From: Acidobacteriota bacterium
Lineage (GTDB): Bacteria; Acidobacteriota; Thermoanaerobaculia; Multivoradales; Multivoraceae
Assembly: GCA_029263415.1 (NCBI GenBank)
Contig: JAJCXN010000055.1
Location: forward strand, 62,001 to 126,000
Direction: 5' to 3'
DNA length: 64,000 nt
Part shown: piece by piece, positions 1 to 64,000 of the stretch
Layout of the letters: every line of letters begins with the position of its first letter
Numbering within the stretch: position 1 is the first letter of the stretch
Notes under the pieces: generated by a model
Told to the model about the DNA's origin: nothing
What the model saw: only the letters and a program-made list of their open reading frames with translations
Databases searched by the model: none
Position numbers and translations under genes: made by a program

Positions 1-1626
1 GAGCTCGACGGATTGAGGGTCAGACTTCAAGAGTCGACCGTCGAAGAGGCTGCGATGCAGAGTCAGATGGATGGGCTAGCCCGACAGTTGAGCCAACAAA
101 CGCAGACGCTGAACGAGCAGGCTTCTCAATTGGCTGAGCAGAGGACAGCGACCGATCGCTGGCGCTCGGCTGCTGAGGCGAGTGGCGCGCAGGTGATCCA
201 CTCTGCTGAGGCTCAGGCGGGGTGGGAGGCGGAACGGCAACGGTGGGATGCGGCACGGCAGCGACTCGAGCGCGCAGCATCTGACCAACAAACTCGCAAC
301 CTGACTCTGGAGCGAGAGATCAAAGAGCTGTTGGGATCTGTAGCGGATTTGAGGCGGCGCGAAGCGCTTGCACAGGCCGATGCTGAGAAGATTGCAACTT
401 CGAGCACACAGACGGCGAGAGAAGCTGCGGCCGAAAGATCGAATCTGCTCGCCCAACTTGTTGAGGCTCAGTCTGCCGGCGAGCTACAAGGTCCGCAGCT
501 CGAGGCAATGCAGGTCAAGCTTGATCGGTTCACAGCCGCGCAGCGCAGTCTGGCGCAACAAATGGAAACCGAGATGCAGGCCCTGCGGAGCGGCGAAGAG
601 AAGAAGCAACTCAAACTCGAAACCACCTTCGCAGCTGAACGCGATCAACTCTCGCAGCAACTGCTCACCGAGCAATCTCGAGCTGACCAGGCGATTCGGG
701 AGCTGCGAAAGGCAAGGAGCGACCAACGTGCGGCGTCGAAGGCTGTTGCCGACCTCGAACGGAGTCTTGCCGAAGCTGCAGCGAACCTCGAAACGGCACG
801 AGCGGCCAGCAAGAGCAGCGGAGAGATCCAACATGCGTTGAGGGGCCTTACGCGAGACCTCGATGCCTCTCGCTCCCGATTGATTGAGGTCGAAGCGGAA
901 CTCGAGACGACGATCGAGACGGCACATGCTGATCGCGCTCGGCTTGATGCCACCAATAAGCGGGAGGTGGCAGAAGTACGGCGCCTCTCAGAAGCGCTGA
1001 ACGGAGCTGATGAGGCCTTGGTACAACTGCGAGCTACCCACGCAGCTGCCGTACAGTCGCGTGCAGATCTTGTCGGCCAAGTCCGGTCGAGTGAGATCAC
1101 GCTTCAGCAGCGCTCGGAAGAGAACCAGCGGCAAGCACTCGAATTGGGAGCGCTCACGCAGGAGGTCGAGCGGCTACGGACGCTCAGTCAGGCATCTGAA
1201 GCAGCCTTGATCGCAGAGCAGGCGCGGACGGTCGCACGTGATGAGCTGACGGCACGATTGCGACGCAGCGAGAATACGATTCAGCTCTTGCGTGAAGAAC
1301 TCGCGCAATCCAAGAACACAGCGGTCGAACCTGAGTGGGCGGAGTTGCAAAACAGCTATCAGGCCCTGGTGGAAGAGTCGCAGATGCTGGCGCGACGCAG
1401 CGGCGAACAGGCTGAGCGTATTGCCACCCTGGAGCGCCTGTTGCGATCTCAGCCGAATGTCGTGGATGGCGCCACTAACGCCACTCGGGATGCGACAGCG
1501 CGACGACTCAAGACTCTCTTGGCTGAGGTGGATCGCCTGCTGGGAGATCGCCGTGTTGGCGAGGTGATCAGACGGGATCTAGGACGGCTGAGAGCTGGCC
1601 TGATGGCGTTAGGTAAGGCCATGTAG
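1..1626 (+). CDS. Coiled-coil protein, 5' end outside the window
   Basis: The frame is open from base 1, so this is the C-terminal part (about 540 residues) of a longer protein; the TTG at base 13 is not a convincing start. Almost the whole sequence is long alpha-helix rich in Glu, Gln, Ala, Arg and Leu with heptad spacing, and very few Gly, Pro or aromatic residues, which is what an extended coiled coil looks like. The last 45 residues (after the run of Thr and Ala near residue 490) are a separate basic helical segment. No catalytic motif is visible. It resembles rod regions of structural or SMC-like proteins only by composition, and the missing N-terminus prevents a family call. Confidence 0.75.
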   Translation, partial: ELDGLRVRLQESTVEEAAMQSQMDGLARQLSQQTQTLNEQASQLAEQRTATDRWRSAAEASGAQVIHSAEAQAGWEAERQRWDAARQRLERAASDQQTRNLTLEREIKELLGSVADLRRREALAQADAEKIATSSTQTAREAAAERSNLLAQLVEAQSAGELQGPQLEAMQVKLDRFTAAQRSLAQQMETEMQALRSGEEKKQLKLETTFAAERDQLSQQLLTEQSRADQAIRELRKARSDQRAASKAVADLERSLAEAAANLETARAASKSSGEIQHALRGLTRDLDASRSRLIEVEAELETTIETAHADRARLDATNKREVAEVRRLSEALNGADEALVQLRATHAAAVQSRADLVGQVRSSEITLQQRSEENQRQALELGALTQEVERLRTLSQASEAALIAEQARTVARDELTARLRRSENTIQLLREELAQSKNTAVEPEWAELQNSYQALVEESQMLARRSGEQAERIATLERLLRSQPNVVDGATNATRDATARRLKTLLAEVDRLLGDRRVGEVIRRDLGRLRAGLMALGKAM

Positions 1627-1653
1627 GACGACGATCTGACCTTGCGCTCGCTC

Positions 1654-1669
1654 GCGCGGCGTTCCGCGC
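1654..1669. terminator. GC hairpin between convergent genes
   Basis: A perfect 6-bp stem GCGCGG/CCGCGC with a 4-base CGTT loop lies between the coiled-coil stop and the end of the oppositely oriented hydrolase gene. There is no T-run on either side, so it is at most a weak bidirectional terminator. Confidence 0.35.
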
Positions 1670-1692
1670 TGAGCTGTTGGGTGGCGCCGGCG

Positions 1693-2403
1693 TTAGAACT
1701 GACCCATCATGACCTGCCATTGCTCGAGCGAACTTGGCCGCAGATAGGCGTTGAGTTGGAGTTCCTGCTCAATCGTTGAGGAGGGGGCCGGGCCGTAGTT
1801 GTGCCCTGGGTAGATGTTTGTCGACGGGGCACAGCCCTTGAGCCGCGCAAGGGAGTGGAACATGGCCGCGGTGTCGGAGCCTGGAAGGTCGATGCGGCCC
1901 ACGCCTTGGACGAACAGAGTGTCGCCGGTGATCATGTGACCGTTAGTGGAGAAGGCGCAGCCGCCGGGGGAGTGGCCGGGCAGGTGCATGATGTCGATCT
2001 TGAGTGTGCCGAGGGTGAGCGGCTTGCCGTCCTCGAGTATGCGCAGGCTGTCTTGAGGCTGCCCGGTCTTGTCCACCAGATAGTCGACCTCGGCACTGTG
2101 AATGTAGACCGGCAGATTGGCGGCGTCAGGGAGTTCGCGAAGCTCGCGTAGCCCGGGAATTGTTGTGCCGAACAGTTCGCCGCCAATGTGATCCTGGTGA
2201 GCGTGTGTGCACACCACAGCATCGACGGTGAAGCCCCGTTGCTGTGCTGTTTGAAAGAACTCGACCGGTTCAAAGGCGGGGTCAAAGATGAAGGCTTGTT
2301 TGGTGCTCGAATCGGCCATCAAGTAAAGGCAGTTGCCCATTGGACCGCTGGCGAATTGTTCGAGGTAGAGGTTGCCGGTTTCGATGACTTGAATTGACTG
2401 CAT
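1693..2403 (-). CDS. Metallo-beta-lactamase-fold hydrolase, glyoxalase II-like
   Basis: A 236-residue single-domain MBL-fold hydrolase. The metal ligands are all visible: HAHQDH near residue 87, the GH of LPGHSPGG near 143, the Asp of GDTLF near 160 and the His of PGHNYG near 200. This set matches hydroxyacylglutathione hydrolase and the related persulfide dioxygenase and rhodanese-linked groups. There is no signal peptide, so a cytoplasmic thioester or persulfide hydrolase is likely, but the substrate cannot be read from the sequence. It is the last gene of the minus-strand unit that begins at 6610, 19 bases after the DUF6702 gene. Confidence 0.85.
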   Translation of the reverse strand: MQSIQVIETGNLYLEQFASGPMGNCLYLMADSSTKQAFIFDPAFEPVEFFQTAQQRGFTVDAVVCTHAHQDHIGGELFGTTIPGLRELRELPDAANLPVYIHSAEVDYLVDKTGQPQDSLRILEDGKPLTLGTLKIDIMHLPGHSPGGCAFSTNGHMITGDTLFVQGVGRIDLPGSDTAAMFHSLARLKGCAPSTNIYPGHNYGPAPSSTIEQELQLNAYLRPSSLEQWQVMMGQF

Positions 2404-2422
2404 TGGTTCTCTTGCTCGGTGA

Positions 2423-2992
2423 TTACTTTGGGTTCGAGTTTTGGAGGCGATCGAGTTGGTGCCGGTAGTCGGGCGCTGTGAAAGTGAGCGTGGTTTTCTC
2501 GAGTTTGGCGGAGGAGGCGCTTGGATGGCTGAACCGGACCGTGTTCAGCTGTTGGTTGTCATTAGCTTGAGCGACCTCGACCAAGAAGCGGTTCTCGACC
2601 GTGAGATTGGTGAAGGTCTCAATACCGTGCAGTTCAAAGTAGAGCCAGCCGGTGGCGATGTCGAGTTCCATTCCGACCCATCGGAACTCTGCGGTTTTCC
2701 CAGCTTGGCTGACCACGAAGACCTGCTCGGCATAGTGTGCGATTGCAGTCTCGGCGTCACCTTGGTCAAGATCAATATCGAGATTGAACCGCAGTGCGAT
2801 CGCTCGTTCGAGTTCGGTTGGATTGAGCTCGATGGATACCTCCAGAGTCTGGGCTTGTTGCTTGAACTGGGCCTCGGCGGTGGTGATGTGAAACGGATGA
2901 GCCCTTGAGGCGGTACTTGCAAGGCAAGACCAGCTTGCAGTCATCACAACGATGCGAGCGATCGCTTGGCGCTGCCGTCGCGTGTTCAACAT
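2423..2992 (-). CDS. DUF6702-type exported protein
   Basis: A 189-residue protein with an N-terminal hydrophobic stretch ending in ASTASRAHP, a plausible signal peptidase I site, followed by HPFHIT, the opening motif of the small exported DUF6702 family. The mature part alternates short beta-strands (for example LEVSIELNP, TVRFSHPS). In this family the protein often sits beside an M1-type metallopeptidase, and here the M1 gene ends only 9 bases upstream. It probably acts in the periplasm or on the cell surface with that peptidase; the biochemical role is unknown. The ATG at 2992 is the only sensible start. Confidence 0.65.
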   Translation of the reverse strand: MLNTRRQRQAIARIVVMTASWSCLASTASRAHPFHITTAEAQFKQQAQTLEVSIELNPTELERAIALRFNLDIDLDQGDAETAIAHYAEQVFVVSQAGKTAEFRWVGMELDIATGWLYFELHGIETFTNLTVENRFLVEVAQANDNQQLNTVRFSHPSASSAKLEKTTLTFTAPDYRHQLDRLQNSNPK

Positions 2993-3001
2993 CGGCTGCG
3001 C

Positions 3002-5458
3002 CTACTCTCCGCCGCCGGCGCTACCCTCAGCTGCGTCGTCCTCAGCTGCGTCGTCATCAGCTGGGTCATCAGTTTCGCCCTCTGACTCGGTCGCTGCTTC
3101 GTGAGCGTCGCGCGCCTTGCTCATCGGATTGGAGTCGTCGTCCTTGCTCTTGAAGAGCTCGAACCGGGATTTCTTCGGTTGGGGCGGAAAGACGTTGTTG
3201 TCGAGATCGACGTCTGCGGTCTCTAGATGCGGATCGACCGTGATGCGCACGATCGGTTGTTCGGTGACCAAGAGCTTGCTGACCTTGGAGGCGTCGCGAC
3301 GCCAGATCTCGGCAGGGATGCGCATCTCTTCGGTGGACCCATCGACGAACTCTAGCTCGAGGATCAAGGGCATGACCACGCCGCCCGGATTCTCGAAGTC
3401 GGCGATGGTGAAGTTTGAGGTCGAAGCGAGCATGGCGCGTTCGTCATCGCTGAGATCGATCAGCATTTCCTCGTAGTCCTTGCGGTCGGCGTCGGTGGCA
3501 TCGAGTTCGTCGTACTCGTTGTAGAAGTCGAGCAGCTCGGGATACGTGTCGGTGCGCCTTGGCAGCTCAGCGTTTCGCATCTTTGACAGCGTGATCGGCT
3601 CATCATCGCGCTCGGCCTTGAGCTTGTCGCTCTCACGATCAGGCTCTTGAGTGTCGATCTCGAAGTGGCGCATGCCGGTGACTGCTAGATCAACGCCGCC
3701 GGTGGAGTAGAACCAGGCTCGCCAGAACCAATCGAGGTCGATTGCTGAAGCGTCTTCGAGGGTACGGAACAGATCTGCCGGCTGCGGTCTCTTGAACTTC
3801 CAGCGTCGGGAGTATTCCTTGAAGGCATAGTCGAACAGCTCGCGCCCGAGGATGGTCTCGCGCAGGATGTTGAGCGCCGTTGCAGGCTTGGCGTACGCGT
3901 TGGGGCCGAGCCGCAGCACCGATTCGGAGTTGGTCATGATCGGCGATTGGCGTGCACTCCCGGTGTAGCCGACGATCTTGGCGGGCTCGCCTCGGCGCGA
4001 AGGATAGTTCTCCTCCCATTCCTGCTCGCTTAGGTATTGCAAGAAAGTGTTGAGACCCTCGTCCATCCAGGTCCACTGACGTTCGTCGGAATTGACGATC
4101 ATCGGGAAGTAGTTGTGGCCGACCTCGTGGATGATCACCGAAATGAGGCCGTACTTGGTGCGCGCTGAGTAGGTTCCGTCTTCCTCAGGGCGCGGTCCGT
4201 TGAAGCAGATCATCGGGTATTCCATGCCCCCGACGGGGCCGTTGACTGAGATCGCAACCGGATAGGGATAGTCGAAGGTGTAGCGCGAGTAGACGTTCAG
4301 GGTGTGAATAATGGCATGTGTGGAATACCGACTCCACAGCGGCTCGCCCTCGTTCGGGTAAAACGACATGGCCATGACCACGTCGTCTGGGCTGCTGCCA
4401 GGGACCACGTGCCCTTGAGCGTCCCAGATGAACTTGCGTGAGGTCGCGAACGCGAAGTCTCGCACGCGCTCCGCTGAGAAGCGCCAAGTCTTCTTCTTGG
4501 TGGCGCGTGACGTCTCGTTGCTCTTAGCCTCTTGAGGAGTGACGATGAAGATCGGCTCCTTTGCGGTGCGAGCGGCAGCAAATCGCGAGCGCTGCTCGGC
4601 GGTGAGCACCTCTCTCGGATTCTCTAAGACGCCGGTGCTCGCCACAATGTGATCTGCAGGCACGGTGATTGCGACGTTGTAGTCGCCGAGTTCAAGGGTG
4701 AATTCGCCAGATCCGATGAACTGCTTGTTCTGCCAGCCGTTAGCGTCGGTGTATGCGGCAAGCCGCGGGAACCATTGCGCGATTTCGTACAGGTAGTTGT
4801 CGTCGTCTTCGAAGTACTCAAAGCCGGTGCGACCGCGCACCAAACGCGAATCGTTGATGGCATAGCTCCAGTCGATTTCGACCTCGGTGGTGTCGCCGGA
4901 GGCGAGCGGCCCAGGCAGATCGACCCGCATCATGGTCTTGACCACCGTGTAGCTCAAGGGCTCATCGTTGCGGTCGGTGACCTTGTCGATGACCACGCCG
5001 CCGTCAAAATTCAGCCGAGCCATCATCGACTCGAGGCGCCTGAAGGAAAGGCGATCAAGTTCCGACGTCGTCTGCGTGAGCACTGCGTCTGAGTCGCTGC
5101 GGAACAGGTTGGCGTCGAGTTGTAGCCACAAGTAGCGGAGGACATCGGGCGAGTTGTTTTGGTACGTGATGCGTTCGCTGCCGATCAGGCGCTGGTTCTC
5201 GTCGTCGATTTCCACGTCGATCCTGTAGTCGACCTTCTGCTGCCAATAGCGGTGTCCAGGTGCGCCTGAAGCGGTTCGGTAGACATTGGCAGTCGGCAGG
5301 ATCTCTTCCAGTTGGCGGAAAGGGTCCGGCACGTCCACTTGAGCCGCGGCAGGCAGAGCAACCAGGCAGGCGACGAGCGAAAGGGTGAGCGAGAGGCTGA
5401 GCGAGGAAATGAACGAGCTAGCGCGGCGAGCAGATGCGCCACCAGTGATGTGGGTCAT
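3002..5458 (-). CDS. M1 family zinc metallopeptidase, exported
   Basis: I place the start at the ATG at 5458, giving 818 residues, because AGGAA lies 8 bases upstream and the protein then begins with a clear signal peptide ending ALPAAAQ. An in-frame ATG at 5533 would add 25 residues and overlap the previous gene. The zinc site is HEVGHNYFP with the downstream ligand Glu in WMDEGLNTF, and GGMEYPMI corresponds to the GAMEN exopeptidase motif, so it should cleave N-terminal residues from peptides outside the cytoplasm. The C-terminus is a highly acidic tail rich in Asp, Glu and Ala encoded by a 15-base tandem repeat. Confidence 0.9.
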   Translation of the reverse strand: MTHITGGASARRASSFISSLSLSLTLSLVACLVALPAAAQVDVPDPFRQLEEILPTANVYRTASGAPGHRYWQQKVDYRIDVEIDDENQRLIGSERITYQNNSPDVLRYLWLQLDANLFRSDSDAVLTQTTSELDRLSFRRLESMMARLNFDGGVVIDKVTDRNDEPLSYTVVKTMMRVDLPGPLASGDTTEVEIDWSYAINDSRLVRGRTGFEYFEDDDNYLYEIAQWFPRLAAYTDANGWQNKQFIGSGEFTLELGDYNVAITVPADHIVASTGVLENPREVLTAEQRSRFAAARTAKEPIFIVTPQEAKSNETSRATKKKTWRFSAERVRDFAFATSRKFIWDAQGHVVPGSSPDDVVMAMSFYPNEGEPLWSRYSTHAIIHTLNVYSRYTFDYPYPVAISVNGPVGGMEYPMICFNGPRPEEDGTYSARTKYGLISVIIHEVGHNYFPMIVNSDERQWTWMDEGLNTFLQYLSEQEWEENYPSRRGEPAKIVGYTGSARQSPIMTNSESVLRLGPNAYAKPATALNILRETILGRELFDYAFKEYSRRWKFKRPQPADLFRTLEDASAIDLDWFWRAWFYSTGGVDLAVTGMRHFEIDTQEPDRESDKLKAERDDEPITLSKMRNAELPRRTDTYPELLDFYNEYDELDATDADRKDYEEMLIDLSDDERAMLASTSNFTIADFENPGGVVMPLILELEFVDGSTEEMRIPAEIWRRDASKVSKLLVTEQPIVRITVDPHLETADVDLDNNVFPPQPKKSRFELFKSKDDDSNPMSKARDAHEAATESEGETDDPADDDAAEDDAAEGSAGGGE
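3025..3069. repeat. 15-bp tandem repeat, three copies, in the acidic tail of the M1 peptidase
   Basis: Units cctcagctgcgtcgt (3025-3039), an identical copy (3040-3054) and a diverged copy (3055-3069) encode the repeated Asp-Asp-Ala-Ala-Glu tail on the minus strand. The unit length is a multiple of three, so copy number changes keep the frame. Confidence 0.85.
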
Positions 5459-5519
5459 GAAGGGTTTCCTACCGCGAAGCTGCGAAAGAAGAGGGTGAAT
5501 TCTAGAACTGAGACGAGGC

Positions 5520-6050
5520 CTACGATTTGACATCCTTGCGTAGGACGTTTGTCACTGACTCCTGATCGCTTTTGGTCAACATCATGAGACTAAGGATACT
5601 GCGCGGAGCGACGTCGTCGACTCCCGGCTTCTCGCCGTCCGTCAGGTACGGCTCGGGCCAACCCAAGAAGAAGATTCGGTCAGGCGTGATCGTCACTTCG
5701 ACGTGGTCAGCACTGGGCCGAGCTCCCTTGCTTGGCTTGTCGCTTGGATTGAGGTGCAAGCGTTGCCAAGTGATCTCGACGAACTGGTTTCGCGTGTAGG
5801 GACGAAAAGAGAACTGATCCTGGTTCCACCGCACTAGCGGCGACTCGCTGGCGTTGCGCGCGGCTCGCAGTTGACTCAACGCTCCGATGAACGCAATCAA
5901 CCCCAGGGTCAACGTCAGCGCGGCGTATCCGAGGCCAGGAGAGCGGATGGTGAACCAACCCATGATGCCCCAATTGAGCATCAAGAAAACGGCGATCAAT
6001 CGGCTACGCAGGGCCCTGCCTGGAGCGGCGAACAGTTGGGCTTCTTGCAT
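5520..6050 (-). CDS. Two-helix membrane protein of unknown function
   Basis: A 176-residue protein. Two adjacent hydrophobic segments (about residues 18-32 and 38-58) form a membrane hairpin; the remaining C-terminal part is soluble, with strands around FSFRPYTRNQFVEITW and the segment VTITPDRIFFLGWPEP. This arrangement resembles small proteins with a C-terminal PH-like domain, but the match is only by shape. Its start codon shares one base with the stop of the upstream NTPase gene (TGATG), so the two are translationally coupled. The M1 peptidase gene follows after 61 bases. No function can be assigned. Confidence 0.6.
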   Translation of the reverse strand: MQEAQLFAAPGRALRSRLIAVFLMLNWGIMGWFTIRSPGLGYAALTLTLGLIAFIGALSQLRAARNASESPLVRWNQDQFSFRPYTRNQFVEITWQRLHLNPSDKPSKGARPSADHVEVTITPDRIFFLGWPEPYLTDGEKPGVDDVAPRSILSLMMLTKSDQESVTNVLRKDVKS

Positions 6051-6610
6051 CAGACCAGGAGCTCGAGTTGAGGCGTTTGCAGTGCGGCGCGCGACACATT
6101 CTCAAGCACGTCGAGCCAGCCGTCACGGTTGTGTGGATCTAGGTACAGCACGTTGATGTTGCGATTCTCGATTTCTTTCGCCAAGCGGTCATCGACCGCC
6201 TGCCTGAAGTGTTGGTCAGTTGAACGGACGCCATCCCCTTGCGCTTCCTTGCCGGCCACGATCGGTACGTGCACTAGAAGATCGTAGCCGCTGATCCAAG
6301 AGTCGATCAGCGGCTCGAGGTGGGGTTGACGGCCCTTTGCCAAGAGCAGGTAAGTGTAGTTGTCCAAGACACTGCGATCGCACAGAACCACGGGAGCTTG
6401 GGTCGCAGCATACGTTTCCTCAGCGATCTGAGTGTGAAGGATCCATGACTGTGCCGCCAGGTCAGTGTCTTCGTTGATCTTGAGCGGGCAGCGTCGTGCG
6501 ACTTCGACCAGCACTTCGAGGTGAACGTCGGTACGCTTGAGCCGAGCTGCAAGACCGTAGACGAGTGTAGTTTTCCCGACTCCGTGCGAGCCGATGAGTG
6601 CAACCTTCAC
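6050..6610 (-). CDS. P-loop NTPase, AAA_28/NadR-like kinase type
   Basis: A compact 186-residue P-loop protein. Walker A is GSHGVGKTT at residues 8-16 and the likely Walker B Asp is in VVLCDRSVLDNY near residue 80. Lid-like arginines occur around GVRSTDQHFRQAVDDR. This is the layout of the NadR-kinase-like AAA_28 group of small ATPases, many of which phosphorylate small molecules. The DRSVLDN segment and the final NVLYLDP strand fit that group. It heads the minus-strand unit running to 1693, with a one-base overlap to the next gene. The substrate is not predictable. Confidence 0.75.
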   Translation of the reverse strand: MKVALIGSHGVGKTTLVYGLAARLKRTDVHLEVLVEVARRCPLKINEDTDLAAQSWILHTQIAEETYAATQAPVVLCDRSVLDNYTYLLLAKGRQPHLEPLIDSWISGYDLLVHVPIVAGKEAQGDGVRSTDQHFRQAVDDRLAKEIENRNINVLYLDPHNRDGWLDVLENVSRAALQTPQLELLV

Positions 6611-6616
6611 TGTCGA

Positions 6617-6733
6617 CTACTTGGTTTTCTGGATGCGGTATACGTGCTGGCTGCCGCGCCAGGACAAACCGTCGCTGGCTAGGACTGGTGAGGCTAGTGT
6701 CATCTCGTCGAGCTCGTTGGTGCGGTTGGTCAT
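6617..6733 (-). pseudogene. Remnant of a PQQ-type beta-propeller gene (last blade)
   Basis: A 38-codon frame whose last 33 residues align without gaps to the last 33 of the intact propeller protein ending at 12329: 9 identities by hand count (including the Pro of SPV/TPA, Asp, Leu, Gly and His) with most other positions conservative. The frame is closed upstream by a stop at 6746-6748 and no further propeller sequence precedes it, so it looks like the tail of a decayed gene rather than a working small protein. It ends 7 bases before the NTPase start. The alternative is a chance frame; the match is short. Confidence 0.4.
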
Positions 6734-6736
6734 GGT

Positions 6737-6777
6737 TCCCGTATCCTACGGGAGCTGCGGTCCAGCCGACGGCTGGA
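6737..6777. promoter_or_regulatory. Two neighbouring 17-bp palindromes upstream of the cupin gene
   Basis: Palindrome 1 (6737-6753) is TCCCGTA-TCC-TACGGGA, a 7-bp stem. Palindrome 2 (6761-6777) is TCCAGCCG-A-CGGCTGGA, an 8-bp stem. Their centres are 24 bases apart and both lie within 75 bases of the cupin start. Either a pair of operators or transcribed hairpins would explain them; neither is followed by a T-run. Confidence 0.4.
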
Positions 6778-6810
6778 TGTTCTAGGTACCCGCTTTTTGG
6801 AGGGCATTGC

Positions 6811-7158
6811 ATGATGGATGAGATCGCCGAGAAACCGTCAACCCCGATCGCATTGAGCGAGGTTAGCGAGCGCGAAGTCATGCCCGGGTTCCGGGGTCGA
6901 ATGGTTCACAGCGCAAGTATGACCCTGGCATATTGGGATGTGGATGCGGGCTCGGTGTTGCCCGAACATCAGCATCCTCACGAGCAGGTTGTGAACATGC
7001 TCGACGGGGTTCTCGAGATCGTGTTGGCTGGTGTGGCCCACCGGCTGTCGGCTGGTGATTTGTTGGTCATCCCATCGGGCGTTCCACACTCGGGGCGCGC
7101 TGTCACCGATGCTCGAGTGCTCGACGTGTTTTCTCCGGTGCGCGAGGACTATCGTTAA
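6811..7158 (+). CDS. Small cupin-domain protein
   Basis: A 115-residue single cupin. GGAGGG ends 6 bases before the ATG at 6811 and decides this start over longer open frames. The metal-binding motif 1 is visible as PEHQHPHEQVVNMLDGVLE (His, His, Glu pattern) and motif 2 as IPSGVPHSGRAV. Cupins of this length are typically metal-dependent small-molecule binders, isomerases or dioxygenases, or mannose-6-phosphate-isomerase-like proteins without a proven reaction. There is no export signal. It is a single-gene unit, preceded by the twin palindromes and followed by a cluster of hairpins. Confidence 0.85.
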   Translation: MMDEIAEKPSTPIALSEVSEREVMPGFRGRMVHSASMTLAYWDVDAGSVLPEHQHPHEQVVNMLDGVLEIVLAGVAHRLSAGDLLVIPSGVPHSGRAVTDARVLDVFSPVREDYR

Positions 7159-7246
7159 CCCTCCTAAGGGAGGGGCTCCACAGGAGCCCCATAGAGAGTG
7201 CCCCTGTGGAGACCATTGGGAACTCGCGAGGAGCCCACTCGCGAGT
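7159..7246. terminator. Cluster of three hairpins between convergent genes
   Basis: Immediately after the cupin stop: CCCTCC-TAAG-GGAGGG (7159-7174), GGGGCTCC-ACA-GGAGCCCC (7172-7190, a perfect 8-bp stem) and CTCGCGAG-GAGCCCA-CTCGCGAG (7223-7245). A competing pairing joins CTCCACAGG (7176-7184) with CCTGTGGAG (7203-7211). It lies between two converging genes, so a bidirectional transcription end is the simplest reading, although there is no T-run. Confidence 0.6.
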
Positions 7247-7271
7247 ATCCGAGGGGAGGAGGTCAGTCGGT

Positions 7272-9089
7272 TTACAGCAGGTCCGCGACCCACTCCTCGA
7301 CGTTTGCCTCCAGTACCGGTAGCGGTACCGAACCGCCGAGCAGCACCACGTCGTGGAACTCTCGCAGGTCGAACTTGGCTGGGCCTAGGCGATCGAGCGC
7401 CATCGCTCGCAGTTCGCGGATCTTGATCTCGCCCATCTTGTAGGCCAGGGCTTGGCCTGGCCACGAGATGTAGCGATCGGTCTCAGTCTTGATCTCGTGT
7501 AGCGGCAGGGCCGTGTTGCCGGCGAGGTAGTCCAACGATTGCTGGCGCGTCCAGCCCTTCGCGTGCATCCCCGTATCGACAACCAGGCGGCAGGCACGCC
7601 ACATCTCGTAGGTCATGCGCCCAAAGCGCGAATAGGGATCGGTGTAGATGCCCATCTCTTCGCCAAGCAGTTCGGAGTAGAGCCCCCAGCCTTCGCCGAA
7701 GGCCGAGATGTATTGGTACCGGCGGAAGTTGGGTTGCGCCTCCATTTCCTTTGCCAGAGAGCTTTGTAGATGATGGCCGGGCACCGCTTCATGCAAGGTG
7801 AGAGCCGGGATGTTGTAGAGCGGGCGTGATTTGAGGTCATAGAGATTGACCCAGTAGTAGCCCGGTTGGGTGCTGCCTTCAGGCGGTCCAACGTAGCGAC
7901 CGGTGGTGTACTTGGGCGCGATGTGATCGGGGACTGGTTCAACACCATAGGGCATTCGCGGCAAGGTCTTGAAGAATTTAGGCAACTGCGCATCGATGGT
8001 CTTGGACAGAACCTTGGCGTAGTTCAGCAGCTCCTCGCCGGTCTTCGGGTAGAAGCGCTCATCGGTCCTTAGGAACTGCAGGAAGTCGTCGAACGAACCT
8101 TCAAAGCCGGTCGACAAGATTAGCTCTTCCATGTCTTTGCGAATTCGGGCGACTTCTGCCAGGCCGATCTCGTGGACCTCGTCGGGAGTGATATCCAAAG
8201 TGGTGAAGTACCGCACCCGTTGGGCGTAGTACTCAGGTCCATTGGGCAAGTCGTAAGCGGCGATGTTGTCGGTGCCGCCCGGGATGTACTCGCCCTCCAT
8301 GAACTCGGAGAAGCGGCGGTAGCCAGGCACGATGTGTTGCTCAATGGCGGCCTTGCCGGCGTTGCTCAGACGTTCGCGATCAGCGGTTGGCACCGCGGCT
8401 GGGTAGTTGGCAAAGGGTTCCCAGAACACACTGTCGGTGGCGTTGTCGACGACGTGAGCGTCGTAGGTCGAGTTGTAGCCGTTGAGCACCACCTTGGGCA
8501 GCACCATGCCGCCCTCCATGCCGACCCGCATGTTGGCAATCTGCTGGTCGACCAGTGTCGACCAGGCCTCTAGGCGTTTGATGTAGTTGTCATAGTCCTG
8601 AGCGCTGTTCAACGGCACGTTGCGCGGCAAGCGCGAGAATCCGATATGAAAGCCCGAGTCGGCGTTGAGCGGAATCTGCCAGGTGCCAAACTCGAAACCC
8701 GCGATGTTGTCTTCCAGCTGTCGTTCGAAGATGGCGGCACTGGTACGTTCTTCACGGGTCAATGCTGCGCGGTCGATCTGGCCCAGCTGATCGAGGAACG
8801 CCTGGTGCTGCTTGCTGCGACGTTCGAGATCGTGGAATGCGACCGAGGTGAGTTTGTCGTTGGCTCGGTAGTCACCGACGTTGGTGGCGAAGGTGGGACT
8901 CTCCTCGAGCGAGTACTCCCAGGCGCTATCGAACAGTGCCTGCAGGTTGCGACCCGCTTCACTTGTTCCGCCCGCCTCCGACGATGGGGGTGAGGCGCAA
9001 CCGAGGGAGAGCAGGACAAGCACGGCACAGAACACTGAGAGCGCGGTTCTGGCTTGGACAAGCGATGGGGAAGGATGAGTCGATGACAT
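7272..9089 (-). CDS. DUF885 family metallohydrolase, predicted lipoprotein
   Basis: The ATG at 9089 (605 residues) is preferred over upstream open frame because GAGG lies 11 bases before it and the protein then starts with a lipoprotein-like signal (LLSLGC, Cys near residue 29). The C-terminal half carries the DUF885 signature HEAVPGHHLQ, a zinc-type HExxxGH motif, and FGEGWGLYSE with the downstream Glu. Members are large gluzincin-like hydrolases, probably peptidases, held at the membrane or surface. It is transcribed away from the M20 peptidase gene at 9250, so the two probably share a divergent promoter region of 160 bases. Confidence 0.88.
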   Translation of the reverse strand: MSSTHPSPSLVQARTALSVFCAVLVLLSLGCASPPSSEAGGTSEAGRNLQALFDSAWEYSLEESPTFATNVGDYRANDKLTSVAFHDLERRSKQHQAFLDQLGQIDRAALTREERTSAAIFERQLEDNIAGFEFGTWQIPLNADSGFHIGFSRLPRNVPLNSAQDYDNYIKRLEAWSTLVDQQIANMRVGMEGGMVLPKVVLNGYNSTYDAHVVDNATDSVFWEPFANYPAAVPTADRERLSNAGKAAIEQHIVPGYRRFSEFMEGEYIPGGTDNIAAYDLPNGPEYYAQRVRYFTTLDITPDEVHEIGLAEVARIRKDMEELILSTGFEGSFDDFLQFLRTDERFYPKTGEELLNYAKVLSKTIDAQLPKFFKTLPRMPYGVEPVPDHIAPKYTTGRYVGPPEGSTQPGYYWVNLYDLKSRPLYNIPALTLHEAVPGHHLQSSLAKEMEAQPNFRRYQYISAFGEGWGLYSELLGEEMGIYTDPYSRFGRMTYEMWRACRLVVDTGMHAKGWTRQQSLDYLAGNTALPLHEIKTETDRYISWPGQALAYKMGEIKIRELRAMALDRLGPAKFDLREFHDVVLLGGSVPLPVLEANVEEWVADLL

Positions 9090-9237
9090 GGCTTTTGGAT
9101 CCTCAAAGGTGAGTGGCAACCGAAGGGCGGATGCTCGATTGTACGGTGGACAGTGCCCCGTCCAGCTCAGAACGTTTGGGCTCCATCGCGGGGTGAGACA
9201 TTTGGGTTCGGCGCTGGAGGAGAACTCCGCTGGGCCG

Positions 9238-9243
9238 TACAAT
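9238..9243 (+). promoter_or_regulatory. Putative -10 box TACAAT of a leaderless promoter
   Basis: TACAAT ends exactly 6 bases before the ATG at 9250, which puts the expected transcription start on or next to the start codon. No ribosome-binding site is present upstream of this ATG and no clear -35 is visible. The same arrangement recurs at 19934-19939. Confidence 0.4.
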
Positions 9244-9249
9244 CAGTGT

Positions 9250-10899
9250 ATGAACAGCATCCTAAGTCCAAATCGTCTGGTTCGCCGTGTCCGCATACTG
9301 TGTGCCGCCGTCACTCTGGCCGGTGGGATGACTCTGGCCGGTGGAATGTCGGTTCAAGCCGGAGCGCAACCTGCTGAATCGGACGCCGTGGCCAAGATCC
9401 GGGCACACCGCCAGGCGAATGAAACCAAGATCCTGCGTGACCTGGTCGATCTAGTTTCGATCCCGAACTTCGCTGAAGACGGGCCCAATATCCGTCGCAA
9501 CGCGGAGGTGCTGATGGCTCAGCTACAAAGCCGCGGAGCAGAGGCGACCTTGTTGGAGTACCCGGGCTCTCCCCCGGCCGTCCTAGGCACCTTGCCCGCG
9601 ACCCACGACCCGGCGTCGAAAAAGACGGTGGTTCTCTATGCTCACTATGACGGTCAACCGGTGTCTGCTGACCTCTGGGCATCCGCACCTTACGTTGCCG
9701 AGATCAGAACGGGTCCTTCAGCTGGTGCTGAAGTCGTCGACTTGAACACCCTTGGAGCTGATCAATCGATCGATCCTGAGTGGCGTTTGTATGGCCGCAG
9801 CGCGAGCGATGACAAAGCGCCGATTGTCGCCATGTTCGCTGCCATTGATGCGCTCACAGCCGCCGGGATCGACCGCTCGGTCAACCTTAAGTTCTTTTTT
9901 GAGGGCGAAGAGGAACGCGGATCTCCGCATTTGGGCGACATGCTGGAAGCCCACAAAGGACGTCTCGACGCGGATCTGTGGCTCTTCTGCGACGGTCCTG
10001 TGCACCAGTCGCGGCGCCAGCAGGTGGTGTTCGGAGTGCGCGGGGTGATGGGCGTGGGGGTCACGCTGTACGGTCCCAATCGACCGCTCCATTCAGGGCA
10101 CTATGGCAACTGGGCACCGAATCCGGCAGCGCGACTGGCCGAGCTGATCGCCTCCATGCGCGACGGTGAGGGCCGGATTCTGATTGACGGTTTCTACGAT
10201 CAGGTTCGTCCTCTGGGCGCCGCCGATCGTGCTGCAATCGAGCAGGCACCACCGATCGACGAGGAGCTACGTCGCGACTTGGATATTGCGCGGTCAGAGA
10301 ACAACAACGCACCTCTGCTTGAGCGCATCTTGTTACCGGCTCTTAATGTACAAGGGTTGTCGGCAGGCATGGTCGGCGAGCGCGCGCAGAATGCGGTGCC
10401 GTCGGTTGCGCATGCAGCTCTAGGCTTCCGCTTGGTTCCGGATCTTTTGCCTGAGGACGTGCGCCGTCTGGTGAAAGCACATCTTGTGACCCTGGGGTTC
10501 GAGATCGTGCACGAGGCGCCGACCGTGGAGCAGTTGCGCACGCACCCTAAGCTGGTCCGTCTCGACTGGGAGGGTGGCTATCGCGCGACCCGAACCGCGC
10601 TCGACGGGCCGATCTCCGAAGCTTTGCTGACCGTGGTCGACGCGGTGGTCGCCGCACAGAGCACGCTAGCTGGTGCAGGGCCGACCGCTGCGTTGCGACT
10701 TCCGCTGCTCGGCGGTAGCCTGCCCCTCTATCTGTTTGAAGAGATCCTGGGAACACCATTGGTGGTCTTGCCGATGGTCAACCACGACAATAACCAGCAC
10801 GCTCCCAATGAGAACCTGCGCATTCAGAATCTCTGGGATGGCATCGAACTGTACGGCGCGACCATCGCGGAACTAGGAAAGGTATGGGTGAACCCATGA
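9250..10899 (+). CDS. M20 family exopeptidase/dipeptidase, exported
   Basis: A 549-residue zinc peptidase. The start at 9250 gives a signal-like N-terminus (hydrophobic segment ending near VQAGAQP); upstream open frame reads antisense to the neighbouring gene's start. Metal and catalytic residues: YAHYDGQPV (His and Asp), RSASDDKAP (bridging Asp), FEGEEERGS (catalytic Glu and ligand Glu), CDGP and a C-terminal NHDNNQHAPNEN (last His). The domain order is that of M20 dipeptidases with an inserted dimerisation domain. The following propeller gene starts 16 bases before its stop, so the two form an operon. An 18-base duplication lengthens the signal peptide. Confidence 0.9.
   Translation: MNSILSPNRLVRRVRILCAAVTLAGGMTLAGGMSVQAGAQPAESDAVAKIRAHRQANETKILRDLVDLVSIPNFAEDGPNIRRNAEVLMAQLQSRGAEATLLEYPGSPPAVLGTLPATHDPASKKTVVLYAHYDGQPVSADLWASAPYVAEIRTGPSAGAEVVDLNTLGADQSIDPEWRLYGRSASDDKAPIVAMFAAIDALTAAGIDRSVNLKFFFEGEEERGSPHLGDMLEAHKGRLDADLWLFCDGPVHQSRRQQVVFGVRGVMGVGVTLYGPNRPLHSGHYGNWAPNPAARLAELIASMRDGEGRILIDGFYDQVRPLGAADRAAIEQAPPIDEELRRDLDIARSENNNAPLLERILLPALNVQGLSAGMVGERAQNAVPSVAHAALGFRLVPDLLPEDVRRLVKAHLVTLGFEIVHEAPTVEQLRTHPKLVRLDWEGGYRATRTALDGPISEALLTVVDAVVAAQSTLAGAGPTAALRLPLLGGSLPLYLFEEILGTPLVVLPMVNHDNNQHAPNENLRIQNLWDGIELYGATIAELGKVWVNP
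9313..9348. repeat. 18-bp tandem duplication inside a signal peptide
   Basis: actctggccggtgggatg (9313-9330) is followed directly by a copy with one change (9331-9348), giving TLAGGMTLAGGM in the hydrophobic part of the M20 signal peptide. Confidence 0.9.
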
Positions 10900-12329
10900 T
10901 TCAGCAAACGACGAGGCAGCAGGCCTCGATCTCGAGGCGACTGGTTAGAGCCTTCGCCCTCGCAACTACTTTCGTGTTGATTGCCGGTGCGACCAGCGCG
11001 ACTAGCCCGATCAGCGCGTCGAGCAACGACACCTGGCCCCAGTTTCGTGGCACTCAAGCATCGGGCCTAGCCGCCGACCAGGAGCCGCCCACCAGCTGGA
11101 ATGTCGAGACCGGCGACAACGTCGCTTGGAAGATTGCAATCCCGGGGCTGTCGCACTCAAGCCCGATCGTCTGGTCGCACGGTGATCGCACCACGGTGTA
11201 TGTCACTAGCGCCGTCAGCAAGCAGGCCGACGCCAGCTTCAAGCACGGTCTCTACGGCGAAGGTACGGCCTCCGATGATCGATCCCAGCATCGGTTTGTC
11301 TTGGTGGCGGTAGACGCTCAGAGCGGCGAGGTTCAGTGGGAGACGACGCTGCATCGAGGCGTGCCGTTGGAGAAGCGCCACATCAAGGCCACCTATGCCA
11401 ATCAAACCCCGGCAACCAATGGCGAGGTGATCGTGGCGTTCTTTGGCTCTGAGGGGCTGTATGGCGTGGACATGGAAGGCAGGATCTTGTGGAAGGCAGA
11501 AGTAGGTCATCTGGACGTGGGTGCCTACGATGCTCCCACCTACGAGTGGGGGTCCGCGTCGTCCCCAATCATCTACAAGGATCTCGCGATCGTGCAGTGC
11601 GACACCCAAGGCGAAGACTTCGTGCTTGCGGTGGACTTAAAGACCGGTAAGCAACGCTGGCGCACGGCCCGGGATGAGCAACCCTCGTGGGGTACACCTA
11701 CCGCTTTCCCAGCGACCGCAGACCATCCAGCGGTGCTGGTCGCTAATGGCTCGAACTTCATTGTTGGCTACGATCCGGAAACGGGGCTCGAGAGGTGGCG
11801 GCTGGGCGGTAGTTCCAATATCACCACGCCGACGCCGATCGCTGCAGGCGACGACTTGATGGTGATCGCGAGTGGGCGCCGACCGAACAAACCAATCTAT
11901 GTGGTGAAGCGCGGCGCTAAGGGCGATCTGACTCTCCCTGAGGGCAAGACGTCGAGCGAAAGTGTGGTTTGGTCATCCACCGGCAAGGGGCCTTACATGC
12001 CGACTCCGGTTGTGGTCGGCGAGCGCCTGTTTGTGTTACAGAATCAAGGCATTCTCGACGCGTACACCCTCTCGGCTGGTGAGGAGGTCTATCGGCAGCG
12101 GCTACGTCACCAAGGTGGCGGATTCTCTGGCTCGCCTGTGGTAGCGGGCGAGATGATGTATTTGCCCGGCGAGGATGGCGACGTCTTTGTTGTGCAGACC
12201 GCTGGTGAGTATCGCGAGATCGCGGTCAACGCGATTGGCGAGCGGCTGATGAGCACACCAGCGATTGCCAATGACACGCTGTTCGTTAAAGGCGAGCGGC
12301 ACTTGTTTGCGTTTCGTAAGAGCGAGTAG
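10884..12329 (+). CDS. Exported PQQ-type beta-propeller protein
   Basis: A 481-residue protein with a signal segment (about residues 20-45) followed by WPQFRGTQASG, the usual opening of exported PQQ_2/BamB-like propellers in which each blade carries a GxxxWxx-type strand (for example TGDNVAWKI, DAQSGEVQW, MEGRILWKA, TGKQRWRT, TGLERWRL). These propellers usually act as scaffolds or quinoprotein-like enzymes; the metal ligands of true PQQ dehydrogenases are not obvious, so a structural role is more likely. AGGAAAGG lies just before the ATG at 10884. The gene overlaps the end of the M20 peptidase by 16 bases. Confidence 0.85.
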   Translation: MGEPMIQQTTRQQASISRRLVRAFALATTFVLIAGATSATSPISASSNDTWPQFRGTQASGLAADQEPPTSWNVETGDNVAWKIAIPGLSHSSPIVWSHGDRTTVYVTSAVSKQADASFKHGLYGEGTASDDRSQHRFVLVAVDAQSGEVQWETTLHRGVPLEKRHIKATYANQTPATNGEVIVAFFGSEGLYGVDMEGRILWKAEVGHLDVGAYDAPTYEWGSASSPIIYKDLAIVQCDTQGEDFVLAVDLKTGKQRWRTARDEQPSWGTPTAFPATADHPAVLVANGSNFIVGYDPETGLERWRLGGSSNITTPTPIAAGDDLMVIASGRRPNKPIYVVKRGAKGDLTLPEGKTSSESVVWSSTGKGPYMPTPVVVGERLFVLQNQGILDAYTLSAGEEVYRQRLRHQGGGFSGSPVVAGEMMYLPGEDGDVFVVQTAGEYREIAVNAIGERLMSTPAIANDTLFVKGERHLFAFRKSE

Positions 12330-12336
12330 CGTTGTT

Positions 12337-12368
12337 CTGTGATCTTTGAGCTCTGTGATCTTTGAGCT
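12337..12368. repeat. 16-bp perfect tandem duplication at a gene end
   Basis: ctgtgatctttgagct occurs at 12337-12352 and again at 12353-12368. The second copy runs into the stop codon of the minus-strand gene (12367-12369). Confidence 0.9.
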
Positions 12369-13467
12369 AACGCAACAAGAATCCGTGCTTGAGATCGTCT
12401 AAGGGGTCGATCACGAACTCGTTGATGCCGGTGATCCAGGCGCGGCCTTCGACACGAGGGACGATCGCTTGAAGCTCGGTAGGGCCTGATCCGACGGTAG
12501 CGATGGCAGCAGCCCGGACGCTGAAGGTAGTTCCTAGGATGCTCTCGATCAACAACGCCGGCTGATCGTTGCCGATCGCAGCCCTGCCGGCCCTGACCTC
12601 GATTGCGGCACGTCCACTGACGCCGGTTCCGGTCGGGGAACGATCGACCTCGCCTTCTGCGAACACACAAACATTGCGTGAGTGGTTAGCGGGATCTTGA
12701 GCATGGCCAACGAAGATGGCACCGTATAAGAAGTCGAGATCTGAGCCGCCTGATGGTGAATCGGGATGACGGATGGGGTGCTGGTCGCTCACCGCGGCCT
12801 TAATGCGTTTGCCCATATCGACGATCGCAGGCTGATGCTTTGGCCCCAACTCGAGTCCAACGTCGCTTGCCTCGACATAGGCATAATACGCGCCTCCAAA
12901 CGCCAGGTCGTAGCGCAGGGGAGCAGCCATGCCCGGGACTGAAACTTCAGCATCGGCATCGAGCACGAAGGAAGGTACGTTGAGAAACGAAACCGAGAGG
13001 ATTGCGTTGGTCTGTTGATCCCGGTGTGCCTGGGCAAGGACCCGCCCAGCGGGTGTGTCGATCCGCACCACGTCAGGCTCGGCGGTGCTGAACAAGTCGT
13101 AGGTCAAACCGACTTTGACCAGGCCGATAATGCCGTGTCCGCACATGGTGCTGAAGCCTTCGTTGTGCAAGAACAAGACCCCAACGTCACCATCGTCGCT
13201 GGTTGGCTTGGTCAGCCAACAGCCGTACATATCTGCATGGCCGCGTGGTTCGAGCATCAGTTGCTGCCGGAGTTGATCTGCATGCTGCATGGCCCAAGCG
13301 CGCTTTTCGAGCATGGTGGTGCCGATGGGTTCGGTGAAGCCGCTCGCGCGATCGCCCTCCACAAGCACACGCAATGGTTCGCCCTCGGTGTGTGCATCGA
13401 TCGCGAGCACGCTACTTTTGAAGCGTCTGGGGAAGCGCGCGGCGGCGCAGCCGAGGGTCAGAGTCAT
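12367..13467 (-). CDS. Proline racemase family, trans-3-hydroxy-L-proline dehydratase type
   Basis: A 366-residue proline racemase-fold protein. The first catalytic site is MCGHG with Cys109; the second is DRSPTGTG with Thr279 where racemases and 4-hydroxyproline epimerases have Cys. The Cys/Thr pair is the known signature of trans-3-hydroxy-L-proline dehydratase, which removes water to give pyrroline-2-carboxylate, so dehydration rather than racemisation is expected. Substrate-contact regions such as HTEGEP near residue 26 and the HNEGF strand before the Cys are present. It follows the BolA gene by 6 bases and is probably co-transcribed with it. pruA at 44657 acts in related proline breakdown. 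Confidence 0.85.
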   Translation of the reverse strand: MTLTLGCAAARFPRRFKSSVLAIDAHTEGEPLRVLVEGDRASGFTEPIGTTMLEKRAWAMQHADQLRQQLMLEPRGHADMYGCWLTKPTSDDGDVGVLFLHNEGFSTMCGHGIIGLVKVGLTYDLFSTAEPDVVRIDTPAGRVLAQAHRDQQTNAILSVSFLNVPSFVLDADAEVSVPGMAAPLRYDLAFGGAYYAYVEASDVGLELGPKHQPAIVDMGKRIKAAVSDQHPIRHPDSPSGGSDLDFLYGAIFVGHAQDPANHSRNVCVFAEGEVDRSPTGTGVSGRAAIEVRAGRAAIGNDQPALLIESILGTTFSVRAAAIATVGSGPTELQAIVPRVEGRAWITGINEFVIDPLDDLKHGFLLR

Positions 13468-13473
13468 GGGTGA

Positions 13474-13860
13474 TCAGCCTGCCTTGCTGCCGCCGCGACA
13501 CTTGGGTGACAAGCTCGGCCGGTGAGCGTTGCGGTCCCATTCTGCTGGGGTCCAAGCGTCGATGGCCAGAGCGTGGACACCGCCGCGCAGTTCTTGACCG
13601 AGCAAGGAGTGAATCCGTCGGTGGCGAGCGAGGCGGCCGACTTCCTCGAACTCAGCCGTGACCACCAGGATGCGAAAGTGCGTCTCTGAGTCCTTGGGCA
13701 CGCTGTGTTGGTGGCTTTCGTTGATGACGTCGAGTACGTCGTAGTTGACGCCATTCTGGAGCTTGTCCCAGATCTGTTCTTCGATCATTTGCTTGGTTTC
13801 TGAGGTGGAGCGGTTGAGGATGTTCGGAATGGTGGCGCTTTGCCGAGCGTAGAACGGCAC
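13474..13860 (-). CDS. bolA: BolA family protein
   Basis: A BolA-type protein of 128 residues from a GTG start at 13860 (AGGA 5 bases upstream), or 104 from the in-frame ATG at 13788, which has no ribosome-binding site. The core matches the family: VINESHQHSVPKDSETHFRILVV, where the His pair and the HF segment line the glutaredoxin/Fe-S interface, then RLARHRRIHSLLGQEL and GVHALAIDAWTPAEW. BolA proteins work with monothiol glutaredoxins in iron-sulfur handling and stress response. It is the first gene of a two-gene unit with the hydroxyproline dehydratase-like enzyme; no glutaredoxin gene is nearby. Confidence 0.9.
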   Translation of the reverse strand: MPFYARQSATIPNILNRSTSETKQMIEEQIWDKLQNGVNYDVLDVINESHQHSVPKDSETHFRILVVTAEFEEVGRLARHRRIHSLLGQELRGGVHALAIDAWTPAEWDRNAHRPSLSPKCRGGSKAG

Positions 13861-14000
13861 ATGGGTCCTGTGTCAGCGACGCAATCATGTCCGATATCGT
13901 GGCTGCAAAGCAGTTACATGCTGTGTGAAGCCTCCCGTGGAAGTCGATAGATGCATGGGATCCCCACCCCCGAGATCGCGAGAAACTAGGAGACTTGAGA

Positions 14001-14714
14001 ATGTCTGAGCAGAAGAAGTCACCGTGGATGTGGATTGGTTGCGGCTGCGGCTTGCTGGTGCTGATCATTGGTGTGGCAGTAGGTGGAGCGGGTTTCGTCG
14101 CGGTCAAGAAGGCCAGAGAGTTTGGTGAGTCGATGACCGATCCGGTGAAGCGCGAGGAGAAAGTGCTCGAAGTCCTTGGTGGTGAGTCGCTGCCTCCCGG
14201 CATGCATGCGATGCTCGGTTTCTCCATTCCATGGGTCCTCGATGTCGCGTTGCTCTCCGATCTGCCATCAGATGGCGGCGAAGAGCCCCAGAGTTTTGGC
14301 GAAGCAGGAATGATCTACGTGCAGATTCGTGGTGGCCTAGGCAACAATGTCGATGAGCTGCGCGACTACTTTGAAGGTCGTACTGACGATGTCAGCGTGT
14401 TGCGCGACAACGACATCAACATTCGCGTGAAGGAAGTCTTAGAGCGCGGATCGATTGAGCGCGATGATCTCGACTTGCTGTGGGTCTCGCAGCGCGGCGA
14501 CGTGAGTGCAATCGGCAATGGATCGGGCGACACGGTCACCGCCATGATGCTGCTCGATTGCCCGCAAGACAAGAAGATGCGGTTGGCCATCTGGTTCGAG
14601 AATGACGATCAGAGCGACGTGGCGAGTGGCGATCGGAACTTCGCCGGTACACCCGCTGACCCCGCAGAGATCGCTGAGTTCTCTAGTTACCTGCGTCCAT
14701 GCCCGGCCAACTAA
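14001..14714 (+). CDS. Single-pass membrane protein of unknown function
   Basis: A 237-residue protein preceded by AGGAG 9 bases before the ATG at 14001. A short cytoplasmic N-terminus (SEQKKSPW) leads into one hydrophobic helix (about residues 9-35, WIGCGCGLLVLIIGVAVGG) and then a soluble, acidic exported domain with alternating helices and strands. No catalytic motif is recognisable. The segment DLDLLWVSQRGDVSA and the C-terminal ISEF-like helix have the look of small PspC- or DUF4190-adjacent lipid-facing proteins, but I cannot name a family. The AIM24 gene begins 9 bases after the stop, so the two are likely one transcript. Confidence 0.55.
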   Translation: MSEQKKSPWMWIGCGCGLLVLIIGVAVGGAGFVAVKKAREFGESMTDPVKREEKVLEVLGGESLPPGMHAMLGFSIPWVLDVALLSDLPSDGGEEPQSFGEAGMIYVQIRGGLGNNVDELRDYFEGRTDDVSVLRDNDINIRVKEVLERGSIERDDLDLLWVSQRGDVSAIGNGSGDTVTAMMLLDCPQDKKMRLAIWFENDDQSDVASGDRNFAGTPADPAEIAEFSSYLRPCPAN

Positions 14715-14723
14715 GGAGCTTTG

Positions 14724-15434
14724 ATGTCCCGCTATTCCATTGAAGAATTTCTCGCGAAGACCGCTCAAAGAGATCACGGCCAGGGCTTCTTTGAACTCGA
14801 GGGTGAACGCACACTTGAGGTGAACCTGCTGCCGCGTGGTGAGGTGTGGTCAAAGATGGGGAGCATGGTGGCGTACCACGGAGCCATCAAGTTCGATCGC
14901 GAGAAGGTGCTCGAACACGGAGTGGGCCGGATGCTCAAGCGGTCCTTCACCGGAGAAGGCACGCGACTGATGAAGGCCGCCGGCATCGGCAAGCTCTACC
15001 TGGCCGACGCCGGCAAGAAGATCACCATTCTCGAACTGACCGACGACACCATCTTCGTCAACGGCAACGACTTGCTGGCGTTTCAGTCGACGGTCGAGTG
15101 GGACATCAAGATGATGCGCAAGGTGTCAGCCATGCTCGCCGGGGGACTCTTCAATGTGCGGCTGTCCGGTTCTGGCTTGATCGCAATCACCAGCCACTAC
15201 GACCCGCTAACCCTCAGGGTGTCTCCGGAGCGGCCAGTGATTACCGATCCCAACGCTACCGTTGCTTGGTCGGGCGACCTCGAGCCGAACTTTCGTACGG
15301 ATGTCTCCTTGCGCACTTTCTTCGGTCGCGGCAGTGGAGAGTCGATTCAGATGGAGTTCACCGGTGACGGATTCGTTGTGGTGCAACCGTATGAAGAGAA
15401 TGCCATGCAGGCTCAAGGCCGACCAGGACGATAA
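14724..15434 (+). CDS. AIM24 family protein
   Basis: A 236-residue protein; AAGGAG precedes the ATG at 14724. It matches the AIM24 fold: an N-terminal segment LEVNLLPRGEVWSKMGSMVA, the central tandem beta-strands GKKITILELTDDTIFVNGNDLLAF, and the C-terminal repeat ending MEFTGDGFVVVQPYE. Bacterial AIM24 proteins are cytosolic beta-barrel trimers related to the TRAP-like and tubby-like folds; the yeast namesake supports mitochondrial inner-membrane organisation, but the bacterial role is unknown. It sits between two membrane-protein genes, which agrees with a membrane-associated function. Confidence 0.88.
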   Translation: MSRYSIEEFLAKTAQRDHGQGFFELEGERTLEVNLLPRGEVWSKMGSMVAYHGAIKFDREKVLEHGVGRMLKRSFTGEGTRLMKAAGIGKLYLADAGKKITILELTDDTIFVNGNDLLAFQSTVEWDIKMMRKVSAMLAGGLFNVRLSGSGLIAITSHYDPLTLRVSPERPVITDPNATVAWSGDLEPNFRTDVSLRTFFGRGSGESIQMEFTGDGFVVVQPYEENAMQAQGRPGR

Positions 15435-15460
15435 CAGTTGACCCGTTCTCGGTCCCGTTG

Positions 15461-15500
15461 CCGTTAGTGACATCATAGACGTCTTCAGTCCCACTAACGG
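15461..15500. other. 9-bp inverted repeat in the AIM24-YIP1 gap
   Basis: CCGTTAGTG (15461-15469) and CACTAACGG (15492-15500) form a perfect 9-bp stem around a 22-base loop that itself contains the palindrome AGACGTCT. It could end the AIM24 transcript or lie in the YIP1 leader. Confidence 0.4.
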
Positions 15501-15563
15501 TTTGTGCGGTCGCGGCTCCTAGCTTGAGTCTTCGCGGGCGTCCAACGAAAGGAAGCACCCTCA

Positions 15564-16106
15564 ATGAGCCTTGTGCAAAAGATGATCTCGGCCGCGGCAC
15601 TCGACGTCAACCTCTACGAGTCGGTAGAGGCCGACCAGAATGCGACGACTCAGGCAATGACGGTGGTGATCATCAGTTCTTTGGCCGCTGGGATTGGCGC
15701 AATCCGTTCCGGGCTGCTCGGGGTCGTGGTGGCCGTAGTCGGGGCCTTGATCGGCTGGGTGATCTGGTCGTTCCTGTGCTATTTCATTGGCACCAAGATC
15801 TTGCCCGAAGAAACGACCGATGCCGATCTTGGGCAACTGCTTCGCACCACCGGCTTCGCGCAGGCGCCAGGCGTCTTAAGGATCTTCGGGATCATCCCCT
15901 TCATTGGAGTCCTGATCAGCCTGCTGTCAGCGATTTGGATGTTAGTGGCGACCGTTATCGCGGTGCGCCAGGCGTTGGACTACAAGAGCACGCTGCGCGC
16001 GGTTGGGGTCTGCCTGATCGGCTTCGTGGTGTACATGGTATTCGCCGTAGTGCTGGGTCTGGTGATGGCAGTGGGAGCCGGCGCAGTGAGCGCTGTGACG
16101 GGCTGA
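15564..16106 (+). CDS. YIP1 family membrane protein
   Basis: A 180-residue integral membrane protein with AGGAAG 8 bases before the ATG. About five hydrophobic helices are seen: residues 32-60 (two short spans), 63-80, 110-135 and 143-175. The pattern of a soluble 25-residue N-terminus followed by helices with FIGTKILPE and LLRTTGFAQAPGVLRI is that of the bacterial YIP1 domain, whose LxxTGFAxxP motif is well kept. The eukaryotic members act in vesicle traffic; bacterial members have no proven function. It follows AIM24 after 129 bases that contain an inverted repeat. Confidence 0.85.
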   Translation: MSLVQKMISAAALDVNLYESVEADQNATTQAMTVVIISSLAAGIGAIRSGLLGVVVAVVGALIGWVIWSFLCYFIGTKILPEETTDADLGQLLRTTGFAQAPGVLRIFGIIPFIGVLISLLSAIWMLVATVIAVRQALDYKSTLRAVGVCLIGFVVYMVFAVVLGLVMAVGAGAVSAVTG

Positions 16107-16122
16107 TTGCGCCATCGCCCGT
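16098..16122 (+). terminator. Hairpin overlapping the YIP1 stop codon
   Basis: ACGGGC (16098-16103) pairs with GCCCGT (16117-16122) around a 13-base loop containing the stop codon; the downstream TGTCTCTT is weakly T-rich. Confidence 0.4.
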
Positions 16123-16294
16123 TGTCTCTTGGGCGCCAGGCGAACCGCCAAACGAGCGTGGATCTCTGGGCTTTGTTTCCCATTGTCTGGGGTTCCCGCT
16201 CCGTTCTGGCGCCACAGGATTAGAGCTGTTCAGGAGTGCACCGGCGATTTCCCTATGCGTTGGCTCCGTACGAACGCGGGCCAGCGAGGCCTCT

Positions 16295-16366
16295 GGTCTG
16301 CTGCACCCGAACAGGTCTGCTGCGCCCGAACAGGTCTGCTGCACCCGGACAGGTCTACTGCGGGGG
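16295..16366. repeat. 19-bp tandem repeat, three full copies and one partial
   Basis: Unit ggtctgctgcacccgaaca begins at 16295, 16314 and 16333 with one base change in each of the second and third copies, and a diverged partial copy starts at 16352. The region 16107-16354 otherwise holds no gene I can support. The minus-strand gene at 16355 ends inside the partial copy, where CAG of the other copies has become TAG. Confidence 0.9.
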
Positions 16367-16933
16367 CATCAGCATGACGTGTGCGCCCGCCGTGCCACTG
16401 TCCATGAGCCATGGTGCTCCCCTTGAAGGCGAAGCTGTTAGGCCGGTGGCCTCAGGCGTAGCAAAGGGCATGTAGATCACCCAGCGCGTGGAACCGTTGG
16501 TCACGGTGTTGTTGGCAGCGTCGTAGCCGTCGCCACTGGTGACGTAGAGCATGCGGCCATCGCGGGGCATTGCCAGCTTGCCGCTTTCGATCTCTTCGAA
16601 GCGCTTGAGCTTGCGATCGTTGCCGGTGATGCCTTCGGCTGAAAGCTGGCGACCGCGCGCCATAAACGGTTCGAGTGACTCGTGGTAGCAGGCAACGCTG
16701 AAGTTGGTGTTGCTTGGGTCGTCGGCAAGGCAGATGAGGTCGTTGGTGCCCTTGCGCAGGGTAGTGACTGCACCATCGACGTATCCAAGAATGGTGGCCT
16801 CAGCGCGCCGGTCCTCCGGAGCGGCGAGTGAGGCAGCCGCGATTTGCTCATCGGTGCTTTGAGCGGCAACAGGTGCTTGAGACCAGCTGGTTGCAAGGGC
16901 CAGGACGGCGATTGCGGTGAACGTTCTATTCAT
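16355..16933 (-). CDS. Exported protein of unknown function
   Basis: A 192-residue protein with AGGAG 8 bases before the ATG at 16933 and a clean signal peptide ending APVAAQ (residue 25). The mature part begins with a Ala/Glu-rich helix, contains two Cys (in LICLADD and SVACYHES) that could form a disulfide, and ends with the segment GSTRWVIYMPFATPE followed by a Pro/Ser-rich tail, SPSRGAPWLMDSGTAGAHV. The ending HVMLMPP resembles exported proteins annotated only as hypothetical. No enzyme motif is seen. The stop codon lies within a 19-bp repeat array, so the native C-terminus may vary between strains. Confidence 0.65.
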   Translation of the reverse strand: MNRTFTAIAVLALATSWSQAPVAAQSTDEQIAAASLAAPEDRRAEATILGYVDGAVTTLRKGTNDLICLADDPSNTNFSVACYHESLEPFMARGRQLSAEGITGNDRKLKRFEEIESGKLAMPRDGRMLYVTSGDGYDAANNTVTNGSTRWVIYMPFATPEATGLTASPSRGAPWLMDSGTAGAHVMLMPPQ

Positions 16934-16978
16934 TGACGCGTCTCCTACGAAGAGTTTTGGGGCTTGCTTGAACTTGTC

Positions 16979-18574
16979 TTAGCCTGTCACGAGATCTTTG
17001 CCGGCGCCGCGTCGAGCGGCGGCGACTGCTGCTGAAACGAGACCGATCGTAACGGCGAAAGCGATCAGCGAAACGATCCGGAGCCAGCCGCCAAAATCAG
17101 CGGGCTGAAAGACATTCATCCAGTGCATGGCGAGTTGGAAGCCATCTTCGGGCACCTTGCGCAGTGCTTTGAGAGCGCTCAAGGTGGCTGAAAGCCCGCT
17201 TCCAAGGAAGAAGGCCGCAAAACCCGCGCTGATGCCGCGTGAGGACAGTTGCTGTTTGCTCAAGGGCGATAGCGGCGATGTTTCGATGACGGTGAAGGTG
17301 GGCTCGCGCACCCCCCATGGGACAAACCGCCAGAGCATGAACATGCCGGGCAAGCCGAGGGGGATGGTGATCCAGAAGAACGTCGCCCAGCCCACAGCAT
17401 CGACAGTGAAGCCGGCGATCGGGCCCGAGATGATCCGGGCGAGACCGAACAGCGTAGAGAACAGCGCGTACTGGGTTGCCGAGAACCTGCGTTGGGTGAG
17501 CCGGAACAGCAGGACCGAGAACGCCCCTGTACCCAGGCCTTGGGTGAGGTTTTCGAAGCCCATGGCGGTGAACATGAGCGGCAGATTGACGTCTGCGTAG
17601 GCGAGCGCCACGTAGCCAACGTTGGACACCATTTGTAGGCCGCCGAAGATCCATAGAGCGGGGCCTACGCCCATCCAGATGGTGGCCGCTCCGCCGACAA
17701 AGGCGCCGGTCAGGGTGCAGGTCAGGCCAATGGTGCCGAGCGCAACGCCGCGTGCCATGGCGTCGTAGCCGACGTCATTGAGAAATGGTCGTAGCAGAGC
17801 CTGTGCGAAGTTGTCGCCAAACTTGAACAGCAGCACGAACAGCAGGATCTCGAGCGCTCGGTGTCGCGACAAGAAGCCAACGAAGGGCAACCAGATGGCC
17901 TCGCGCATGGATGCTGGAGGCTTGAACTTTTGTGCGGGTTCTGGAGCGCGCCAGGTGACCAAGACCATCGGAACGTAGAGCAGTGCCAGCAGGATACAAG
18001 CGAACTTCCAACTCATGGTGGCCGCAAGCGTGATGCTTAAACTACCGGTCACCCACATTGCCGCACGGTACATGGCCACGCGCGATCCGACGGCAACCGC
18101 CTGTTCCTCTGGCCGCAATACGTCGATTGCGTAGGCGTCGATCACGATGTCCTGCGAAGCTGCAGCAAAAGCGATACCGAGAGTAAGGGCGAGCGCCACC
18201 CACGCAGCGTCGGGCGAAGAGCCAACTCCGGCAAGCGCTAGGGTGCCGAGACCGAGAGCGATCTGAGCGACCGTGATCCAACCGCGACGGCGACCGAAGA
18301 AGGGTAGCTGGAAGCGATCCAGCAGTGGTGCCCAAATGACGTTGAAGGTCCATGGGGCCTGTGCCAGCGTGAACAGGCCGACCACACGGATGTCGACTCC
18401 TGAGTCGCGCATCCAATCCGGGATCGCGATCCACACCAGGCCGAGTGGCATGCCTGAGGAGAACGAGAGCAGCACAACCGAAGCCGTGCGCCAAGAGGAC
18501 AGCGCTTTGACCAGCGCACGGAGGCCACCAGGCGCTGTCTGTTCTTGAGGGTCGGGCGGGGACTCATCCGTCAT
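16979..18574 (-). CDS. ampG: AmpG-type MFS permease
   Basis: A 531-residue major facilitator of the PAT/AmpG group with about 13-14 hydrophobic helices. Family markers are the first helix motif SFSSGMPLGLVW, WAPLLDRFQLPFFGRRRGW between helices 2 and 3, and AASQDIVIDAYAIDVLRPEEQ, the best-known AmpG block. AmpG imports GlcNAc-anhydroMurNAc peptides released from the wall for peptidoglycan recycling. The long N-terminal tail before residue 28 is hydrophilic. It runs with the same strand as the unknown secreted protein (45-base gap) but no other recycling gene is nearby. Related acetyl-CoA or siderophore transporters are less likely given the motif match. Confidence 0.85.
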   Translation of the reverse strand: MTDESPPDPQEQTAPGGLRALVKALSSWRTASVVLLSFSSGMPLGLVWIAIPDWMRDSGVDIRVVGLFTLAQAPWTFNVIWAPLLDRFQLPFFGRRRGWITVAQIALGLGTLALAGVGSSPDAAWVALALTLGIAFAAASQDIVIDAYAIDVLRPEEQAVAVGSRVAMYRAAMWVTGSLSITLAATMSWKFACILLALLYVPMVLVTWRAPEPAQKFKPPASMREAIWLPFVGFLSRHRALEILLFVLLFKFGDNFAQALLRPFLNDVGYDAMARGVALGTIGLTCTLTGAFVGGAATIWMGVGPALWIFGGLQMVSNVGYVALAYADVNLPLMFTAMGFENLTQGLGTGAFSVLLFRLTQRRFSATQYALFSTLFGLARIISGPIAGFTVDAVGWATFFWITIPLGLPGMFMLWRFVPWGVREPTFTVIETSPLSPLSKQQLSSRGISAGFAAFFLGSGLSATLSALKALRKVPEDGFQLAMHWMNVFQPADFGGWLRIVSLIAFAVTIGLVSAAVAAARRGAGKDLVTG

Positions 18575-18640
18575 GCCCGCATCTTACGGGACTTAGTAGC
18601 AAGCCCCGAGGTCTCTTCCTTGGCTGAATGCCGAACTAGA

Positions 18641-18853
18641 TCAGCGTGCGGCCTTGGGCATGAAGATCCAGAGGGCGAGGTAGACGATGATCCCAGGAAA
18701 CGCGACCGACAGGATGGAGCCGACGATGTAGAGCAACCGGACGACGGTTGGACTCCAGCCGAGCCAGTTGGCGATCCCGCCGCAGACGCCGCCGAGGACG
18801 CGGTTGTGACGAGCACGATGGAGTGGTCGGGAGGACATAACGGTAGCGGCCAA
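18641..18853 (-). CDS. PspC-domain small membrane protein
   Basis: A 70-residue protein from a TTG start at 18853, chosen because AGGAG lies 7 bases upstream; the in-frame ATG at 18838 has no ribosome-binding site. The PspC signature is complete: RVLGGVCGGIANWLGWSPTVVRLLYIV followed by a hydrophobic helix (IVGSILSVAFPGIIVYLALWIFMP). Stand-alone PspC proteins are inner-membrane partners of the phage-shock response or of other envelope stress regulators. No pspA or pspF homologue occurs in this window. Confidence 0.85.
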   Translation of the reverse strand: MAATVMSSRPLHRARHNRVLGGVCGGIANWLGWSPTVVRLLYIVGSILSVAFPGIIVYLALWIFMPKAAR

Positions 18854-18955
18854 CGGCGGTCTCCTATGAGTTGTAACCAGCCACAGCAAAGAAACGTGTG
18901 GCCTAGATTCACCTACGGCATTTCTCGCAATGTTGTTCCAGGAACGCTGAACTCG

Positions 18956-19771
18956 CTACTGATCGAAACCCTGGAGGAACCGGTCCCAACGCGGTCGATA
19001 GCGCCGTTCGGGGTCGACCGACATTGCCACGCCGGTTGCTTTGCCCAGGATCAGCCGTCGATCGACTAGGCCGAAGACCCGCGAGTCGGCGCTGTCGTCG
19101 CGGTTGTCGCCCATGACGAAGAACTGTCCTCCACCGATCGTCATTGGTGAAAAGGTGGAGCGACCCGAGAACCAGGGCCGGGTCATGATGGCGTGCGGAT
19201 CTTTGCCGGCCAGAGATTCGTTGTCGATACGGTAGCTGGTGCGTTCGGCGTCATCGAGGTAGCCGATCGACTCTGGGTCGATGCGCTGATAGGCCGCCTT
19301 GCGTCCGTTGATCGAGAGGCGGTGACGCCTCAGCTCGATTCGATCCCCGGGGACTCCGATGACCCGTTTGACCAGCCGCTTACCGTCCGCTGGCGAAAGA
19401 AAAACAATGATGTCGCCGCGTTCTGGGTGCGACCACTCAGCTATGCGTCTTGTTGTGAACGGAACGCGGAGGTCGTAGGAGATCTTGTTCACAAAGATCC
19501 GATCGCCTTCGAGAATGGTGGGGCGCATGGAGCCCGTGGGCACGTGGTTCCAATCAGCGATGGCTGATCGAAACGACAGCAAGACCAGAAGAATCACCAG
19601 AAACGGGCGCAGCCATTCCCGCCAGAAGATGGTGAGTTTGGCGCCGATCGAACTCTCGCTCTGAGGCGTCGAGTCGCCGTCGAGGAGTACGGGCTCGGTG
19701 AGGTCTGCGGCCAGAACATCGTCCATCGGGATGGTTGGCTGGCTCTGGGCAGATGATGAAGAGAGGGGCAT
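18956..19771 (-). CDS. lepB: Signal peptidase I
   Basis: A type I signal peptidase of 271 residues from the ATG at 19771; another in-frame ATG at 19840 would add 23 low-complexity residues, and neither has a good ribosome-binding site. One membrane helix (about residues 53-70) is followed by the catalytic Ser81 in VPTGSMRPTI, Lys135 in RLVKRVIGVPGD and the box MGDNRDDSADSRVFG. It cleaves signal peptides from exported proteins on the periplasmic side, which fits the many exported proteins nearby. Unlike E. coli LepB it appears to have one rather than two N-terminal helices. It diverges from the M23 peptidase gene. Confidence 0.93.
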   Translation of the reverse strand: MPLSSSSAQSQPTIPMDDVLAADLTEPVLLDGDSTPQSESSIGAKLTIFWREWLRPFLVILLVLLSFRSAIADWNHVPTGSMRPTILEGDRIFVNKISYDLRVPFTTRRIAEWSHPERGDIIVFLSPADGKRLVKRVIGVPGDRIELRRHRLSINGRKAAYQRIDPESIGYLDDAERTSYRIDNESLAGKDPHAIMTRPWFSGRSTFSPMTIGGGQFFVMGDNRDDSADSRVFGLVDRRLILGKATGVAMSVDPERRYRPRWDRFLQGFDQ

Positions 19772-19933
19772 TGCGTTAGTGGGATCTTCGGACGAAAGGG
19801 AGAAGAGTAGCGGAAACGAGCTCCACGGTGTTGGCGTCATGGATTCAACTTCGCGGCAAAGAGACAACGTTCGACCCGGCGCTGGTGTTCCTCCCGGCCA
19901 CCGGTCGCGGCTGTTTGAGCACGCTGCTACAGC

Positions 19934-19939
19934 TATGAT
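19934..19939 (+). promoter_or_regulatory. Putative -10 box TATGAT of a leaderless promoter
   Basis: TATGAT ends 6 bases before the ATG at 19946, exactly the spacing seen at 9238-9243. There is no ribosome-binding site before that ATG. A TTGAGC lies only 13 bases upstream, too close for a standard -35. Confidence 0.4.
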
Positions 19940-19945
19940 GCGTCG

Positions 19946-20818
19946 ATGAGAACCGACTTGAATCGTGTGTTATTGCTCGCCTTAGGACTCTCGACCCTGA
20001 CCACTGCCGCGCCGGCCTCTGCCGAACCCGCTGGCAACGCTAAGGCAACGCAAGGGGCGGTTGCTATTGACACGGTGCACCCTGGTTCTGTGGTGCGATG
20101 GCCGGGCAGCGCCATCGAATGGTGTGAACTCAATGGTCGCAGGTTTAAGCCTATGGCTGGCGCGTGTGTCTTGTCCGTGGATCTTGATGCACTGGACGAG
20201 TTGATCGCACGACGCAGTAGCGGGGAACGGATCGACACGTTGCGGCTTCGCGTTGGGGACTACCCCTACAAGTTGCAACGGCTGACCCTCAAGGACGAGT
20301 CGCGCGTGAATCTGTCCAAGCCCAACCAAGAACGCGCGGCGCGTGAGCGAGCGCGGTTGTTGCCGCTGTTCGACCTGGACACTGCGCGGTCTTTCACCCT
20401 GCCGCTGGCTGCGCCGCTCGAGACGATGCCTGAAGGAGGGCGGTTTGGCTCGCGCCGGATCATCAACGGAGAGCCCAGGTCACCGCATACTGGGTCAGAC
20501 TTTGCCGCGAAGTCGGGAACGCCGGTCCTGGCTGCAGCGGACGGGACGGTAGGGCTAGCTGAAGAACATTTCTTTTCGGGCAACAGCGTGTTCATCGACC
20601 ACGGAGATGGTTTGGTCACCATGTACTTCCACCTGAAGGAGCTGTTTGTCGAAGCGGGACAGCGAGTGACTCGAGGTGCAGTGATCGGGAGTGTGGGCAG
20701 TACCGGAAGATCGACCGGTCCGCATCTGCACTTCGGGGTCAGGTGGCGCGGCGCAAGAGTGGACCCCGCTCTCCTATTGGGCCTGGGCGACGCTGAGTTG
20801 TCGTTCGTGGGAGAGTAG
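19946..20818 (+). CDS. M23 (LytM) zinc metallopeptidase, exported
   Basis: A 290-residue protein with a signal peptide ending TAAPASA (about residue 27), a beta-rich middle domain, and a C-terminal M23 domain. Active-site motifs are PHTGSDFAAKSGTPV (His-x3-Asp) and GPHLHFGV (HxH), with GDGLVTMYFHL in between, so all metal ligands are present and it should cut peptidoglycan cross-bridges or act on other Gly-rich peptides in the periplasm. The N-terminal region (PGSVVRWP to YPYKLQRLTL) resembles the beta domain of elastase-like M23 enzymes that carry a similar prodomain. No ribosome-binding site is visible; a -10 box suggests a leaderless message. Confidence 0.9.
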   Translation: MRTDLNRVLLLALGLSTLTTAAPASAEPAGNAKATQGAVAIDTVHPGSVVRWPGSAIEWCELNGRRFKPMAGACVLSVDLDALDELIARRSSGERIDTLRLRVGDYPYKLQRLTLKDESRVNLSKPNQERAARERARLLPLFDLDTARSFTLPLAAPLETMPEGGRFGSRRIINGEPRSPHTGSDFAAKSGTPVLAAADGTVGLAEEHFFSGNSVFIDHGDGLVTMYFHLKELFVEAGQRVTRGAVIGSVGSTGRSTGPHLHFGVRWRGARVDPALLLGLGDAELSFVGE

Positions 20819-20831
20819 GCGGGCCGACGTT

Positions 20832-20896
20832 CGGCCCCAGATTGCGGCCCCAAATCGCGGCCCCAGATTGCGGCCCCAAATCGCGGCGTCAAATCG
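20832..20896. repeat. 13-bp tandem repeat, five copies, after the M23 gene
   Basis: Units cggccccagattg (20832, 20858) alternate with cggccccaaatcg (20845, 20871) and end with cggcgtcaaatcg (20884). The alternation means the array is also two copies of a 26-base unit. It occupies most of the 167-base gap between two convergent genes; nothing else is visible there. Confidence 0.9.
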
Positions 20897-20985
20897 CTCC
20901 TTGCCCTCATTCAGGCGGAGTATGAGGTCGTAGGTATCAGAGTGGAAATTTCAGGGCCGCGGGCCGGTCGACCAATCGCCGGCCC

Positions 20986-21867
20986 TTAGAACTTGATCAC
21001 CAACGCGGCGGTCAAGACGGTGTCCCAGTCGCCCAGCTCGGTCAAAACTTTGGTTCCGGTATCAACGCCAGTGTTGTCGAACAACGCGACGGACTGTAAG
21101 GCAGGGAGATTGTCGTAGAGCAGTCGGTAGCTCAGTTTGAGGGCGATTTTCTCAGTCATCGACACCGATAGAGAGTGCATCATGTCGGCGCGTGAGTCGT
21201 CCGACTCGTCCAGGTTTTGGTCGACAGTCAAGACGTTGGTGTAGGAGGTGCTGGCGTTGAAGTTGTAGAGGAAGTCCCAACCGAGTCCTAGGCCCGCGGA
21301 GCCGCCCTCTGTTGCAGGGTTCAAGATTAGGTCGTCTTGTTCGGTATAGGTCAGGCCGTAGTCAGAGTAGAAATGGCCCTTAGCCGTGCTCCACCAACGG
21401 TTGCCAGTACCCGCGATTGCGGTGGTTCGACTACTAAAGCCAGTGAACTCGTTCTGTTCCCAACCAAGACCAGCAAACCAATACAGCCGTTCACTGATGT
21501 CGCGGTCGTAGCGAGCACGGAGGTAGTAGTTCTCAGCGGTTGTGCTGGTCACTGAGGTGTCGCGGATCTCGAAACGGCTGGGGGTTCCAATGGCAGAGCG
21601 GCTGATGGCGTCGGATTCGGCGTTGAGTCCGCCCAGACCGACAGTGAGGCGAGCGTTGTTCCAGAGCCGTTCTAAGGTGTTCTTGAAGCCGAACGTACTG
21701 GCCTCTGAGTTGCCGGTTGTGCTGATGAGAGAGAACTCGGCAGTGTCGTACCAGCCTGGTTCGCGGTCGTCGCGGGCATGGCTGGGTGCGACCTGTAGGA
21801 CGATCGCGATCAGCGAAGAAAGGACAACCGGACTCGCCTTGAACGGTTGACGGTGACTTAGATTCAT
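20986..21867 (-). CDS. DUF481 outer-membrane beta-barrel protein
   Basis: A 293-residue protein; GGGAG lies 8 bases before the ATG at 21867, which is preferred to a much longer open frame that merely reads antisense to the next gene. The signal peptide ends VAPSHA. The mature part is made of alternating amphipathic strands with the DUF481 pattern: WYDTAEFSLISTTGNSEAST near the start, LYWFAGLGWEQNEF and GNRWWSTAKGHFYSDYG in the middle, and ending ALVIKF with a terminal Phe typical of outer-membrane proteins. DUF481 proteins are salt-induced or copy-number-variable porin-like barrels without known cargo. Confidence 0.88.
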   Translation of the reverse strand: MNLSHRQPFKASPVVLSSLIAIVLQVAPSHARDDREPGWYDTAEFSLISTTGNSEASTFGFKNTLERLWNNARLTVGLGGLNAESDAISRSAIGTPSRFEIRDTSVTSTTAENYYLRARYDRDISERLYWFAGLGWEQNEFTGFSSRTTAIAGTGNRWWSTAKGHFYSDYGLTYTEQDDLILNPATEGGSAGLGLGWDFLYNFNASTSYTNVLTVDQNLDESDDSRADMMHSLSVSMTEKIALKLSYRLLYDNLPALQSVALFDNTGVDTGTKVLTELGDWDTVLTAALVIKF

Positions 21868-21941
21868 TATCGGTACTCCCATTGCCAGATGTTCGCATTG
21901 AGGAGCGAACCCTGCGGCAGAAATGTCAACAAAAGCTTCCG

Positions 21942-21966
21942 CGCGACAGTCGCGACAGTCGCGACG
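21942..21966. repeat. 9-bp direct repeats in a 304-base divergent gap
   Basis: cgcgacagt at 21942 and 21951 is followed by cgcgacg at 21960. The rest of the gap 21868-22171 holds no credible gene or clear promoter; the repeat could be an operator between the DUF481 and TM_helix genes. Confidence 0.6.
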
Positions 21967-22171
21967 GAGCGCCAGGCGACCAGCACCGGGCAGCCTGAAA
22001 TGGGCGTTTGGCTCGGGGCCCGAGTGGCTCGCACGAGTGGCCCGCCCGACTGACCCACGCAGCAGGGCGCTCAGCTTGGCGGTACACTTCAAGGAAACCA
22101 GCGATTTGTGAGAGAGATTCGGGCCCAACGGCTCATGCTGACGTTCAACCTCCTTAAGGAGATGTAGTGCT

Positions 22172-23956
22172 ATGAAGACCCGACGAATCAGTCCCTTGAC
22201 CTTGATTTTGCTGTCCTTGCTTGGGCTGGCCCTGCTCGGGACCACCGTTGCAGGTGCCCAGGCGTCTCCGCTCGAAGAACAGCCGGCAGTGGTTGAAGAA
22301 GCACCAGCCGACCCTGAAGATGCCGGCGAGCGAATCAATGAGCAGGTGAACGAGGCTGCAACGCAAGCAGGCAGCTTGGTGTCGAGTGACCGCGAAGCGA
22401 CCCTTCCTAGTGTGAGCGACGTTCGTGAATCAACGACTGCGGCGTGGGAGACGTACTTGGTGCCGATGTGGAGTCGTTTCGTCGAGGTGTTGCCGACGGT
22501 GCTCAAGGCGGTGGGGCTTCTGGCGGCGTTTTGGCTGGCGGCTGTGATTCTCGGGTGGGTGGTGACTCGACTGCTTAGCATGACCGACCTCGACAACCGC
22601 TTGGCCCGTGATCTCGGCATGGAAGATCGTATGGCCGAATGGGAGAAGAACGGGACGTCGCTCGAGAAGATGGCTGGCACTGCGGTCAAGTGGGTCGTTC
22701 TGTTGTTTGGTTTCGTTGCCTTCTTTGAGGCTCTGCAGTTGACGATGGTTGTAGGGCCTCTCAACAGCATTCTCGATAGCGTCGCGAAAGCGATCACCAG
22801 TTTGCTGACGGCGTTCGCCGTCCTTGCACTCTATTGGGCTGTGGGCACGCTACTGAAGATAGCGCTGAGCCGCGGTCTGAAGACCATGGGCTTCGACGAA
22901 CGTGCGGAGCGTTTTTTGAAGCCGCGTGAGGTCAAGGGGCAGATGGTCGGCCCGTCCGACATGGTGGGCCGCCTGGTCTTCTACGTCGTGTTGCTGTTCG
23001 GTCTTCCGACCTTCCTGCAAGCGCTGCAACAAGAAGCTGCGGTCGCGCCGCTGCGCGACATGATGACCAAGTTCTTCGAGTTCCTCCCGAACGTTGTCGC
23101 TGCCTTGATCCTGGTCTTTATTGCACGGATCGTGGCAACCATTGTGCGCGAGATCGTCACGAATTTTCTCGCAGCTACTGGAGCAGACGGGTTCGCTCAG
23201 CGCTTTGGTCTGGGCACATCAGAGAAGAGCCGCAAGCTGTCTGAGATCGTCGGATCGGTCGCGTTCTTCTTTGTGATGATCCCGCTCTTGGTTGCTGCCG
23301 TCGACAGTCTTCAGATCGAGGCGATTTCAGAACCAGTCAAGAGCACCCTCGAACAGGTGCTTGCAGCGATCCCGCTGATGATCGTCGCCTTCTTGGTGAT
23401 GGCGGTCGGTTTCTTGGTGGCGCGTACGGTGCGGGGCCTGGTTGAAGGCTTCTTGCGCGGTGTCGGCTTCGACACACTGCCCGAACGAGTTGGGCTCACC
23501 TTCTTGATGCCCAAGGAGGGCGGTCAGAGTCTCTCCACCATCGCCGGATCGGTGGTGATGGTGGTGATCCTGCTGTTGACTGCGCAGCAAGCGCTGTCGA
23601 GCTTGGAGCTCTTCCAGTTCTCCGAGCTATTGGGCGATCTGCTCGGCTACCTACCGATGTTGCTGGTTGGAGTGTTCATCATCTTGGCTGCACTGAGCCT
23701 TGGCAACTATGTCTCGGACGTCGTGGGTCAGCTCGCGTCTGGCTCGGGACACGGCAAGGTTGCCTCCGGGGTCGCGCGCTGGGCAATCTACTTCCTCGGC
23801 TTCAGCATGGGCTTGAACCAACTGGGGGTTGGAGAAGAGATCATCCGCATTGCAGTTGCCGCGGTGCTAGGTGGCGCAGCTCTCGCGCTAGGCCTTTCGT
23901 TTGGTCTTGGTGGCCGCGATCGTGCGAAGGAAGTTGTGGAGAAGTTCGGGAAGTAG
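22172..23956 (+). CDS. Multi-pass protein with repeated TM_helix domains (CmpX-like)
   Basis: A 594-residue membrane protein with AAGGAG 10 bases before the ATG and a signal-like first helix ending VAGAQAS. After an acidic stretch to about residue 95 it shows some ten hydrophobic helices in a repeated pattern: each unit has a long helix, a Gly-Phe-Asp-type turn (for example KTMGFDERAERF, TGADGFAQRFG, RGVGFDTLPERVG), then two helices. That is the conserved TM_helix repeat of proteins annotated as mechanosensitive-channel-related (CmpX type). The cytoplasmic beta domain of MscS is absent. A role in membrane tension or stress response is inferred. The gene diverges from the DUF481 barrel gene. 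Confidence 0.75.
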   Translation: MKTRRISPLTLILLSLLGLALLGTTVAGAQASPLEEQPAVVEEAPADPEDAGERINEQVNEAATQAGSLVSSDREATLPSVSDVRESTTAAWETYLVPMWSRFVEVLPTVLKAVGLLAAFWLAAVILGWVVTRLLSMTDLDNRLARDLGMEDRMAEWEKNGTSLEKMAGTAVKWVVLLFGFVAFFEALQLTMVVGPLNSILDSVAKAITSLLTAFAVLALYWAVGTLLKIALSRGLKTMGFDERAERFLKPREVKGQMVGPSDMVGRLVFYVVLLFGLPTFLQALQQEAAVAPLRDMMTKFFEFLPNVVAALILVFIARIVATIVREIVTNFLAATGADGFAQRFGLGTSEKSRKLSEIVGSVAFFFVMIPLLVAAVDSLQIEAISEPVKSTLEQVLAAIPLMIVAFLVMAVGFLVARTVRGLVEGFLRGVGFDTLPERVGLTFLMPKEGGQSLSTIAGSVVMVVILLLTAQQALSSLELFQFSELLGDLLGYLPMLLVGVFIILAALSLGNYVSDVVGQLASGSGHGKVASGVARWAIYFLGFSMGLNQLGVGEEIIRIAVAAVLGGAALALGLSFGLGGRDRAKEVVEKFGK

Positions 23957-23986
23957 GAGGCTCGGCCCAAACCCTCGGAATTGATC

Positions 23987-24020
23987 GGCCAGATCGGTGC
24001 TCTCAAGCGCTGGTCTGGCC
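23987..24020 (+). terminator. Long hairpin after the TM_helix gene
   Basis: GGCCAGA (23987-23993) and TCTGGCC (24014-24020) enclose an inner GTGCT-CTCA-AGCGC stem, giving a nearly continuous 12-bp hairpin 30 bases after the stop. No T-run follows. Confidence 0.5.
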
Positions 24021-24116
24021 GTTGTCGCATCTGAGGACTAGTGAGTGCGCCATTGAGGCGGCTTTGCGTATAGACACTCGATAGACGTGGACCAGCTTGA
24101 ATCCGTACTTGTTCTC

Positions 24117-24608
24117 ATGAAACAGACCATCGGACCGGTGATCCTTGTGACAGTGCTGTTGGGTCTTGCGGTCGCCAGGGTGGCTCCCGGGCTCGCCGAT
24201 GCGATCGAGAAGAGCAAACAAAAGAAGGCTATGTCGTTGGTCCGCGATATCGGTAGCTTGTCCTTTGGTGGTGGAGAGTGGGGTCAGTTGGCGGAGTGGC
24301 AGACGGACTTGTGTGCACGTCGGACAGATGGCGGTCCAGCGGCGGTCATTCTGAGCGAACCTGAGCTGCGCAAGATGCTTGCGATGAGCGGCGCTAGTGC
24401 GGTCGAGATCGATGAGCTGGGAAGCTTCGCTTCGATCGAGGCTGGGACCTACTGCAACTGCGACGGGGGCTTCCTCTGGATCAAGGCTGGCGACGTGGTT
24501 TGGAGCGACGGATACTTCATCTCGCGGCCTTCCGGACTCAGCGGCGATGGAGTCACCGCGGGCTGGAAAACGCATCCTAAGAATTGCCAGACGGATCCTT
24601 CGTCGTGA
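24117..24608 (+). CDS. Cys-rich exported protein of an unrecognised family, paralogue 1
   Basis: A 163-residue protein with one N-terminal hydrophobic helix (about residues 5-24) and a small soluble domain. It aligns without a single gap to the next gene over all 163 residues, with 77 identities by hand count (47%). The shared core is CARRTDGG, an Ala/Leu-rich helix, GTxCNC, LWxKxGDVVWSDG and FISRPSGL. Four Cys (66, 113, 115, 157) are conserved, enough for two disulfides outside the cytoplasm. The start at the ATG at 24117 was chosen because it makes both copies the same length; a GTG at 24087 is possible. I do not recognise the family. Confidence 0.65.
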   Translation: MKQTIGPVILVTVLLGLAVARVAPGLADAIEKSKQKKAMSLVRDIGSLSFGGGEWGQLAEWQTDLCARRTDGGPAAVILSEPELRKMLAMSGASAVEIDELGSFASIEAGTYCNCDGGFLWIKAGDVVWSDGYFISRPSGLSGDGVTAGWKTHPKNCQTDPSS

Positions 24609-24705
24609 ACGGAGCTTCGAAGACTGGGGACCCTCGCGGACGTTTCCCGGTATCGAGTCGTTGGTCTGATTGGCGTTGGGTTACTTTGGCCCACACCTTG
24701 GCGTC

Positions 24706-25197
24706 GTGAAGCGGATCCTCACCCGAGTTGTCTTGGGAGTAGCGCTGCTAGCGGTCGTGATTTCGTGGGTAGATCACGAGATCGAACATGCTGTAGCCAA
24801 GAGCGAAGAAAGGATGGCTATGTCATTAGCTCGTGAGACCGGGTTTTTGCTTCTCCGGGGTCAGCAGTTTCTGCCTGTTGGGACGTGGAGGCGCGAGTTC
24901 TGTGCTCGCCGTACCGATGGAGGTTCCGCCGCAGTTGCGCTGAGTTCGGGCGAACTACACGGGATGCTGATTGCGGCTGGAGCCGGCGCGAGTGAGATCG
25001 CGGACCTAGGGCCCCTGAGTGCGATCCAGGTGGGGACCTTTTGCAACTGCGGCGGCGGTGGGCTCTGGCTCAAGGTGGGCGACGTGGTGTGGAGCGACGG
25101 CACCTTCATCTCACGACCGTCTGGACTGAACGGTGCCGGACTCGAGGGGAGCTGGGTAACGCAGCCTCCCGACTGTCAGTCGGAATCTTTGTCGTAG
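24706..25197 (+). CDS. Cys-rich exported protein of an unrecognised family, paralogue 2
   Basis: The tandem partner of the gene at 24117, also 163 residues from a GTG start at 24706 (a TTG at 24670 lies in frame). It keeps the membrane helix (about residues 7-22), all four Cys and the CARRTDGG, CNC, GDVVWSDG and FISRPSGL motifs. The regions that differ most are the membrane helix and residues 45-65. The core is more conserved than a simple structural domain would require, which suggests a binding site around CNC and GDVVWSDG. The last 22 bases overlap the end of the oppositely oriented symporter gene. Function unknown. Confidence 0.65.
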   Translation: MKRILTRVVLGVALLAVVISWVDHEIEHAVAKSEERMAMSLARETGFLLLRGQQFLPVGTWRREFCARRTDGGSAAVALSSGELHGMLIAAGAGASEIADLGPLSAIQVGTFCNCGGGGLWLKVGDVVWSDGTFISRPSGLNGAGLEGSWVTQPPDCQSESLS

Positions 25198-26420
25198 TTG
25201 AGTTCCTCACCTTCTGAGTCGCCGATTACCGCAGCGCCAATGCTGTCGGAGGTGATGTTGACCATGGTCCTGTACATGTCGAGCGGCCGATCCACGGCCA
25301 GCATCAGACCGACCAGAGCATAGGCGGCAGGGTCGGTAAGGCCGACGGCTTCGAGCACGATGAAGATCATGACTAGACCTGCAGAGGGAATGCTGGCCGC
25401 ACCAATGGACACCAGCAACGCAGTGATCACGATCACGATCTGTTGGGTGAAGCTCATCTGAATGCCCAGAGCTTGAGCGATGAACAGAGCTCCTGCGCAC
25501 TCATACAGAGCGGTGCCGTCCATGTTGATGGTGGCGCCCATGGGGATGACGAAGCTGGTGGTCTTGTTCGAGACGCCCACGTTTTCGCGCAGACACTTGA
25601 TGGTGGCAGGCAGGGTCGCCGAAGAGGAGCTGGTGGAGAAGGCCATGGCCATGGCTGGGGCCATCGCGCGGTAGTGGTCCAGCGGATTGCGTTTGGTCAG
25701 CACAAAGAACAGCAGCGGCAAGACCACGAAAGTGTGCAGAGTGAGGCCGATCGCAATCGTCAGCATGTATTGGCCGATTTGATTGAACACGCCGAAGCCC
25801 ATCTTGCTGATGGCTGCGGCGATCAGAGCGAACACGCCGATGGGAAGAACACGCAGCACGAAGCCGGTCATGACCATCATCGCTTCGAACGCTGCGCCGA
25901 AGAAACTTCGGAGGCGCTCGCCTGCCGCGTTCTGCATCGTAGCCATGGCGGCGCCCAGGAAGATCGAGAAGAAGATCAGGCCCAGGATGTCGAAATCTGC
26001 TGCTGCTTGCACCGGGTTCGTTGGCACCATGTTGATGATGACGTCGGTGAGTGAGGTGGCGACGTTGTCGAGTTCTTCAGGTCGCTCGCCACTCAGTTCA
26101 GGAATCTCGACGCCCACGCCGGGTTGGATGATGTTGACTAGTCCGAGTCCCACCAGGGCTGCAAAGAAGCTCGTAGCGAGGTAGTAGAGAAGCGTCTTCA
26201 GTCCCAAGCGGCCAAGGCTCTTGGGGTCGCCGATGCCGGCGACTCCGGTGACGATCGAGGTGAAGATTAGCGGCACGATGACCATGCGCAATAGCCGCAT
26301 GAACACGGTGGCCACCTTGTCCACCGTTCCTGAGAACACAGCGTTGTCGCCGAACAGGGAGCCAGCAGCGGCGCCGAGTATCATCGCAATCAGAATTTGC
26401 CAGTGGAGTTTGAGCTTCAA
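25176..26420 (-). CDS. Dicarboxylate/amino acid:cation symporter (DAACS)
   Basis: A GltP/DctA-type transporter of about 414 residues. The start is uncertain: the frame is open far upstream but the family N-terminus (KLKLHWQILIAMILG) begins at a TTG at 26420 with GGGA 5 bases before it. Signature features are the hairpin 1 serine run MAFSTSSSSATLPAT, the NMDGTALYECAGALF motif of helix 7 and SIPSAGLVMI of hairpin 2, with DRPLDMYRTMVN in helix 8. It would import C4-dicarboxylates, glutamate or aspartate with Na+ or H+. The Arg/Asp of helix 8 points to acidic substrates. It overlaps its convergent neighbour by 22 bases. Confidence 0.9.
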   Translation of the reverse strand: MKLKLHWQILIAMILGAAAGSLFGDNAVFSGTVDKVATVFMRLLRMVIVPLIFTSIVTGVAGIGDPKSLGRLGLKTLLYYLATSFFAALVGLGLVNIIQPGVGVEIPELSGERPEELDNVATSLTDVIINMVPTNPVQAAADFDILGLIFFSIFLGAAMATMQNAAGERLRSFFGAAFEAMMVMTGFVLRVLPIGVFALIAAAISKMGFGVFNQIGQYMLTIAIGLTLHTFVVLPLLFFVLTKRNPLDHYRAMAPAMAMAFSTSSSSATLPATIKCLRENVGVSNKTTSFVIPMGATINMDGTALYECAGALFIAQALGIQMSFTQQIVIVITALLVSIGAASIPSAGLVMIFIVLEAVGLTDPAAYALVGLMLAVDRPLDMYRTMVNITSDSIGAAVIGDSEGEELNYDKDSD

Positions 26421-26507
26421 GAGAATCCCGGTGACCGTGTGCGATCGCGACTGTGGGAGATTGTCGAGCCACCACAAGAGATGACTTCGCCGCGAGAGCG
26501 CGTGGAT

Positions 26508-26538
26508 CAGTATGAACGTGTGAACCAGTATGAGCGTG
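26508..26538. repeat. Duplicated start region of the aminopeptidase gene
   Basis: cagtatgaacgtg (26508-26520) is repeated as cagtatgagcgtg (26526-26538), 18 bases apart. The second copy carries the real start codon; the first forms ATG AAC GTG TGA, a three-codon frame just upstream. Confidence 0.7.
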
Positions 26539-27747
26539 AACGGATTGGATGATAGCCGAGCAGACTCAGTGCGACCGTTGAACCGAGGGTTGCGACCGTG
26601 GATGCTAGGCCTTCTGGTCGCCGTTGCGATCGGCGGGCTGTGGTCGTGCACGAGTCTCGGCTACGTCACGCAGTCGCTTGGGGGAGGCGCCAAGGTGCTT
26701 CTTAAGCGGCAGCCGATCGAGCGGCTGCTCAACGACCCGCAGTTGGACCCGGAACTCGAGAGTCGTCTCCGGCTGGTGCTAGAGGTGCGCGAGTTTGCGC
26801 AGCTGGAACTGCAGCTGCCGGTGGGCAAGAGCTACCGGTCATACGTTGAACTCGGGCGACCCTATGTCACGTGGAATGTGGTGGCGGCGCCCGCTCACTC
26901 GATGGTGCCCAAAACCTGGTGCTTCCCGATCGCAGGGTGCGTTTCCTATCGCGGCTACTTTTCCGAGCACCGCGCGCACCGCTTTGCCGAGGCGTTGCGC
27001 GAGGACGGCTGGGACGTGTCGGTTGGTGGTGTCACCGCCTATTCGACCCTGGGGTGGTTCGCTGATCCGGTGCTCGACACCTTTGTTGATCTTCCGGATC
27101 TCAGTCTGGCGGGCCTACTGTTTCATGAGATCGCTCATCAGAAGCTCTACGTTCCAGGCGACACTGCGTTCAATGAGTCCTTCGCAAGCCATGTTGAACT
27201 GATCGGCGAGCGGCTGTTCAGCGAGCGACGCGGTGAGGCCGATCACTCGACAGACGCAGTAGCGTTGAGGGCCGCAGCGGTGGCCCGGGAGCGGGAAGGC
27301 CAGTTCATCGATCTAGTGCTCTCGACCCAAACCTGCTTGGATCGGCTCTATCGGTCAGGCGCCTCGGATGAGGTGTTGGAACTGGGAAAGGCCCAAGAGT
27401 TTGATCAACTGCGAGCGCTCTACGGGCGGCTCCGCGCCGAGTGGGTCGCGGCGGACAAGGCCGGGCCGGTCTACGACGGCTGGTTCGATCGCGCACTCAA
27501 TAACGCGCATATCGCTGCGGTCGGCGACTATTCGATCTGGCTCGAAGCGTTCGCCGAACTCGAGCTGCGCAGCCAGAGCTTGGAAGCGTTCTACCAGGCG
27601 GCGGCCGATCTAGCTGCGCTCGACCCAACCGAACGGAAAAGACAGCTTGAAGAGCTTTCACCAGCACGGTCCGCGCCGACGGATCGCTCCGAAGAAGACA
27701 ACAACACCCAGGCTGCCTGTGTCACGGCTCCTTTAGCCAGCGAGTAG
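26530..27747 (+). CDS. Predicted aminopeptidase, PF10023 type, lipoprotein
   Basis: A 405-residue protein. A hydrophobic helix (about residues 24-39) ends in GLWSC with the invariant start CTSLGYVTQSLGGGAKVL, typical of the Aminopep family of predicted membrane-anchored peptidases. The zinc motif is HEIAHQKLYV with a downstream Glu in FNESFASHVELIG. Family members keep the W, CTSLGY and HExxH blocks in the same order. The C-terminal third is helical and hydrophilic. No operon partner is evident: the symporter gene diverges upstream and glpQ converges 11 bases downstream. No ribosome-binding site precedes the ATG. Confidence 0.82.
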   Translation: MSVNGLDDSRADSVRPLNRGLRPWMLGLLVAVAIGGLWSCTSLGYVTQSLGGGAKVLLKRQPIERLLNDPQLDPELESRLRLVLEVREFAQLELQLPVGKSYRSYVELGRPYVTWNVVAAPAHSMVPKTWCFPIAGCVSYRGYFSEHRAHRFAEALREDGWDVSVGGVTAYSTLGWFADPVLDTFVDLPDLSLAGLLFHEIAHQKLYVPGDTAFNESFASHVELIGERLFSERRGEADHSTDAVALRAAAVAREREGQFIDLVLSTQTCLDRLYRSGASDEVLELGKAQEFDQLRALYGRLRAEWVAADKAGPVYDGWFDRALNNAHIAAVGDYSIWLEAFAELELRSQSLEAFYQAAADLAALDPTERKRQLEELSPARSAPTDRSEEDNNTQAACVTAPLASE

Positions 27748-27758
27748 CCACAAGCGTT

Positions 27759-28712
27759 CTAGCGCTCGGAGTCGGTCCTTGCGTCGAGAACTGCTCGCGC
27801 TCGATCCGGGAAGTCGGTGAACAGCCCATCGACCCCGATGTCGAAGTAGAAGCTTCGCAGCTCAGCTTCGATGTCTTCGTAGCCAGGGCCAACAGCGTCC
27901 GCTCTGAAGGTATACGGGTGTACTGCGAGATTGGCAGCGTGAGCGCGCTGGACGAGATTCTTGTCCTTGCGGATAAGAGTCTTGGATGGACCGATACCTT
28001 GGGCCACCTTCGCGATCGCTGCCAAGCCAGCCGTTGACAGGTGGTCTTGGGCGTCCGCTGTGTCGCTAAGGAGGAAGATCTGAGGTAGCTGGGATCCGAG
28101 CTCGCGCATGTGCACCAGTGGCTCAAGTTCAAAGGCCTGTACGAAGATCGGGGCGTCGCTGCCGGTGTATCCGTAGCGCTTAACCAGAGCGAGAAAAGCC
28201 TTCTCCATGGGCTGTCCTTGGGCGCGGTGCCAAGCCGGTTGCTTGAGTTCAGGATAGATACCGACAACGCTGGTGTCGACGTTTCCGGTGGAGGCGTTGA
28301 GACCTTGAATCAGTTCGATCATCTCCTCGAAGGTTGGGATCTCGAAGGTGCTCTTGGCCTTAGGGAACCGGCTCGGTAGACGCTCGTGCGCTTGCAAAGA
28401 CTTGATCTCCGCAAGATCGAAGTCGATCGCGTAGTAGCGGCCGTCTTCGCGTCCGCGGTCGGGGAATGTCTCGGCGACATTCGTGGTGGCTTCGAGATGA
28501 ATGTCGTGCAGGCAGATGAACTGGCCGTCGCGCGTGAGCACCAAGTCCGGCTCGATGTAGTCGGCTCCTGTAGCGTAGGCATATGCGTAGGCTGGCAGGG
28601 TGTGCTCTGGAAGGTAGCCCGAAGCTCCGCGGTGTGCGATGACGAGAGGGTTGCTCATGAGAGGTGATGCCAACAATAGAAGAAGAGCTGAGAAGGCGGA
28701 CGACGAAGTCAT
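27759..28712 (-). CDS. glpQ: Glycerophosphodiester phosphodiesterase, exported
   Basis: A 317-residue GDPD. GAGG precedes the ATG at 28712 and a short signal peptide (LLLLLASPLMS) leads directly into VIAHRGASGYLPEHT, the first catalytic block, with YIEPDLVLTRDG and LHDIHLEATT supplying the metal-binding Glu, Asp and His. The protein should hydrolyse glycerophosphodiesters to glycerol-3-phosphate and an alcohol in the periplasm. The length fits the periplasmic GlpQ type rather than the shorter cytosolic UgpQ. No glpT transporter gene is adjacent. Confidence 0.92.
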   Translation of the reverse strand: MTSSSAFSALLLLLASPLMSNPLVIAHRGASGYLPEHTLPAYAYAYATGADYIEPDLVLTRDGQFICLHDIHLEATTNVAETFPDRGREDGRYYAIDFDLAEIKSLQAHERLPSRFPKAKSTFEIPTFEEMIELIQGLNASTGNVDTSVVGIYPELKQPAWHRAQGQPMEKAFLALVKRYGYTGSDAPIFVQAFELEPLVHMRELGSQLPQIFLLSDTADAQDHLSTAGLAAIAKVAQGIGPSKTLIRKDKNLVQRAHAANLAVHPYTFRADAVGPGYEDIEAELRSFYFDIGVDGLFTDFPDRARAVLDARTDSER

Positions 28713-28756
28713 GGACGGTGCCTCAATGGTGGTGATCGAGCAGGGTCGACGCCGTT

Positions 28757-28768
28757 CCGCTCGAGCGG
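28757..28768. promoter_or_regulatory. 12-bp perfect palindrome between glpQ and the cyclase-family gene
   Basis: CCGCTCGAGCGG lies in the middle of the 142-base divergent gap, a few bases before TAGGAT, which could be a -10 for the plus-strand gene. An operator is plausible but unproven. Confidence 0.3.
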
Positions 28769-28854
28769 GGTAGGATTCCAGTCCATCATAAGCAATCCAT
28801 CAGCAACGTCGAGCGAATGATGCGGAACGCGCGAAAAGACCGGAGGCGCTCTTT

Positions 28855-29619
28855 ATGGCCCGAATTGTCGACCTTTCGACCACGATCAAGAACAGCCCCG
28901 ACACTGTACCGGAGCTCCTGCGGACCACAATCGAGTACTCCGACCATCAGCAAGGCGCTGCCGCGATCGACGCGATGTTTGGCGTAGGAAAGGAGTTGCT
29001 ACGCGATGGTGAGGGGTGGGCGGTCGAGCGCTTCACCAGCTTCGGCACTCACAACTCCACCCACGTCGATGCACCATGGCACTACAACAGTCGCATCGCC
29101 GGTGTTCCGGCCGAGACGATCGACCAGCTACCGCTCGAGCAGTTTCATGGGCCGGGAGTGGTGCTCGATATGCGCCACAAAGAGCGCGGAGCAGCGATGA
29201 CGGTGGCCGATGCAAAGCACGCTCTAGTGGCCGCTGGTCATCAACTCCACCCTGGCGACATCGTCTTGGTGCGCACCGACTGCGATCGATTCATCGATCA
29301 GCCCGACTACATGTTTCAAGGCTGCGGTGTCTCCTTTGAGGCCACCGCTTGGCTGGTCGATCACGGCATCAAGACCATGGGAATAGACGCGTGGGGTTGG
29401 GATGCTCCGCTTGACGTGCAGGCAGAGCGTGCCAAGGCTTCTGGAGAGGCCGGTGTCTTCTGGCAAGCGCACCAAGCCGATCTCGCCTATTCGCAGATTG
29501 AGCGTCTTTGCAATTTAGCGGCACTGCCGAACACGGGTTTCGAGGTCGCTTGCTTTCCACTCAAGATCGCGGGCGGAAGCGGCGCTCCGTGTCGCGCAGT
29601 TGCCTTTCTCGACTCCTAG
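28855..29619 (+). CDS. Cyclase family metal-dependent hydrolase (kynurenine formamidase-like)
   Basis: A 254-residue protein with GGAGG 8 bases before the ATG. It carries the cyclase-family metal site THVDAPWHY (the HxGTHxDxPxH block, here FGTHNSTHVDAPWH) and the later strand IDAWGWDAPLD. These enzymes use a zinc-type site to hydrolyse formylkynurenine or similar amides and cyclic compounds; without kyn genes next to it the substrate stays open. It is cytoplasmic. Its TAG stop abuts the stop of the convergent signalling gene with no base between them (TAGCTA). Confidence 0.85.
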   Translation: MARIVDLSTTIKNSPDTVPELLRTTIEYSDHQQGAAAIDAMFGVGKELLRDGEGWAVERFTSFGTHNSTHVDAPWHYNSRIAGVPAETIDQLPLEQFHGPGVVLDMRHKERGAAMTVADAKHALVAAGHQLHPGDIVLVRTDCDRFIDQPDYMFQGCGVSFEATAWLVDHGIKTMGIDAWGWDAPLDVQAERAKASGEAGVFWQAHQADLAYSQIERLCNLAALPNTGFEVACFPLKIAGGSGAPCRAVAFLDS

Positions 29620-31608
29620 CTATGCCGAATGCTGCCTCCGATGCTCGGTTTGCCGACGCAGTAGCTCGGCGAAGTCCTGGGCCGGGACCGGGCGCGAGAA
29701 GTAGTAGCCCTGGAGTAGATCGCAACCGTTGTCGGCAAGAAACTCTCCCTGCGCCTCGGTCTCGACCCCTTCGGCGACCACCGACAGCGACAACGTTCTC
29801 GCCAACGACAAGATGGCGCGAATGATGTTCCGCGTGGTTTGGTTGCGCCGTGCGCCTTCCCCGATCTCGCTAACGAATGAACGATCAATCTTGATGGTGT
29901 CGAGGGGAAAGGTGCCGAGGTAGCTCAACGAGGAGAAGCCGGTGCCGAAGTCATCGACTGCGAGGCCGATGCCGAGATTGTGAAGGTCCTGCAAGCGACT
30001 GTGGTTGTGGCGCGAGTCCTCCATGATCAACTGCTCGACGATCTCGAGCTCGAGGTACTCAGGTGGTAAGCCCGAGAAGCGCAGGCTGCTACGCACGGTC
30101 TCGACTAGATTTCCGCGCCTAAAGTGCAGCGGCGAGATGTTGACCGAGATCGGGATCGCGAGCAGGCCTTCCGACTGCCAGGCTTGGTTCTGCTCACACA
30201 CTTGTTGCAGTGCCCATTCGCCGAATGCCACGGTGAGGCCCATGCGCTCGGCCAAGGGGACAAACTGGCTCGGCCAAATCATGCCGAGCTCGGGATGGCG
30301 CCATCGCAAAAGGGCTTCAGCGCCCGCGATTCGACTGCCGTCTTGTGCGTCGACCTTCGGCTGGTAGTGCAGCTCGAGCTGGTCTCGGTTCAAAGCCTCG
30401 CGGAGTTCGCTACCGAGCTTGGTCTGCTCGAACCAGTGCTCCATGGTGGGTCGGTTTTCCGCCATCGTGGGGTGGAACAGCTGGTAGTGACTGCCACCGC
30501 GTTCCTTGGCCGCGTCAAGAGCGGTTTCGGCATTGCGCATGAGCGTCTCAGCGTCTTCACCGTCCCAGGGAAACATGCTGATCCCCATCGAGGCGCTGAC
30601 ATAGAGCCCGTGACCACTGAAGTCATACGGTTCGTTGACCAGCTGCAGAATCTTCTCGGCGAACGCGCCGATGTCACCGTGTGGTGCGAGGTTGTCGAAC
30701 ATTATGAAAAATGAGTCCGAGCCCGATCTAGCCAATTTGTCACTGGTATGCAGATCGCTTTGGAGTCTCTCGCCGAGAGCGCGAAGCAAAAGGTCGCCCA
30801 CCCGAAAGCCAAGCGCATCGTTGAGGTCCTTGAAGCCGTCGACGTCGAGGATGGCGACGCCGAAACGTCGATCGATGGTGCCCTTGACCTGAATGGCTTG
30901 CACTTCGTGGCGGAGACTCTCAGTGAACGAACTGCGGTTGGGCAAGTCGGTGATCGGGCACAGTCGCGATTGGCGATCGGATCGCTTGACAGTTTGGTAG
31001 CGGTCGAAAATGAGCGCGACTAGGTGGCCAACCTCGATCAGTTCGTTCGCGTTCTGGCGCTCTGCGTCCTTGTGGTCGGCAAAGTACAGGTCGAGCGTGC
31101 CGACGGTGGCGGCATGCTGTCCTTCACCACGCACCGCAAAGAGCGGGATGGACCAGACCGCCTTCATTCCAGCTTCGAGGGCGATGTCGTGGATCTTGCT
31201 CGAGGCACTGTCCTCGGCGATGTTGGGAACGTAGACGGGTTCACGTCTGCGCACCGCCGCCACGCACGCCGGACCAGCAGAGTAGAGCGGCAGGCCGTTG
31301 ATTTGTGCGGTGAAGTGCGTGGGTAGGTCGCCCGAAGCCGCCAGGGTGAGCGAGTCAGCTTCGCGATCACGCATCATTAGTGTTGGGATCGAGTGGGGCA
31401 CGTACTCTGCAGAAAACTCGATCGCTCGCTGGAGCAGGTCTTCAGGTGTGCCCTCTTGGTCCAGCGCTTCCAAGATTCGGGCCTGAGCCCGAATGTTGAT
31501 GCGTCGCTCCGCCGGTTGGTTGGGCGCGGTACTGGACAGTGAACGCTTCAGCCCCATCATGGACAATAGACCTAAGTTGTGGAAATGAATCCACGGGTAC
31601 AAATTCAT
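29620..31608 (-). CDS. GAF-GGDEF-EAL cyclic-di-GMP signalling protein, GGDEF degenerate
   Basis: A 662-residue protein: an N-terminal GAF-like sensor (about residues 40-205), a GGDEF domain (210-380) and an EAL domain (400-650). The GGDEF active-site loop reads GSDSF at 296-300, so diguanylate cyclase activity is unlikely, although the fold and the DVDGFKDLND strand remain. The EAL domain is intact: EALLRW at 431-436, then DDFGTGFSSLSYL, KIDRSFV and AEGVET, so c-di-GMP phosphodiesterase activity is expected, possibly regulated by GTP at the GGDEF site. No membrane helix is seen. An alternative start is the ATG at 31560. Confidence 0.88.
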   Translation of the reverse strand: MNLYPWIHFHNLGLLSMMGLKRSLSSTAPNQPAERRINIRAQARILEALDQEGTPEDLLQRAIEFSAEYVPHSIPTLMMRDREADSLTLAASGDLPTHFTAQINGLPLYSAGPACVAAVRRREPVYVPNIAEDSASSKIHDIALEAGMKAVWSIPLFAVRGEGQHAATVGTLDLYFADHKDAERQNANELIEVGHLVALIFDRYQTVKRSDRQSRLCPITDLPNRSSFTESLRHEVQAIQVKGTIDRRFGVAILDVDGFKDLNDALGFRVGDLLLRALGERLQSDLHTSDKLARSGSDSFFIMFDNLAPHGDIGAFAEKILQLVNEPYDFSGHGLYVSASMGISMFPWDGEDAETLMRNAETALDAAKERGGSHYQLFHPTMAENRPTMEHWFEQTKLGSELREALNRDQLELHYQPKVDAQDGSRIAGAEALLRWRHPELGMIWPSQFVPLAERMGLTVAFGEWALQQVCEQNQAWQSEGLLAIPISVNISPLHFRRGNLVETVRSSLRFSGLPPEYLELEIVEQLIMEDSRHNHSRLQDLHNLGIGLAVDDFGTGFSSLSYLGTFPLDTIKIDRSFVSEIGEGARRNQTTRNIIRAILSLARTLSLSVVAEGVETEAQGEFLADNGCDLLQGYYFSRPVPAQDFAELLRRQTEHRRQHSA

Positions 31609-31749
31609 TGGAAGAGTCGGAGTTTAACGGCGTGCGAGGTGTCCCGAGAGACGGGAATGCGCAAGCCAGACGAGGCGCGCGTCTGGCCGCCAGGCTACTC
31701 TGACCCGAAAGCAAAGTGATTCTAGATCTCGAAGTTACACTATGTGGCG

Positions 31750-33750
31750 TCAGGATGCGACAGCCTCGACTTCGATCCTGGCGTCGTTGAAGCACGCACC
31801 GCCTCCAATGTCTGTCAGAGAGTCTGGCACCAAGGCGTTCGAGGTCGCTCCGTTCTCGGATGAGCTGAGCCACGCTCCTTTGGGCATCACTGTCACGCCG
31901 GTCATCAGGTCTGCGTTGATTCGATAGCGACAGATCACCTCGCCGCCGTCGTTGAAAGCACGAACCAGTGCCTCTTTGGTGTTGGTCGCGAGTCCTCGCG
32001 CCGCAGCATCGGCTGGGGCTAGTTCGATGATTGTCTCCAGCTTCCTGACCTGCCCCATGATGGAGTTGATCGTCTTCGAGGTGGCGGGACTGAGTAGGGC
32101 CAGCGGGTACTTTTCAGTGGCAGGGTCGGGACTGAACTGGTACAGGCTATTGGTGGCATCTTGATCGAGCTGGACCGGCACCAGATCCATCTTCTTTTCG
32201 CTTGTGCGTGGGAACGTGTCGACAAACTGAATCGGTCGAGCTCCTTCGCGTGGCAAGATGGGCTCACCTTGCATGATGCCGGCAGCACTATCCTCGAGAA
32301 TGAAATCGCGCAGTTCGGGTCCGGTGATCGGCTCGCCCTCGCGGTGAAGGTGCGAGCGCTTTAGGAGATCCCCGAAGACTTCGTGGTTTGGTCGAGATTC
32401 ACCGATCGCTTCGATCGCCGGCTGGCTACGATGCACCACCATGGCGCCGTAACCTTTCGCTAGATCTTCGTGCTCAAGGAAAGTTGTGGCCGGCAGCACG
32501 ATGTCGGCATAGCGCGCGGTATCGGTCATCACCGGATCAAACACCACGGTGAAGAGATCCTCGCGCTCAAGCCCGCGCTTCATCAAGGATTGATGGGGCA
32601 GGGTGGCGAGCGGGTTGCAGTTGTAGACGAAAAGGAAGTTGACCTTGTCATGCGTGGTGTTAAGCAGCCGGCCGACGTGGTTCATGTTGACTGATCGGGT
32701 GTTGGGTTCATCTTCGAGAACTGCACTCCTGATCCGAGAATCGCTGGCCCAATGAGCGCTGTTGCTCATGGTGTAACCGCCGGCGCGCACGCCGAACTTG
32801 CCGGCGACCGCCGGCAGGGCCAAGATCGACGCGACTGCCGAGCCGCCGTTGCGATTGCGCTCGACTCCCCAGCCACACCGAATCACCGCCGGATTCCGCT
32901 CGCTGTATAGCAAAGCGAATGCTTCGATGTCGGCGGCTGCGATGCCAGTGGCCTCGGCCGCTTTGTCGATCGACCATTGGGCTGCTCGTGCTCTGAATTC
33001 GGGCACATGGGTGCAGTGCTGATCGAGGAAGGCCGCGTCGTGCTGGTCTCGCTCGAAGAGGTGGTTGGCGACCGCGAGCGCGAGCGCTAGGTCGGATCCG
33101 GGGCGCGGTGCGAGGTGGAGGTCAGCCTTCTTGGCCAGTGGAGTGCGTCTGGGGTCGATGACCACGAGTTGCGCTCCGCGCTTCTGCGCGCGTTGGATCA
33201 CAGGCACAAGGTGAATGCCGGTGGCCGAGGGGTTGACGCCCCAAACCACGATCAGCCTTGCGTGTTCGTAGTCGTCGAGCGCGACTCCGGTCATATCGCC
33301 GCTGAGCCCTGCAGACGCTGCACCGCTGGGAGCTGCGCACACGGTGCGCCGGAGGTTGCTGGCGCCGAGGCGGCGGAACAGACGCAAGTCGGTGGTGTTT
33401 TGGGTCAAGACGCCGTTCGATCCGCCGTAGCAAAGCGGCAAGATAGCTTCGCCGCCGACGGTGTCGCGGACGCGCTTAAGCTGCTCTGCAATGGTGTCCA
33501 GCGCCTGATCCCACGAGATGCGCTCAAAGTGCCCTTTGCCTTTGGCGCCAATACGACGTTGGGGATACTGCACGCGGGAGTCGTGGTAGACCAAGTCGTC
33601 AAAGCGCCGCACCTTCGAGCAGATGAATCCGCCGGTGAGGCTGTTGCCAGAACCCGCCGCGATCTTGGCGATCTTGCCAGCCTCGGTGGTGACTTCCAGA
33701 CTGCAGGAGTCGGGGCAATCTAGAGTGCATGCGGTGTGTGTGGTTGCCAT
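31750..33750 (-). CDS. Molybdopterin oxidoreductase with [4Fe-4S] site
   Basis: A 666-residue member of the DMSO reductase superfamily. The N-terminal cluster motif is Cys8-x3-Cys12-x3-Cys16-x27-Cys44. Then come the molybdopterin-binding domains, with LVVIDPRRTPLAKKAD (dinucleotide binding), FVYNCNPLATLP, VLPATTFLEHEDL and the C-terminal MopB dinucleotide-binding barrel (from about residue 550). There is no Tat signal, so it is a cytoplasmic enzyme. No electron-transfer subunit, membrane anchor or cofactor gene is adjacent, and the substrate is unknown. AAGGACG precedes the ATG. The 670-residue length fits assimilatory, thiosulfate/polysulfide-reductase-like or acetylene-hydratase-like forms. 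Confidence 0.85.
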   Translation of the reverse strand: MATTHTACTLDCPDSCSLEVTTEAGKIAKIAAGSGNSLTGGFICSKVRRFDDLVYHDSRVQYPQRRIGAKGKGHFERISWDQALDTIAEQLKRVRDTVGGEAILPLCYGGSNGVLTQNTTDLRLFRRLGASNLRRTVCAAPSGAASAGLSGDMTGVALDDYEHARLIVVWGVNPSATGIHLVPVIQRAQKRGAQLVVIDPRRTPLAKKADLHLAPRPGSDLALALAVANHLFERDQHDAAFLDQHCTHVPEFRARAAQWSIDKAAEATGIAAADIEAFALLYSERNPAVIRCGWGVERNRNGGSAVASILALPAVAGKFGVRAGGYTMSNSAHWASDSRIRSAVLEDEPNTRSVNMNHVGRLLNTTHDKVNFLFVYNCNPLATLPHQSLMKRGLEREDLFTVVFDPVMTDTARYADIVLPATTFLEHEDLAKGYGAMVVHRSQPAIEAIGESRPNHEVFGDLLKRSHLHREGEPITGPELRDFILEDSAAGIMQGEPILPREGARPIQFVDTFPRTSEKKMDLVPVQLDQDATNSLYQFSPDPATEKYPLALLSPATSKTINSIMGQVRKLETIIELAPADAAARGLATNTKEALVRAFNDGGEVICRYRINADLMTGVTVMPKGAWLSSSENGATSNALVPDSLTDIGGGACFNDARIEVEAVAS

Positions 33751-33922
33751 GGAGCGTCCTTCGATAGCGTGGGGTTGGCCTAGAAACTTGAAGCAGCAGT
33801 GGTCGATTGCCGACCTGCTGTTCGATAGGATCAGAGTAGCAAAGGTCGGTCACCAGGCTTGCTTTCGTCCCTGCGCTTTCGTCCCGCGCTTTCGTCCCCG
33901 CACAGCCCGGATCTCCGAATTG

Positions 33923-34285
33923 ATGAGCGACAACTTGATACTGCTTTTTGTTTACGGGACGTTGCTTCGCGGTGAACGCAATCACAGCAGGATGGGATCA
34001 TCCAGATTCCTTGGCGAAGTTGCGACCTCGAACGGTCTCGAACTCAGAGATCGCGGCCGATTCCCCGGGATGGTCAAAGCGTCTCAGGGGTGCGTCCAAG
34101 GAGAGCTCTATCGCGTCAACGGCGAGGTGTTGGCTGACTTGGATGAGTTGGAAGGCCACCCGGATCATTTCTGGCGGACGACGATCAAGCTTGCCGACGG
34201 GCGAGAAGTGCAGGCCTATCTGCTAGGTGACGATCACGCGCGAGGAGCGGCAGTGATCGGTTCGGGAGATTGGCTCCAACGCTAG
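33923..34285 (+). CDS. Gamma-glutamylcyclotransferase-like (AIG2/GGCT) protein
   Basis: A 120-residue single-domain protein. The fold signature is LLFVYGTLLRGE at the start, then FPGMVKASQGCVQGELYRV and LDELEGHPDHFWR, where the Glu of LDELEG is the usual catalytic residue. It belongs to the GGCT/AIG2 family, whose members cleave gamma-glutamyl peptides to 5-oxoproline or remove gamma-glutamyl groups from amines. The ATG at 33923 lacks a ribosome-binding site, but the family N-terminus begins only a few residues later. It precedes ychF by 70 bases. Confidence 0.85.
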   Translation: MSDNLILLFVYGTLLRGERNHSRMGSSRFLGEVATSNGLELRDRGRFPGMVKASQGCVQGELYRVNGEVLADLDELEGHPDHFWRTTIKLADGREVQAYLLGDDHARGAAVIGSGDWLQR

Positions 34286-34355
34286 GCGTTGCATTTTTCG
34301 GGCGGGGTGAGGGCGGTCATGAGTCGGAATCAAACTACTGCTGTTGGAGATAGTG

Positions 34356-35444
34356 ATGGGGATTAGTTGTGGGATCGTCGGCCTACCGAACGTCGGCAAG
34401 TCGACCTTGTTCAATGCACTAACGCGTTCTGAGATTGCGGCGGAAAATTATCCGTTCTGCACCATTGAGCCTTCAACCGGCGTGGTGGCGATTCCTGACC
34501 CGCGGCTAGACGCTCTAGCCGAGAAGGTCCAACCTCAGCGTACGGTGCCAGCGGTGATGGAGTTTGTCGATATCGCCGGGTTGGTGGCGGGTGCTTCGAA
34601 GGGTGAGGGGCTTGGCAACCAGTTCCTCGCCAATATTCGTGAGGTTCACGCTGTTTTGCACGTGGTGCGCTGCTTTGAAGACGAGAACATCACGCACGTT
34701 GCGAACACCATTGATCCGGCGGCCGATATCGAGGTGATCAACACAGAGTTGACGTTGGCCGACCTGGCCACAGCCGAGAAGGCGCTGCAGCGCGTGGCGC
34801 GCGCCGCTAAGGGTGGCGATCGCGAATCCAAAGAGCAGGTCGCCCTGCTTGAGCGCTTGATCCCGCATTTGAATGAGCTCAAGCCAGCGCGCACCCTGGA
34901 TCTCTCGGATCTCGACCGCAAACATCTTCGGTCGTTTCACTTGCTGACCAAGAAACCTGTGATGTATGTCGCCAATGTCAGCGAAGAGGGATTCGAGAAC
35001 AACCCCCACTTGGACGCCGTGCATGCCATCGCCGCTGACGAGGGATCTGAAGTGGTGGCGATCTGTAACAAGCTCGAAGCGGAACTGTCAGAACTCGATG
35101 ATGAAGGCCGACAGGAGATGTTGGAGGAACTCGGGTTCACGGAGCCTGGGCTCGATCGTGTGATCCGCGCTGGCTATGCTCTTCTGGGGCTACAGACCTA
35201 CTTCACGGCGGGCGAAAAGGAAGTGCGAGCTTGGACGGTGAAGGTCGGAGCCACAGGACCCGAGGCCGCAGGGGTGATCCACACCGACTTTCAGCGCGGC
35301 TTCATTCGCGCTGAGGTCATCGGCTTTGAGGACTTTGTGGAATTGGGAGAGGTCGGGGCAAAAGAAGCTGGAAAGAGGCGCTCCGAAGGCAAGGACTACA
35401 TCGTCAAGGACGGTGAAGTGATGAACTTTCTGTTCAACGTCTAG
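34356..35444 (+). CDS. ychF: Ribosome-binding ATPase YchF
   Basis: A 362-residue Obg-family protein of nearly the standard length (363). GGAG lies 6 bases before the ATG at 34356. The nucleotide-binding loop is [14 protein letters not shown], the G3 region is [16 protein letters not shown], and the specificity loop reads NVSEEG instead of NKxD, which is why YchF prefers ATP. The C-terminal TGS domain is complete ([15 protein letters not shown] to [15 protein letters not shown]). YchF is a universally conserved, ribosome-associated ATPase linked to oxidative stress responses. It is followed by a heptanucleotide repeat array. Confidence 0.96.
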
Positions 35445-35454
35445 CACCCTCTGC

Positions 35455-35496
35455 TGCCCACTGCCCACTGCCCACTGCCCACTGCCCACTGCCCAC
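35455..35496. repeat. Heptanucleotide array TGCCCAC x 6
   Basis: Six perfect consecutive copies of TGCCCAC begin 10 bases after the ychF stop and lie before the end of the convergent penicillin acylase gene. A 7-base unit shifts the reading frame, so the array is clearly non-coding. Confidence 0.95.
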
Positions 35497-35525
35497 CGGC
35501 TGCCTCCACGAGGACATAGCAGGCC

Positions 35526-37922
35526 CTAGGGGCTGAGCGTTAACTTCGATTCGGTCACAGACTCGATCTTCTGGCGCGAATAGAACAACGGGAAGTACTG
35601 GTTTCGAGCCCACAGCTCGAAGAGATCCCGGTAGTGCGGGTCGCTTGGGTCGCCTGATTGGCCGGGCGCGCTGGTGGCAATGGAGTTGTCCCAGTTGGCG
35701 GTGTCCATGATGACGCGGAAGGTGGCCCCAGCGCGCTGGTTGTCCGCGTTGCCTGTGTTGTTGAGAGTTGAGGAATCGCCGCCGCGCGGGAGCGGGCCGA
35801 CGTCGAGGGTCGCCTGAGTGTCGCTGTTGACGGCGCGACTCAGAGGGTGCCGGATCTCGACGTGTTTGAACGCTGGGCTGCCGTACGCCCATGCTTCAGG
35901 GTCGGTGCCCAGTTGTTGCTCCAGATCGGCGATAGCCTCGGTGAGAGACTGCTTGAGCAAAGCATCTCTGCCAGCGATCGGACTGTCGCCGAAGCGTCCG
36001 TCCGGAGCTGTGAGCCAATCGATGACGCGCTTCTTGTTGAGGCGATCGAAGAACCGGTTTGCCGCTTTGGGCACGATGCGTTGCCTGAGGTTGCGTAGTA
36101 GGCGGCGTTCAAAACTGACGTAGATCGCGGCCGTTGAAGATGTCTTCTCAAGGACAAAATCCCAATCGAGTAGTTGGGTGGCGGCCCTGGCGATGTTTGG
36201 CGCGGTGAACTCAAGTGGTTTCAGCAGCGGCACAATGTTGCGCGCCGGGATCGACAGTTCATCGTGCTGGAACTCCATCATGTCCACCATGGTGAAGCGC
36301 TTACCGCTAGACATGAGTTCATCCACTCGCAAGCCACGCATCTCATCGCCCCAGGTGTAGTGGAGGGCTCCTTGGTGAGGATAGCCGTCCGGGACCATGT
36401 AGTTGTTGGCCGAGGCAAAGTAGCCCTTGTCCGGATTCTTGATTCTCGGGAGGGCGGTGATGGGCAAGAAGCCTTCCCACTCGTAGCGGCCGTCACCTGG
36501 CACCGGGACCAGCCCGCTCCAGTTGGGTCGGATCGGAGAGATGCCGACCGCTTGGTAGCCAATCTGTTTGTCGCGGTCGCCCCAGATCATGTTCTCAGCA
36601 GGCAGCCGACTGTAGGAACAGGCTTCGACGAATTCCTCCCAGGTCGTGGCCTGGTTCATGCGCAGGCTTGCAAGGTAAGGAGCATTGCCGACCTCGAGCC
36701 AAGCGGCTCGCAAGGCGTAAGCGACGTTGTGCTTAGGATCTTCGAATAGCACCGGGCCATGCCGCGTGTACTTGAGCTCGACCACTTCGGCCCGACCGCC
36801 TTTGACCGGGATCGACTCTTGGATCGTTGTCATGTCTTCCCAGGCGTCGCGATACCGATACTGAGTAGGGTTCTGTGGATTGGTCTCGTAGACATAGAGG
36901 TCTTCGTTGTCTTGGCCGAAGACCGTCAGGCCCCAGGCGCCATGTTGGTTGTGCCCGATTGAGATGCCTGGCAGCACGGGCTCGCCGCCCCCAATGACGT
37001 CCCAACCTGGGCCTACTAAGTGGACGAAATAGCGGAGAGACGGCAGAGCCACGGTCCGATGCGGATCGTTGGCAAGGTAAGGGAAGCCAGTCTGAGTGAA
37101 GCGCCCGCTCACCACCCAGTTGTTGGAGCCGATCTGATCGCTGCCATCGCCAGTGGGGAGCTGGGCTTCGAGCATCGCTTGCTGGTCGAGGGTAGTTCCA
37201 CGAGAGGTCTCGACGATGTCGCCTGCCTCGAACCTGAGCGGGCGCCGGAAAGCTCGGTACAAATGGATAATTTCTTCGCTCAGCAGCTCTCCCTTGATTG
37301 CTGGATCGAGCGCTAGGACCGGTTGACCTGGGCGGAACCAATCGAGTTCCCGCACGGCTTCCGCACCAATAGCGGCTACCGCTTGGCTTAGACGCATCTC
37401 TGTTGTCAGGTTCGACAGCAAACCCTGGTGGCGCGAAATCACATCAGCCGCAGTCCACTTGCCGGGTTTGATTCCCAGCATCTGAAACTCGATCGGCAGC
37501 AGGTCGGGATCTTTCTCGGTGGACGCAATGTACGCGTTGATGCCTTCAACGAACGCTCCAACGATCTCTTTGCCACGGGGATGGTAGTGGCGAAGCTCCT
37601 GATCTAGGTCACCGCGGAATCGAAAGAGCCTTGCACCTATGTCGCGCTCGAGCTCGCGACGGCCAAGAATCTCGGCGACCGTCCCCGTGGCGCGCCGCCG
37701 CCACAGTTCGAATTGGAACAAGCGATCCTTAGCAGCGCTCCATCCTTGAGCGAAGAACAGGTCGTGCTCGGTCTTGGCGTAGATGTGAGACACCCCCCAG
37801 CGATCCTTGAGGATTTCAACCGGCTGTTCGAGGTCTGAGATGCGCAGCGACGTCGGGGTGGTTGCGCCGAGCACAGTGGCGAGGGCGATGAAGCAGGGGA
37901 GCAGCAAGAAGGCCTTGCGCAC
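35526..37922 (-). CDS. Penicillin acylase family protein, exported
   Basis: A 798-residue Ntn hydrolase with a GTG start at 37922 (AGGAG 7 bases upstream) and a signal peptide (residues 2-20). The precursor has the expected alpha chain, then the spacer ending before GSNNWVVSG near residue 266, whose Ser is the autoproteolytic and catalytic nucleophile, then a long beta chain with GISIGHNQHGAWGLT, the usual Asn-containing oxyanion region. These enzymes remove acyl groups from beta-lactams, acyl-homoserine lactones or other amides in the periplasm. The following M20/PepT gene ends 10 bases before it. Confidence 0.92.
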   Translation of the reverse strand: MRKAFLLLPCFIALATVLGATTPTSLRISDLEQPVEILKDRWGVSHIYAKTEHDLFFAQGWSAAKDRLFQFELWRRRATGTVAEILGRRELERDIGARLFRFRGDLDQELRHYHPRGKEIVGAFVEGINAYIASTEKDPDLLPIEFQMLGIKPGKWTAADVISRHQGLLSNLTTEMRLSQAVAAIGAEAVRELDWFRPGQPVLALDPAIKGELLSEEIIHLYRAFRRPLRFEAGDIVETSRGTTLDQQAMLEAQLPTGDGSDQIGSNNWVVSGRFTQTGFPYLANDPHRTVALPSLRYFVHLVGPGWDVIGGGEPVLPGISIGHNQHGAWGLTVFGQDNEDLYVYETNPQNPTQYRYRDAWEDMTTIQESIPVKGGRAEVVELKYTRHGPVLFEDPKHNVAYALRAAWLEVGNAPYLASLRMNQATTWEEFVEACSYSRLPAENMIWGDRDKQIGYQAVGISPIRPNWSGLVPVPGDGRYEWEGFLPITALPRIKNPDKGYFASANNYMVPDGYPHQGALHYTWGDEMRGLRVDELMSSGKRFTMVDMMEFQHDELSIPARNIVPLLKPLEFTAPNIARAATQLLDWDFVLEKTSSTAAIYVSFERRLLRNLRQRIVPKAANRFFDRLNKKRVIDWLTAPDGRFGDSPIAGRDALLKQSLTEAIADLEQQLGTDPEAWAYGSPAFKHVEIRHPLSRAVNSDTQATLDVGPLPRGGDSSTLNNTGNADNQRAGATFRVIMDTANWDNSIATSAPGQSGDPSDPHYRDLFELWARNQYFPLFYSRQKIESVTESKLTLSP

Positions 37923-37932
37923 GATGTGTCTC

Positions 37933-39138
37933 CTAAGTCGCTGAGGTAGCTAGTTGAACCAATAGGTCACACCCCAAGTAGTACTCGTCGAGTTCGATGT
38001 ATTCATCGACTGTGTGCGGGCGATGTTGACCGGCGCCCAGCGTGACGGTAGGGATGCCCATCTCGTTCAGCCGGTTGGCATCTAGACCACCGTTGGCGAT
38101 CTCATATGTGCTCGCGTGCCCGAGGGCCTTGAGCGCCCTACTGGCCGCGACCACGCAGGGTGACGACTTGGGCATGCGGAAGGCGTGGTAGTCGCGATTA
38201 GCTTCGAAGATCACGGAGCCTGCTTCGCCTGAGACGTTGCGTACCGACTTAGCGGCGCGCTCCAGTTCGGTGCGGTAGGTCTTGGTGATGCGGGCCAGGA
38301 AGGCCGGGTTGTGGCTTCGGCATTCGCCTTTGAGGTAAACCTCGTCGGTGACTTGGTTGGTAGTCTCGCCGCCACGGAAAATCCCGACGTTCGAGCTGCC
38401 GACTTTTCCACCGACCTCCACCTTGCCAAAGAAGCCTTTGGCTGCGATGGCGGCAATTGCTCGGCTCGCGATTAGGGTTGCTGAAACACCGTCTTCAGGG
38501 TGTGCGCCGGCGTGTGACGACCGCCCTTTGACGAACGCCTCCCAACGATCCGCGCCCAGTGCACCGATGCGCAGGCAGGTTGGATCGCCGCCGTCGACGT
38601 TGAACCCTAGGGATGGATTGCCCAGGCGCTTGGGATCGATATGGCGGGCCCCGCGCAGACCAACTTCTTCACCAACCGTCATGACGATGGTGAGCGGGGG
38701 GTGATCCAGATCGCGCCCAAGCACCGTCTCAACCATAGTCACCAGGGCGCCTATCGCGGTGCGGTTGTCTCCACCTAAGGCGGTATTGCCCGCTGCCACT
38801 AACCGCTTGCCGACCTTCTTAGGCACTGCTCCTCGACACAATGGCACGGTGTCGAGGTGACCCATGAATAGACGTCGAGGCGCTCTACGCAGGGTTCCTG
38901 AACCAGGGATCTTGACGATCATGTTGCCGATCTCGAAGCCGTCACCGATAGCGCGGTGAGCTTGATCGTGGCCGATCCATCGTTCCTTGCAACCGGCAGC
39001 GATCAGGCGCTGCTTCACAGCCTCGGCAATCGCGGTCTCTTTGCCCGAGGTGCCTTCAATAGCGAGAAAGTCGAGCAAGTGCTGTAGGCCGCGCTTGCGG
39101 TCGCTACGAGCTGGGGTCGGTCGGTTAGGGTTGGCCAT
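37933..39138 (-). CDS. M20 family peptidase, PepT/tripeptidase-like, cytoplasmic
   Basis: A 401-residue protein; GGAGA lies 8 bases before the ATG at 39138, which I prefer to the GTG/ATG further up. There is no signal peptide, so it acts in the cytoplasm. Metal and catalytic residues: FMGHLDTVP, ALGGDNRTA, TVGEEVGLRGA (catalytic Glu pair), NVDGGDP and a C-terminal GAGQHRPHTVDEYIE. The order matches the M20 tripeptidase (PepT-like) group. It lies just downstream of the penicillin acylase on the same strand. It diverges from the NTF2-fold gene with only 34 bases between the two starts. Confidence 0.9.
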   Translation of the reverse strand: MANPNRPTPARSDRKRGLQHLLDFLAIEGTSGKETAIAEAVKQRLIAAGCKERWIGHDQAHRAIGDGFEIGNMIVKIPGSGTLRRAPRRLFMGHLDTVPLCRGAVPKKVGKRLVAAGNTALGGDNRTAIGALVTMVETVLGRDLDHPPLTIVMTVGEEVGLRGARHIDPKRLGNPSLGFNVDGGDPTCLRIGALGADRWEAFVKGRSSHAGAHPEDGVSATLIASRAIAAIAAKGFFGKVEVGGKVGSSNVGIFRGGETTNQVTDEVYLKGECRSHNPAFLARITKTYRTELERAAKSVRNVSGEAGSVIFEANRDYHAFRMPKSSPCVVAASRALKALGHASTYEIANGGLDANRLNEMGIPTVTLGAGQHRPHTVDEYIELDEYYLGCDLLVQLATSAT

Positions 39139-39172
39139 ATCTGATTTCTCCGACAATTGTTGAGGTTACGTA

Positions 39173-39727
39173 GTGAAGTTCTTGATGATCGCTTTGTTGC
39201 TGGTACTGGGTGCGCTCGGACTCCTATTGATGAACGCAAGCCCTGAAACTGCGGATACTACGGGCGCTGGCGTTGACCCACAGCCTAGCGAAGTCCCAGC
39301 TGATGCCTCGGCTGCAGTCGAGGCGCTGTTGGATGTTCAGACTGCGGCGTGGAACCGTGGCGACATTCCCGCCTTCATGGGTGGCTACTGGAAGAGCCCC
39401 GAGTTGCGCTTTGCATCCGGCGGTTCGATCAACCGTGGGTGGCAAGTCACGCTGGATCGATACCTGTCTCGTTACCCCGATCGAGCCGCGATGGGCACCC
39501 TTCGCTTCGAAGATCGGGAGATCACGGTGACCGGCCCGGACCGTGCGATCGCCTTTGGGCGCTGGATCCTGGATCGTGAGAACGATCAGCCCCAGGGACT
39601 CTTTACCCTCTTGCTGCGCCGGTTTGATCTAGACGATCCTGATGCCGGCGAGTATGCGACTGCGAACGGTTGGCGAGTGGTCGCGGACCACACCTCGTCG
39701 GCAGAGGCGGCAGAGGCGGCAGAGTAG
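39173..39727 (+). CDS. Membrane-anchored NTF2-fold (DUF4440/SnoaL-like) protein
   Basis: A 184-residue protein from a GTG start at 39173 (GAGG 7 bases upstream). A hydrophobic helix (about residues 2-22) is followed by a spacer rich in Thr, Pro and Ala and then an NTF2-like domain: VQTAAWNRGDIPAFMGGYW, where AWNxGD is the usual opening of DUF4440 domains, and strands such as RAIAFGRWILD and LFTLLLRRF. Such domains bind small ligands or protect peptides; no catalytic residue can be assigned. The last residues are an Ala-Glu repeat encoded by a 9-base tandem repeat (39701-39724) ending at the stop. Confidence 0.7.
   Translation: MKFLMIALLLVLGALGLLLMNASPETADTTGAGVDPQPSEVPADASAAVEALLDVQTAAWNRGDIPAFMGGYWKSPELRFASGGSINRGWQVTLDRYLSRYPDRAAMGTLRFEDREITVTGPDRAIAFGRWILDRENDQPQGLFTLLLRRFDLDDPDAGEYATANGWRVVADHTSSAEAAEAAE
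39701..39724. repeat. 9-bp tandem repeat at the 3' end of the NTF2-fold gene
   Basis: gcagaggcg at 39701 and 39710, then gcagag at 39719, directly before the TAG. It encodes the Ala-Glu-Ala tail. Confidence 0.9.
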
Positions 39728-39762
39728 CGCTGATCCATACTCGGCGATCGAGCGCCGCGCTG

Positions 39763-40812
39763 CTAACGATCGGTGATCCGCAGTGCTACCTTGAATGCTC
39801 GGCGATTCTCCATGTCGTCGAGTGCTTCGGGGAGCTGCTCTAGGGGCCGCATGGTGCTCACCAGGAGACGCGCAATGGTTTGGTTCTCGACCAACCACGC
39901 CAACGCCTTGGGGAACAGTGCCGGTCGGTGGTGGTAGAGGCCGCGCACCAGGATCTCTCCGTAGTGGATGCGGTGGCTGTCGATCGGTAGATCACCGCCT
40001 CCCGGGATGCCGCCGAAGAGCACCACCTCGCCACCCGGCGCCACACAGCTGGTCGCGTTGCGCCAACCTTGGATGGTGCCGGAGGCGTCGAGCGAGAAGT
40101 CATAACGTTCTCGATGATCGTGGAGATCGTCGAGCACGCGGTGATAAAGCACCGAAGAGCGCGCTCCGACCTTGATCGCTAGGCGCAGCCTTTCGGGATT
40201 GGGATCAACGCTGACGGTTTCAACACCGTGTTCGCGCAACAGCGCAATCAGGAGCAGGCCTAAAGGGCCGGCGCCCATGACGATAGCGCGAGCGCAGGTG
40301 TCGTCGGTGAAGCGATCCAGTGACGGACCCAGTTCTTCGATGCAGTGCAGCGCACACGCAAGTGGCTCGGCCAGGCAAGCTAGCTCGGGAGCGAGACCGT
40401 CGGGACACGAATGCACGCTTCTCGCAAATCGCGCCGGCAGTAGCAGTTGTTCTCCGAACGCGCCGTTGATGTAGCGCTGATCGGTGCACAGGTTTTCTCG
40501 ACCCAGCTGGCACGGTCGACAGCGCAAGCAGGGTGATGAGTTGGAGACGATCACGCGGCTGCCTTGGGCAAGGCCAGTGTCGAAGTTGGGCCCCACATCC
40601 TCAAGCGTGCCGACCATTTCGTGACCGAACGGGCAGGGCGGAGTGAGCATCCGGGCGTGACCGCCGGCTTGGAACGCCTTGAGGTCGGTGCCGCAGGTGG
40701 TCGCGTACTCGATCGCAAGGCGGGCCTCCTCGTCTGAAGCGCTCGGGAAGGGCCGCTCGACCAGCTCAATGTTGCGGGCGCCATTGAGCTGCCATTGCTT
40801 AAAGCTATTCAT
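39763..40812 (-). CDS. Zinc-containing alcohol/sorbitol dehydrogenase (MDR), copy 2
   Basis: A 349-residue medium-chain dehydrogenase. It has TTCGTDLKAF with the catalytic Cys, PFGHEMVGTLEDVGP, four structural zinc Cys (SPCLRCRPCQLGRENLC) and the Rossmann motif VMGAGPLGLLL at about 180. The substrate is not readable, but the architecture fits NAD(P)-dependent polyol or alcohol dehydrogenases. It ends the minus-strand unit 15 bases after its paralogue at 40828. The two share fold and zinc sites but differ enough in sequence to have different substrates. Confidence 0.9.
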   Translation of the reverse strand: MNSFKQWQLNGARNIELVERPFPSASDEEARLAIEYATTCGTDLKAFQAGGHARMLTPPCPFGHEMVGTLEDVGPNFDTGLAQGSRVIVSNSSPCLRCRPCQLGRENLCTDQRYINGAFGEQLLLPARFARSVHSCPDGLAPELACLAEPLACALHCIEELGPSLDRFTDDTCARAIVMGAGPLGLLLIALLREHGVETVSVDPNPERLRLAIKVGARSSVLYHRVLDDLHDHRERYDFSLDASGTIQGWRNATSCVAPGGEVVLFGGIPGGGDLPIDSHRIHYGEILVRGLYHHRPALFPKALAWLVENQTIARLLVSTMRPLEQLPEALDDMENRRAFKVALRITDR

Positions 40813-40827
40813 GCGTGAGGCAGTGAC

Positions 40828-41913
40828 TTATGGAGTGAGCAGGACCTTGAGTGCCTGGCGGTTGTTCGCCAGTTGCACGGCGTCGTTGATGCGGTTCAGG
40901 GGAAGGCGATGGGTGACGAGGACTCCCGGGTCAAATCGCGGGGAGTTGATCAGTTCTGCGGCCCTGACTTGGTCCATCCTACCGCTTGAGTAGGTAGCGA
41001 CGATGCGTTGCTCGGCTCGGAAGAACTCATTGCTGTCGACCTCGGTTGTTTGCTCGCGCTCACCATGCGCGAAAAGCACAAGAGTGCCTCCGGGTCGGAG
41101 CCGGTGCTGGGCTGCGCGGGGAATCGAGCCGGCGCCGACGGTGTCGAAAACGGTGTCGAAGAGCGCACCGTCCAGAAGCGCAGTTGAATCCTCCGACTCA
41201 AGCGAATCGCTCACGGTGTCGGCCCCAAGTGCGCGCGCTTGTTGCTGGCGTTGTGTGTCCGGATCGACCATGTGAACAGTCGAGTTTGGTTGGATCTGCC
41301 TGAGAGTCAACAGATGAAGGAGCCCCATGCTGCCGCAACCAGCGATGGCGACCCGCGGCGCCCGCTGCATCAACGGCTTGATCCCTGCTTTCTCAATCCC
41401 GCGTAAGACGCATGCGGTTGGTTCGAGAAAGATGGCGCGCTCGGTAGGCACGGAGACGGACAGGCGAAAGGCAGAGTTGTGTACTGCACGTTCGCTGATT
41501 AGTACGCGCTCACAAAAGCCTCCGGGCATCAGTAGATTTTCCTGGTAGGCATCGCAGCTGGTCTCGGCGTCGTGACGGCAAAGGTCACACTTGCCGCAGG
41601 GCACATGATGTGCCACAACCAAGCGGTCGCCGATCGCGAAGGCGCAGTCAGTGCCCACGCTTTCGACAGTGCCCACCAGTTCGTGACCCAACACCACGTC
41701 GGTCATGGCCTGGTTGGTGGACGCTCGACGTTGATGAATCTTGAACAAGTCAGTCCCGCACAGTCCGCACCCTTCGAGCGCCAGCACGAGTTCGCCTCGC
41801 ACCGGCCGCTCGATCTCGACCTGCTCCAGGCGGTTGGCGCCGTTGGATCCAGTGACAACAGCAGTCGCGACCATTGCGGGGGCGGAGCGTCTGGAGGGAT
41901 CTTGGCCGGTCAC
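40828..41913 (-). CDS. Zinc-containing alcohol dehydrogenase (MDR), copy 1
   Basis: A 361-residue medium-chain dehydrogenase from a GTG start at 41913 that overlaps the stop of the MscS gene by four bases (GTGA); the in-frame ATG at 41874 is an alternative with a shorter N-terminus. It shows GCGLCGTDLFKI (catalytic Cys), VLGHELVGTVESV, the structural zinc group CGKCDLCRHDAETSC, and the Rossmann motif VAIAGCGSMGLLHL. Reaction: NAD(P)-linked oxidation of an alcohol or reduction of an aldehyde. Its place directly behind an MscS channel and before a second MDR enzyme is unusual. Confidence 0.9.
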   Translation of the reverse strand: MTGQDPSRRSAPAMVATAVVTGSNGANRLEQVEIERPVRGELVLALEGCGLCGTDLFKIHQRRASTNQAMTDVVLGHELVGTVESVGTDCAFAIGDRLVVAHHVPCGKCDLCRHDAETSCDAYQENLLMPGGFCERVLISERAVHNSAFRLSVSVPTERAIFLEPTACVLRGIEKAGIKPLMQRAPRVAIAGCGSMGLLHLLTLRQIQPNSTVHMVDPDTQRQQQARALGADTVSDSLESEDSTALLDGALFDTVFDTVGAGSIPRAAQHRLRPGGTLVLFAHGEREQTTEVDSNEFFRAEQRIVATYSSGRMDQVRAAELINSPRFDPGVLVTHRLPLNRINDAVQLANNRQALKVLLTP

Positions 41914-43121
41914 GCCGCTCCGCTGGTTCCGCCGCCGAAACTCGACGGCATTTCCTTGATGTAGAGATCACGCTTGACGAATGGGATCTCGATATTCTCT
42001 TGCCCGAATCGTTTGTAGACGCTGCCGAACAGCGCGTCTAAGGCTCTGCCTCTGAGTTCTGGCTCTGAGACCCAGCACAACAGTTCGAAGTCGAGCGAGG
42101 AGTCGCCAAAACCGCGCATGCGCACTCGCGGTGCGGGATCGCTCTCAGCTAAGGGCTCTGAGGCTGCCACCTCAAGTAGCGTCTTGTTGACCAGGTCGAT
42201 ATCGGTGCCGTATGCGACGCCTACCGGAATGCGGATGCGGTACTTGGAGTCGGGCCCGCCCGTCTCATTGACGATCTTGGCTCCTGAGATTACCGAATTG
42301 GGAATGATGATCTCGACATCATCGCGGGTGAGTAGTCGGGTACTGCGAATGCCGATATCGGTGACTTTGCCCCGTTCGCCTGAGTCCAGGTTGATGTAGT
42401 CACCGACCTTGTACGGCGAGTCGGCGAAGATGAACATCCCGGCGAATACATTGCCAATGGTGTCTTTAGCGGCAAGGCCGATCACCAATCCGCCGACGCC
42501 GCCCAGAGTTAGAAGCCCACTGAGGTTGCCTCCCCACGCGACAACCAAGAAGTAGACGCCCAAGATGCCCACGGCGATTGTCGTCAGGTTCTCGAACAAC
42601 GGCAGGGTGTCCTCGCGAAGAACGCCGAAATGCCGGGTGTTGCCCATGCTAGTCAGAAGCGCCTTGGCGATCTTCGAGGCCGCAATCAGCCAGGAAATGA
42701 TCACTGCCGAGGCCAAGAGACTCGAGACTACCCCGGCTCCGGAGTCATCCAAACCGACCCGCGCCAAAGCAAGACGCAACCCGGCTGACAGCATCGTGAT
42801 GTAGATCGGGCCGGTCAGCGCAGACAGAATCTTGTCATCGAGGTCGGTTTCGGTCTTGGACAACAGTTGCGCCGCGACGCGCTTCAAGAAGAACGAGGCT
42901 AGGCTCGCCAGCAGAAGAAAGAACACCAGAATCGACGCGCCCTGGAGCAGCGGTGAGTCGGCGTAGAAGGGAACCCAGTCCCGGAGCTTGGCTTCGATGG
43001 CTTCACCGAACTCGGTGAGCGGGCTTGATACAGCGGCCAGTGTGTCCGCTGTCGCATCTGTTGTGCCGGTTGTCGTGGTCTCTGCGATTGCAGTGGTTGC
43101 GGCTTCTTCTGGTTGTGGCAT
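41910..43121 (-). CDS. Small-conductance mechanosensitive channel (MscS family)
   Basis: A 403-residue MscS-type channel. AGGAG lies 8 bases before the ATG at 43121. Four hydrophobic helices precede the pore helix GGVGGLVIGLAAKDTIGNVFAGMFIF, whose Gly/Ala pattern is the MscS TM3 signature, then the beta domain (YKVGDYINLDSGERGKVTDIGIRSTRLLT) and the cytoplasmic alpha/beta domain. It opens under membrane tension to release solutes during osmotic downshock. It is the second gene of a minus-strand unit: the DJ-1/PfpI lipoprotein gene is 31 bases upstream and the first MDR dehydrogenase overlaps its stop. Confidence 0.93.
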   Translation of the reverse strand: MPQPEEAATTAIAETTTTGTTDATADTLAAVSSPLTEFGEAIEAKLRDWVPFYADSPLLQGASILVFFLLLASLASFFLKRVAAQLLSKTETDLDDKILSALTGPIYITMLSAGLRLALARVGLDDSGAGVVSSLLASAVIISWLIAASKIAKALLTSMGNTRHFGVLREDTLPLFENLTTIAVGILGVYFLVVAWGGNLSGLLTLGGVGGLVIGLAAKDTIGNVFAGMFIFADSPYKVGDYINLDSGERGKVTDIGIRSTRLLTRDDVEIIIPNSVISGAKIVNETGGPDSKYRIRIPVGVAYGTDIDLVNKTLLEVAASEPLAESDPAPRVRMRGFGDSSLDFELLCWVSEPELRGRALDALFGSVYKRFGQENIEIPFVKRDLYIKEMPSSFGGGTSGAA

Positions 43122-43152
43122 GTTGACTTCTCCTGCGCTGCTCGGCTCTGAA

Positions 43153-43998
43153 CTAGTTGGAAATGTTGGTGATGATGGTGGCGTCGCTGGATGTAGGTGG
43201 CCAAGTAATCACTAGGCCACCGGCCACGCCCGTGGCGACCTTTTCGCCATACAGATGGTCGACGATGTAAAGAGCAGGATCGTAGCTCTTGGCACCGCCT
43301 TCTGAGGTCACCGCCTGGCCGTCGTGCACAAACCCAGTCTTGCGGCGCAGGTCAAGGGCTGGGAACAATTCGCCGAAGCGGTCTTGATCGCCGGGGAAGG
43401 TGGTGACCGCGCGGCCGTCTAGAAGGCCAGCTGCCGCCAGCACGAAAGCACCGTCGCACAACGACAGCACGAGGTCGGCTTTTGCGCCGACACTGGCGAC
43501 CCAGCTCATCATCTCCTGATTGTCGAGATCGGTGCTCATGCTGTGCTCGGCACTGGGCACCACCAAGATGTCGATCTCGGGCGCGGTGGCAAAACTGTGG
43601 TGAGCGTTGATGACCAAACCTTCGAAGGTGGTCACTGGCGAGCCGTCCGGTGAGACTGTGAACACCTCGATGCCCGGATTAGGAGACGTGTGAAACGGCG
43701 TGTGGTGGAAGATGTCGTAGGGCGCAACCAACTCACTATTGTAGACCCCGTCGACAATCAGGAAACCAGCGCGCAGGGGGCGCGAGATGTCGACATCGGA
43801 GGGCACCCGAGCAAGCGTGGTGCCGCGGCGGCCGTTTGAGCCAGCCGGTTGTGCTTCGGCGTCTTGTTCCACTGCGCCTTGTGCCGAGTCGCGTGTTGCG
43901 TCTTCATGGATTGCGCCCGAGGGGTTACACCCCGCGCTAAAGAGGGCGGAACCGGTGAGCAGCAGGATTGCGGCCTTGCTTGAAGAGAGTAGGGTCAT
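43153..43998 (-). CDS. DJ-1/PfpI-family lipoprotein
   Basis: A 281-residue protein with a lipoprotein signal (LFSAGC, Cys near residue 24), a linker, and a GATase1-like DJ-1/PfpI domain. The nucleophile elbow is LVLSLCDGAFVLAAAGLLDG, where the Cys matches the catalytic Cys of the superfamily, and ITFPGDQDRF-type strands follow. Most family members are cytoplasmic transcription regulators of the AraC-linked type or hydrolases; an exported, lipid-anchored copy is uncommon. It heads the unit DJ-1, MscS, MDR, MDR. Confidence 0.8.
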   Translation of the reverse strand: MTLLSSSKAAILLLTGSALFSAGCNPSGAIHEDATRDSAQGAVEQDAEAQPAGSNGRRGTTLARVPSDVDISRPLRAGFLIVDGVYNSELVAPYDIFHHTPFHTSPNPGIEVFTVSPDGSPVTTFEGLVINAHHSFATAPEIDILVVPSAEHSMSTDLDNQEMMSWVASVGAKADLVLSLCDGAFVLAAAGLLDGRAVTTFPGDQDRFGELFPALDLRRKTGFVHDGQAVTSEGGAKSYDPALYIVDHLYGEKVATGVAGGLVITWPPTSSDATIITNISN

Positions 43999-44069
43999 AG
44001 GATGCCTTGAGTGGGAGTCTGAGGTGTGAGCGGAAACAAAGAATATCGGAGCAGGGGAGAAAACGGCTG

Positions 44070-44441
44070 ATGTCGATTCGATGGGTGTTAATGCTAGGCG
44101 CGGTTTTGTGCGCAGTGTCGGTGATCGGCGGTGCTTTCGGCGCTCACAGCCTGGAGGCTAGGCTCACCGCCGATCGGCTGGCGTTGTGGAAGACTGCCGC
44201 GCAGTACTTGATGGTCGGCGGTTTGGGCGCGATCGGGGCGGGGTTGATGGGGAACGCTTTGAATCTGGAGCGTGGAACGGGCGGCGCCGCCTTGATCATC
44301 GGTGGCCTGATCTTTGGTGGCACTGTTGCCATCTTGGCGTTGGGAGGGCCGCGCTGGTTGGGCGCGATCACTCCCATCGGGGGCCTATTGCTGATCGTCG
44401 GGTTCTTGCAGATGGCGTGGGTGTCTTGGCGCTCGTTCTAG
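44070..44441 (+). CDS. DUF423 family membrane protein
   Basis: A 123-residue protein with four hydrophobic helices (about residues 4-22, 45-62, 70-90, 100-118). The DUF423 signature GAFGAHSLEARLT in the first loop and LWKTAAQYLMVGGLG in the second are present. GGAGA lies 9 bases before the ATG at 44070. These small inner-membrane proteins are very widespread and have no established function. Confidence 0.88.
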   Translation: MSIRWVLMLGAVLCAVSVIGGAFGAHSLEARLTADRLALWKTAAQYLMVGGLGAIGAGLMGNALNLERGTGGAALIIGGLIFGGTVAILALGGPRWLGAITPIGGLLLIVGFLQMAWVSWRSF

Positions 44442-44656
44442 GAGCTTGCTGAAGAAGTCATGGTGCTCGAGCTTTGCTTCAGGCGCTGTTATCGGCGCGG
44501 CGAAACGGTAAGATCGCGGCACCAACTGCGGATCGATAACCAGGCGTAGGCTCTTGCATCGAGTCCGTAGTTCTGATCCAACCAACACCCATCCATCGCC
44601 CATGCAGCATGGCCCCTGAGCCCGCTGGGTGACTTTGCCTTTGGAGGCTTTCCCTC
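44442..44656 (+). other. 215-base structured leader candidate upstream of pruA
   Basis: No gene fits here. It contains several stems: CTGAAG/CTTCAG near the start, GTTATCG (44488-44494) pairing with CGATAAC (44534-44540), a 5-bp stem-loop GGCTC-TTGCATC-GAGTC (44549-44565), and CCATG-CAG-CATGG (44599-44611). GGAGG near 44645 serves pruA. Either a cis-regulatory RNA or an old mobile-element end could explain it. Confidence 0.35.
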
Positions 44657-46279
44657 ATGGCCGACGGTCTATTCCACGTCCCTACTCCCCTCAACGAACC
44701 GATTCTCAACTACGCGCCGGGCAGCCCTGAACGCGCAGAGCTGAGTGCTGCGATCGAAGACATGCTGTCCGCTCCGATCGAGATCCCAGCGATCATCGGC
44801 GGTAAGGACGTGTTCACCGGCAACACCACCCAGGTGGTCTCGCCGCACGACCACGGACACGTCTTGGCGACGCTCCATTTGGGCGGCGAGAAAGAAGTGG
44901 CTCAAGCAGCCGAGGCGTCTGCAGCGGCCTGGGCCGATTGGTCGGAGATGCCCTATGCATCGCGCGCGGCGATCTTTCTGCGGGCCGCGGACCTGTTGGC
45001 AGGACCTTGGCGCCAGAAGCTAAATGCGGCGACGGTGGTGGGACAATCCAAGACACCGATCCAAGCAGAGATCGACTCGGCGTGCGAGCTGATCGACTTC
45101 TGGCGATTCAACTGCTCGTATGCACAGGATCTGCATGCGCAACAACCAACATCTTCCCCGGGGATCTGGAACTACACGGACTATCGGCCGCTTGAGGGCT
45201 TTGTGTTCGCAGTCACGCCGTTCAACTTCACTGCCATTGGCGGCAACCTGCCGACGGCGCCCGCGTTGATGGGTAACACTGTTCTCTGGAAGCCCGCGAC
45301 CACCGCAGCGTTGTCGAACTACTGGATCATGCGCTTGCTGGAGAAGGCAGGCCTGCCTCCAGGAGTGATCAACTTTGTGCCGGGTCGTGGAGCTGATATT
45401 GGTGATCCCGCCTTGGCCCACGAGGATCTCGCCGGGATTCACTTCACCGGCTCAACCCGCGTCTTTCAGATGATGTGGAAGACCATTGGCAACAACATCG
45501 CCAAGTACAAAGGCTATCCGCGGATTGTCGGTGAGACCGGCGGCAAGGACTTCATCTTCGCGCACCCGACCGCCGACGCTCCGAGCCTTGCTACCTCGAT
45601 CTTGCGTGGCGGCTTTGAGTATCAAGGGCAGAAGTGTTCGGCCGCCTCCCGCGCCTACATTCCAGAGTCGCTGTGGCCGGGCGTTAAGGCGCAGTTGGTC
45701 GAGGAGATCGGCCAGATCAAGATGGGCAAAGCTTCGGACTTCTCCAACTTCATGGCGGCAGTCATTGACGCTTCCTCGTTCCGCAATATTTCGGGCTACC
45801 TGGACGAAGCCAAGGGCGAAGGCTACGAAGTGCTCGCAGGCGGCAACTGTGACGACTCGGTTGGCTACTTTGTGGAGCCAACCTTGGTGCGTTCGCATAA
45901 TCCGAAATCGCGACTGATGAAGGACGAGATCTTTGGGCCGGTGATGACGGTCTACGTCTACCCGGACAATGAGGTCGAGGAGACGCTGGCGCTCTGTGAT
46001 TCAACGAGCCCCTATGCATTGACCGGTGCGATCTTTGCCGATGATCGCGAAGCGTTGATCGAGATGTCGAATGCACTGCGACATTCGGCTGGCAATTTCT
46101 ACATCAATGACAAGCCCACGGGCGCGGTCGTTGGGCAGCAACCCTTCGGTGGTGGTCGCGCGTCGGGCACCAACGACAAGGCTGGATCAGCCATGAACCT
46201 GTTGCGCTGGACCTCGGTGCGGTCGGTCAAGGAGACCTTTGTGACTCCGACCGAGTTCCGCTATCCCCACATGGATTGA
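44657..46279 (+). CDS. pruA: L-glutamate gamma-semialdehyde (delta-1-pyrroline-5-carboxylate) dehydrogenase
   Basis: A 540-residue aldehyde dehydrogenase with all family landmarks of the stand-alone RocA/PruA type: FAVTPFNFTAIGGNLP, GSTRVFQMMWKTIG, GETGGKDFIFAHP (with the catalytic Glu nearby) and FEYQGQKCSAASRAYIP (catalytic Cys). It oxidises glutamate semialdehyde, the open form of pyrroline-5-carboxylate, to glutamate with NAD+, the last step of proline breakdown. GGAGG lies 9 bases before the ATG. Proline dehydrogenase is not in the window; the trans-3-hydroxyproline dehydratase-like gene at 12367 is the only other gene of that pathway. Confidence 0.93.
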   Translation: MADGLFHVPTPLNEPILNYAPGSPERAELSAAIEDMLSAPIEIPAIIGGKDVFTGNTTQVVSPHDHGHVLATLHLGGEKEVAQAAEASAAAWADWSEMPYASRAAIFLRAADLLAGPWRQKLNAATVVGQSKTPIQAEIDSACELIDFWRFNCSYAQDLHAQQPTSSPGIWNYTDYRPLEGFVFAVTPFNFTAIGGNLPTAPALMGNTVLWKPATTAALSNYWIMRLLEKAGLPPGVINFVPGRGADIGDPALAHEDLAGIHFTGSTRVFQMMWKTIGNNIAKYKGYPRIVGETGGKDFIFAHPTADAPSLATSILRGGFEYQGQKCSAASRAYIPESLWPGVKAQLVEEIGQIKMGKASDFSNFMAAVIDASSFRNISGYLDEAKGEGYEVLAGGNCDDSVGYFVEPTLVRSHNPKSRLMKDEIFGPVMTVYVYPDNEVEETLALCDSTSPYALTGAIFADDREALIEMSNALRHSAGNFYINDKPTGAVVGQQPFGGGRASGTNDKAGSAMNLLRWTSVRSVKETFVTPTEFRYPHMD

Positions 46280-46310
46280 TCTCGACGATGAGTCTCGGCG
46301 GCAAGTTGCA

Positions 46311-46338
46311 GCCGAAGGTCTAAGTCGCCTTCGGCGAC
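46311..46338. terminator. Hairpin terminator candidates after pruA
   Basis: GCCGAAGG (46311-46318) pairs with CCTTCGGC (46328-46335) and, alternatively, GTCGCC (46324-46329) with GGCGAC (46333-46338). They lie between the pruA stop and the end of the convergent membrane protein gene. Confidence 0.55.
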
Positions 46339-46359
46339 ACTCGCCCAGGGACTCCTCCT

Positions 46360-48276
46360 CTATGGCAGAACGTGTAGGAGAGCGAAGCGCTGATCTTGAT
46401 AGGTCACGCGGACCGCTTGGGCGTCCCCGAGCAAAGCCATGAGGCTTGCTGGGTAGGGGTTCCAAGACTCTCGCTGCGCGATCAGGATATGGGTCACTCC
46501 GAGTTCGTTGAGAACCGCTTTCGCTTGAGTCGACGATTCGACTTGGGCGAAGGTGTGACTAATCTGAGAGGCTTCGAAGAAGCTGTCTGCAATGACCGGC
46601 CGGTTGATGTGAAAGCGATGGCTGGTGTTGAGCAGGAGCAGGTGGCTTTCGGCGGGTAGTGCGTCGATCGCCGCATAAACAGGTTGGATGACGGCTTGCT
46701 TGGCCTTGTAGCCAAGAGCGGTGAGATCGCTCGCGAGCCTTGGGGTTTGGCGAACATAAGGGGCGGCCGCTGAGACGGCTAGACCCACGGTGAGCATGGT
46801 TGCGAGGGGGAGGAGTCGGTTGCGGAGGGAGTGAGTGAAGGTGGCGGCCAGGGCGCGAACGCTTGCGAGCGATAGGAGTGCGAGCAAGGGAATCAGAAAG
46901 CGCATCTGTTGCGAGGTGGCGGTCCAGATGGCGAAGTAGATGGCGCTGACGATCGCTGCCCGGCGGACCGTTTGATCGCGTCGGGCAGCGATCAAGATCA
47001 ACGGGATGCAGATCAGCCACGCGAGGTGCAGGCGACCGTCGAAGTTGCCGTACCCCTTGCCGCCCTGGGTGATCACGCGCCAGGGGAGAAGCAGGTAGTC
47101 GAGCGGCGCACGTCCCATGCCAATGCTGCCTTGCCAGGCGGCGTGCTGTTGCCCCAATGCCTCGCTCCAATTGGGACCGCCGAACGTACCAAAGAGCAGG
47201 GGATAGCCAGGGTTGCCGGTCAAAAACCACGATTTGATCGGCCAGGGTGCCGCTAGAGAGAGGAGAGGTACGGCGACCCACGCGGCATCGCGGAGTGTGC
47301 GAGAAATCCCTCGCCGCGCAATCGTGGCAGCGAACACCACTACCAAGAGGCTCGACGCCAAGAGAACGCCGCTGAGCTTTGTGGCACACACCAGTCCGCA
47401 GGCGATGCCCAAGAGGAGCAGATCGGCCTTGCGCTCAGGCTGTGTCAATTCGTCTGTGACCAAGAGGCGTTCTGAGGAGACGAAGGCGACCAGAAAAAAG
47501 AAAGCGAGAGCGAGATCGACATAGGCAACCCGGATCTCGAAAAGCACCACTGGGTTGGCCAGGAAGAGGGCGCAGGCCAGCAGGCCAGACCAAGCGACGC
47601 CGTGAGAGAGCTTGTTGTCTTCGTTGGCGTTGGCGTTGGCGTTGGCGTTGGTGCGGGTGTAGGCGTGGGTGCCGGCGTACAGGGTTGCAAGGGTGAGCAA
47701 GCCGAAGACAAAGTGCAGTTGTTTAGCGAGCACGTAGTCGTGGACTGCGATGGCGAGACCGAACAATAGCTCGACGCCGAGCGGCCAATGGCTGTAGACG
47801 TTGAACGGCACAGCAAAGAAGCCGCCGTGCTCCAAGAACAGTCTGGGCAGCGTGAGGTGGTAGACGTTTGCGTCCCAAGACAAGTCGGGTCTGATCGACT
47901 GCAGCCAGAGAACCAGAGTCAGTCCAAGAACAACCAGTGCACTTAGCCGAAGCAACCACGACGGCAGCTTGGCGACAGTTGATCTGGCGCTAGCTAAGGT
48001 GGTGCGCAACTCGGAGCGCAACTGGAGCCCACCTGCGACCACAGTCGCGACCGCGAGCAGCATCAGTACCCACGGTCGGTAAGCACTGGCCGCGGCCAAC
48101 AAGAACAGCACTGCCACTAACAGACCGCAACCAAGGACGACGCGCTCGATCCAGTGCCTGAGCGAGCGTGGATCGTGGTGCCGAAGTCTGAGCAGCGAAG
48201 CCGCCACAGTTCCCGCCATCACCAAGAACAGTCCGATCAACGGGACCGCGATCAGTCGCTCGAGCATCATCAGCAT
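46360..48276 (-). CDS. GT-C type membrane glycosyltransferase or mannosyltransferase
   Basis: A 638-residue integral membrane protein with about 11-12 helices. The first large loop has SWDANVYHLTLPRLFLEHGGFF, where the WDA-type Asp and following acidic region resemble the active site of GT-C (ArnT/PMT-like) glycosyltransferases, and the soluble C-terminal part (LLNTSHRFHINRP onward) is typical of that group. Such enzymes move sugars from polyprenyl-phosphate donors outside the cytoplasmic membrane. A loop after helix 5 carries NA repeats encoded by a hexanucleotide microsatellite. The neighbour at 48319 is unrelated. Confidence 0.65.
   Translation of the reverse strand: MLMMLERLIAVPLIGLFLVMAGTVAASLLRLRHHDPRSLRHWIERVVLGCGLLVAVLFLLAAASAYRPWVLMLLAVATVVAGGLQLRSELRTTLASARSTVAKLPSWLLRLSALVVLGLTLVLWLQSIRPDLSWDANVYHLTLPRLFLEHGGFFAVPFNVYSHWPLGVELLFGLAIAVHDYVLAKQLHFVFGLLTLATLYAGTHAYTRTNANANANANEDNKLSHGVAWSGLLACALFLANPVVLFEIRVAYVDLALAFFFLVAFVSSERLLVTDELTQPERKADLLLLGIACGLVCATKLSGVLLASSLLVVVFAATIARRGISRTLRDAAWVAVPLLSLAAPWPIKSWFLTGNPGYPLLFGTFGGPNWSEALGQQHAAWQGSIGMGRAPLDYLLLPWRVITQGGKGYGNFDGRLHLAWLICIPLILIAARRDQTVRRAAIVSAIYFAIWTATSQQMRFLIPLLALLSLASVRALAATFTHSLRNRLLPLATMLTVGLAVSAAAPYVRQTPRLASDLTALGYKAKQAVIQPVYAAIDALPAESHLLLLNTSHRFHINRPVIADSFFEASQISHTFAQVESSTQAKAVLNELGVTHILIAQRESWNPYPASLMALLGDAQAVRVTYQDQRFALLHVLP
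47622..47651. repeat. Hexanucleotide microsatellite CGTTGG x 5 inside the GT-C gene
   Basis: Five perfect copies of CGTTGG encode alternating Asn and Ala on the minus strand in a loop between helices; the unit keeps the frame when copy number changes. Confidence 0.95.
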
Positions 48277-48318
48277 GAGCGTCGTCCGGGGTGAAGCGAG
48301 AGGCGCTGTGCTATTGGC

Positions 48319-49752
48319 TTAGCTGTCACGCAACTCGCAGATTGCGGTCATCATGTCGTCTACACTGCAGAACTTGTCGCGCACTTTTCCTTTCGCCTCG
48401 CCACGACGGATCTCCTCTGCGTCAAGTCGTAGCCAGTCGTCGAAGTCGGACACCGTGACGCCGTTGGTTTGCAGTCTCGCGATCAGTGCCTCGGGGTCAG
48501 CATCGCGTTCAGCGAACAGTCCGTTGGTTGCGTCTTCAATCAGCTTCGAGACCGTGGCAGTCGAATCCGGCCCGTTGGTGCCGATCAGTCCTGACGGTCC
48601 GCGCTTCGCCCAACCAACGACATACTGGCCTGGAACGGTGGCGCCGCCCTCCTCTTCGGTGAGTCTGCCATCGGTGTTGGGAAAGGTGCCCCAGCCGTCG
48701 TTGAAGGGCACGCCCTCTAGTGGCACGCCCCGGTAGCCCACAGCTTTGAAGATCAGATCGACCGACAGGTCGAAGGTCTCGCCTGTTCCCCGCGGCCTCG
48801 GAGTGCCGCGATCATCAAGGTAGAGTGCGTTCGTTTCGATCGTGACCGACTCCAGCTTGCCGTCACCGTCGCCCTCGCATTTGGTCGGTGAGACCAGGAA
48901 GCGACAGACAATGTCGATGCCGGCCTCTCCGGGGGCTTGTGCGCTGTGTTCAGTGAGGTACTCGACATTCTTCTTGGCGCTTGGTGGCGCGTGCTCTTCG
49001 AGCCAAGAACTCGAGGCCTCATCGAGCGCGACTTCGCTCGGATCGACCACCAGGTTGGCACGCTCGAGTGCACCGATCTCTTTGATCTCTTTAGGTGAGA
49101 ACGCCGCTTGGGCAACACCGCGTCGACCGAGAATGGTGATCTCTTCGACGGTACTCATGCGGAGCGCCTTGAGCGCCTTATCAGTGATGTCGGTGGCACC
49201 CAGTTCATCCAAGTCTTGAGCTAGCACCCGGGCGACATCCATGGCGACGTTACCGTTGCCCACTACTGCGATGCGCTTCGCTTGGTCGAGCGCGAAGGTG
49301 CGGTCTTGGAAATCAGGGTGGCCGTTGTACCAACCTACGAACTCAGTGGCGGAATGGACCCCGGCCAGATCCTCCCCGGGAATGCCTAAGCGGCGGTCGC
49401 TCTCGTTGCCCACGGCATAGATCACCGCGTGGTAGTGAGCGGCAAGCTCTGCAGCAGCGACATCACGGCCAATCATCACGTTGCCAAAGAACCGGAAACG
49501 CTCGTGGTCGGCGGTCTTGTTGTAGACCCGGATCACGTTCTTGATCTTCTGATGGTCCGGCGCAACGCCACCGCGGACCAAGCCGAACGGAGTTGGCAGT
49601 CGATCGAACATATCGACGTGTGCGGTGACCGCGTCACTCTTGAACAGTGCGGCAGCGGCATAAAAGCCACTCGGGCCTGAGCCGATGATGGCAACGTTTA
49701 TCGATGCTGGCACGATTGAATCGTTCGCTTCGGCCGGGGAACTGTCGGGCAT
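48319..49752 (-). CDS. FAD-dependent NADPH-ferredoxin (adrenodoxin-like) reductase
   Basis: A 477-residue flavoprotein from the ATG at 49752 (AGGAG 9 bases upstream; a GTG two codons earlier is possible). The FAD site is NVAIIGSGPSGFYAAAAL, followed by DRLPTPFGLVRGGVAPDHQ, which is diagnostic for adrenodoxin-reductase/FprA-type enzymes, and the NADPH site is IAVVGNGNVAMDVARVL with GRRGVAQAAF. The C-terminal WAKRGPSGLIGTNGPDS holds the last FAD-binding segment. The enzyme passes electrons from NADPH to a ferredoxin or P450 system; no such partner is nearby. A C-terminal extension (residues 430-477) may be an added helical domain. Confidence 0.9.
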   Translation of the reverse strand: MPDSSPAEANDSIVPASINVAIIGSGPSGFYAAAALFKSDAVTAHVDMFDRLPTPFGLVRGGVAPDHQKIKNVIRVYNKTADHERFRFFGNVMIGRDVAAAELAAHYHAVIYAVGNESDRRLGIPGEDLAGVHSATEFVGWYNGHPDFQDRTFALDQAKRIAVVGNGNVAMDVARVLAQDLDELGATDITDKALKALRMSTVEEITILGRRGVAQAAFSPKEIKEIGALERANLVVDPSEVALDEASSSWLEEHAPPSAKKNVEYLTEHSAQAPGEAGIDIVCRFLVSPTKCEGDGDGKLESVTIETNALYLDDRGTPRPRGTGETFDLSVDLIFKAVGYRGVPLEGVPFNDGWGTFPNTDGRLTEEEGGATVPGQYVVGWAKRGPSGLIGTNGPDSTATVSKLIEDATNGLFAERDADPEALIARLQTNGVTVSDFDDWLRLDAEEIRRGEAKGKVRDKFCSVDDMMTAICELRDS

Positions 49753-49898
49753 GCGCACTGACTCCTGAACTCTTCGGTGGTTGTTCTCGACTGTTGGACT
49801 TGAATGGGGCTGCGGCGAATCATAACGTCAACCTGTAGGACTTCTTCAGCCCAGCTTCTCGGACACCGTATGATGCGCTGGGACTGCGAGGAGATGCG

Positions 49899-50990
49899 AT
49901 GACCGAAAGACAAGCTGAGACCGAAGCGACGCCAGTGGGTTTTGTGCGTCTCGATTCCGAGACGTTGCGCGGCAATGTGATTCGGATCTTCGAGGCACTA
50001 GGGTTAACCAGCAAGGACGCGGCCACGGTTGCACATGCGTTGATCGAGGCCGATTTGATGGGGGTCTCGACCCACGGGGTTTCGAACTACATCCTGCTGC
50101 TCTACGCGCCTTTCTTGCAGAAAGGGATGACCACGGCTACACCTAACATCAAGGCGGTGCGCGAGTCGCCCACCATGGCCCTGATTGATGGTGACAACGG
50201 TATGGGGCATGTGGTCGCGACGCACGCGATGCAGTTGGCGATCAAGAAGGCCAAAGCCACCGGCATCGGCATCGTCTCGGTACGCGGCTCACAGCATTTT
50301 GGTGCCGCCGGGGTCTACGCGAAGATGGCGCTCGAGCACGACATGATCGGGGTAGCGACGACCAACGCCGATCAGTTGGTGGTGCCGCTGCACGGGAGCG
50401 AGTCGCGGTTCGGTACTAATCCGCTGGCGATCGCGGTACCAACCGACCAGGAGCCGCCGTTTCATCTCGATATGGCGACGTCGACGGTCCCGCTGGGGCG
50501 CATCATGCTCTCGTTGAGAGCCGGCGAGCCGCTAGGCCCTGGGTGGGCGACAGATGAAGCTGGTCGACCGACCATCGATGCCGAGGAGGGATATCGGGCC
50601 AAGCGCTTGTTGCCGCTGGGCGGTTCGTTCGATTTGGGTGGTCACAAGGGTCAGGGCTTGGCGATGGTGGTCGACATCGTCAGCGGACTCCTGTCAGGCG
50701 CAGGCGTGCTGGATCAGGTGAGCGTCGATAGAGGGGTCGGTCACTTTTTCGCGGCGCTCTCGATCGAGGGCTTGCGCGATGTCGATGAGTTCAAGACCGA
50801 AATGGATCACTTTGTAAGGGCGGTAGTTGCCACTCCGCCTGCACCGGACGCTGAGCCGGTCATTTATGCCGGGGTGAAGGAAGCGCGGTGCCGTGCAGAT
50901 CGACTGGCTCAAGGCATTCCTTTGCACCCGGATGTAATCGCAGGGCTCGAAGGACTCTGTAAGGAACTCGGAGTCGACTGGCGAGGGTAG
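49899..50990 (+). CDS. Malate/L-lactate dehydrogenase-type oxidoreductase (Ldh family)
   Basis: A 363-residue enzyme of the Ldh2 group. GAGGAG lies 5 bases before the ATG. Landmarks: ADLMGVSTHGVSNY, IALIDGDNGMGHVV, VSVRGSQHFGAAGVYA (the catalytic His), ATTNADQLVVPLHGSESRFGTNPLAIAVP and LDMATSTVPLGRI. These NAD(P)-dependent enzymes are unrelated to classical lactate dehydrogenase and reduce 2-oxoacids such as pyruvate, 2,3-diketogulonate, ureidoglycolate or delta-1-piperideine-2-carboxylate and pyrroline-2-carboxylate. The last activity would connect it with the hydroxyproline dehydratase-like enzyme at 12367, but this is only a suggestion. Confidence 0.88.
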   Translation: MTERQAETEATPVGFVRLDSETLRGNVIRIFEALGLTSKDAATVAHALIEADLMGVSTHGVSNYILLLYAPFLQKGMTTATPNIKAVRESPTMALIDGDNGMGHVVATHAMQLAIKKAKATGIGIVSVRGSQHFGAAGVYAKMALEHDMIGVATTNADQLVVPLHGSESRFGTNPLAIAVPTDQEPPFHLDMATSTVPLGRIMLSLRAGEPLGPGWATDEAGRPTIDAEEGYRAKRLLPLGGSFDLGGHKGQGLAMVVDIVSGLLSGAGVLDQVSVDRGVGHFFAALSIEGLRDVDEFKTEMDHFVRAVVATPPAPDAEPVIYAGVKEARCRADRLAQGIPLHPDVIAGLEGLCKELGVDWRG

Positions 50991-51078
50991 GCCCAGCGTC
51001 GAGCGCTCTTTGAGTGGTTTGCTGTCCAGTGATCGAAGCTCTATCCGCAGGCCCGGCGGGCGATACGAGGAACGTCCG

Positions 51079-52179
51079 TCAGCACCTGAGGAGCTGGTTT
51101 TTGAGCACGCTAAGGATGCGCTCTGCTGCTTGGCCATCGCCGTAGGGGTTTGGAGCCGGGATAGGGCCGTCATAGATCGGCTCGTGCCACGCTTGCTCAA
51201 GCGCTGCCGAGACGGCTGCACGCTCTCTGCCGACCAGCAGGTTGTGGCCGCTGTCGATCGCCTCTGGCCGTTCAGTCGTTTCGCGGGCCACGAGCACGCG
51301 CTTTCCTAGTGAGGGACATTCTTCTTGGACGCCACCCGAGTCCGAGAGCACTAGCCGGCACTGGGCGAGCAGTTGGCAGAACGCGCCGTATGCAGGTGGT
51401 GGGACGATCTGAATCTGTTTGCCGACAACAGTGGACTTAGCAGCTTCAAGAGCCGCACGTACGTTCGGGTTGGGGTGCATTGGCCAGACCACCGAGGCCT
51501 CAGGCTGGATCTGTAGGAAGTCACAGACACCGTGCACGATGGCTCGGAGCGGAGCACCAAAACTCTCGCGGCGATGCAGGGTGAGCAGGATGAAGTCTCT
51601 GGAGGGGGCATCTATTGTCACGGTTTCAGGATGAGCGAGCATCCACAGTAGAGAGTCGATGCCCGTGTTGCCGGTCACGACGATGCGGTCAGCGTCAATA
51701 CTCTCGGCCCTCAGGTTGTCCGCTGCGCCTGCGGTGGGAGCAAAGCACCAACGAGCGATGCGGTCGAGGATCAGTCGATTGCCCTCCTCGGGAAAAGGCG
51801 AGTCAAGATCGCCGGTGCGCAGGCCTGCTTCAATGTGTCCGACTGGTGTCTGCTGGTGAAAGGCGGCGAGTCCTGCTGCCATGGCGGTGGTGGTGTCGCC
51901 CTGAACAAGCACTGCGGCAGGGTCGACTTGATGGAACACTTCCGGCAACTGCTGAAGGATTTGCGCGGACAGTCCGTTTGGGGTTTGAGAATCCGTCATC
52001 AAGGCGAGGTCGTGATCTGGCACCATTGCCAGGCTTTCAAGTGTGCCCGTGAGGAGCTCGCGGTGTTGGCCGGTGGAGATCAGAATTGGCTCTGTGGCTG
52101 GATCGTTGCGGAGCGCACGGACCACAGGAGCCATCTTGATGGCTTCGGGTCTAGTGCCAATAACCAGCGCGACTTTCAT
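51079..52179 (-). CDS. wecB: UDP-N-acetylglucosamine 2-epimerase (non-hydrolysing)
   Basis: A 366-residue enzyme; the ATG at 52179 gives the family start MKVALVIGTRPEAIKMAPVV, while longer open frame reads back into the neighbour. Other markers are VQGDTTTAMAAGLAAF, HIEAGLRTGDLDSPFPEEGNR, ENTGIDS-type GNTGIDSLLW, and SDSGGVQEECPSLGKRVLV. It interconverts UDP-GlcNAc and UDP-ManNAc, supplying ManNAc for surface glycans or enterobacterial-type antigens. It is transcribed divergently from the glycosyltransferase operon at 52285 with 105 bases between the starts, which fits one glycan locus. Confidence 0.95.
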   Translation of the reverse strand: MKVALVIGTRPEAIKMAPVVRALRNDPATEPILISTGQHRELLTGTLESLAMVPDHDLALMTDSQTPNGLSAQILQQLPEVFHQVDPAAVLVQGDTTTAMAAGLAAFHQQTPVGHIEAGLRTGDLDSPFPEEGNRLILDRIARWCFAPTAGAADNLRAESIDADRIVVTGNTGIDSLLWMLAHPETVTIDAPSRDFILLTLHRRESFGAPLRAIVHGVCDFLQIQPEASVVWPMHPNPNVRAALEAAKSTVVGKQIQIVPPPAYGAFCQLLAQCRLVLSDSGGVQEECPSLGKRVLVARETTERPEAIDSGHNLLVGRERAAVSAALEQAWHEPIYDGPIPAPNPYGDGQAAERILSVLKNQLLRC

Positions 52180-52284
52180 GAATAATGCGATGCCCTTCGA
52201 CTGTGCCGTGGTTGGAGTGCTGGATTCCAGGAACGATCCTGCGCCGGTCGCGCGGAGCACCCTGAGACTGATGAGAACCCTATC

Positions 52285-53415
52285 TTGAGAATCACCTTCT
52301 TGACCCTCGAATACCCTCCTGCGGGCGGAGGCATTGCCTCGAGCCTTGCGACGCTGGCCCCAGCATTGGTGGCGAGCGGTCATGAGGTGAGAGTGGTTGG
52401 CTGGGCTAACCGCGCTCGGCGGGAGGAGGATCGTGGCGTGTTGATTGAGATCGAGGCGCGAAGCTCGATCCCAAAGTTGGGCTGGTTGCTGAATCCGAGA
52501 CGGCTCGAGCGTCGATTGCGGCAGCTAGTAAGGCACGGTCAGCTCGATGTGGTGGTTTCGCATGACTGGTGCGGCCCCTCGGGGGCGATTCGTCCAGGCT
52601 GTCCGGTGGTTGTTTGGTGCAACGGTTCAGCGACCTATTTCTCAAAACTCACCGGCGAGCCCGTGCGGCCGCGAGTCAGGCGTGCTGAGGAGAGAGCGCT
52701 CAAATCTTCTCAGGCGAACGCAGCGGTAAGCCGATTCACTGCACAGCAAACTCAAGAAGTGTTCGGCCTCAAGCGGCGACTGCAGGTGATTCCCAACCCC
52801 GTGGACGTCGAGCGGTTCACTCCCGCCGAGCCCGACCAGGTCCTGACGGACTCATTTGTCTACGTGGGCACGATCGTCCGCAAGAAGGGTGTGTTGGATC
52901 TATGCCAGGCGTTCAACGAGGTCGTGGAGCGGAGGCCTGAAGCGCGGTTGATTGTGGTGGGCCGGGACTCGCGCGATGTGGTGAGTGGCGCATCGTCGAC
53001 CTGGGCTTTGTGTTTGGCGCAGCTCAGCTCTGCTGCCCGCCAACAGGTCGACTACCGCGGCTTTGTTCCGTATGCCGAGATCGAGCAGCTCATCAAGACT
53101 TGCTTGGCTGCCGTGCTGCCGTCTTACGCGGAAGCGCTGCCGTTGTCTTGGATGGAGGTGATGGCGTGCGGGCGACCAGTGGTCGCAGCCAACGTCGGTT
53201 GGTCAACTGAGTTGATTCGGCCGGGGATCGACGGGCTATTGGTCGAGCCGGGTCAGCCGGATCAGCTTGCGGAGGCGATGATCGAGCTGTTGGACGATGC
53301 ACCGCTAGCGACTCGGTTGGGGCAGGCCGCGCGTCAGCGGATGGTGGATGATTTCAGTGCTCAAGTGGTGGCCGAGCGCTTCGCCACCTGGCTGGTCGAG
53401 GTCACTGCGAGGTGA
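52285..53415 (+). CDS. GT4 family glycosyltransferase
   Basis: A 376-residue GT-B fold enzyme from a TTG start at 52285. The N-terminal domain opens with FLTLEYPPAGGGIASSLATLAP; the C-terminal domain contains VIPNPVDVERFTPAEP, VGTIVRKKGVLDLCQAF and the nucleotide-sugar-binding block LPSYAEALPLSWMEVMACGRPVV with the conserved EALPLSxxE pattern. It transfers a sugar from a nucleotide donor, retaining the anomeric configuration. It heads an operon of overlapping genes: the next start overlaps its stop by four bases (GTGA). Confidence 0.92.
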   Translation: MRITFLTLEYPPAGGGIASSLATLAPALVASGHEVRVVGWANRARREEDRGVLIEIEARSSIPKLGWLLNPRRLERRLRQLVRHGQLDVVVSHDWCGPSGAIRPGCPVVVWCNGSATYFSKLTGEPVRPRVRRAEERALKSSQANAAVSRFTAQQTQEVFGLKRRLQVIPNPVDVERFTPAEPDQVLTDSFVYVGTIVRKKGVLDLCQAFNEVVERRPEARLIVVGRDSRDVVSGASSTWALCLAQLSSAARQQVDYRGFVPYAEIEQLIKTCLAAVLPSYAEALPLSWMEVMACGRPVVAANVGWSTELIRPGIDGLLVEPGQPDQLAEAMIELLDDAPLATRLGQAARQRMVDDFSAQVVAERFATWLVEVTAR

Positions 53416-54515
53416 CCGTGGCGACAAAAGAACCGGTCACACTGACGCTGGTGATCTGCACGCTCAATCGCCCGCACTGTGTTGAGCGTCTCTTGCACTC
53501 GACGTTGCAATCCGATCGGGTGCCGGATGAAATCTTAGTGATCGACGCTTCTGCCAAGTCTCACTTTGACGTACTTGCCTCGAAGATTGCGGCATTGGAC
53601 GACCCACGGGTCAGGCATCTTGTGGTCGAGGAAGAACACCGCGGGCTGACCAGGCAACGCAATGTCGGCATTCGCGCAGCGCGCGGCGAGATGATCGCGT
53701 TTCTCGATGACGATTGCGTTCCGTCGCCCTCCTATTTCAGCGAATTGCTGGGGGCGATCGAGACCAACCCAGCGGCGGTGGGAGTCGGCGGTTGGATCGA
53801 TGAGGGGCAGTGGAGTGATCCCTCTCAGACGAGTGCTGCAAATGGCAATGGGGTAAGCGTGGAGGGCGGCTGGATCAACAGCTTCGGCTGGAGGCGGCGA
53901 GTTGGCCTCAGATGGCGGCTGCGTCGAGCCTTAGGCTTGGCGCCTCCCCTCAGGCCTGGCGCGGTTCCAGCGGAAGGGCACGGCTGGCCCATCGCCTATC
54001 TTTCGCCAACAGCGGGAACGGTGACGGTCGACTGCTTCATGGGGGGTGCCTCCTTGTGGCGCCGGTCCCTGTTTGGCGAGATCGGATTCTCGTCGTGGTT
54101 CGAGGGTTACGGGCTCTACGAAGATCTCGATTTTTGCCTGCGCGCCCGCGAGTACGGCCAACTCCTAGTGGCGTCGACAGCTCGGGTGGCGCATCTGCAT
54201 GAACCTTCCGGTCGACCGCGACCCTTTCACTACGGACGGATGGTGGTGGTGAATGGTTGGCGTGTGTGGCGACGAGGTAACCCGAGCCCGACCTTCAGTG
54301 CTCGACTTCGCTGGTGGATGATCACCGAGTTGTTGATCCTGGTGCGTGCAAGCAACGGTCTGTTGGGTCCCGACCGCTTCAATGCGATGGCCGAGTGCCT
54401 GGGCCGCATGGTTGGCATGTTGGTGGTCATGGTTGCAGCGCCCAGCCTCAATGACGACTGCGAAGCGCCGCTCGCCGCGAGCCTTGATGCGCCAGCGACA
54501 GGAGTCGCGCTCTGA
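53412..54515 (+). CDS. GT2 family glycosyltransferase
   Basis: A 367-residue GT-A enzyme from a GTG start at 53412 that overlaps the previous stop by four bases. The nucleotide-binding strand is LTLVICTLNRPHCVERLL, the donor site is RGEMIAFLDDDCVPSPSYF with the DDD metal motif, and the acceptor region includes GGASLWRRSLFGEIGFSSW. Its C-terminal helices (about residues 290-345) carry a hydrophobic segment, so it is probably held at the membrane. The following gene overlaps by one base (TGATG). Inverting sugar transfer on a lipid-linked glycan is expected. Confidence 0.9.
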   Translation: MTVATKEPVTLTLVICTLNRPHCVERLLHSTLQSDRVPDEILVIDASAKSHFDVLASKIAALDDPRVRHLVVEEEHRGLTRQRNVGIRAARGEMIAFLDDDCVPSPSYFSELLGAIETNPAAVGVGGWIDEGQWSDPSQTSAANGNGVSVEGGWINSFGWRRRVGLRWRLRRALGLAPPLRPGAVPAEGHGWPIAYLSPTAGTVTVDCFMGGASLWRRSLFGEIGFSSWFEGYGLYEDLDFCLRAREYGQLLVASTARVAHLHEPSGRPRPFHYGRMVVVNGWRVWRRGNPSPTFSARLRWWMITELLILVRASNGLLGPDRFNAMAECLGRMVGMLVVMVAAPSLNDDCEAPLAASLDAPATGVAL

Positions 54516-56266
54516 TGGCCGATTTGGCGAACCGAACTGTTCTTCTGTTGACAACGCTCGAGGGAGCTGTCGCCAGTGTGCAGAGAATGTGCGGCGCTGA
54601 GAGCGAACTTGAAGCCCTGGAAGTGGCAGGTTCTGACAGAGACTTGGGCACGGTCGCAGCAGTACTCGCTATTCACTATCCAGATGACTGGCTGGTGTGG
54701 CGCGCTGGTCCAGTGGTCGATTCCGCTGCGGTCACGGTGGACGATGTTGTGGCCCTCGCGGGCAAACCGCGTCATCGCAATGAGCTGTGGCACCGAGGAC
54801 TCGATCCAGCGACGCACCGGGCGATCAGGACTTTGGGCTACGTGGAACTGGACGATGCGGCACTGGTTGGTGCAGCGCACAAGCATGCGACTTGGCTTCT
54901 GTCGTCCCGACTGGGAGTTGCTCATGTTTCTCTTTTTGCAGCGGTGCGGTGGGGGCTGAAGCAGGCAAGTGTTGAGAGCTCTTGGATCGATTTTGGTCGA
55001 CGGGTATCGCGTGCCGGAGTGCTTTGCATCGCTGATCCTGATCTGAAGTTGGGCGGCGCGGTTGCTGGGACCGGTCGAGAACAGATCGATCTGGTAATGA
55101 TTATCGAGCGTTGCTACGGCCCGCGATGGGTCGTCTTCTGGCGCTTCGCCGGGACGCTCTTCGGGCCGTCCAGGCTTGCGAACGCCTTGGGCTTGGTGTC
55201 GTCGCTATGGCGACTGTTCGGCCAGGCCAAGGCGGAGCGCGGTCGGTTCCAGGGTGACGTGCCGACACCGGTCGCCCGGTGTTCCCGGCTCACGTGTGAT
55301 CTTGGGACGGTAGAACCTGCACCGCGACGAGTCAGCGTGATCGTTCCCACATTGGGACGCGAAGAGTCGCTCTTGGCCTTGCTCCGCGATCTCGAACAGC
55401 AGCGGCCGCAGATCTCCGAGACCATTGTGATCGAACAGAGCCCGGAGGGCATGTCCGACTACTCGATCGACTGGGGCGCAGTTGGCACTCCTGTTGTGCA
55501 CCAACGCGTGGAGTGGATCGGTGCCGGTAGAGCCCGTAACTTGGGGTTGTCCCTGGCGTCCGGAGATTGGATCCTGTTCCTTGACGATGATGTTGGACTA
55601 CCAGCGAACTTCGTGGAGTCATTGGTCAGTGAAGCAGAGAGTTGGGACGCCGGTGCAATCAGCGCCACGGTGGTCTCTCCGCGCACGAGCCCTAGCGGTG
55701 CGCAGCCCCGGCCTGATCCCATGGACGCGGCCGAACGGCCTCGCGCGATCGTGCTCGAACTTGCGGAGTCCGATGCCGAACGCCGGCGTGAGCGGCACGG
55801 TGATCTCACCTGGGCGTGGACGGGCCTGGCGGGAGGCGCGAGCCTGGTGAAAGCGGCTGCAGCGACGCAAGTTAACGGTTTCGATGAACGCCTCGATTTT
55901 GGCTATGGCGAAGACTTCGAGATCGGTGTGCGTCTGCGACTCGCTGGCCATTCCGTCATGACCACCAACCGAGTTTCACTGGTCCACTACCATGCCCCGA
56001 TTGGCGGGTTTAGGGCTCTGACTGGACTCGACTGGAACGGCGAGGCAGAACCCAAACCCTCACCGTATGTGTTGCTCAGTCGATCGGGATTGAGTCAAGA
56101 AATGCAACGTTCCTACTGGCTGATCTATTTGTTGCGAGGCCTTGTGAGCGACGGATGGCGTCGGCCGTGGCGGATGATCAGGACATTTCGTTTGCTGCGT
56201 TCCGCTCAACGCTGGAAGCGCACCTTCAGTTTGAAAGAGCGGGGCGGAATCGGCGCGAGACGCTAG
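54515..56266 (+). CDS. Two-domain glycosyltransferase: unknown N-terminal domain plus GT2
   Basis: A 583-residue protein. Residues 1-260 form a domain I do not recognise, with GT-like strands (VLAIHYPDDWLVWRAG, SLFAAVRWGLKQASVESSW) but no clear DxD motif. From about residue 270 a standard GT2 domain begins (RRVSVIVPTLGREESLLALL) with the metal site WILFLDDDVGLPANFV and the acceptor block AGGASLVKAAAATQVNGFDERLDFGYGEDFE. It is the third gene of the operon at 52285 and its start shares one base with the previous stop. The first domain may be a degenerate transferase or an acceptor-binding domain. Confidence 0.85.
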   Translation: MADLANRTVLLLTTLEGAVASVQRMCGAESELEALEVAGSDRDLGTVAAVLAIHYPDDWLVWRAGPVVDSAAVTVDDVVALAGKPRHRNELWHRGLDPATHRAIRTLGYVELDDAALVGAAHKHATWLLSSRLGVAHVSLFAAVRWGLKQASVESSWIDFGRRVSRAGVLCIADPDLKLGGAVAGTGREQIDLVMIIERCYGPRWVVFWRFAGTLFGPSRLANALGLVSSLWRLFGQAKAERGRFQGDVPTPVARCSRLTCDLGTVEPAPRRVSVIVPTLGREESLLALLRDLEQQRPQISETIVIEQSPEGMSDYSIDWGAVGTPVVHQRVEWIGAGRARNLGLSLASGDWILFLDDDVGLPANFVESLVSEAESWDAGAISATVVSPRTSPSGAQPRPDPMDAAERPRAIVLELAESDAERRRERHGDLTWAWTGLAGGASLVKAAAATQVNGFDERLDFGYGEDFEIGVRLRLAGHSVMTTNRVSLVHYHAPIGGFRALTGLDWNGEAEPKPSPYVLLSRSGLSQEMQRSYWLIYLLRGLVSDGWRRPWRMIRTFRLLRSAQRWKRTFSLKERGGIGARR

Positions 56267-56329
56267 GATCGAGTCCTTGAGTTGGGCGGCCTTCGACCAA
56301 AGTCTTCGATATCTCGATTGAGAGAACTA

Positions 56330-56461
56330 ATGGATCCAGGAATCGACGCGTCGGCGGCCAAATCTTCGCGTTTTCGGAGAACGCGGGTTGGATCCGAGGT
56401 GACTCAGCTCGGTCGGTTCGGCAAGCAGCACCCCTGGATGACCTTGCGATCCAACCGATGA
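56330..56461 (+). CDS. Candidate 43-residue small ORF in the glycosyltransferase operon
   Basis: An ATG at 56330 opens a 43-codon frame whose TGA overlaps the next start by four bases (ATGA), the arrangement used for translational coupling. The product would be basic (many Arg, Lys, Gln) without a hydrophobic segment. No ribosome-binding site is obvious, so it may be a chance frame or a coupling leader. Without it, the 191-base gap 56267-56457 holds nothing I can name. Confidence 0.25.
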   Translation: MDPGIDASAAKSSRFRRTRVGSEVTQLGRFGKQHPWMTLRSNR

Positions 56462-57867
56462 CGCTTGACGAGAGCCGTCCCGGTTCCGGCGCGCAGGATT
56501 CCGCTGAGCGGCAGGCGCTGCACATCCTGTTGATCTCGTCGCACTACATCAACGGTACATCCGAGGGGTTGTGTGCTGCGCGGGCCGCTGTCGCTTTGGC
56601 AAGCCGTGGTCATCGGGTTACCGTGGTCGCCAATGACGATCTCCGCTCTGAGTTCACAGAACCTGCAGTGGAACATCGCGATGTCAAGGTGGTGCGTGTG
56701 GCAGCGCGCACGACAGCCTTGGTGCGCTGTTGGCAGTGGCTTAGTGATCGCCGACCCCGATTCCTACCGCTCAGAGTGGCGCTGGCAGTGTTCAACCTGC
56801 GTCACTTGGTGACCGCAAAGGAGTGGGGCTGGGTGCTGGCGGCCTCCGATAGAGCGGAACAGATCCTAAGAAAGGAGGCGGGTTCTCGCGGCGCGATCGA
56901 TGTGGTCTTCTCGCGACTCAACCCGGTTGGCAGTCATCATGCCGCCCGACGGTTGGTCAGACGCCAGCCAGCGCTTCCGTGGTGTGCTTACTTCAGCGAT
57001 CCTTGGCCACACCATTTGTACCCTGAGCCTTTCAACTATGCCGCCGGTCGCAGGGCAACGCGGCGCGGGGCGCTGCTGCTGAAGGATCTGTTTGAGGCTG
57101 CCGACACGCTCCTCTTTCCCAGCGCTCGACTTTCGCGCTACCTGGCTTCCTTTGTTTGGTCAACATCCGGGTCGGGCGCCGATGATTCAGGGCAGCGGGC
57201 GAAAAACAAGCTCATGGTCGCGGCTCACTGTGGGCCTCCAAACTGTCGAGCGGCCGAGCTAGCTCGAGGGGGGCAGACTCAGCCGCGAGCGAACCCGGTG
57301 ATGATCATTCGCCATGCTGGCTTCTTGATGAAGGAACGAAAGGTCGATGGTTTGTTCGAGGCGTTGCGCAGCCTCCCCGACGCGGTTCGCGCGCAGGTGC
57401 GGGTCGAGTTCATGGGCCGCACCGGCTCGCAGACGACGCTTTCAGCTCCAGACTTGGTCGATACCGTTTCGTTTGTGCCTGCAGAGAGTCCCAAGGACTC
57501 GTTCGAGTGGATGGGCAAGGCTGACGTAGCGTTGCTGGTCGAGACCGACCTTGTCGAAGGGATCTTCATGCCCTCCAAACTTGCGGACTACGCTTTTCTG
57601 GGGCGGCCGATTCTGGCGATGAGCCCGAAGCAGGGAACAGTTTCTGACGCACTAGCAAAAGGCGGTGGTCTAAGAGCTGGCCCGCTCGACGCAGTTGGTC
57701 TCAAGAATGCCATCGAGACGCTGCATGCAGCTTGGACCAAGGGCTCGCTGAGCGAGCTTGCACCCACGGCTGAGTTCGCGCAGCAATTTGACGCCGAAAC
57801 GGTGGGCGCACTGATCGAGGCGGCGCTGATAACGGCGATCGACAATAGGGATCGGCAAGGTCGCTAG
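56458..57867 (+). CDS. GT4-like glycosyltransferase
   Basis: A 469-residue GT-B protein. It opens with ILLISSHYINGTSEGLCAARAAVALASRGH, a typical acceptor-domain start, and the C-terminal domain has RHAGFLMKERKVDGLFEAL, the strand VRVEFMGR and SFEWMGKADVALLVETDLVEGIFMPSKLADYAFLGRPIL, where the Glu/Gly pattern of the sugar-nucleotide site is weaker than in standard GT4 enzymes. It is therefore a divergent member. It is the last gene of the operon starting at 52285 and ends just before an octanucleotide repeat array. Confidence 0.85.
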   Translation: MTLDESRPGSGAQDSAERQALHILLISSHYINGTSEGLCAARAAVALASRGHRVTVVANDDLRSEFTEPAVEHRDVKVVRVAARTTALVRCWQWLSDRRPRFLPLRVALAVFNLRHLVTAKEWGWVLAASDRAEQILRKEAGSRGAIDVVFSRLNPVGSHHAARRLVRRQPALPWCAYFSDPWPHHLYPEPFNYAAGRRATRRGALLLKDLFEAADTLLFPSARLSRYLASFVWSTSGSGADDSGQRAKNKLMVAAHCGPPNCRAAELARGGQTQPRANPVMIIRHAGFLMKERKVDGLFEALRSLPDAVRAQVRVEFMGRTGSQTTLSAPDLVDTVSFVPAESPKDSFEWMGKADVALLVETDLVEGIFMPSKLADYAFLGRPILAMSPKQGTVSDALAKGGGLRAGPLDAVGLKNAIETLHAAWTKGSLSELAPTAEFAQQFDAETVGALIEAALITAIDNRDRQGR

Positions 57868-57871
57868 ACGT

Positions 57872-57927
57872 CGATCAGTCGATCAGTCGATCAGTCGATC
57901 AAGCGATCAAGCGATCAAGCGATCAAC
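57872..57927. repeat. Octanucleotide array between convergent glycosyltransferase genes
   Basis: Seven consecutive 8-base units: cgatcagt three times (57872, 57880, 57888), cgatcaag three times (57896, 57904, 57912) and cgatcaac once (57920). The stop codon of the minus-strand gene (57907-57909) lies inside it, 40 bases after the stop of the plus-strand gene. Confidence 0.95.
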
Positions 57928-58998
57928 GGAGCGGTCGAACGCGGCGTGGCCGAAGTGCTCGACCGCACGCTCTCGACAAGCCACGGCGAGGGTCTGACGT
58001 TGCGTGCTGTCAGCGATGAGTGCCGTAGCCTTGTACTGGAGTTCAGTGAGACTTGACCAGCATAGTTGTGGGTCCGCGACGATCTCTTTGGGGCCCGCTT
58101 CGCCGAAGACCAGGGGCACGCAGCCTGCGGTCATTGCTTCAGCGACCACGATGCCAAAATGTTCGAAGCGTTGGGGTTCCGTGTCTAGATCGGCGCCTAG
58201 CCCGGTGGTGTGCCAAAACAGGGAACTGCTGCCGTACAGCGCTGCAAGTTCAGCCGCGGTCGCGTCGACGTGGATATCGATGGGATAGCTCTGCACCCGG
58301 TCTCGGACGCGGTCAAGGTAGCCGTCAGTGCCGGCGAGCCCCGCGAGCTGGAGACGCCAGCCGTCGAGACCTTCGTCTACCATCTTGCGAAAGGTCTCGA
58401 CCATTTCGAGCTGGCCCTTGCTGCGACCGCCGGCGATGAAGCGGCCAACACCTAGGATCCACGGTTTCTTGGCCAAAGGTACGCACTCTTGAATCGAGGG
58501 GTAGAAGACCTCGGTGGGCGCACTCCAGTAGCGCTCAATCCACTGACGGGTGAACTCAGAGTTGCCGATCAGCAGGTCGTACGAGTTCAACCGATGACGC
58601 CAGTCGCGTGATGATGGAGTGGGGTCTCTGGGGAATTCGGTGAACAAGACCGAGCGGGTCGCACCCGACGCGGGTGGAATGTGAGAACTCTGGATCAGTG
58701 CTAGGTCGTACTCAGCGGTGAGGTTCCTAAAACCGCGCCGCGCATTAAGGCCAGCCAGTTTCCTGCCGATCATCGGAATTTGCTTGAGTGGGGCGCTCCA
58801 GTCCGGGGTCTGTCGTACGCGAATCCCCTCGAGTTCGACCGCGAATGTTTGCTTGATTCGCTCGAGATCCAGAGGTCTACGAACCGCCACATCTACCGAG
58901 TGGCCGCGGTGCAACAGACCGTCGGCGATTGCCGAGAGCGTTCGTTCCAGACCGAGGTTGAAGTCACCCCAGAGGGCCGGAATGAGCAGGGTTTTCAC
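57907..58998 (-). CDS. GT4 family glycosyltransferase
   Basis: A 363-residue GT-B enzyme. N-terminal acceptor domain: LLIPALWGDFNLGLERTLSAIADGLLHRGH and LIQSSHIPPASGATRSVLFTEFP. C-terminal donor domain: WILGVGRFIAGGRSKGQLEMV, LFWHTTGLGADLDTEPQRFEHFGIVVAEAMTAGCVPLVF, with the expected EHFGIVVAEAM block. It follows the KdsC-like phosphatase gene by 15 bases on the same strand, so the pair is probably one unit of the glycan locus. Its last codons and stop lie in an octanucleotide array. Confidence 0.9.
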   Translation of the reverse strand: MKTLLIPALWGDFNLGLERTLSAIADGLLHRGHSVDVAVRRPLDLERIKQTFAVELEGIRVRQTPDWSAPLKQIPMIGRKLAGLNARRGFRNLTAEYDLALIQSSHIPPASGATRSVLFTEFPRDPTPSSRDWRHRLNSYDLLIGNSEFTRQWIERYWSAPTEVFYPSIQECVPLAKKPWILGVGRFIAGGRSKGQLEMVETFRKMVDEGLDGWRLQLAGLAGTDGYLDRVRDRVQSYPIDIHVDATAAELAALYGSSSLFWHTTGLGADLDTEPQRFEHFGIVVAEAMTAGCVPLVFGEAGPKEIVADPQLCWSSLTELQYKATALIADSTQRQTLAVACRERAVEHFGHAAFDRSVDRLIA

Positions 58999-59013
58999 GG
59001 CAGCGACTTAGGA

Positions 59014-59499
59014 CTAGTTCTGCGCCATCCAATGGTCACAAACTTCGCGCACGGCACCGCGCCCTCCGAGCTGGGTGGTGGTCCAGTTGGCAACTGCGCT
59101 GGCTTCCTTGTGGGCGTCTGCGACAGCGATTCCGAGACCGCTCCAGACCATGCATTCGAGGTCGTTGACGTCGTTGCCGACGTAGGCCACTTGTTCTGCG
59201 ATCAAGCCGCGGTCTTGAGCCAGGCCCTCGAGTACCGGCAGCTTGTTGTCTTGACCTTGCACACATGGCACACCGAGTTTTCGGCAGCGAGCCGCAACAA
59301 CTGGATTGCGTTCTTTAGACAAAACCAACACGTCGAGCCCCTGGGTCTGGGCTAGCTGGATCCCCATCCCGTCGCTGCGATTGCAGATGACGGTCTCGCT
59401 GCCGTCCTCTGAGACCATTACTCGGTTGTCGGTCATCACGCCATCAAAGTCGAGGACTAAGAAACGAATCGAGCTTAGGTCAGGGGCGGTTGAGTTCAT
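59014..59499 (-). CDS. KdsC-like HAD phosphatase
   Basis: A 161-residue HAD-superfamily phosphatase of the C0 (KdsC) type, small and without a cap domain. Motif 1 is FLVLDFDGVMTDN (Asp nucleophile and acid/base Asp), motif 2 LVLSKERN, motif 3/4 QDNKLPVLEG and VAYVGNDVNDLECM. KdsC removes phosphate from 3-deoxy-D-manno-octulosonate 8-phosphate in the Kdo pathway; related enzymes act on other 2-keto-sugar phosphates such as N-acylneuraminate 9-phosphate. The ATG at 59499 is preferred to a frame 14 residues longer. It lies upstream of the GT4 gene in the glycan locus. Confidence 0.85.
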   Translation of the reverse strand: MNSTAPDLSSIRFLVLDFDGVMTDNRVMVSEDGSETVICNRSDGMGIQLAQTQGLDVLVLSKERNPVVAARCRKLGVPCVQGQDNKLPVLEGLAQDRGLIAEQVAYVGNDVNDLECMVWSGLGIAVADAHKEASAVANWTTTQLGGRGAVREVCDHWMAQN

Positions 59500-59722
59500 C
59501 GGCGAGTTTGCTCTACTAAGGTGCAGGTGGAATGGACCCAAGGTGAAATGGGACTGGAAGGACTGAGTCTAGCGTCCCGTTTGGCGCTTGGCGGCGTCGT
59601 ATTTGTGCAGCTCTTAAGAAACGAGTCGGTTACTGTGGGATCGCGAGACTTGGACTCGAAGGTTTCGCTAGTCTCCAGCTTCTCAGGACGACTGCCAATA
59701 TACCTTTCCCCATACGGCCCGC

Positions 59723-60553
59723 ATGTCGGTCTGTATGGCCATCAAGAGAACTCAATCGAACATGCTTTCCGACGTTCTTCCAGGAGTTGCCGAGGAGCCG
59801 CAGCGGGTGGTAATCACCGCTGGTGCGGGCGGTCTGGGCTTAGCGATCGCCGAACGATTTCACGACAGCGGTGCCAAGGTTCACATTGCGGACTTGTCTG
59901 CAGAGGGGATGGTCCAGGTCCTAACAGAGCATCCGGGCATGCATGGCACGGTGACCGACGTCTCCCGTGCTCGAGACGTGGCATCGCTGATCAGTGAGGC
60001 GCTCGAATGGATGCACGGGATTGACGTGCTGGTGAATTGTGCTGGCGAGGTCGGTCCACGGGTGAGCTTGCACAAGGTCACACCAGAAGACTGGGATCGA
60101 GTGATGTCGGTCAATCTCTCTGGCATGTTCTATTGCGTTCGAGAGGTTGCCCCCGTCATGAAGGAGCAACGCGCTGGAGCCATCGTCAACATCGGTTCGC
60201 ACTCCGCCACTCAGGGCCTACCCAAGCGCGTGGCCTATGTCGCCTCTAAGGCGGGTGTGTTGGGGCTGACGCAGAACGTGGCTCGAGAGTACGGCAGATA
60301 CAACGTGCGCTGTAATGCGGTGCTGCCAGGGATGGTGGCGAATGAGACCGGCCGAGAGATGGTCCAGGCGAGGGCGCGCTCAAAGAGGCTGTCTTACGAG
60401 GAGGCGGAGGCTGAACTCTTGCAACATGTGAGCATGCGGAGTTGGATTGAGCCGGAGGAGGTCGCCGAGGTGGTGTTCTTTCTGGCTTCAGAAAGCGCCA
60501 GGCACGTGAGCGGGCAGACCTTGGGAGTGTGCGGCAACTTGGAGTGGGAGTAG
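59723..60553 (+). CDS. Short-chain dehydrogenase/reductase
   Basis: A 276-residue SDR. The cofactor loop reads AGAGGLGLAIAE in place of the usual TGxxxGIG, then DLSAEG (suggesting NAD binding through the Asp), LVNCAGEVGPR, the catalytic Ser in VNIGSHSAT and YVASKAG (Tyr and Lys). The C-terminus is HVSGQTLGVCGNLEW, the usual SGQxxxVDGG position with Cys-Gly-Asn instead. It may form a nucleotide-sugar or acyl-carrier ketone reductase for the glycan locus, which diverges from it; a general metabolic role is equally possible. 59500-59722 holds no gene I can support. Confidence 0.88.
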   Translation: MSVCMAIKRTQSNMLSDVLPGVAEEPQRVVITAGAGGLGLAIAERFHDSGAKVHIADLSAEGMVQVLTEHPGMHGTVTDVSRARDVASLISEALEWMHGIDVLVNCAGEVGPRVSLHKVTPEDWDRVMSVNLSGMFYCVREVAPVMKEQRAGAIVNIGSHSATQGLPKRVAYVASKAGVLGLTQNVAREYGRYNVRCNAVLPGMVANETGREMVQARARSKRLSYEEAEAELLQHVSMRSWIEPEEVAEVVFFLASESARHVSGQTLGVCGNLEWE

Positions 60554-60559
60554 GTCGCA

Positions 60560-60594
60560 GGTAGTAGGTAGTAGGGAGTAGGGAGTTCGGAGTA
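60560..60594. repeat. Heptanucleotide array after the SDR gene
   Basis: Five 7-base units: ggtagta, ggtagta, gggagta, gggagtt, cggagta. It begins 7 bases after the SDR stop and precedes the end of the convergent helicase gene, the same position class as the TGCCCAC array after ychF. Confidence 0.85.
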
Positions 60595-60621
60595 GGTCGC
60601 GATCAGGTTCAGCAAACAGGG

Positions 60622-63600
60622 CTAACGCCATTCGACCGGGATCTGCACCTTGCGATCGTCCTTGTCCTTCCATAGCACATAGCCTTCGCGACGGCCAAAG
60701 AGATACAGGTCGCGCAGCAAAGTGACGTCTTGGCGGCAGTAGTCTTCGATCAGGTCTAGGCGTCCTTCCCGGTACCACTCGAGGCTCTGCAGGCCGTCGG
60801 CGGACTTGGATGATCCCAGGGTAGCCTCGCCCAGGCGCGCAAGACCGATATTTCGGCCGACCGTTTCCTTGATGGTCTCGAACAGGTCGAGCGTCGGCAG
60901 GCTGCGGCGAAAGTCTTCACCGTTGTAGCCCGACATGACGGGGTAGTCGAAACGGATGATGTTGAATCCGATGACCAGATCGGCGGAGCGCAGTTCGGCA
61001 ACGAGACCGTCTACTTCGTCTTCCAGGTAGACGTTGAAAGTGTTCTCTTCGAGGTTGCAAGTGACCGCGAGCGCGACACCCAGACGATGGAGCATGTGCC
61101 AGCCGCCGACCTCTTTGGCCGAGCGTTTGGTTTCAATATCGAACAGCACGGTCTTGTTGATTGTGCGGGGTATCGGACAGCGAGGAAAGTTTTGTGTCGG
61201 GGAGGTTGAGCGATCGCGCGGTCTCAGAGATTGGGTTTGGGCCTTCTGAGTGGAGGGCAGCGGCGGCAGCGGAGGGAGATCCCCGGTCCTCATAGACCTT
61301 TGTTCGGCGACGCTGCCCGGCTCACCGAGGTCGAAGAGATCTCGAGTCGGCCCGCCGATTGCGGGTCCTTCTGGGTGCCCAAAGTGATCGCTGAAACGGT
61401 TTGCGGTGTTGCGATCCAATCCCCTCTGATGGCGTTTGAACTGGGCCGGATCGACCCGTTGCTCTAGATCCGGGGTGGGAGCGACGATTTCACCTTCAAG
61501 GGGCTGCTCAAGCGCTAAGAGCAGACGCATGTGGCGAAGCGCCCCCCCCTTGTCAAGCGGCCGGTTGCCGTTGCCGCATTTGGGTGATTGAACGCAGCTG
61601 GGGCAGCCGCTCTCGCACGGGCATCTCTCCAGGAGCTCGATCACCTTGGCGAGCAGCTCGGGAAGTCGTTCGAAGCCGCTCTCTGCGATGCCTACGCCGC
61701 CGGCGTGCCCGTCATAGATGAACACAGCTCCACAACCGACTTGCGGGTGAAAAGGGATCGAGATACCGCCGATGTCGCTGCGATCGCACAGGGCCAGGGC
61801 TGGGAAGAGCGAGATGGCGGCGTGCTCAGCTGCATGCAGACCGCCCATGAAATCTTCTTTGTGTTCGAGCAGCGTCTCTTCGATGGTGCGCGGAGCGGCC
61901 CACCACAGAGCCACCGTCTCGAACTCCACTGGGTCCAAGTCGAGTGCTTCTTGCCCCAAGCGTTCCTGGCCAGCGATGCGCTTGCGCTCGAAGCCGGCAA
62001 CAAACTCAGTGACCCTGACCCGACCGAGCCATGCCTCGAGAGGGCCGTCCTTGCGGTGATTGAGGATTTCCAAGATCTCGGTCGACTTCTCGGTGAGAGG
62101 TTGGGTGAAGTAGTCGACCCGCATTGGTTGTGCGATTGCCATCTTCTTTTGCTCGTCGAGCTCGGTGATGCCGAATTGCCGGCCGGCGTGCAGATAAATA
62201 GCGCCGGGGTGGCATTCGCGAAGCGCCCGAATACCATCGACCGTGCCGATCGTGCGGCCGCTCGAGGTGGAGTAGATCGAGTAGTTGGCTCCTCCACCGC
62301 GGAGGCTGACGTCGCGGTGGGGTCGTTGTCCGCGGCAATAGATCTCGCTGCCGTCTTCAGAACGGGTCAACTCGAAGTTACGGATGAGATCGTCAATTAC
62401 CGGCTGGTGGCGCTCGACATACTCTTGGTCCCGGTCACGTGACAACGGCATTTCGGCGGCGGCGCATAGGAGGTGTTGACGTCCAATCACGCGGTTCTTA
62501 GGAGAGACGATCAGTGGTTCGCACGGGCGTTGCAGGAACTCATCCGGATTTTGGAGCAAGTATTGGTCGAGCGCATCGGGTAGGGCGCAGAGCGCGGTCA
62601 CCGACTCTCGTCCCTCTCGGCCCACTCGTCCGGAACGTTGCCAGGTGGCCATCATGCTGCCCGGGAAACCCACCAGAATGCAGGCATCAAGGCCTCCTAC
62701 GTCGATTCCCATCTCCAAAGCAGAAGTGGAGATGACGGCGTCGAGCTTGCCGTCGAACAGATCTCGTTCGATCTGCCGGCGCTCGCTCGCTAGGAAGCCG
62801 GCTCGGTAGTTGGCCACGCGTTTGGCCAGCTCGGGTTCTCGTCGTTTCAACCAGTTGTGCAAGAGCTCGGTCATGCGCCGCGCCTTGGTGAAGACGATCG
62901 TCTTCAGGCCGTTGTTGACGCACTCGGTCAACAGCTCCAGGGCGGTGGTGTAGGGACTCGAGCTGGGCTGGAACAGCAGGAAGTGCCGGCCCTCGCGGGG
63001 CGCTCCAGACTCCTCGATCAGAGTGAAGGGACGCGCGGCTAGCGCTCCGGCAAACTCGGCTGCGTTGCTGGCGGTAGCGGACGACGCGATGATCTTGGGG
63101 TTGCCGCCGTGCCTGCGGCAGACACGTAGCAATCGTTGCAGTACGTGGTAGAAGTGGCAGCCGAAAATGCCGCGGTAGGTATGGAGTTCGTCGAGCACGA
63201 TCCACTTGAGGCTGCCTAGGAATTCGGCCCAGTGAGCGGCGTTCGACAAGATGCCATGGTGCAGCATGTCGGGGTTCGAGATCAACACTCGCGGTGGGTT
63301 GGCTCGAATCTGCTGCCGGTCTTTGCGCGAAGTGTCACCGTCGTAGATGGCGCAACCGGCCACATCGTCGGGGAGCTGGGCAGCGTGGGCCAGGCTGCGA
63401 AACTTCTGTAGCTGGTCTTGGCCGAGTGCCTTCAGTGGAAAGAGGAAGAGCGCCCGCCCGGGGCCGCGATTGTGGGCCTCTTCGAGCACTGGCAGCTGGA
63501 ACACGATCGACTTGCCGGAGGCCGTGGGGGTGGTGACGAGCACATCTTCGTCGCGTCGGGCAGCGTCGACTGCGGTGACTTGATGGCTCCAAAGGCGCCC

Positions 63601-63792
63601 GACACCGTTCATTACCATCGCAGCTTCGAGCGCTGCGGGCAGTGGGGTCTCGAGCGTGGCGAAGTGCGAGGGTTGCCCCGGAAGGAAGGCGCGATGGGTT
63701 AACTCGTCGGCGAGCTGCGGGTGTTGAGTCAATCCGTCGGTGAAGGGTTGCAGGCCCTGAGCAGGGACCGGTTGGCTTGGGGGTGAGGACAT
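60622..63792 (-). CDS. MrfA-type DExH helicase fused to an MrfB-type DEDD exonuclease
   Basis: A 1056-residue protein from the ATG at 63792 (AGG 4 bases upstream; a frame 31 residues longer is open). Helicase: Walker A TTPTASGKS at 87-95, DELH at 201-204, SSATAS, then domain 2 with STSALEMGIDVGG and QRSGRVGREG. A DUF1998-type region follows, with four Cys in CPCESGCPSCVQSPKCGNG near residue 760. After a Pro-rich linker comes a DEDD exonuclease (about 881-1030): DIE (Asp885, Glu887), NIIRFD (Asp949) and YCRQD (Tyr1018, Asp1022). MrfA and MrfB, separate in Bacillus subtilis, repair mitomycin adducts. Confidence 0.88.
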   Translation of the reverse strand: MSSPPSQPVPAQGLQPFTDGLTQHPQLADELTHRAFLPGQPSHFATLETPLPAALEAAMVMNGVGRLWSHQVTAVDAARRDEDVLVTTPTASGKSIVFQLPVLEEAHNRGPGRALFLFPLKALGQDQLQKFRSLAHAAQLPDDVAGCAIYDGDTSRKDRQQIRANPPRVLISNPDMLHHGILSNAAHWAEFLGSLKWIVLDELHTYRGIFGCHFYHVLQRLLRVCRRHGGNPKIIASSATASNAAEFAGALAARPFTLIEESGAPREGRHFLLFQPSSSPYTTALELLTECVNNGLKTIVFTKARRMTELLHNWLKRREPELAKRVANYRAGFLASERRQIERDLFDGKLDAVISTSALEMGIDVGGLDACILVGFPGSMMATWQRSGRVGREGRESVTALCALPDALDQYLLQNPDEFLQRPCEPLIVSPKNRVIGRQHLLCAAAEMPLSRDRDQEYVERHQPVIDDLIRNFELTRSEDGSEIYCRGQRPHRDVSLRGGGANYSIYSTSSGRTIGTVDGIRALRECHPGAIYLHAGRQFGITELDEQKKMAIAQPMRVDYFTQPLTEKSTEILEILNHRKDGPLEAWLGRVRVTEFVAGFERKRIAGQERLGQEALDLDPVEFETVALWWAAPRTIEETLLEHKEDFMGGLHAAEHAAISLFPALALCDRSDIGGISIPFHPQVGCGAVFIYDGHAGGVGIAESGFERLPELLAKVIELLERCPCESGCPSCVQSPKCGNGNRPLDKGGALRHMRLLLALEQPLEGEIVAPTPDLEQRVDPAQFKRHQRGLDRNTANRFSDHFGHPEGPAIGGPTRDLFDLGEPGSVAEQRSMRTGDLPPLPPLPSTQKAQTQSLRPRDRSTSPTQNFPRCPIPRTINKTVLFDIETKRSAKEVGGWHMLHRLGVALAVTCNLEENTFNVYLEDEVDGLVAELRSADLVIGFNIIRFDYPVMSGYNGEDFRRSLPTLDLFETIKETVGRNIGLARLGEATLGSSKSADGLQSLEWYREGRLDLIEDYCRQDVTLLRDLYLFGRREGYVLWKDKDDRKVQIPVEWR

Positions 63793-64000
63793 TCGACCTG
63801 CGATGTTAGTGCTTGTCTGAGCAGAACGCTGAGAAGTCCTTCTGGAGCCTGTGATGTCGGAGCCGAAGCTGTTGGCCGCCAACATGATTGGACAACCGTC
63901 AAATAGCCTTCGGCGGGAAACGTCGTGCCGTGCGGAAGTTCTATGGGTTCCGATGCGTAGGGGCCGCTAGAGTAAGAGCACAACCTGAAAACGGAGTAAA
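63793..64000. other. Intergenic end of the window
   Basis: No gene is complete here. The last bases read AACGGAGTAAA, a possible ribosome-binding site, so a plus-strand gene may start just beyond the window and diverge from the helicase-exonuclease gene. Confidence 0.3.

Follow-up and report, generated by a model that had tools for sequence, protein, structure and literature searches.

The DNA analysed here is a stretch of 64,000 nucleotides from an Acidobacteriota bacterium of the class Thermoanaerobaculia (contig JAJCXN010000055.1, positions 62,001 to 126,000 of the forward strand), and the whole of it is referred to as the window. Two adjacent genes, P0001 and P0002, lie in tandem on its forward strand (Table 1). 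The start of P0001 is uncertain, as a GTG at 24087 is also in frame and open. The GC content of the two genes (0.60 and 0.61) is close to that of the window (0.60). No sigma-70-like promoter was found near the pair, and the two terminator-like stems seen there do not exceed the chance expectation. The neighbouring genes encode a mechanosensitive-channel-like protein with four PF05552 repeats, an SDF symporter and a PF10023 aminopeptidase, none of which is pilus-related. A further copy of the gene for the channel-like protein (22172-23956), 40% identical, lies at C38:162483-164273 of the same genome.

Table 1. Genes and sequence features of the tandem pair, in window coordinates.
Feature	Position	Strand	Remarks
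P0001, probable leaderless pilin-derived protein, N-terminal anchor and cysteine head, 163 aa	24117..24608	+	stop codon to 24608; coding 24117-24605
P0002, tandem paralogue of P0001, 163 aa, GTG start	24706..25197	+	stop codon to 25197; coding 24706-25194
P0001 hydrophobic anchor, residues 5-23, probable remnant of pilin alpha1N, P7 at the pilin Glu5 site	24129..24185	+	
P0002 hydrophobic anchor, residues 4-22, R7 at the pilin Glu5 site	24715..24771	+	
P0001 CARRTDGG, residues 66-73, contains Cys66	24312..24335	+	
P0002 CARRTDGG, residues 66-73, contains Cys66	24901..24924	+	
P0001 GTYCNC, residues 110-115, contains Cys113 and Cys115	24444..24461	+	
P0002 GTFCNC, residues 110-115, contains Cys113 and Cys115	25033..25050	+	
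P0001 GDVVWSDGYFISRPSGL, residues 125-141, counterpart of the pilin C-terminal D-I-V-W-A-D-G-Y-F motif	24489..24539	+	
P0002 GDVVWSDGTFISRPSGL, residues 125-141, counterpart of the pilin C-terminal D-I-V-W-A-D-G-Y-F motif	25078..25128	+	
P0001 Cys157 codon, in the C-terminal tail missing from aligned pilins	24585..24587	+	
P0002 Cys157 codon, in the C-terminal tail missing from aligned pilins	25174..25176	+	

An earlier note on this DNA had described the two products as 163-residue proteins that align end to end without gaps, and BLASTP confirms this, with 77 of the 163 residues identical, 107 similar and no gap (E 2e-53). The four invariant cysteines it had pointed out occupy identical positions in both proteins (66, 113, 115 and 157), and the conservation is indeed clustered in motifs, 60 of the 103 residues between 61 and 163 being identical. 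The membrane helix was said to have drifted; identity there is 6/28 over residues 1-28, and the differences are spread 13/13/13 over the three codon positions, which is the expectation under relaxed constraint. Over the entire genes, the differences per codon position are 53/53/82, and the Nei-Gojobori method yields a dN of 0.41 and a dS, near saturation, of 1.18, which gives a dN/dS of about 0.35. For residues 61-163, the ratio is about 0.29. These codon-position and dN/dS figures indicate that the globular part is genuinely under selection and that this selection, as judged by comparison of the two genes, is purifying. Neutral drift, which the note had named as speaking against its proposal, is thus not what is found. 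The selected fold that it proposed stands; the binding site does not follow, since the C-terminal motif that is most conserved comes from the pilin head (see below). Unlike that motif, CARRTDGG and GTxCNC, which hold cysteines, are novelties of P0001 and P0002.

The two proteins had also been considered to belong to no recognisable family. Pfam and PHROGs give no family for either of them at E<=10. In NCBIfam, P0001 only is matched by TIGR01710 (GspG; E 0.053), with residues 8-43 on profile positions 8-43; its 13.6 bits lie below the curated cut-off of 88.85 bits, and PF08334 does not match either. Against the sequences of solved structures, the pair finds unrelated weak matches only (E 0.09 or worse). 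The absence of a family is, nevertheless, not borne out, as intermediates from the same order link both proteins to type IV pilins and GspG. A whole-genome protein search of 60 relatives gave weak matches (E<=1) in 47 of them, the own genome counted, and in many of these a match to residues 7-51 and another to residues 124-143 fall within one frame. Almost every matching protein that was fetched is a type IV pilin that combines a GFTLIE start with a D-I-V-W-A-D-G-Y-F ending, and the named contigs carrying this pilin subfamily are mostly from Thermoanaerobaculia or Acidobacteriota. P0001 and the genome's own pilin have in common the pilin helix (DAIEKSKQKKAMSLVRDIG and DALQKSKQKVTMSDERTIG) and, following it in the same order, the C-terminal motif (DVVWSDGYFISRPSGL and DIVWADGYFIRRPGGL); P0002 shares mainly the latter with pilins. 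By BLASTP, P0001 and the genome's own pilin are identical at 46 of 165 positions (E 7e-9). The two best own-genome pilins are the top two PF07963 matches in the genome, and their pilin identity is therefore independent of P0001; this offsets the mild circularity that arises because the intermediate pilins were first gathered by their similarity to P0001.

Profiles built from these pilins recover the pair as well. An HMM of 31 pilins of the order scores P0001 at 39.0 bits, in two stretches and in the right order, and P0002 at 12.0 bits, against -0.3 bits for the best of 40 shuffles. In a profile-profile comparison with 23 pilins from named contigs, the pair is aligned with a probability of 96.6% (E 7e-10) over residues 4-50 only, which fall on the pilin helix from T2 onward. 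A head profile made from nine pilins, without P0001 and P0002, gives five matches at E<=10 in the own genome of 6.9 Mb: the two canonical pilins, a head behind a Sec signal on contig C51, P0001 (E 0.010) and P0002 (E 0.20). Against the fetched head ORFs, the best BLAST scores are 48.5 bits for P0001 and 32.3 bits for P0002, and the shuffle maxima (200 of each of three kinds) are 29.6 and 30.4 bits, respectively. Residues 51-163 of P0001 alone reach 33.5 bits, with a shuffle maximum of 27.7. Thus, the alignments demonstrate homology in the helix and in the C-terminal motif. The pilin link is strong for P0001, and that of P0002 rests on its paralogy with P0001 and on the C-terminal motif (mainly 17 residues). 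Most likely, the two proteins are distantly related to the GspG-like type IV pilins found in their own order (class Thermoanaerobaculia, Acidobacteriota).

The nearest named pilins are two GspG-like proteins of the same genome (G000:C4:93531-94085 and C15:323123-323641). Shared with these, in the same order, are the helix motif DA(L/I)(Q/E)KSKQK...G and the C-terminal D-(I/V)-V-W-(A/S)-D-G-Y-F-I-x-R-P, P0002 sharing mainly the latter. The long alpha1 helix, hydrophobic and then amphipathic, is present (residues 4-50 by profile-profile alignment, 5-50 in the models), and the C-terminal D-I-V-W-A-D-G-x-F...P motif of the Thermoanaerobaculia pilin subfamily is retained. Unlike these pilins, the pair has neither leader nor Glu5, a shorter head, four cysteines and an extra C-terminal tail. 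In the mid-head, D114, W116 and S138 (motifs D-x-W and S-x-G) are invariant in the 23 pilins, and the pair has a gap or other residues there. The mid-head of the pilins (DGWG, GxDG) cannot be aligned with P0001 and P0002, and the same holds for the region of the calcium-binding loop, which Korotkov (2009, cited in PMC5131608) is reported to have described as a feature of GspG. At the N-terminus, pilin F1 aligns to residue 3 of both proteins, and the prepilin leader, with Gly/Ala at -1, is therefore missing altogether; neither the start at 24117 nor that at 24087 of P0001 supplies one. The Glu5 of the mature pilin is replaced in both (Table 1). In a passage of one review, the leader-bearing signal defines prepilins, and Glu5 acts in docking into the filament (PMC10191384). 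With both of these gone, the prepilin peptidase is not expected to cleave P0001 and P0002, nor are the two expected to be assembled into a filament. By the defining N-terminal features, and as far as sequence can tell, they are pilin-derived and not pilins.

It may be argued that the two still take part in the filament as minor pilins, occupying the tip, where a subunit devoid of Glu5 is known to sit; tip minor pilins without Glu5 are described in part of the same review (PMC10191384). The genome also encodes a prepilin peptidase (region C4:91182-91508) and canonical pilins. Against this stands the fact that no region is less conserved than the helix, the part that packs in the core of a filament, and the pair is not located near pilus genes. 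Tip pilins (GspK) retain the leader for the prepilin peptidase; P0001 and P0002 do not have it, whichever start is taken. Drift in the helix alongside conservation of the head makes it unlikely that the pair works in the filament core, and the tip position is likewise regarded as unlikely.

Each protein has one hydrophobic stretch (Kyte-Doolittle 19-mer mean of 2.26 for P0001 and 2.41 for P0002), and it is from this stretch and the flanking charges that export is suggested. The charge around the P0002 helix is +2 before and -3 after, which favours an N-in/C-out topology; for P0001 it is +1 before and +2 after, which is ambiguous. The greater positive charge behind the P0001 helix, together with the four invariant cysteines and their C-x-C, would agree with membrane-bound proteins that face the cytoplasm and hold a four-cysteine metal site. 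We consider this to be improbable, as the charges of the gap-free paralogue P0002 favour the opposite orientation and the homology with pilins implies a periplasmic head.

The structure models point in the same direction as the pilin homology, though at low confidence. With the two sequences alone, AlphaFold2 predicts a helix at residues 5-50 followed by four strands within residues 107-136 (pLDDT 56.9), and with 23 pilins added it predicts the helix 5-50 again (pLDDT 61.1). VIA-align places pilins or pseudopilins in rows 1, 2, 4, 5 and 11 of 13 for the two-sequence model (top Z 3.7) and in rows 1, 2, 4, 6 and 19 of 25 for the pilin-augmented one (top Z 4.4), with all Z below 8 for either model. 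Among the best 50 Foldseek matches of both models, there is no pilin. Owing to the low Z and this Foldseek result, the models are support for, and not proof of, a pilin fold. The four predicted strands (pLDDT about 60) may correspond to the antiparallel-sheet head of pilins. The low-confidence model, along with the lack of a Pfam match and the weak scores of P0002, may be taken to mean that the pair is unrelated to pilins and that the N-terminal helix and the short WSDG motif have converged. Such convergence is quite improbable, given that the two motifs are ordered and in register, that shuffles never reach the observed scores and that the head profile singles out five matches in a whole genome.

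The pair has a very narrow distribution. Orthologues were found in one of 72 genomes of the order and in one of 396 genomes of a sample of the phylum, which in both cases is the own genome. Pattern matches to the pair in a collection of genome contigs (159) and in viral contigs (163) yielded no confirmed case, and plasmids and phages gave no match. Relatives of the upstream mechanosensitive-channel gene occur in G002 and G003 (three of the eight genomes searched, the own included), but neither of them has a relative of P0001 or P0002 next to it (best tblastn E 1.1); in G003, the contig ends about 630 bases past the gene. The lost leader and Glu5, the shortened head and the missing orthologues could suggest functionless pilin paralogues in decay, which is very improbable in view of two intact, gap-free frames of 163 codons that have diverged to 47% identity with a dN/dS of about 0.35 and motif-clustered conservation.

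The explanation that we favour, with a probability of roughly 0.6, is that P0001 and P0002 are pilin descendants which have lost the leader and Glu5 and are kept as membrane-tethered, cysteine-stabilised proteins off the filament. The ancestor would be one of the GspG-like type IV pilins of Thermoanaerobaculia. It is proposed that the prepilin leader and Glu5 were lost, the head was shortened and the four cysteines and the C-terminal tail were gained, and that a tandem duplication after these changes gave rise to the two genes. The N-terminal helix would then serve as an uncleaved signal anchor and leave the head in the periplasm, possibly as a small pilin-type domain of helix plus sheet held by disulfides. 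One disulfide may join Cys66 to Cys113 or Cys115. This would correspond in place to the disulfide of the Thermus type IV pilin TTHA1221 (PDB 4BHR), which is described as joining the alpha/beta loop and the first beta-strand (part of PMC5131608). TTHA1221 is matched by VIA-align with both models, at low Z (3.2 and 3.6), and, unlike the pair, it is a pilin within a pilus system. A second disulfide may tie down the tail via Cys157. Off the filament, our best guess for the putative role of P0001 and P0002, perhaps paired with each other, is that of a module tethered in the periplasm for binding or regulation.

Some of the features of the pair are seen elsewhere. Its closest architectural parallel appears to be L201 (G003:C296) of the same family, a standalone single head with an uncleaved pilin-like helix (...PNFLDAMEKARQKRT...) and no prepilin motif; unlike the pair, it keeps the head motifs DGWG and GRDG, has cysteines only in the anchor region and is not in tandem. 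L146:2649-3263 and L151:2965-3582 also have a leaderless, uncleaved pilin helix, followed by a PF08334 (T2SSG) head (E 6e-7 and 1.6e-8), and differ in the zinc ribbon ahead of the helix and in a head of normal length. In some protists, mitochondrial GspG is reported to be kept although the prepilin peptidase is absent (part of PMC10128026); in contrast to the pair, it carries a different targeting sequence and probably functions in a T2SS-like machine.

The pilin head itself is widespread, with profile matches in 71 of the order's 72 genomes. The fetched stretches hold 121 distinct head ORFs, which are a selected and not a random set (drawn from the matches listed, with 20 regions picked for low score or long frame, and with only three of the single-copy genomes of genus g2, 21 in all, contributing). 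Of these ORFs, 85 carry a prepilin motif, six run off a contig end and 30 lack the motif. The classes were assigned by script and then by reading, L175 and L181 (GFTAVE) and L198 (GFSFIE) being counted as having the motif; P0001 and P0002 are below the threshold used for this count. Four of the motif-less ORFs (L143, L144, L147 and L150, from G036, G029, G026 and G034) are BlaR1-type M56 peptidases with a pilin head at the C-terminal, sensor end. Their M56 domain is matched by PF05569 at E 1.6e-50 or better, and a BlaI-type gene (PF03965) adjoins in all four. The 30 also include two proteins composed of zinc ribbon, pilin helix and PF08334 head, an ankyrin protein, a DUF2059 protein, L201 and double-head proteins. 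In L133-L140, there are two pilin heads per protein; most have a signal-like N-terminus, and several carry, at the C-terminus, D-G-F-E-(S/T)-G or a motif resembling it.

It is an evenly balanced proposition that the Thermoanaerobaculia pilin head has become independent of pili as a general extracytoplasmic module, which may be placed behind an uncleaved helix or a Sec or lipoprotein signal, doubled, or fused to a zinc ribbon, an ankyrin or DUF2059 protein or the sensor end of a BlaR1-type M56 peptidase beside BlaI. P0001 and P0002 would then be the most derived case, with a cysteine-stabilised core replacing the conserved head loop. The literature search, which covered a collection of open-access papers, found no earlier account of Thermoanaerobaculia pilins or of BlaR1/M56 proteins with a pilin head (T2SSG, PF08334). 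Known pilin evolution, as outlined in a section of PMC10191384, mostly consists of foreign domains grafted onto pilins that remain in the filament, whereas in the present case it is the pilin that has apparently departed from it. Such an exit offers a natural test that separates the pilin features used in assembly (leader, Glu5, helix core) from those used by the head. The wider occurrence of such heads, those at the BlaR1 sensor position included, suggests a hitherto unstudied module for periplasmic recognition in a phylum that has received little study.

A few further observations were made on pilin heads and pilin genes. The own-genome head on contig C51 (G000:C51:39783-40043; L006, L059; matched by the head profile at E 2.8e-8) follows a Sec-like signal peptide and lies between two large membrane-protein ORFs, after GntR-like and ABC-ATPase-like ORFs (named by reading). 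On contig QEVT01000056.1, L072:712-1731 encodes a pilin head on a protein whose sequence, with an LAAC motif, resembles a lipoprotein rather than a prepilin. Some pilins of the order (L020, L029, L030, L033 and L035) have a cysteine pair upstream of WADG, and the own-genome pilins are without it. Canonical pilin genes are often paired about 2.1-2.2 kb apart, as in G026:C48, G024:C33, G027:C132, G035:C301 and G048:C580.

Follow-up and report, generated by a model that had tools for sequence, protein, structure and literature searches.

A DEDDy exonuclease joined in one chain to an MrfA-family helicase, a probable stand-in for MrfB

In Bacillus subtilis, the helicase MrfA and the exonuclease MrfB (YprA-YprB) constitute the mitomycin repair pair. 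MrfA, as well as SftH, moves 3'-5' on single-stranded DNA and MrfB digests in the 3'-5' direction (PMC11194089, PMC12458937). The active site of MrfB is of the DEDDh type and includes His258, the chain ends in a TPR tail, and for the joint action of both proteins only a docking model is given (PMC11194089). Complementation by mrfAB is reported to require alleles that are closely related. A broad distribution of the pathway outside Firmicutes has already been reported (PMC12458937). The DinG protein of Staphylococcus aureus, which carries a helicase and a 3'-5' exonuclease in one chain and plays a role in mitomycin resistance, was likened by its authors to a natural MrfA-MrfB fusion, although its helicase is a different one, its polarity is 5'-3' and its DEDDh exonuclease is N-terminal (PMC12345164). 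The YprA protein of TALON bears a C-terminal RNase H-fold domain, reported to be inactivated, and is encoded within a TOTE-like defence operon (PMC12458937). The part of a 2025 preprint that is available mentions in passing YprA helicases "fused to MrfB/YprB homologs", a wording that probably covers the architecture described below.

The window, the whole stretch of 64,000 nucleotides analysed here, comes from a genome of 6.9 Mb in 60 contigs, the nearest named relatives of which are Acidobacteriota of the class Thermoanaerobaculia. The last gene of the window, on the minus strand, is a single open reading frame without internal stops. Its product resembles the B. subtilis MrfA-MrfB pair in the combination of a whole-length MrfA helicase with a predicted DEDD 3'-5' exonuclease, but differs from the pair in being one polypeptide, with a nuclease that is DEDDy and not DEDDh, lacks the TPR tail and falls outside the MrfB clade. 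Position 63792, given as the gene end in the preliminary description, corresponds to residue 32, an in-frame ATG downstream of the start, from which an alternative product of 1,056 aa would be made. The features are as follows.

60622..63885, minus strand: fusion ORF of 1,087 aa, ATG at 63885 and stop at 60622, with one-frame homologues known
63058..63588, minus strand: DEAD/DEAH RecA1 domain, aa 100-276 (Pfam PF00270, 1.7e-28)
63508-63531, minus strand: TPTASGKS motif in RecA1
63181-63192, minus strand: DELH motif in RecA1
62611..62937, minus strand: Helicase_C RecA2 domain, aa 317-425 (PF00271, 2.6e-16)
62617-62640, minus strand: QRSGRVGR motif in RecA2
62296..62505, minus strand: winged-helix domain, aa 461-530 (PF22982 WHD_HRQ1, 3.8e-11)
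61591..61830, minus strand: MZB / DUF1998 Zn-binding domain, aa 686-765 (PF09369, 4.5e-21)
61576..61623, minus strand: four-Cys motif region CPCESGCPSCVQSPKC, aa 755-770, Cys invariant across 57 fusions
61198..61413, minus strand: disordered Pro-rich linker, aa 825-896 (model residues 794-865), pLDDT below 50
60622..61197, minus strand: predicted DEDDy 3'-5' exonuclease domain, aa 897-1087 (PF13482, 9.1e-7; fold Z 14-14.8)
61132..61140, minus strand: Exo I motif DIE, aa 916-918 (D916, E918), D and E invariant in 58 sequences
60943..60969, minus strand: Exo II motif GFNIIRFDY, aa 973-981 (N975, D980), N and D invariant in 58 sequences
60727..60741, minus strand: Exo III motif YCRQD, aa 1049-1053 (Y1049, D1053), Tyr invariant and Asp above 90% in 58 sequences

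The Pfam domains are thus aligned in the order DEAD, Helicase_C, WHD_HRQ1, MZB and RNase_H_2. The best PDB match of the helicase was YprA/MrfA (6znp, E 2.5e-126), extending over the full length including the WH, OB and connector regions, and the predicted structure superposed on 6znp with Z 38.4 (722 of 748 residues), a score far higher than those for Lhr (Z 26.9) and other SF2 helicases. The SF2 Walker A/B and arginine-finger motifs are present together with the MZB/DUF1998 four-Cys Zn motif, and the match to NCBIfam TIGR03817 was strong, yet under the curated cut-off. By every test applied, the helicase half is a member of the MrfA/YprA family, for which 3'-5' helicase activity is predicted. 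In a comparison with six unfused MrfAs, a small sample, the fused helicases formed one side of a branch with support of 100. Behind the helicase follows the linker of about 70 aa, variable without constraint in both length and sequence among the relatives (alignment of 20 rows including the window).

All five DEDDy positions are present in the nuclease half, with D-x-E, N-x3-F-D and Y-x3-D intact, and the residues are invariant or nearly so in 58 aligned sequences from at least eight phyla; a 3'-5' nuclease activity is predicted from these motifs. The RNase_H_2 family (PF13482) matched aa 915-1061 with 24.8 bits against a cut-off of 22, and with 29.4 bits in a second search, which is weak compared with 136 bits for an MrfB, and it matched 57 of the 58 family members. 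As a distant member of the family, the domain escaped an initial PF13482 search of the genome to which the window belongs, and a phmmer search of the PDB with the single exonuclease sequence yielded chance matches only. The nuclease domain was modelled with a pLDDT of 95.9. Among the matches listed for the predicted structure, the nearest folds were exonuclease domains of family-B DNA polymerases (Z 14-14.8), the nearest solved fold and one with a DEDDy-type active site. The polymerase domain is absent here and identity is about 14-21%, in agreement with a shared fold, not with membership. MrfB was absent among the 50 entries listed in this comparison, an absence of no weight by itself. The PHROGs family phrog_403 was rejected as a specific marker since true MrfBs match it as well.

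The preliminary description had proposed a DUF1998-type helicase with a four-Cys motif, a Pro-rich linker, and a C-terminal DEDD exonuclease with intact DIE, NxxxFD and YxxxD motifs (here DIE at 916-918, NIIRFD within 973-981 and YCRQD at 1049-1053) that lacks the helical-repeat tail of MrfB; all of this was borne out. The chain stops 34 aa past the last catalytic Asp, while the tails of Acidobacteriota MrfBs measured mostly 126-186 aa, with one of 11 aa (30 loci examined). Its identification of the nuclease as MrfB did not hold. A closer relation of the exonuclease to an unrelated RNase H-like family, which it had named as evidence against itself, is largely what was found, the Tyr motif being the DEDDy signature. 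Tyr is present in place of the MrfB His in all 58 aligned members (YCxxD), while HNxxD is carried by all 30 Acidobacteriota MrfBs examined.

The separation of the two nucleases was also apparent from profile comparison. A profile built from Bacillota MrfB-type proteins, several of which adjoin an MrfA gene, retrieved B. subtilis MrfB (8UN9) from the PDB at 3.2e-41, whereas the fused-exonuclease profile did not find 8UN9 at E <= 10 and gave weak matches to NrnC. The MrfB profile scored 3.8-17.4 bits on all 81 members of the fused family (9.7 bits on the window's exonuclease) against 216-249 bits on MrfBs. Cross-profile scores were near zero in both directions, and the exonuclease profile matched none of the 30 Acidobacteriota MrfBs at 1e-3. 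In a quick exonuclease tree, the fused family and MrfB formed separate clades with support of 100, the inner branches between them being 2.7 and 4.0 changes per column. An hhalign comparison of the two families gave a probability of 86% at 22% identity. On these comparisons, the fused nuclease and MrfB, both matching PF13482, are related at the superfamily level only, and the fused nuclease is very probably not MrfB.

After a scan of named genomes, 80 loci were detected, 69 of which (67 full-length and 2 partial, from independent assemblies) carry helicase and exonuclease in one frame, mainly in Acidobacteriota and Desulfobacterota. The taxa are Acidobacteriota, Thermodesulfobacteriota, Nitrospinota, Latescibacterota and Handelsmanbacteria, Zixibacteria, Planctomycetota (Kuenenia) and CSSED10-310; further loci come from entries that bear the labels Myxococcota and Pseudomonadota. 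Cultivated carriers include Desulfoprunum benzoelyticum (L060) and Desulfobotulus alkaliphilus (L082). The same fusion was found in 42 of 297 sampled Acidobacteriota genomes, and neither chance nor assembly error accounts for such numbers. As judged by sequence, the fusion is ancient and common to several phyla. Relatives of the same order as the window also carry the nuclease in the helicase frame. Within the window's own family, the sampled genomes of one genus (g2; G001, G004-G023) gave no strong match to the fusion, and 12 of them matched neither nuclease profile; this genus may use another route for the repair of such damage. Three further candidates (G256, G389 and G396, with frames of 702, 809 and 461 aa) were rejected as new fusions for want of a helicase match, and their long frames appear to result from GC-rich sequence being read through ahead of a normal start.

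Canonical MrfB, defined in Acidobacteriota by E < 1e-20, was detected in 88 of the 297 genomes. The overlap with the 42 fusion genomes was 0, the expected number being 12.4 (Fisher p 1.8e-7), and the same held at the family level (17 fusion and 30 MrfB families, overlap 0; p 3.5e-4). Of 198 Desulfobacterota genomes, 57 had the nuclease and 21 had canonical MrfB, and the overlap was likewise 0 (p 6.5e-4); in this sample, the fusion was judged by the length of the frame, about 940-1,200 aa in most cases, with the backing of the named Desulfobacterota loci. These p-values are too small because the genomes share descent; the pattern, however, recurs in two phyla, both of which use the nuclease partners in a mutually exclusive manner. 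In the 30 Acidobacteriota MrfB loci, mrfB mostly overlaps or abuts mrfA in a different frame. The preliminary description took the fusion as a sign that the pathway works outside Firmicutes; the proposal itself is plausible, but it is these ordinary Acidobacteriota mrfA-mrfB pairs, not the fusion, that show the presence of the pair there. As separate observations on these loci, an MrfB gene without the usual tail overlaps the helicase gene from the upstream side in L197 (G186), reversing the usual order, and two genomes of the Acidobacteriota family f71, G255 and G350, each gave the canonical MrfB core as two matches in one frame, about 50-60 bases apart, which suggests a small insertion.

The nuclease also exists on its own. 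Standalone members of about 200 aa were found in Verrucomicrobiota, Nitrospirota, one Limnochordaceae genome and several Acidobacteriota, and most of the genomes concerned have no MrfA match. Alongside the standalone nuclease, the families f31 and f42 have a separate MrfA and canonical mrfB, and five genomes (G158, G170, G192, G305 and G378) contain both the standalone nuclease and canonical mrfB; in G378 and G305, mrfA adjoins mrfB and the DEDDy gene is located on a different contig. Present in genomes that also have mrfB or in genomes without an MrfA match, these members indicate that the nuclease family has its own history.

Based on these findings, we propose, with a probability of roughly 0.7, that an MrfA helicase and a DEDDy exonuclease act in one chain and that the nuclease does the job of MrfB as a non-orthologous replacement. 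The wider evolutionary account, in which one ancient fusion event, its product found today in at least eight phyla, swapped MrfB for an exonuclease of separate lineage, DEDDy and of the proofreading type, and yielded a one-chain repair machine excluding mrfB, we consider somewhat better than an even guess; for a role of the fusion in adduct repair as such, the chances are about even or a shade above. In the proposed mechanism, the RecA1-RecA2-WH-OB/connector-MZB helicase, which carries the predicted DEDDy 3'-5' exonuclease on its flexible linker of about 70 aa, would, like MrfA and SftH, move 3'-5' along the damaged strand. Since the motor would leave the 3' end of the strand it tracks behind it, a tethered 3'-5' nuclease could digest the adduct-bearing strand, and mitomycin-type adducts might be unwound and digested by a single molecule. 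The full-length model gave a pTM of 0.87, which would fit a nuclease packed on the helicase, the estimates being about 0.86-0.88 for packing at a PAE of 3-5 A and about 0.75 for a floating nuclease.

As far as the available papers show, what is new is that the fused nuclease belongs to a DEDDy family of its own, some members of which stand alone, and that it excludes canonical mrfB. On all three points, the exonuclease family, the standalone members and the exclusion of mrfB, these findings differ from the account in the available part of the 2025 preprint, where the fused nuclease is called an MrfB/YprB homolog. A likely annotation habit would be corrected, since the "fused MrfB" is here a different nuclease, and the question of MrfA-MrfB as a working unit becomes testable on one stable polypeptide. 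If the replacement of MrfB is true, adduct repair by MrfA helicases would depend on some 3'-5' nuclease and not on MrfB as such; the standalone family, for its part, would represent an uncharacterised DNA-repair nuclease in its own right.

Instead of adducts, the fusion could act on RNA, R-loops or stalled replication intermediates, as a housekeeping unwinding and trimming enzyme. The layout of WRN, an SF2 3'-5' helicase and a DEDDy-type exonuclease in one chain, offers a precedent for this combination, but WRN is eukaryotic, its helicase is of the RecQ type and its exonuclease is N-terminal, leaving a resemblance in layout only. RNases occur within the DEDDy and RNase D-like superfamily, in line with the weak NrnC matches, and the gene neighbourhood is neither conserved nor provided with a common damage-response partner. 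Such a role is nevertheless unlikely, for MrfA, the best relative of the helicase, is itself a helicase of DNA repair, the fold of the nuclease is nearest to DNA proofreading domains, and the distribution is complementary to that of mrfB.

A true MrfA-MrfB fusion, in which MrfB lost the TPR tail, exchanged the general-base His for Tyr and diverged past recognition after fusing, would agree with the shared helicase partner, the complementary distribution, the common superfamily (PF13482 in 57 of 58; hhalign 86%) and the wording of the preprint in its available part. It is quite improbable in view of the standalone members in genomes that also have mrfB or in genomes without an MrfA match, and the tree, the reciprocal profiles and the PDB control all set the two nucleases apart.

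Anti-phage defence is very improbable. On this reading, the fusion would be a relative of the YprA proteins of TALON, ARMADA or Druantia, which also have C-terminal nuclease domains. Defence systems often contain YprA helicases fused to nucleases (PMC12458937), and PADLOC helicase models match the motor. No defence genes were found beside the window gene, no conserved operon or shared damage-response partner was found across the fusion neighbourhoods, and the presence of the fusion tracks families; unlike the inactivated RNase H domain of TALON YprA, the fused nuclease has intact active-site residues, and TOTE-like neighbours are absent. Genes for PH-domain proteins, for an Fpg-like glycosylase and an SDR, and for glycosyltransferases lie around it, and only the closest relatives, mainly L032, have these neighbours in common with it. 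The divergent upstream neighbours, just past the window end (L220:8020-10441), are two PH-domain proteins of the bacterial type and a DNA glycosylase of the Fpg-like H2TH kind; L032 alone keeps this arrangement in full. A frameshift or assembly artefact joining two genes, the other objection foreseen in the preliminary description, is refuted by the identical one-frame fusion at the 69 independent loci and in the 42 genomes.

Some members of the family depart from the general pattern of the nuclease half. In L018:1486-4317 (G025), the exonuclease length is kept and nearly all catalytic residues are gone, DIE being replaced by VRV and NxxxFD and the Tyr being lost, which suggests a structural role of this domain. 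In L002 and L032 (near relative G002), the last catalytic Asp is replaced by Ala (YCRRAV), the other active-site residues being intact. With catalytic residues lost in these few fusions, the nuclease activity may be dispensable in some. One Desulfobacterota genome (G512) carries the exonuclease twice, once within a frame of 1,013 aa and once as a standalone protein of 188 aa.
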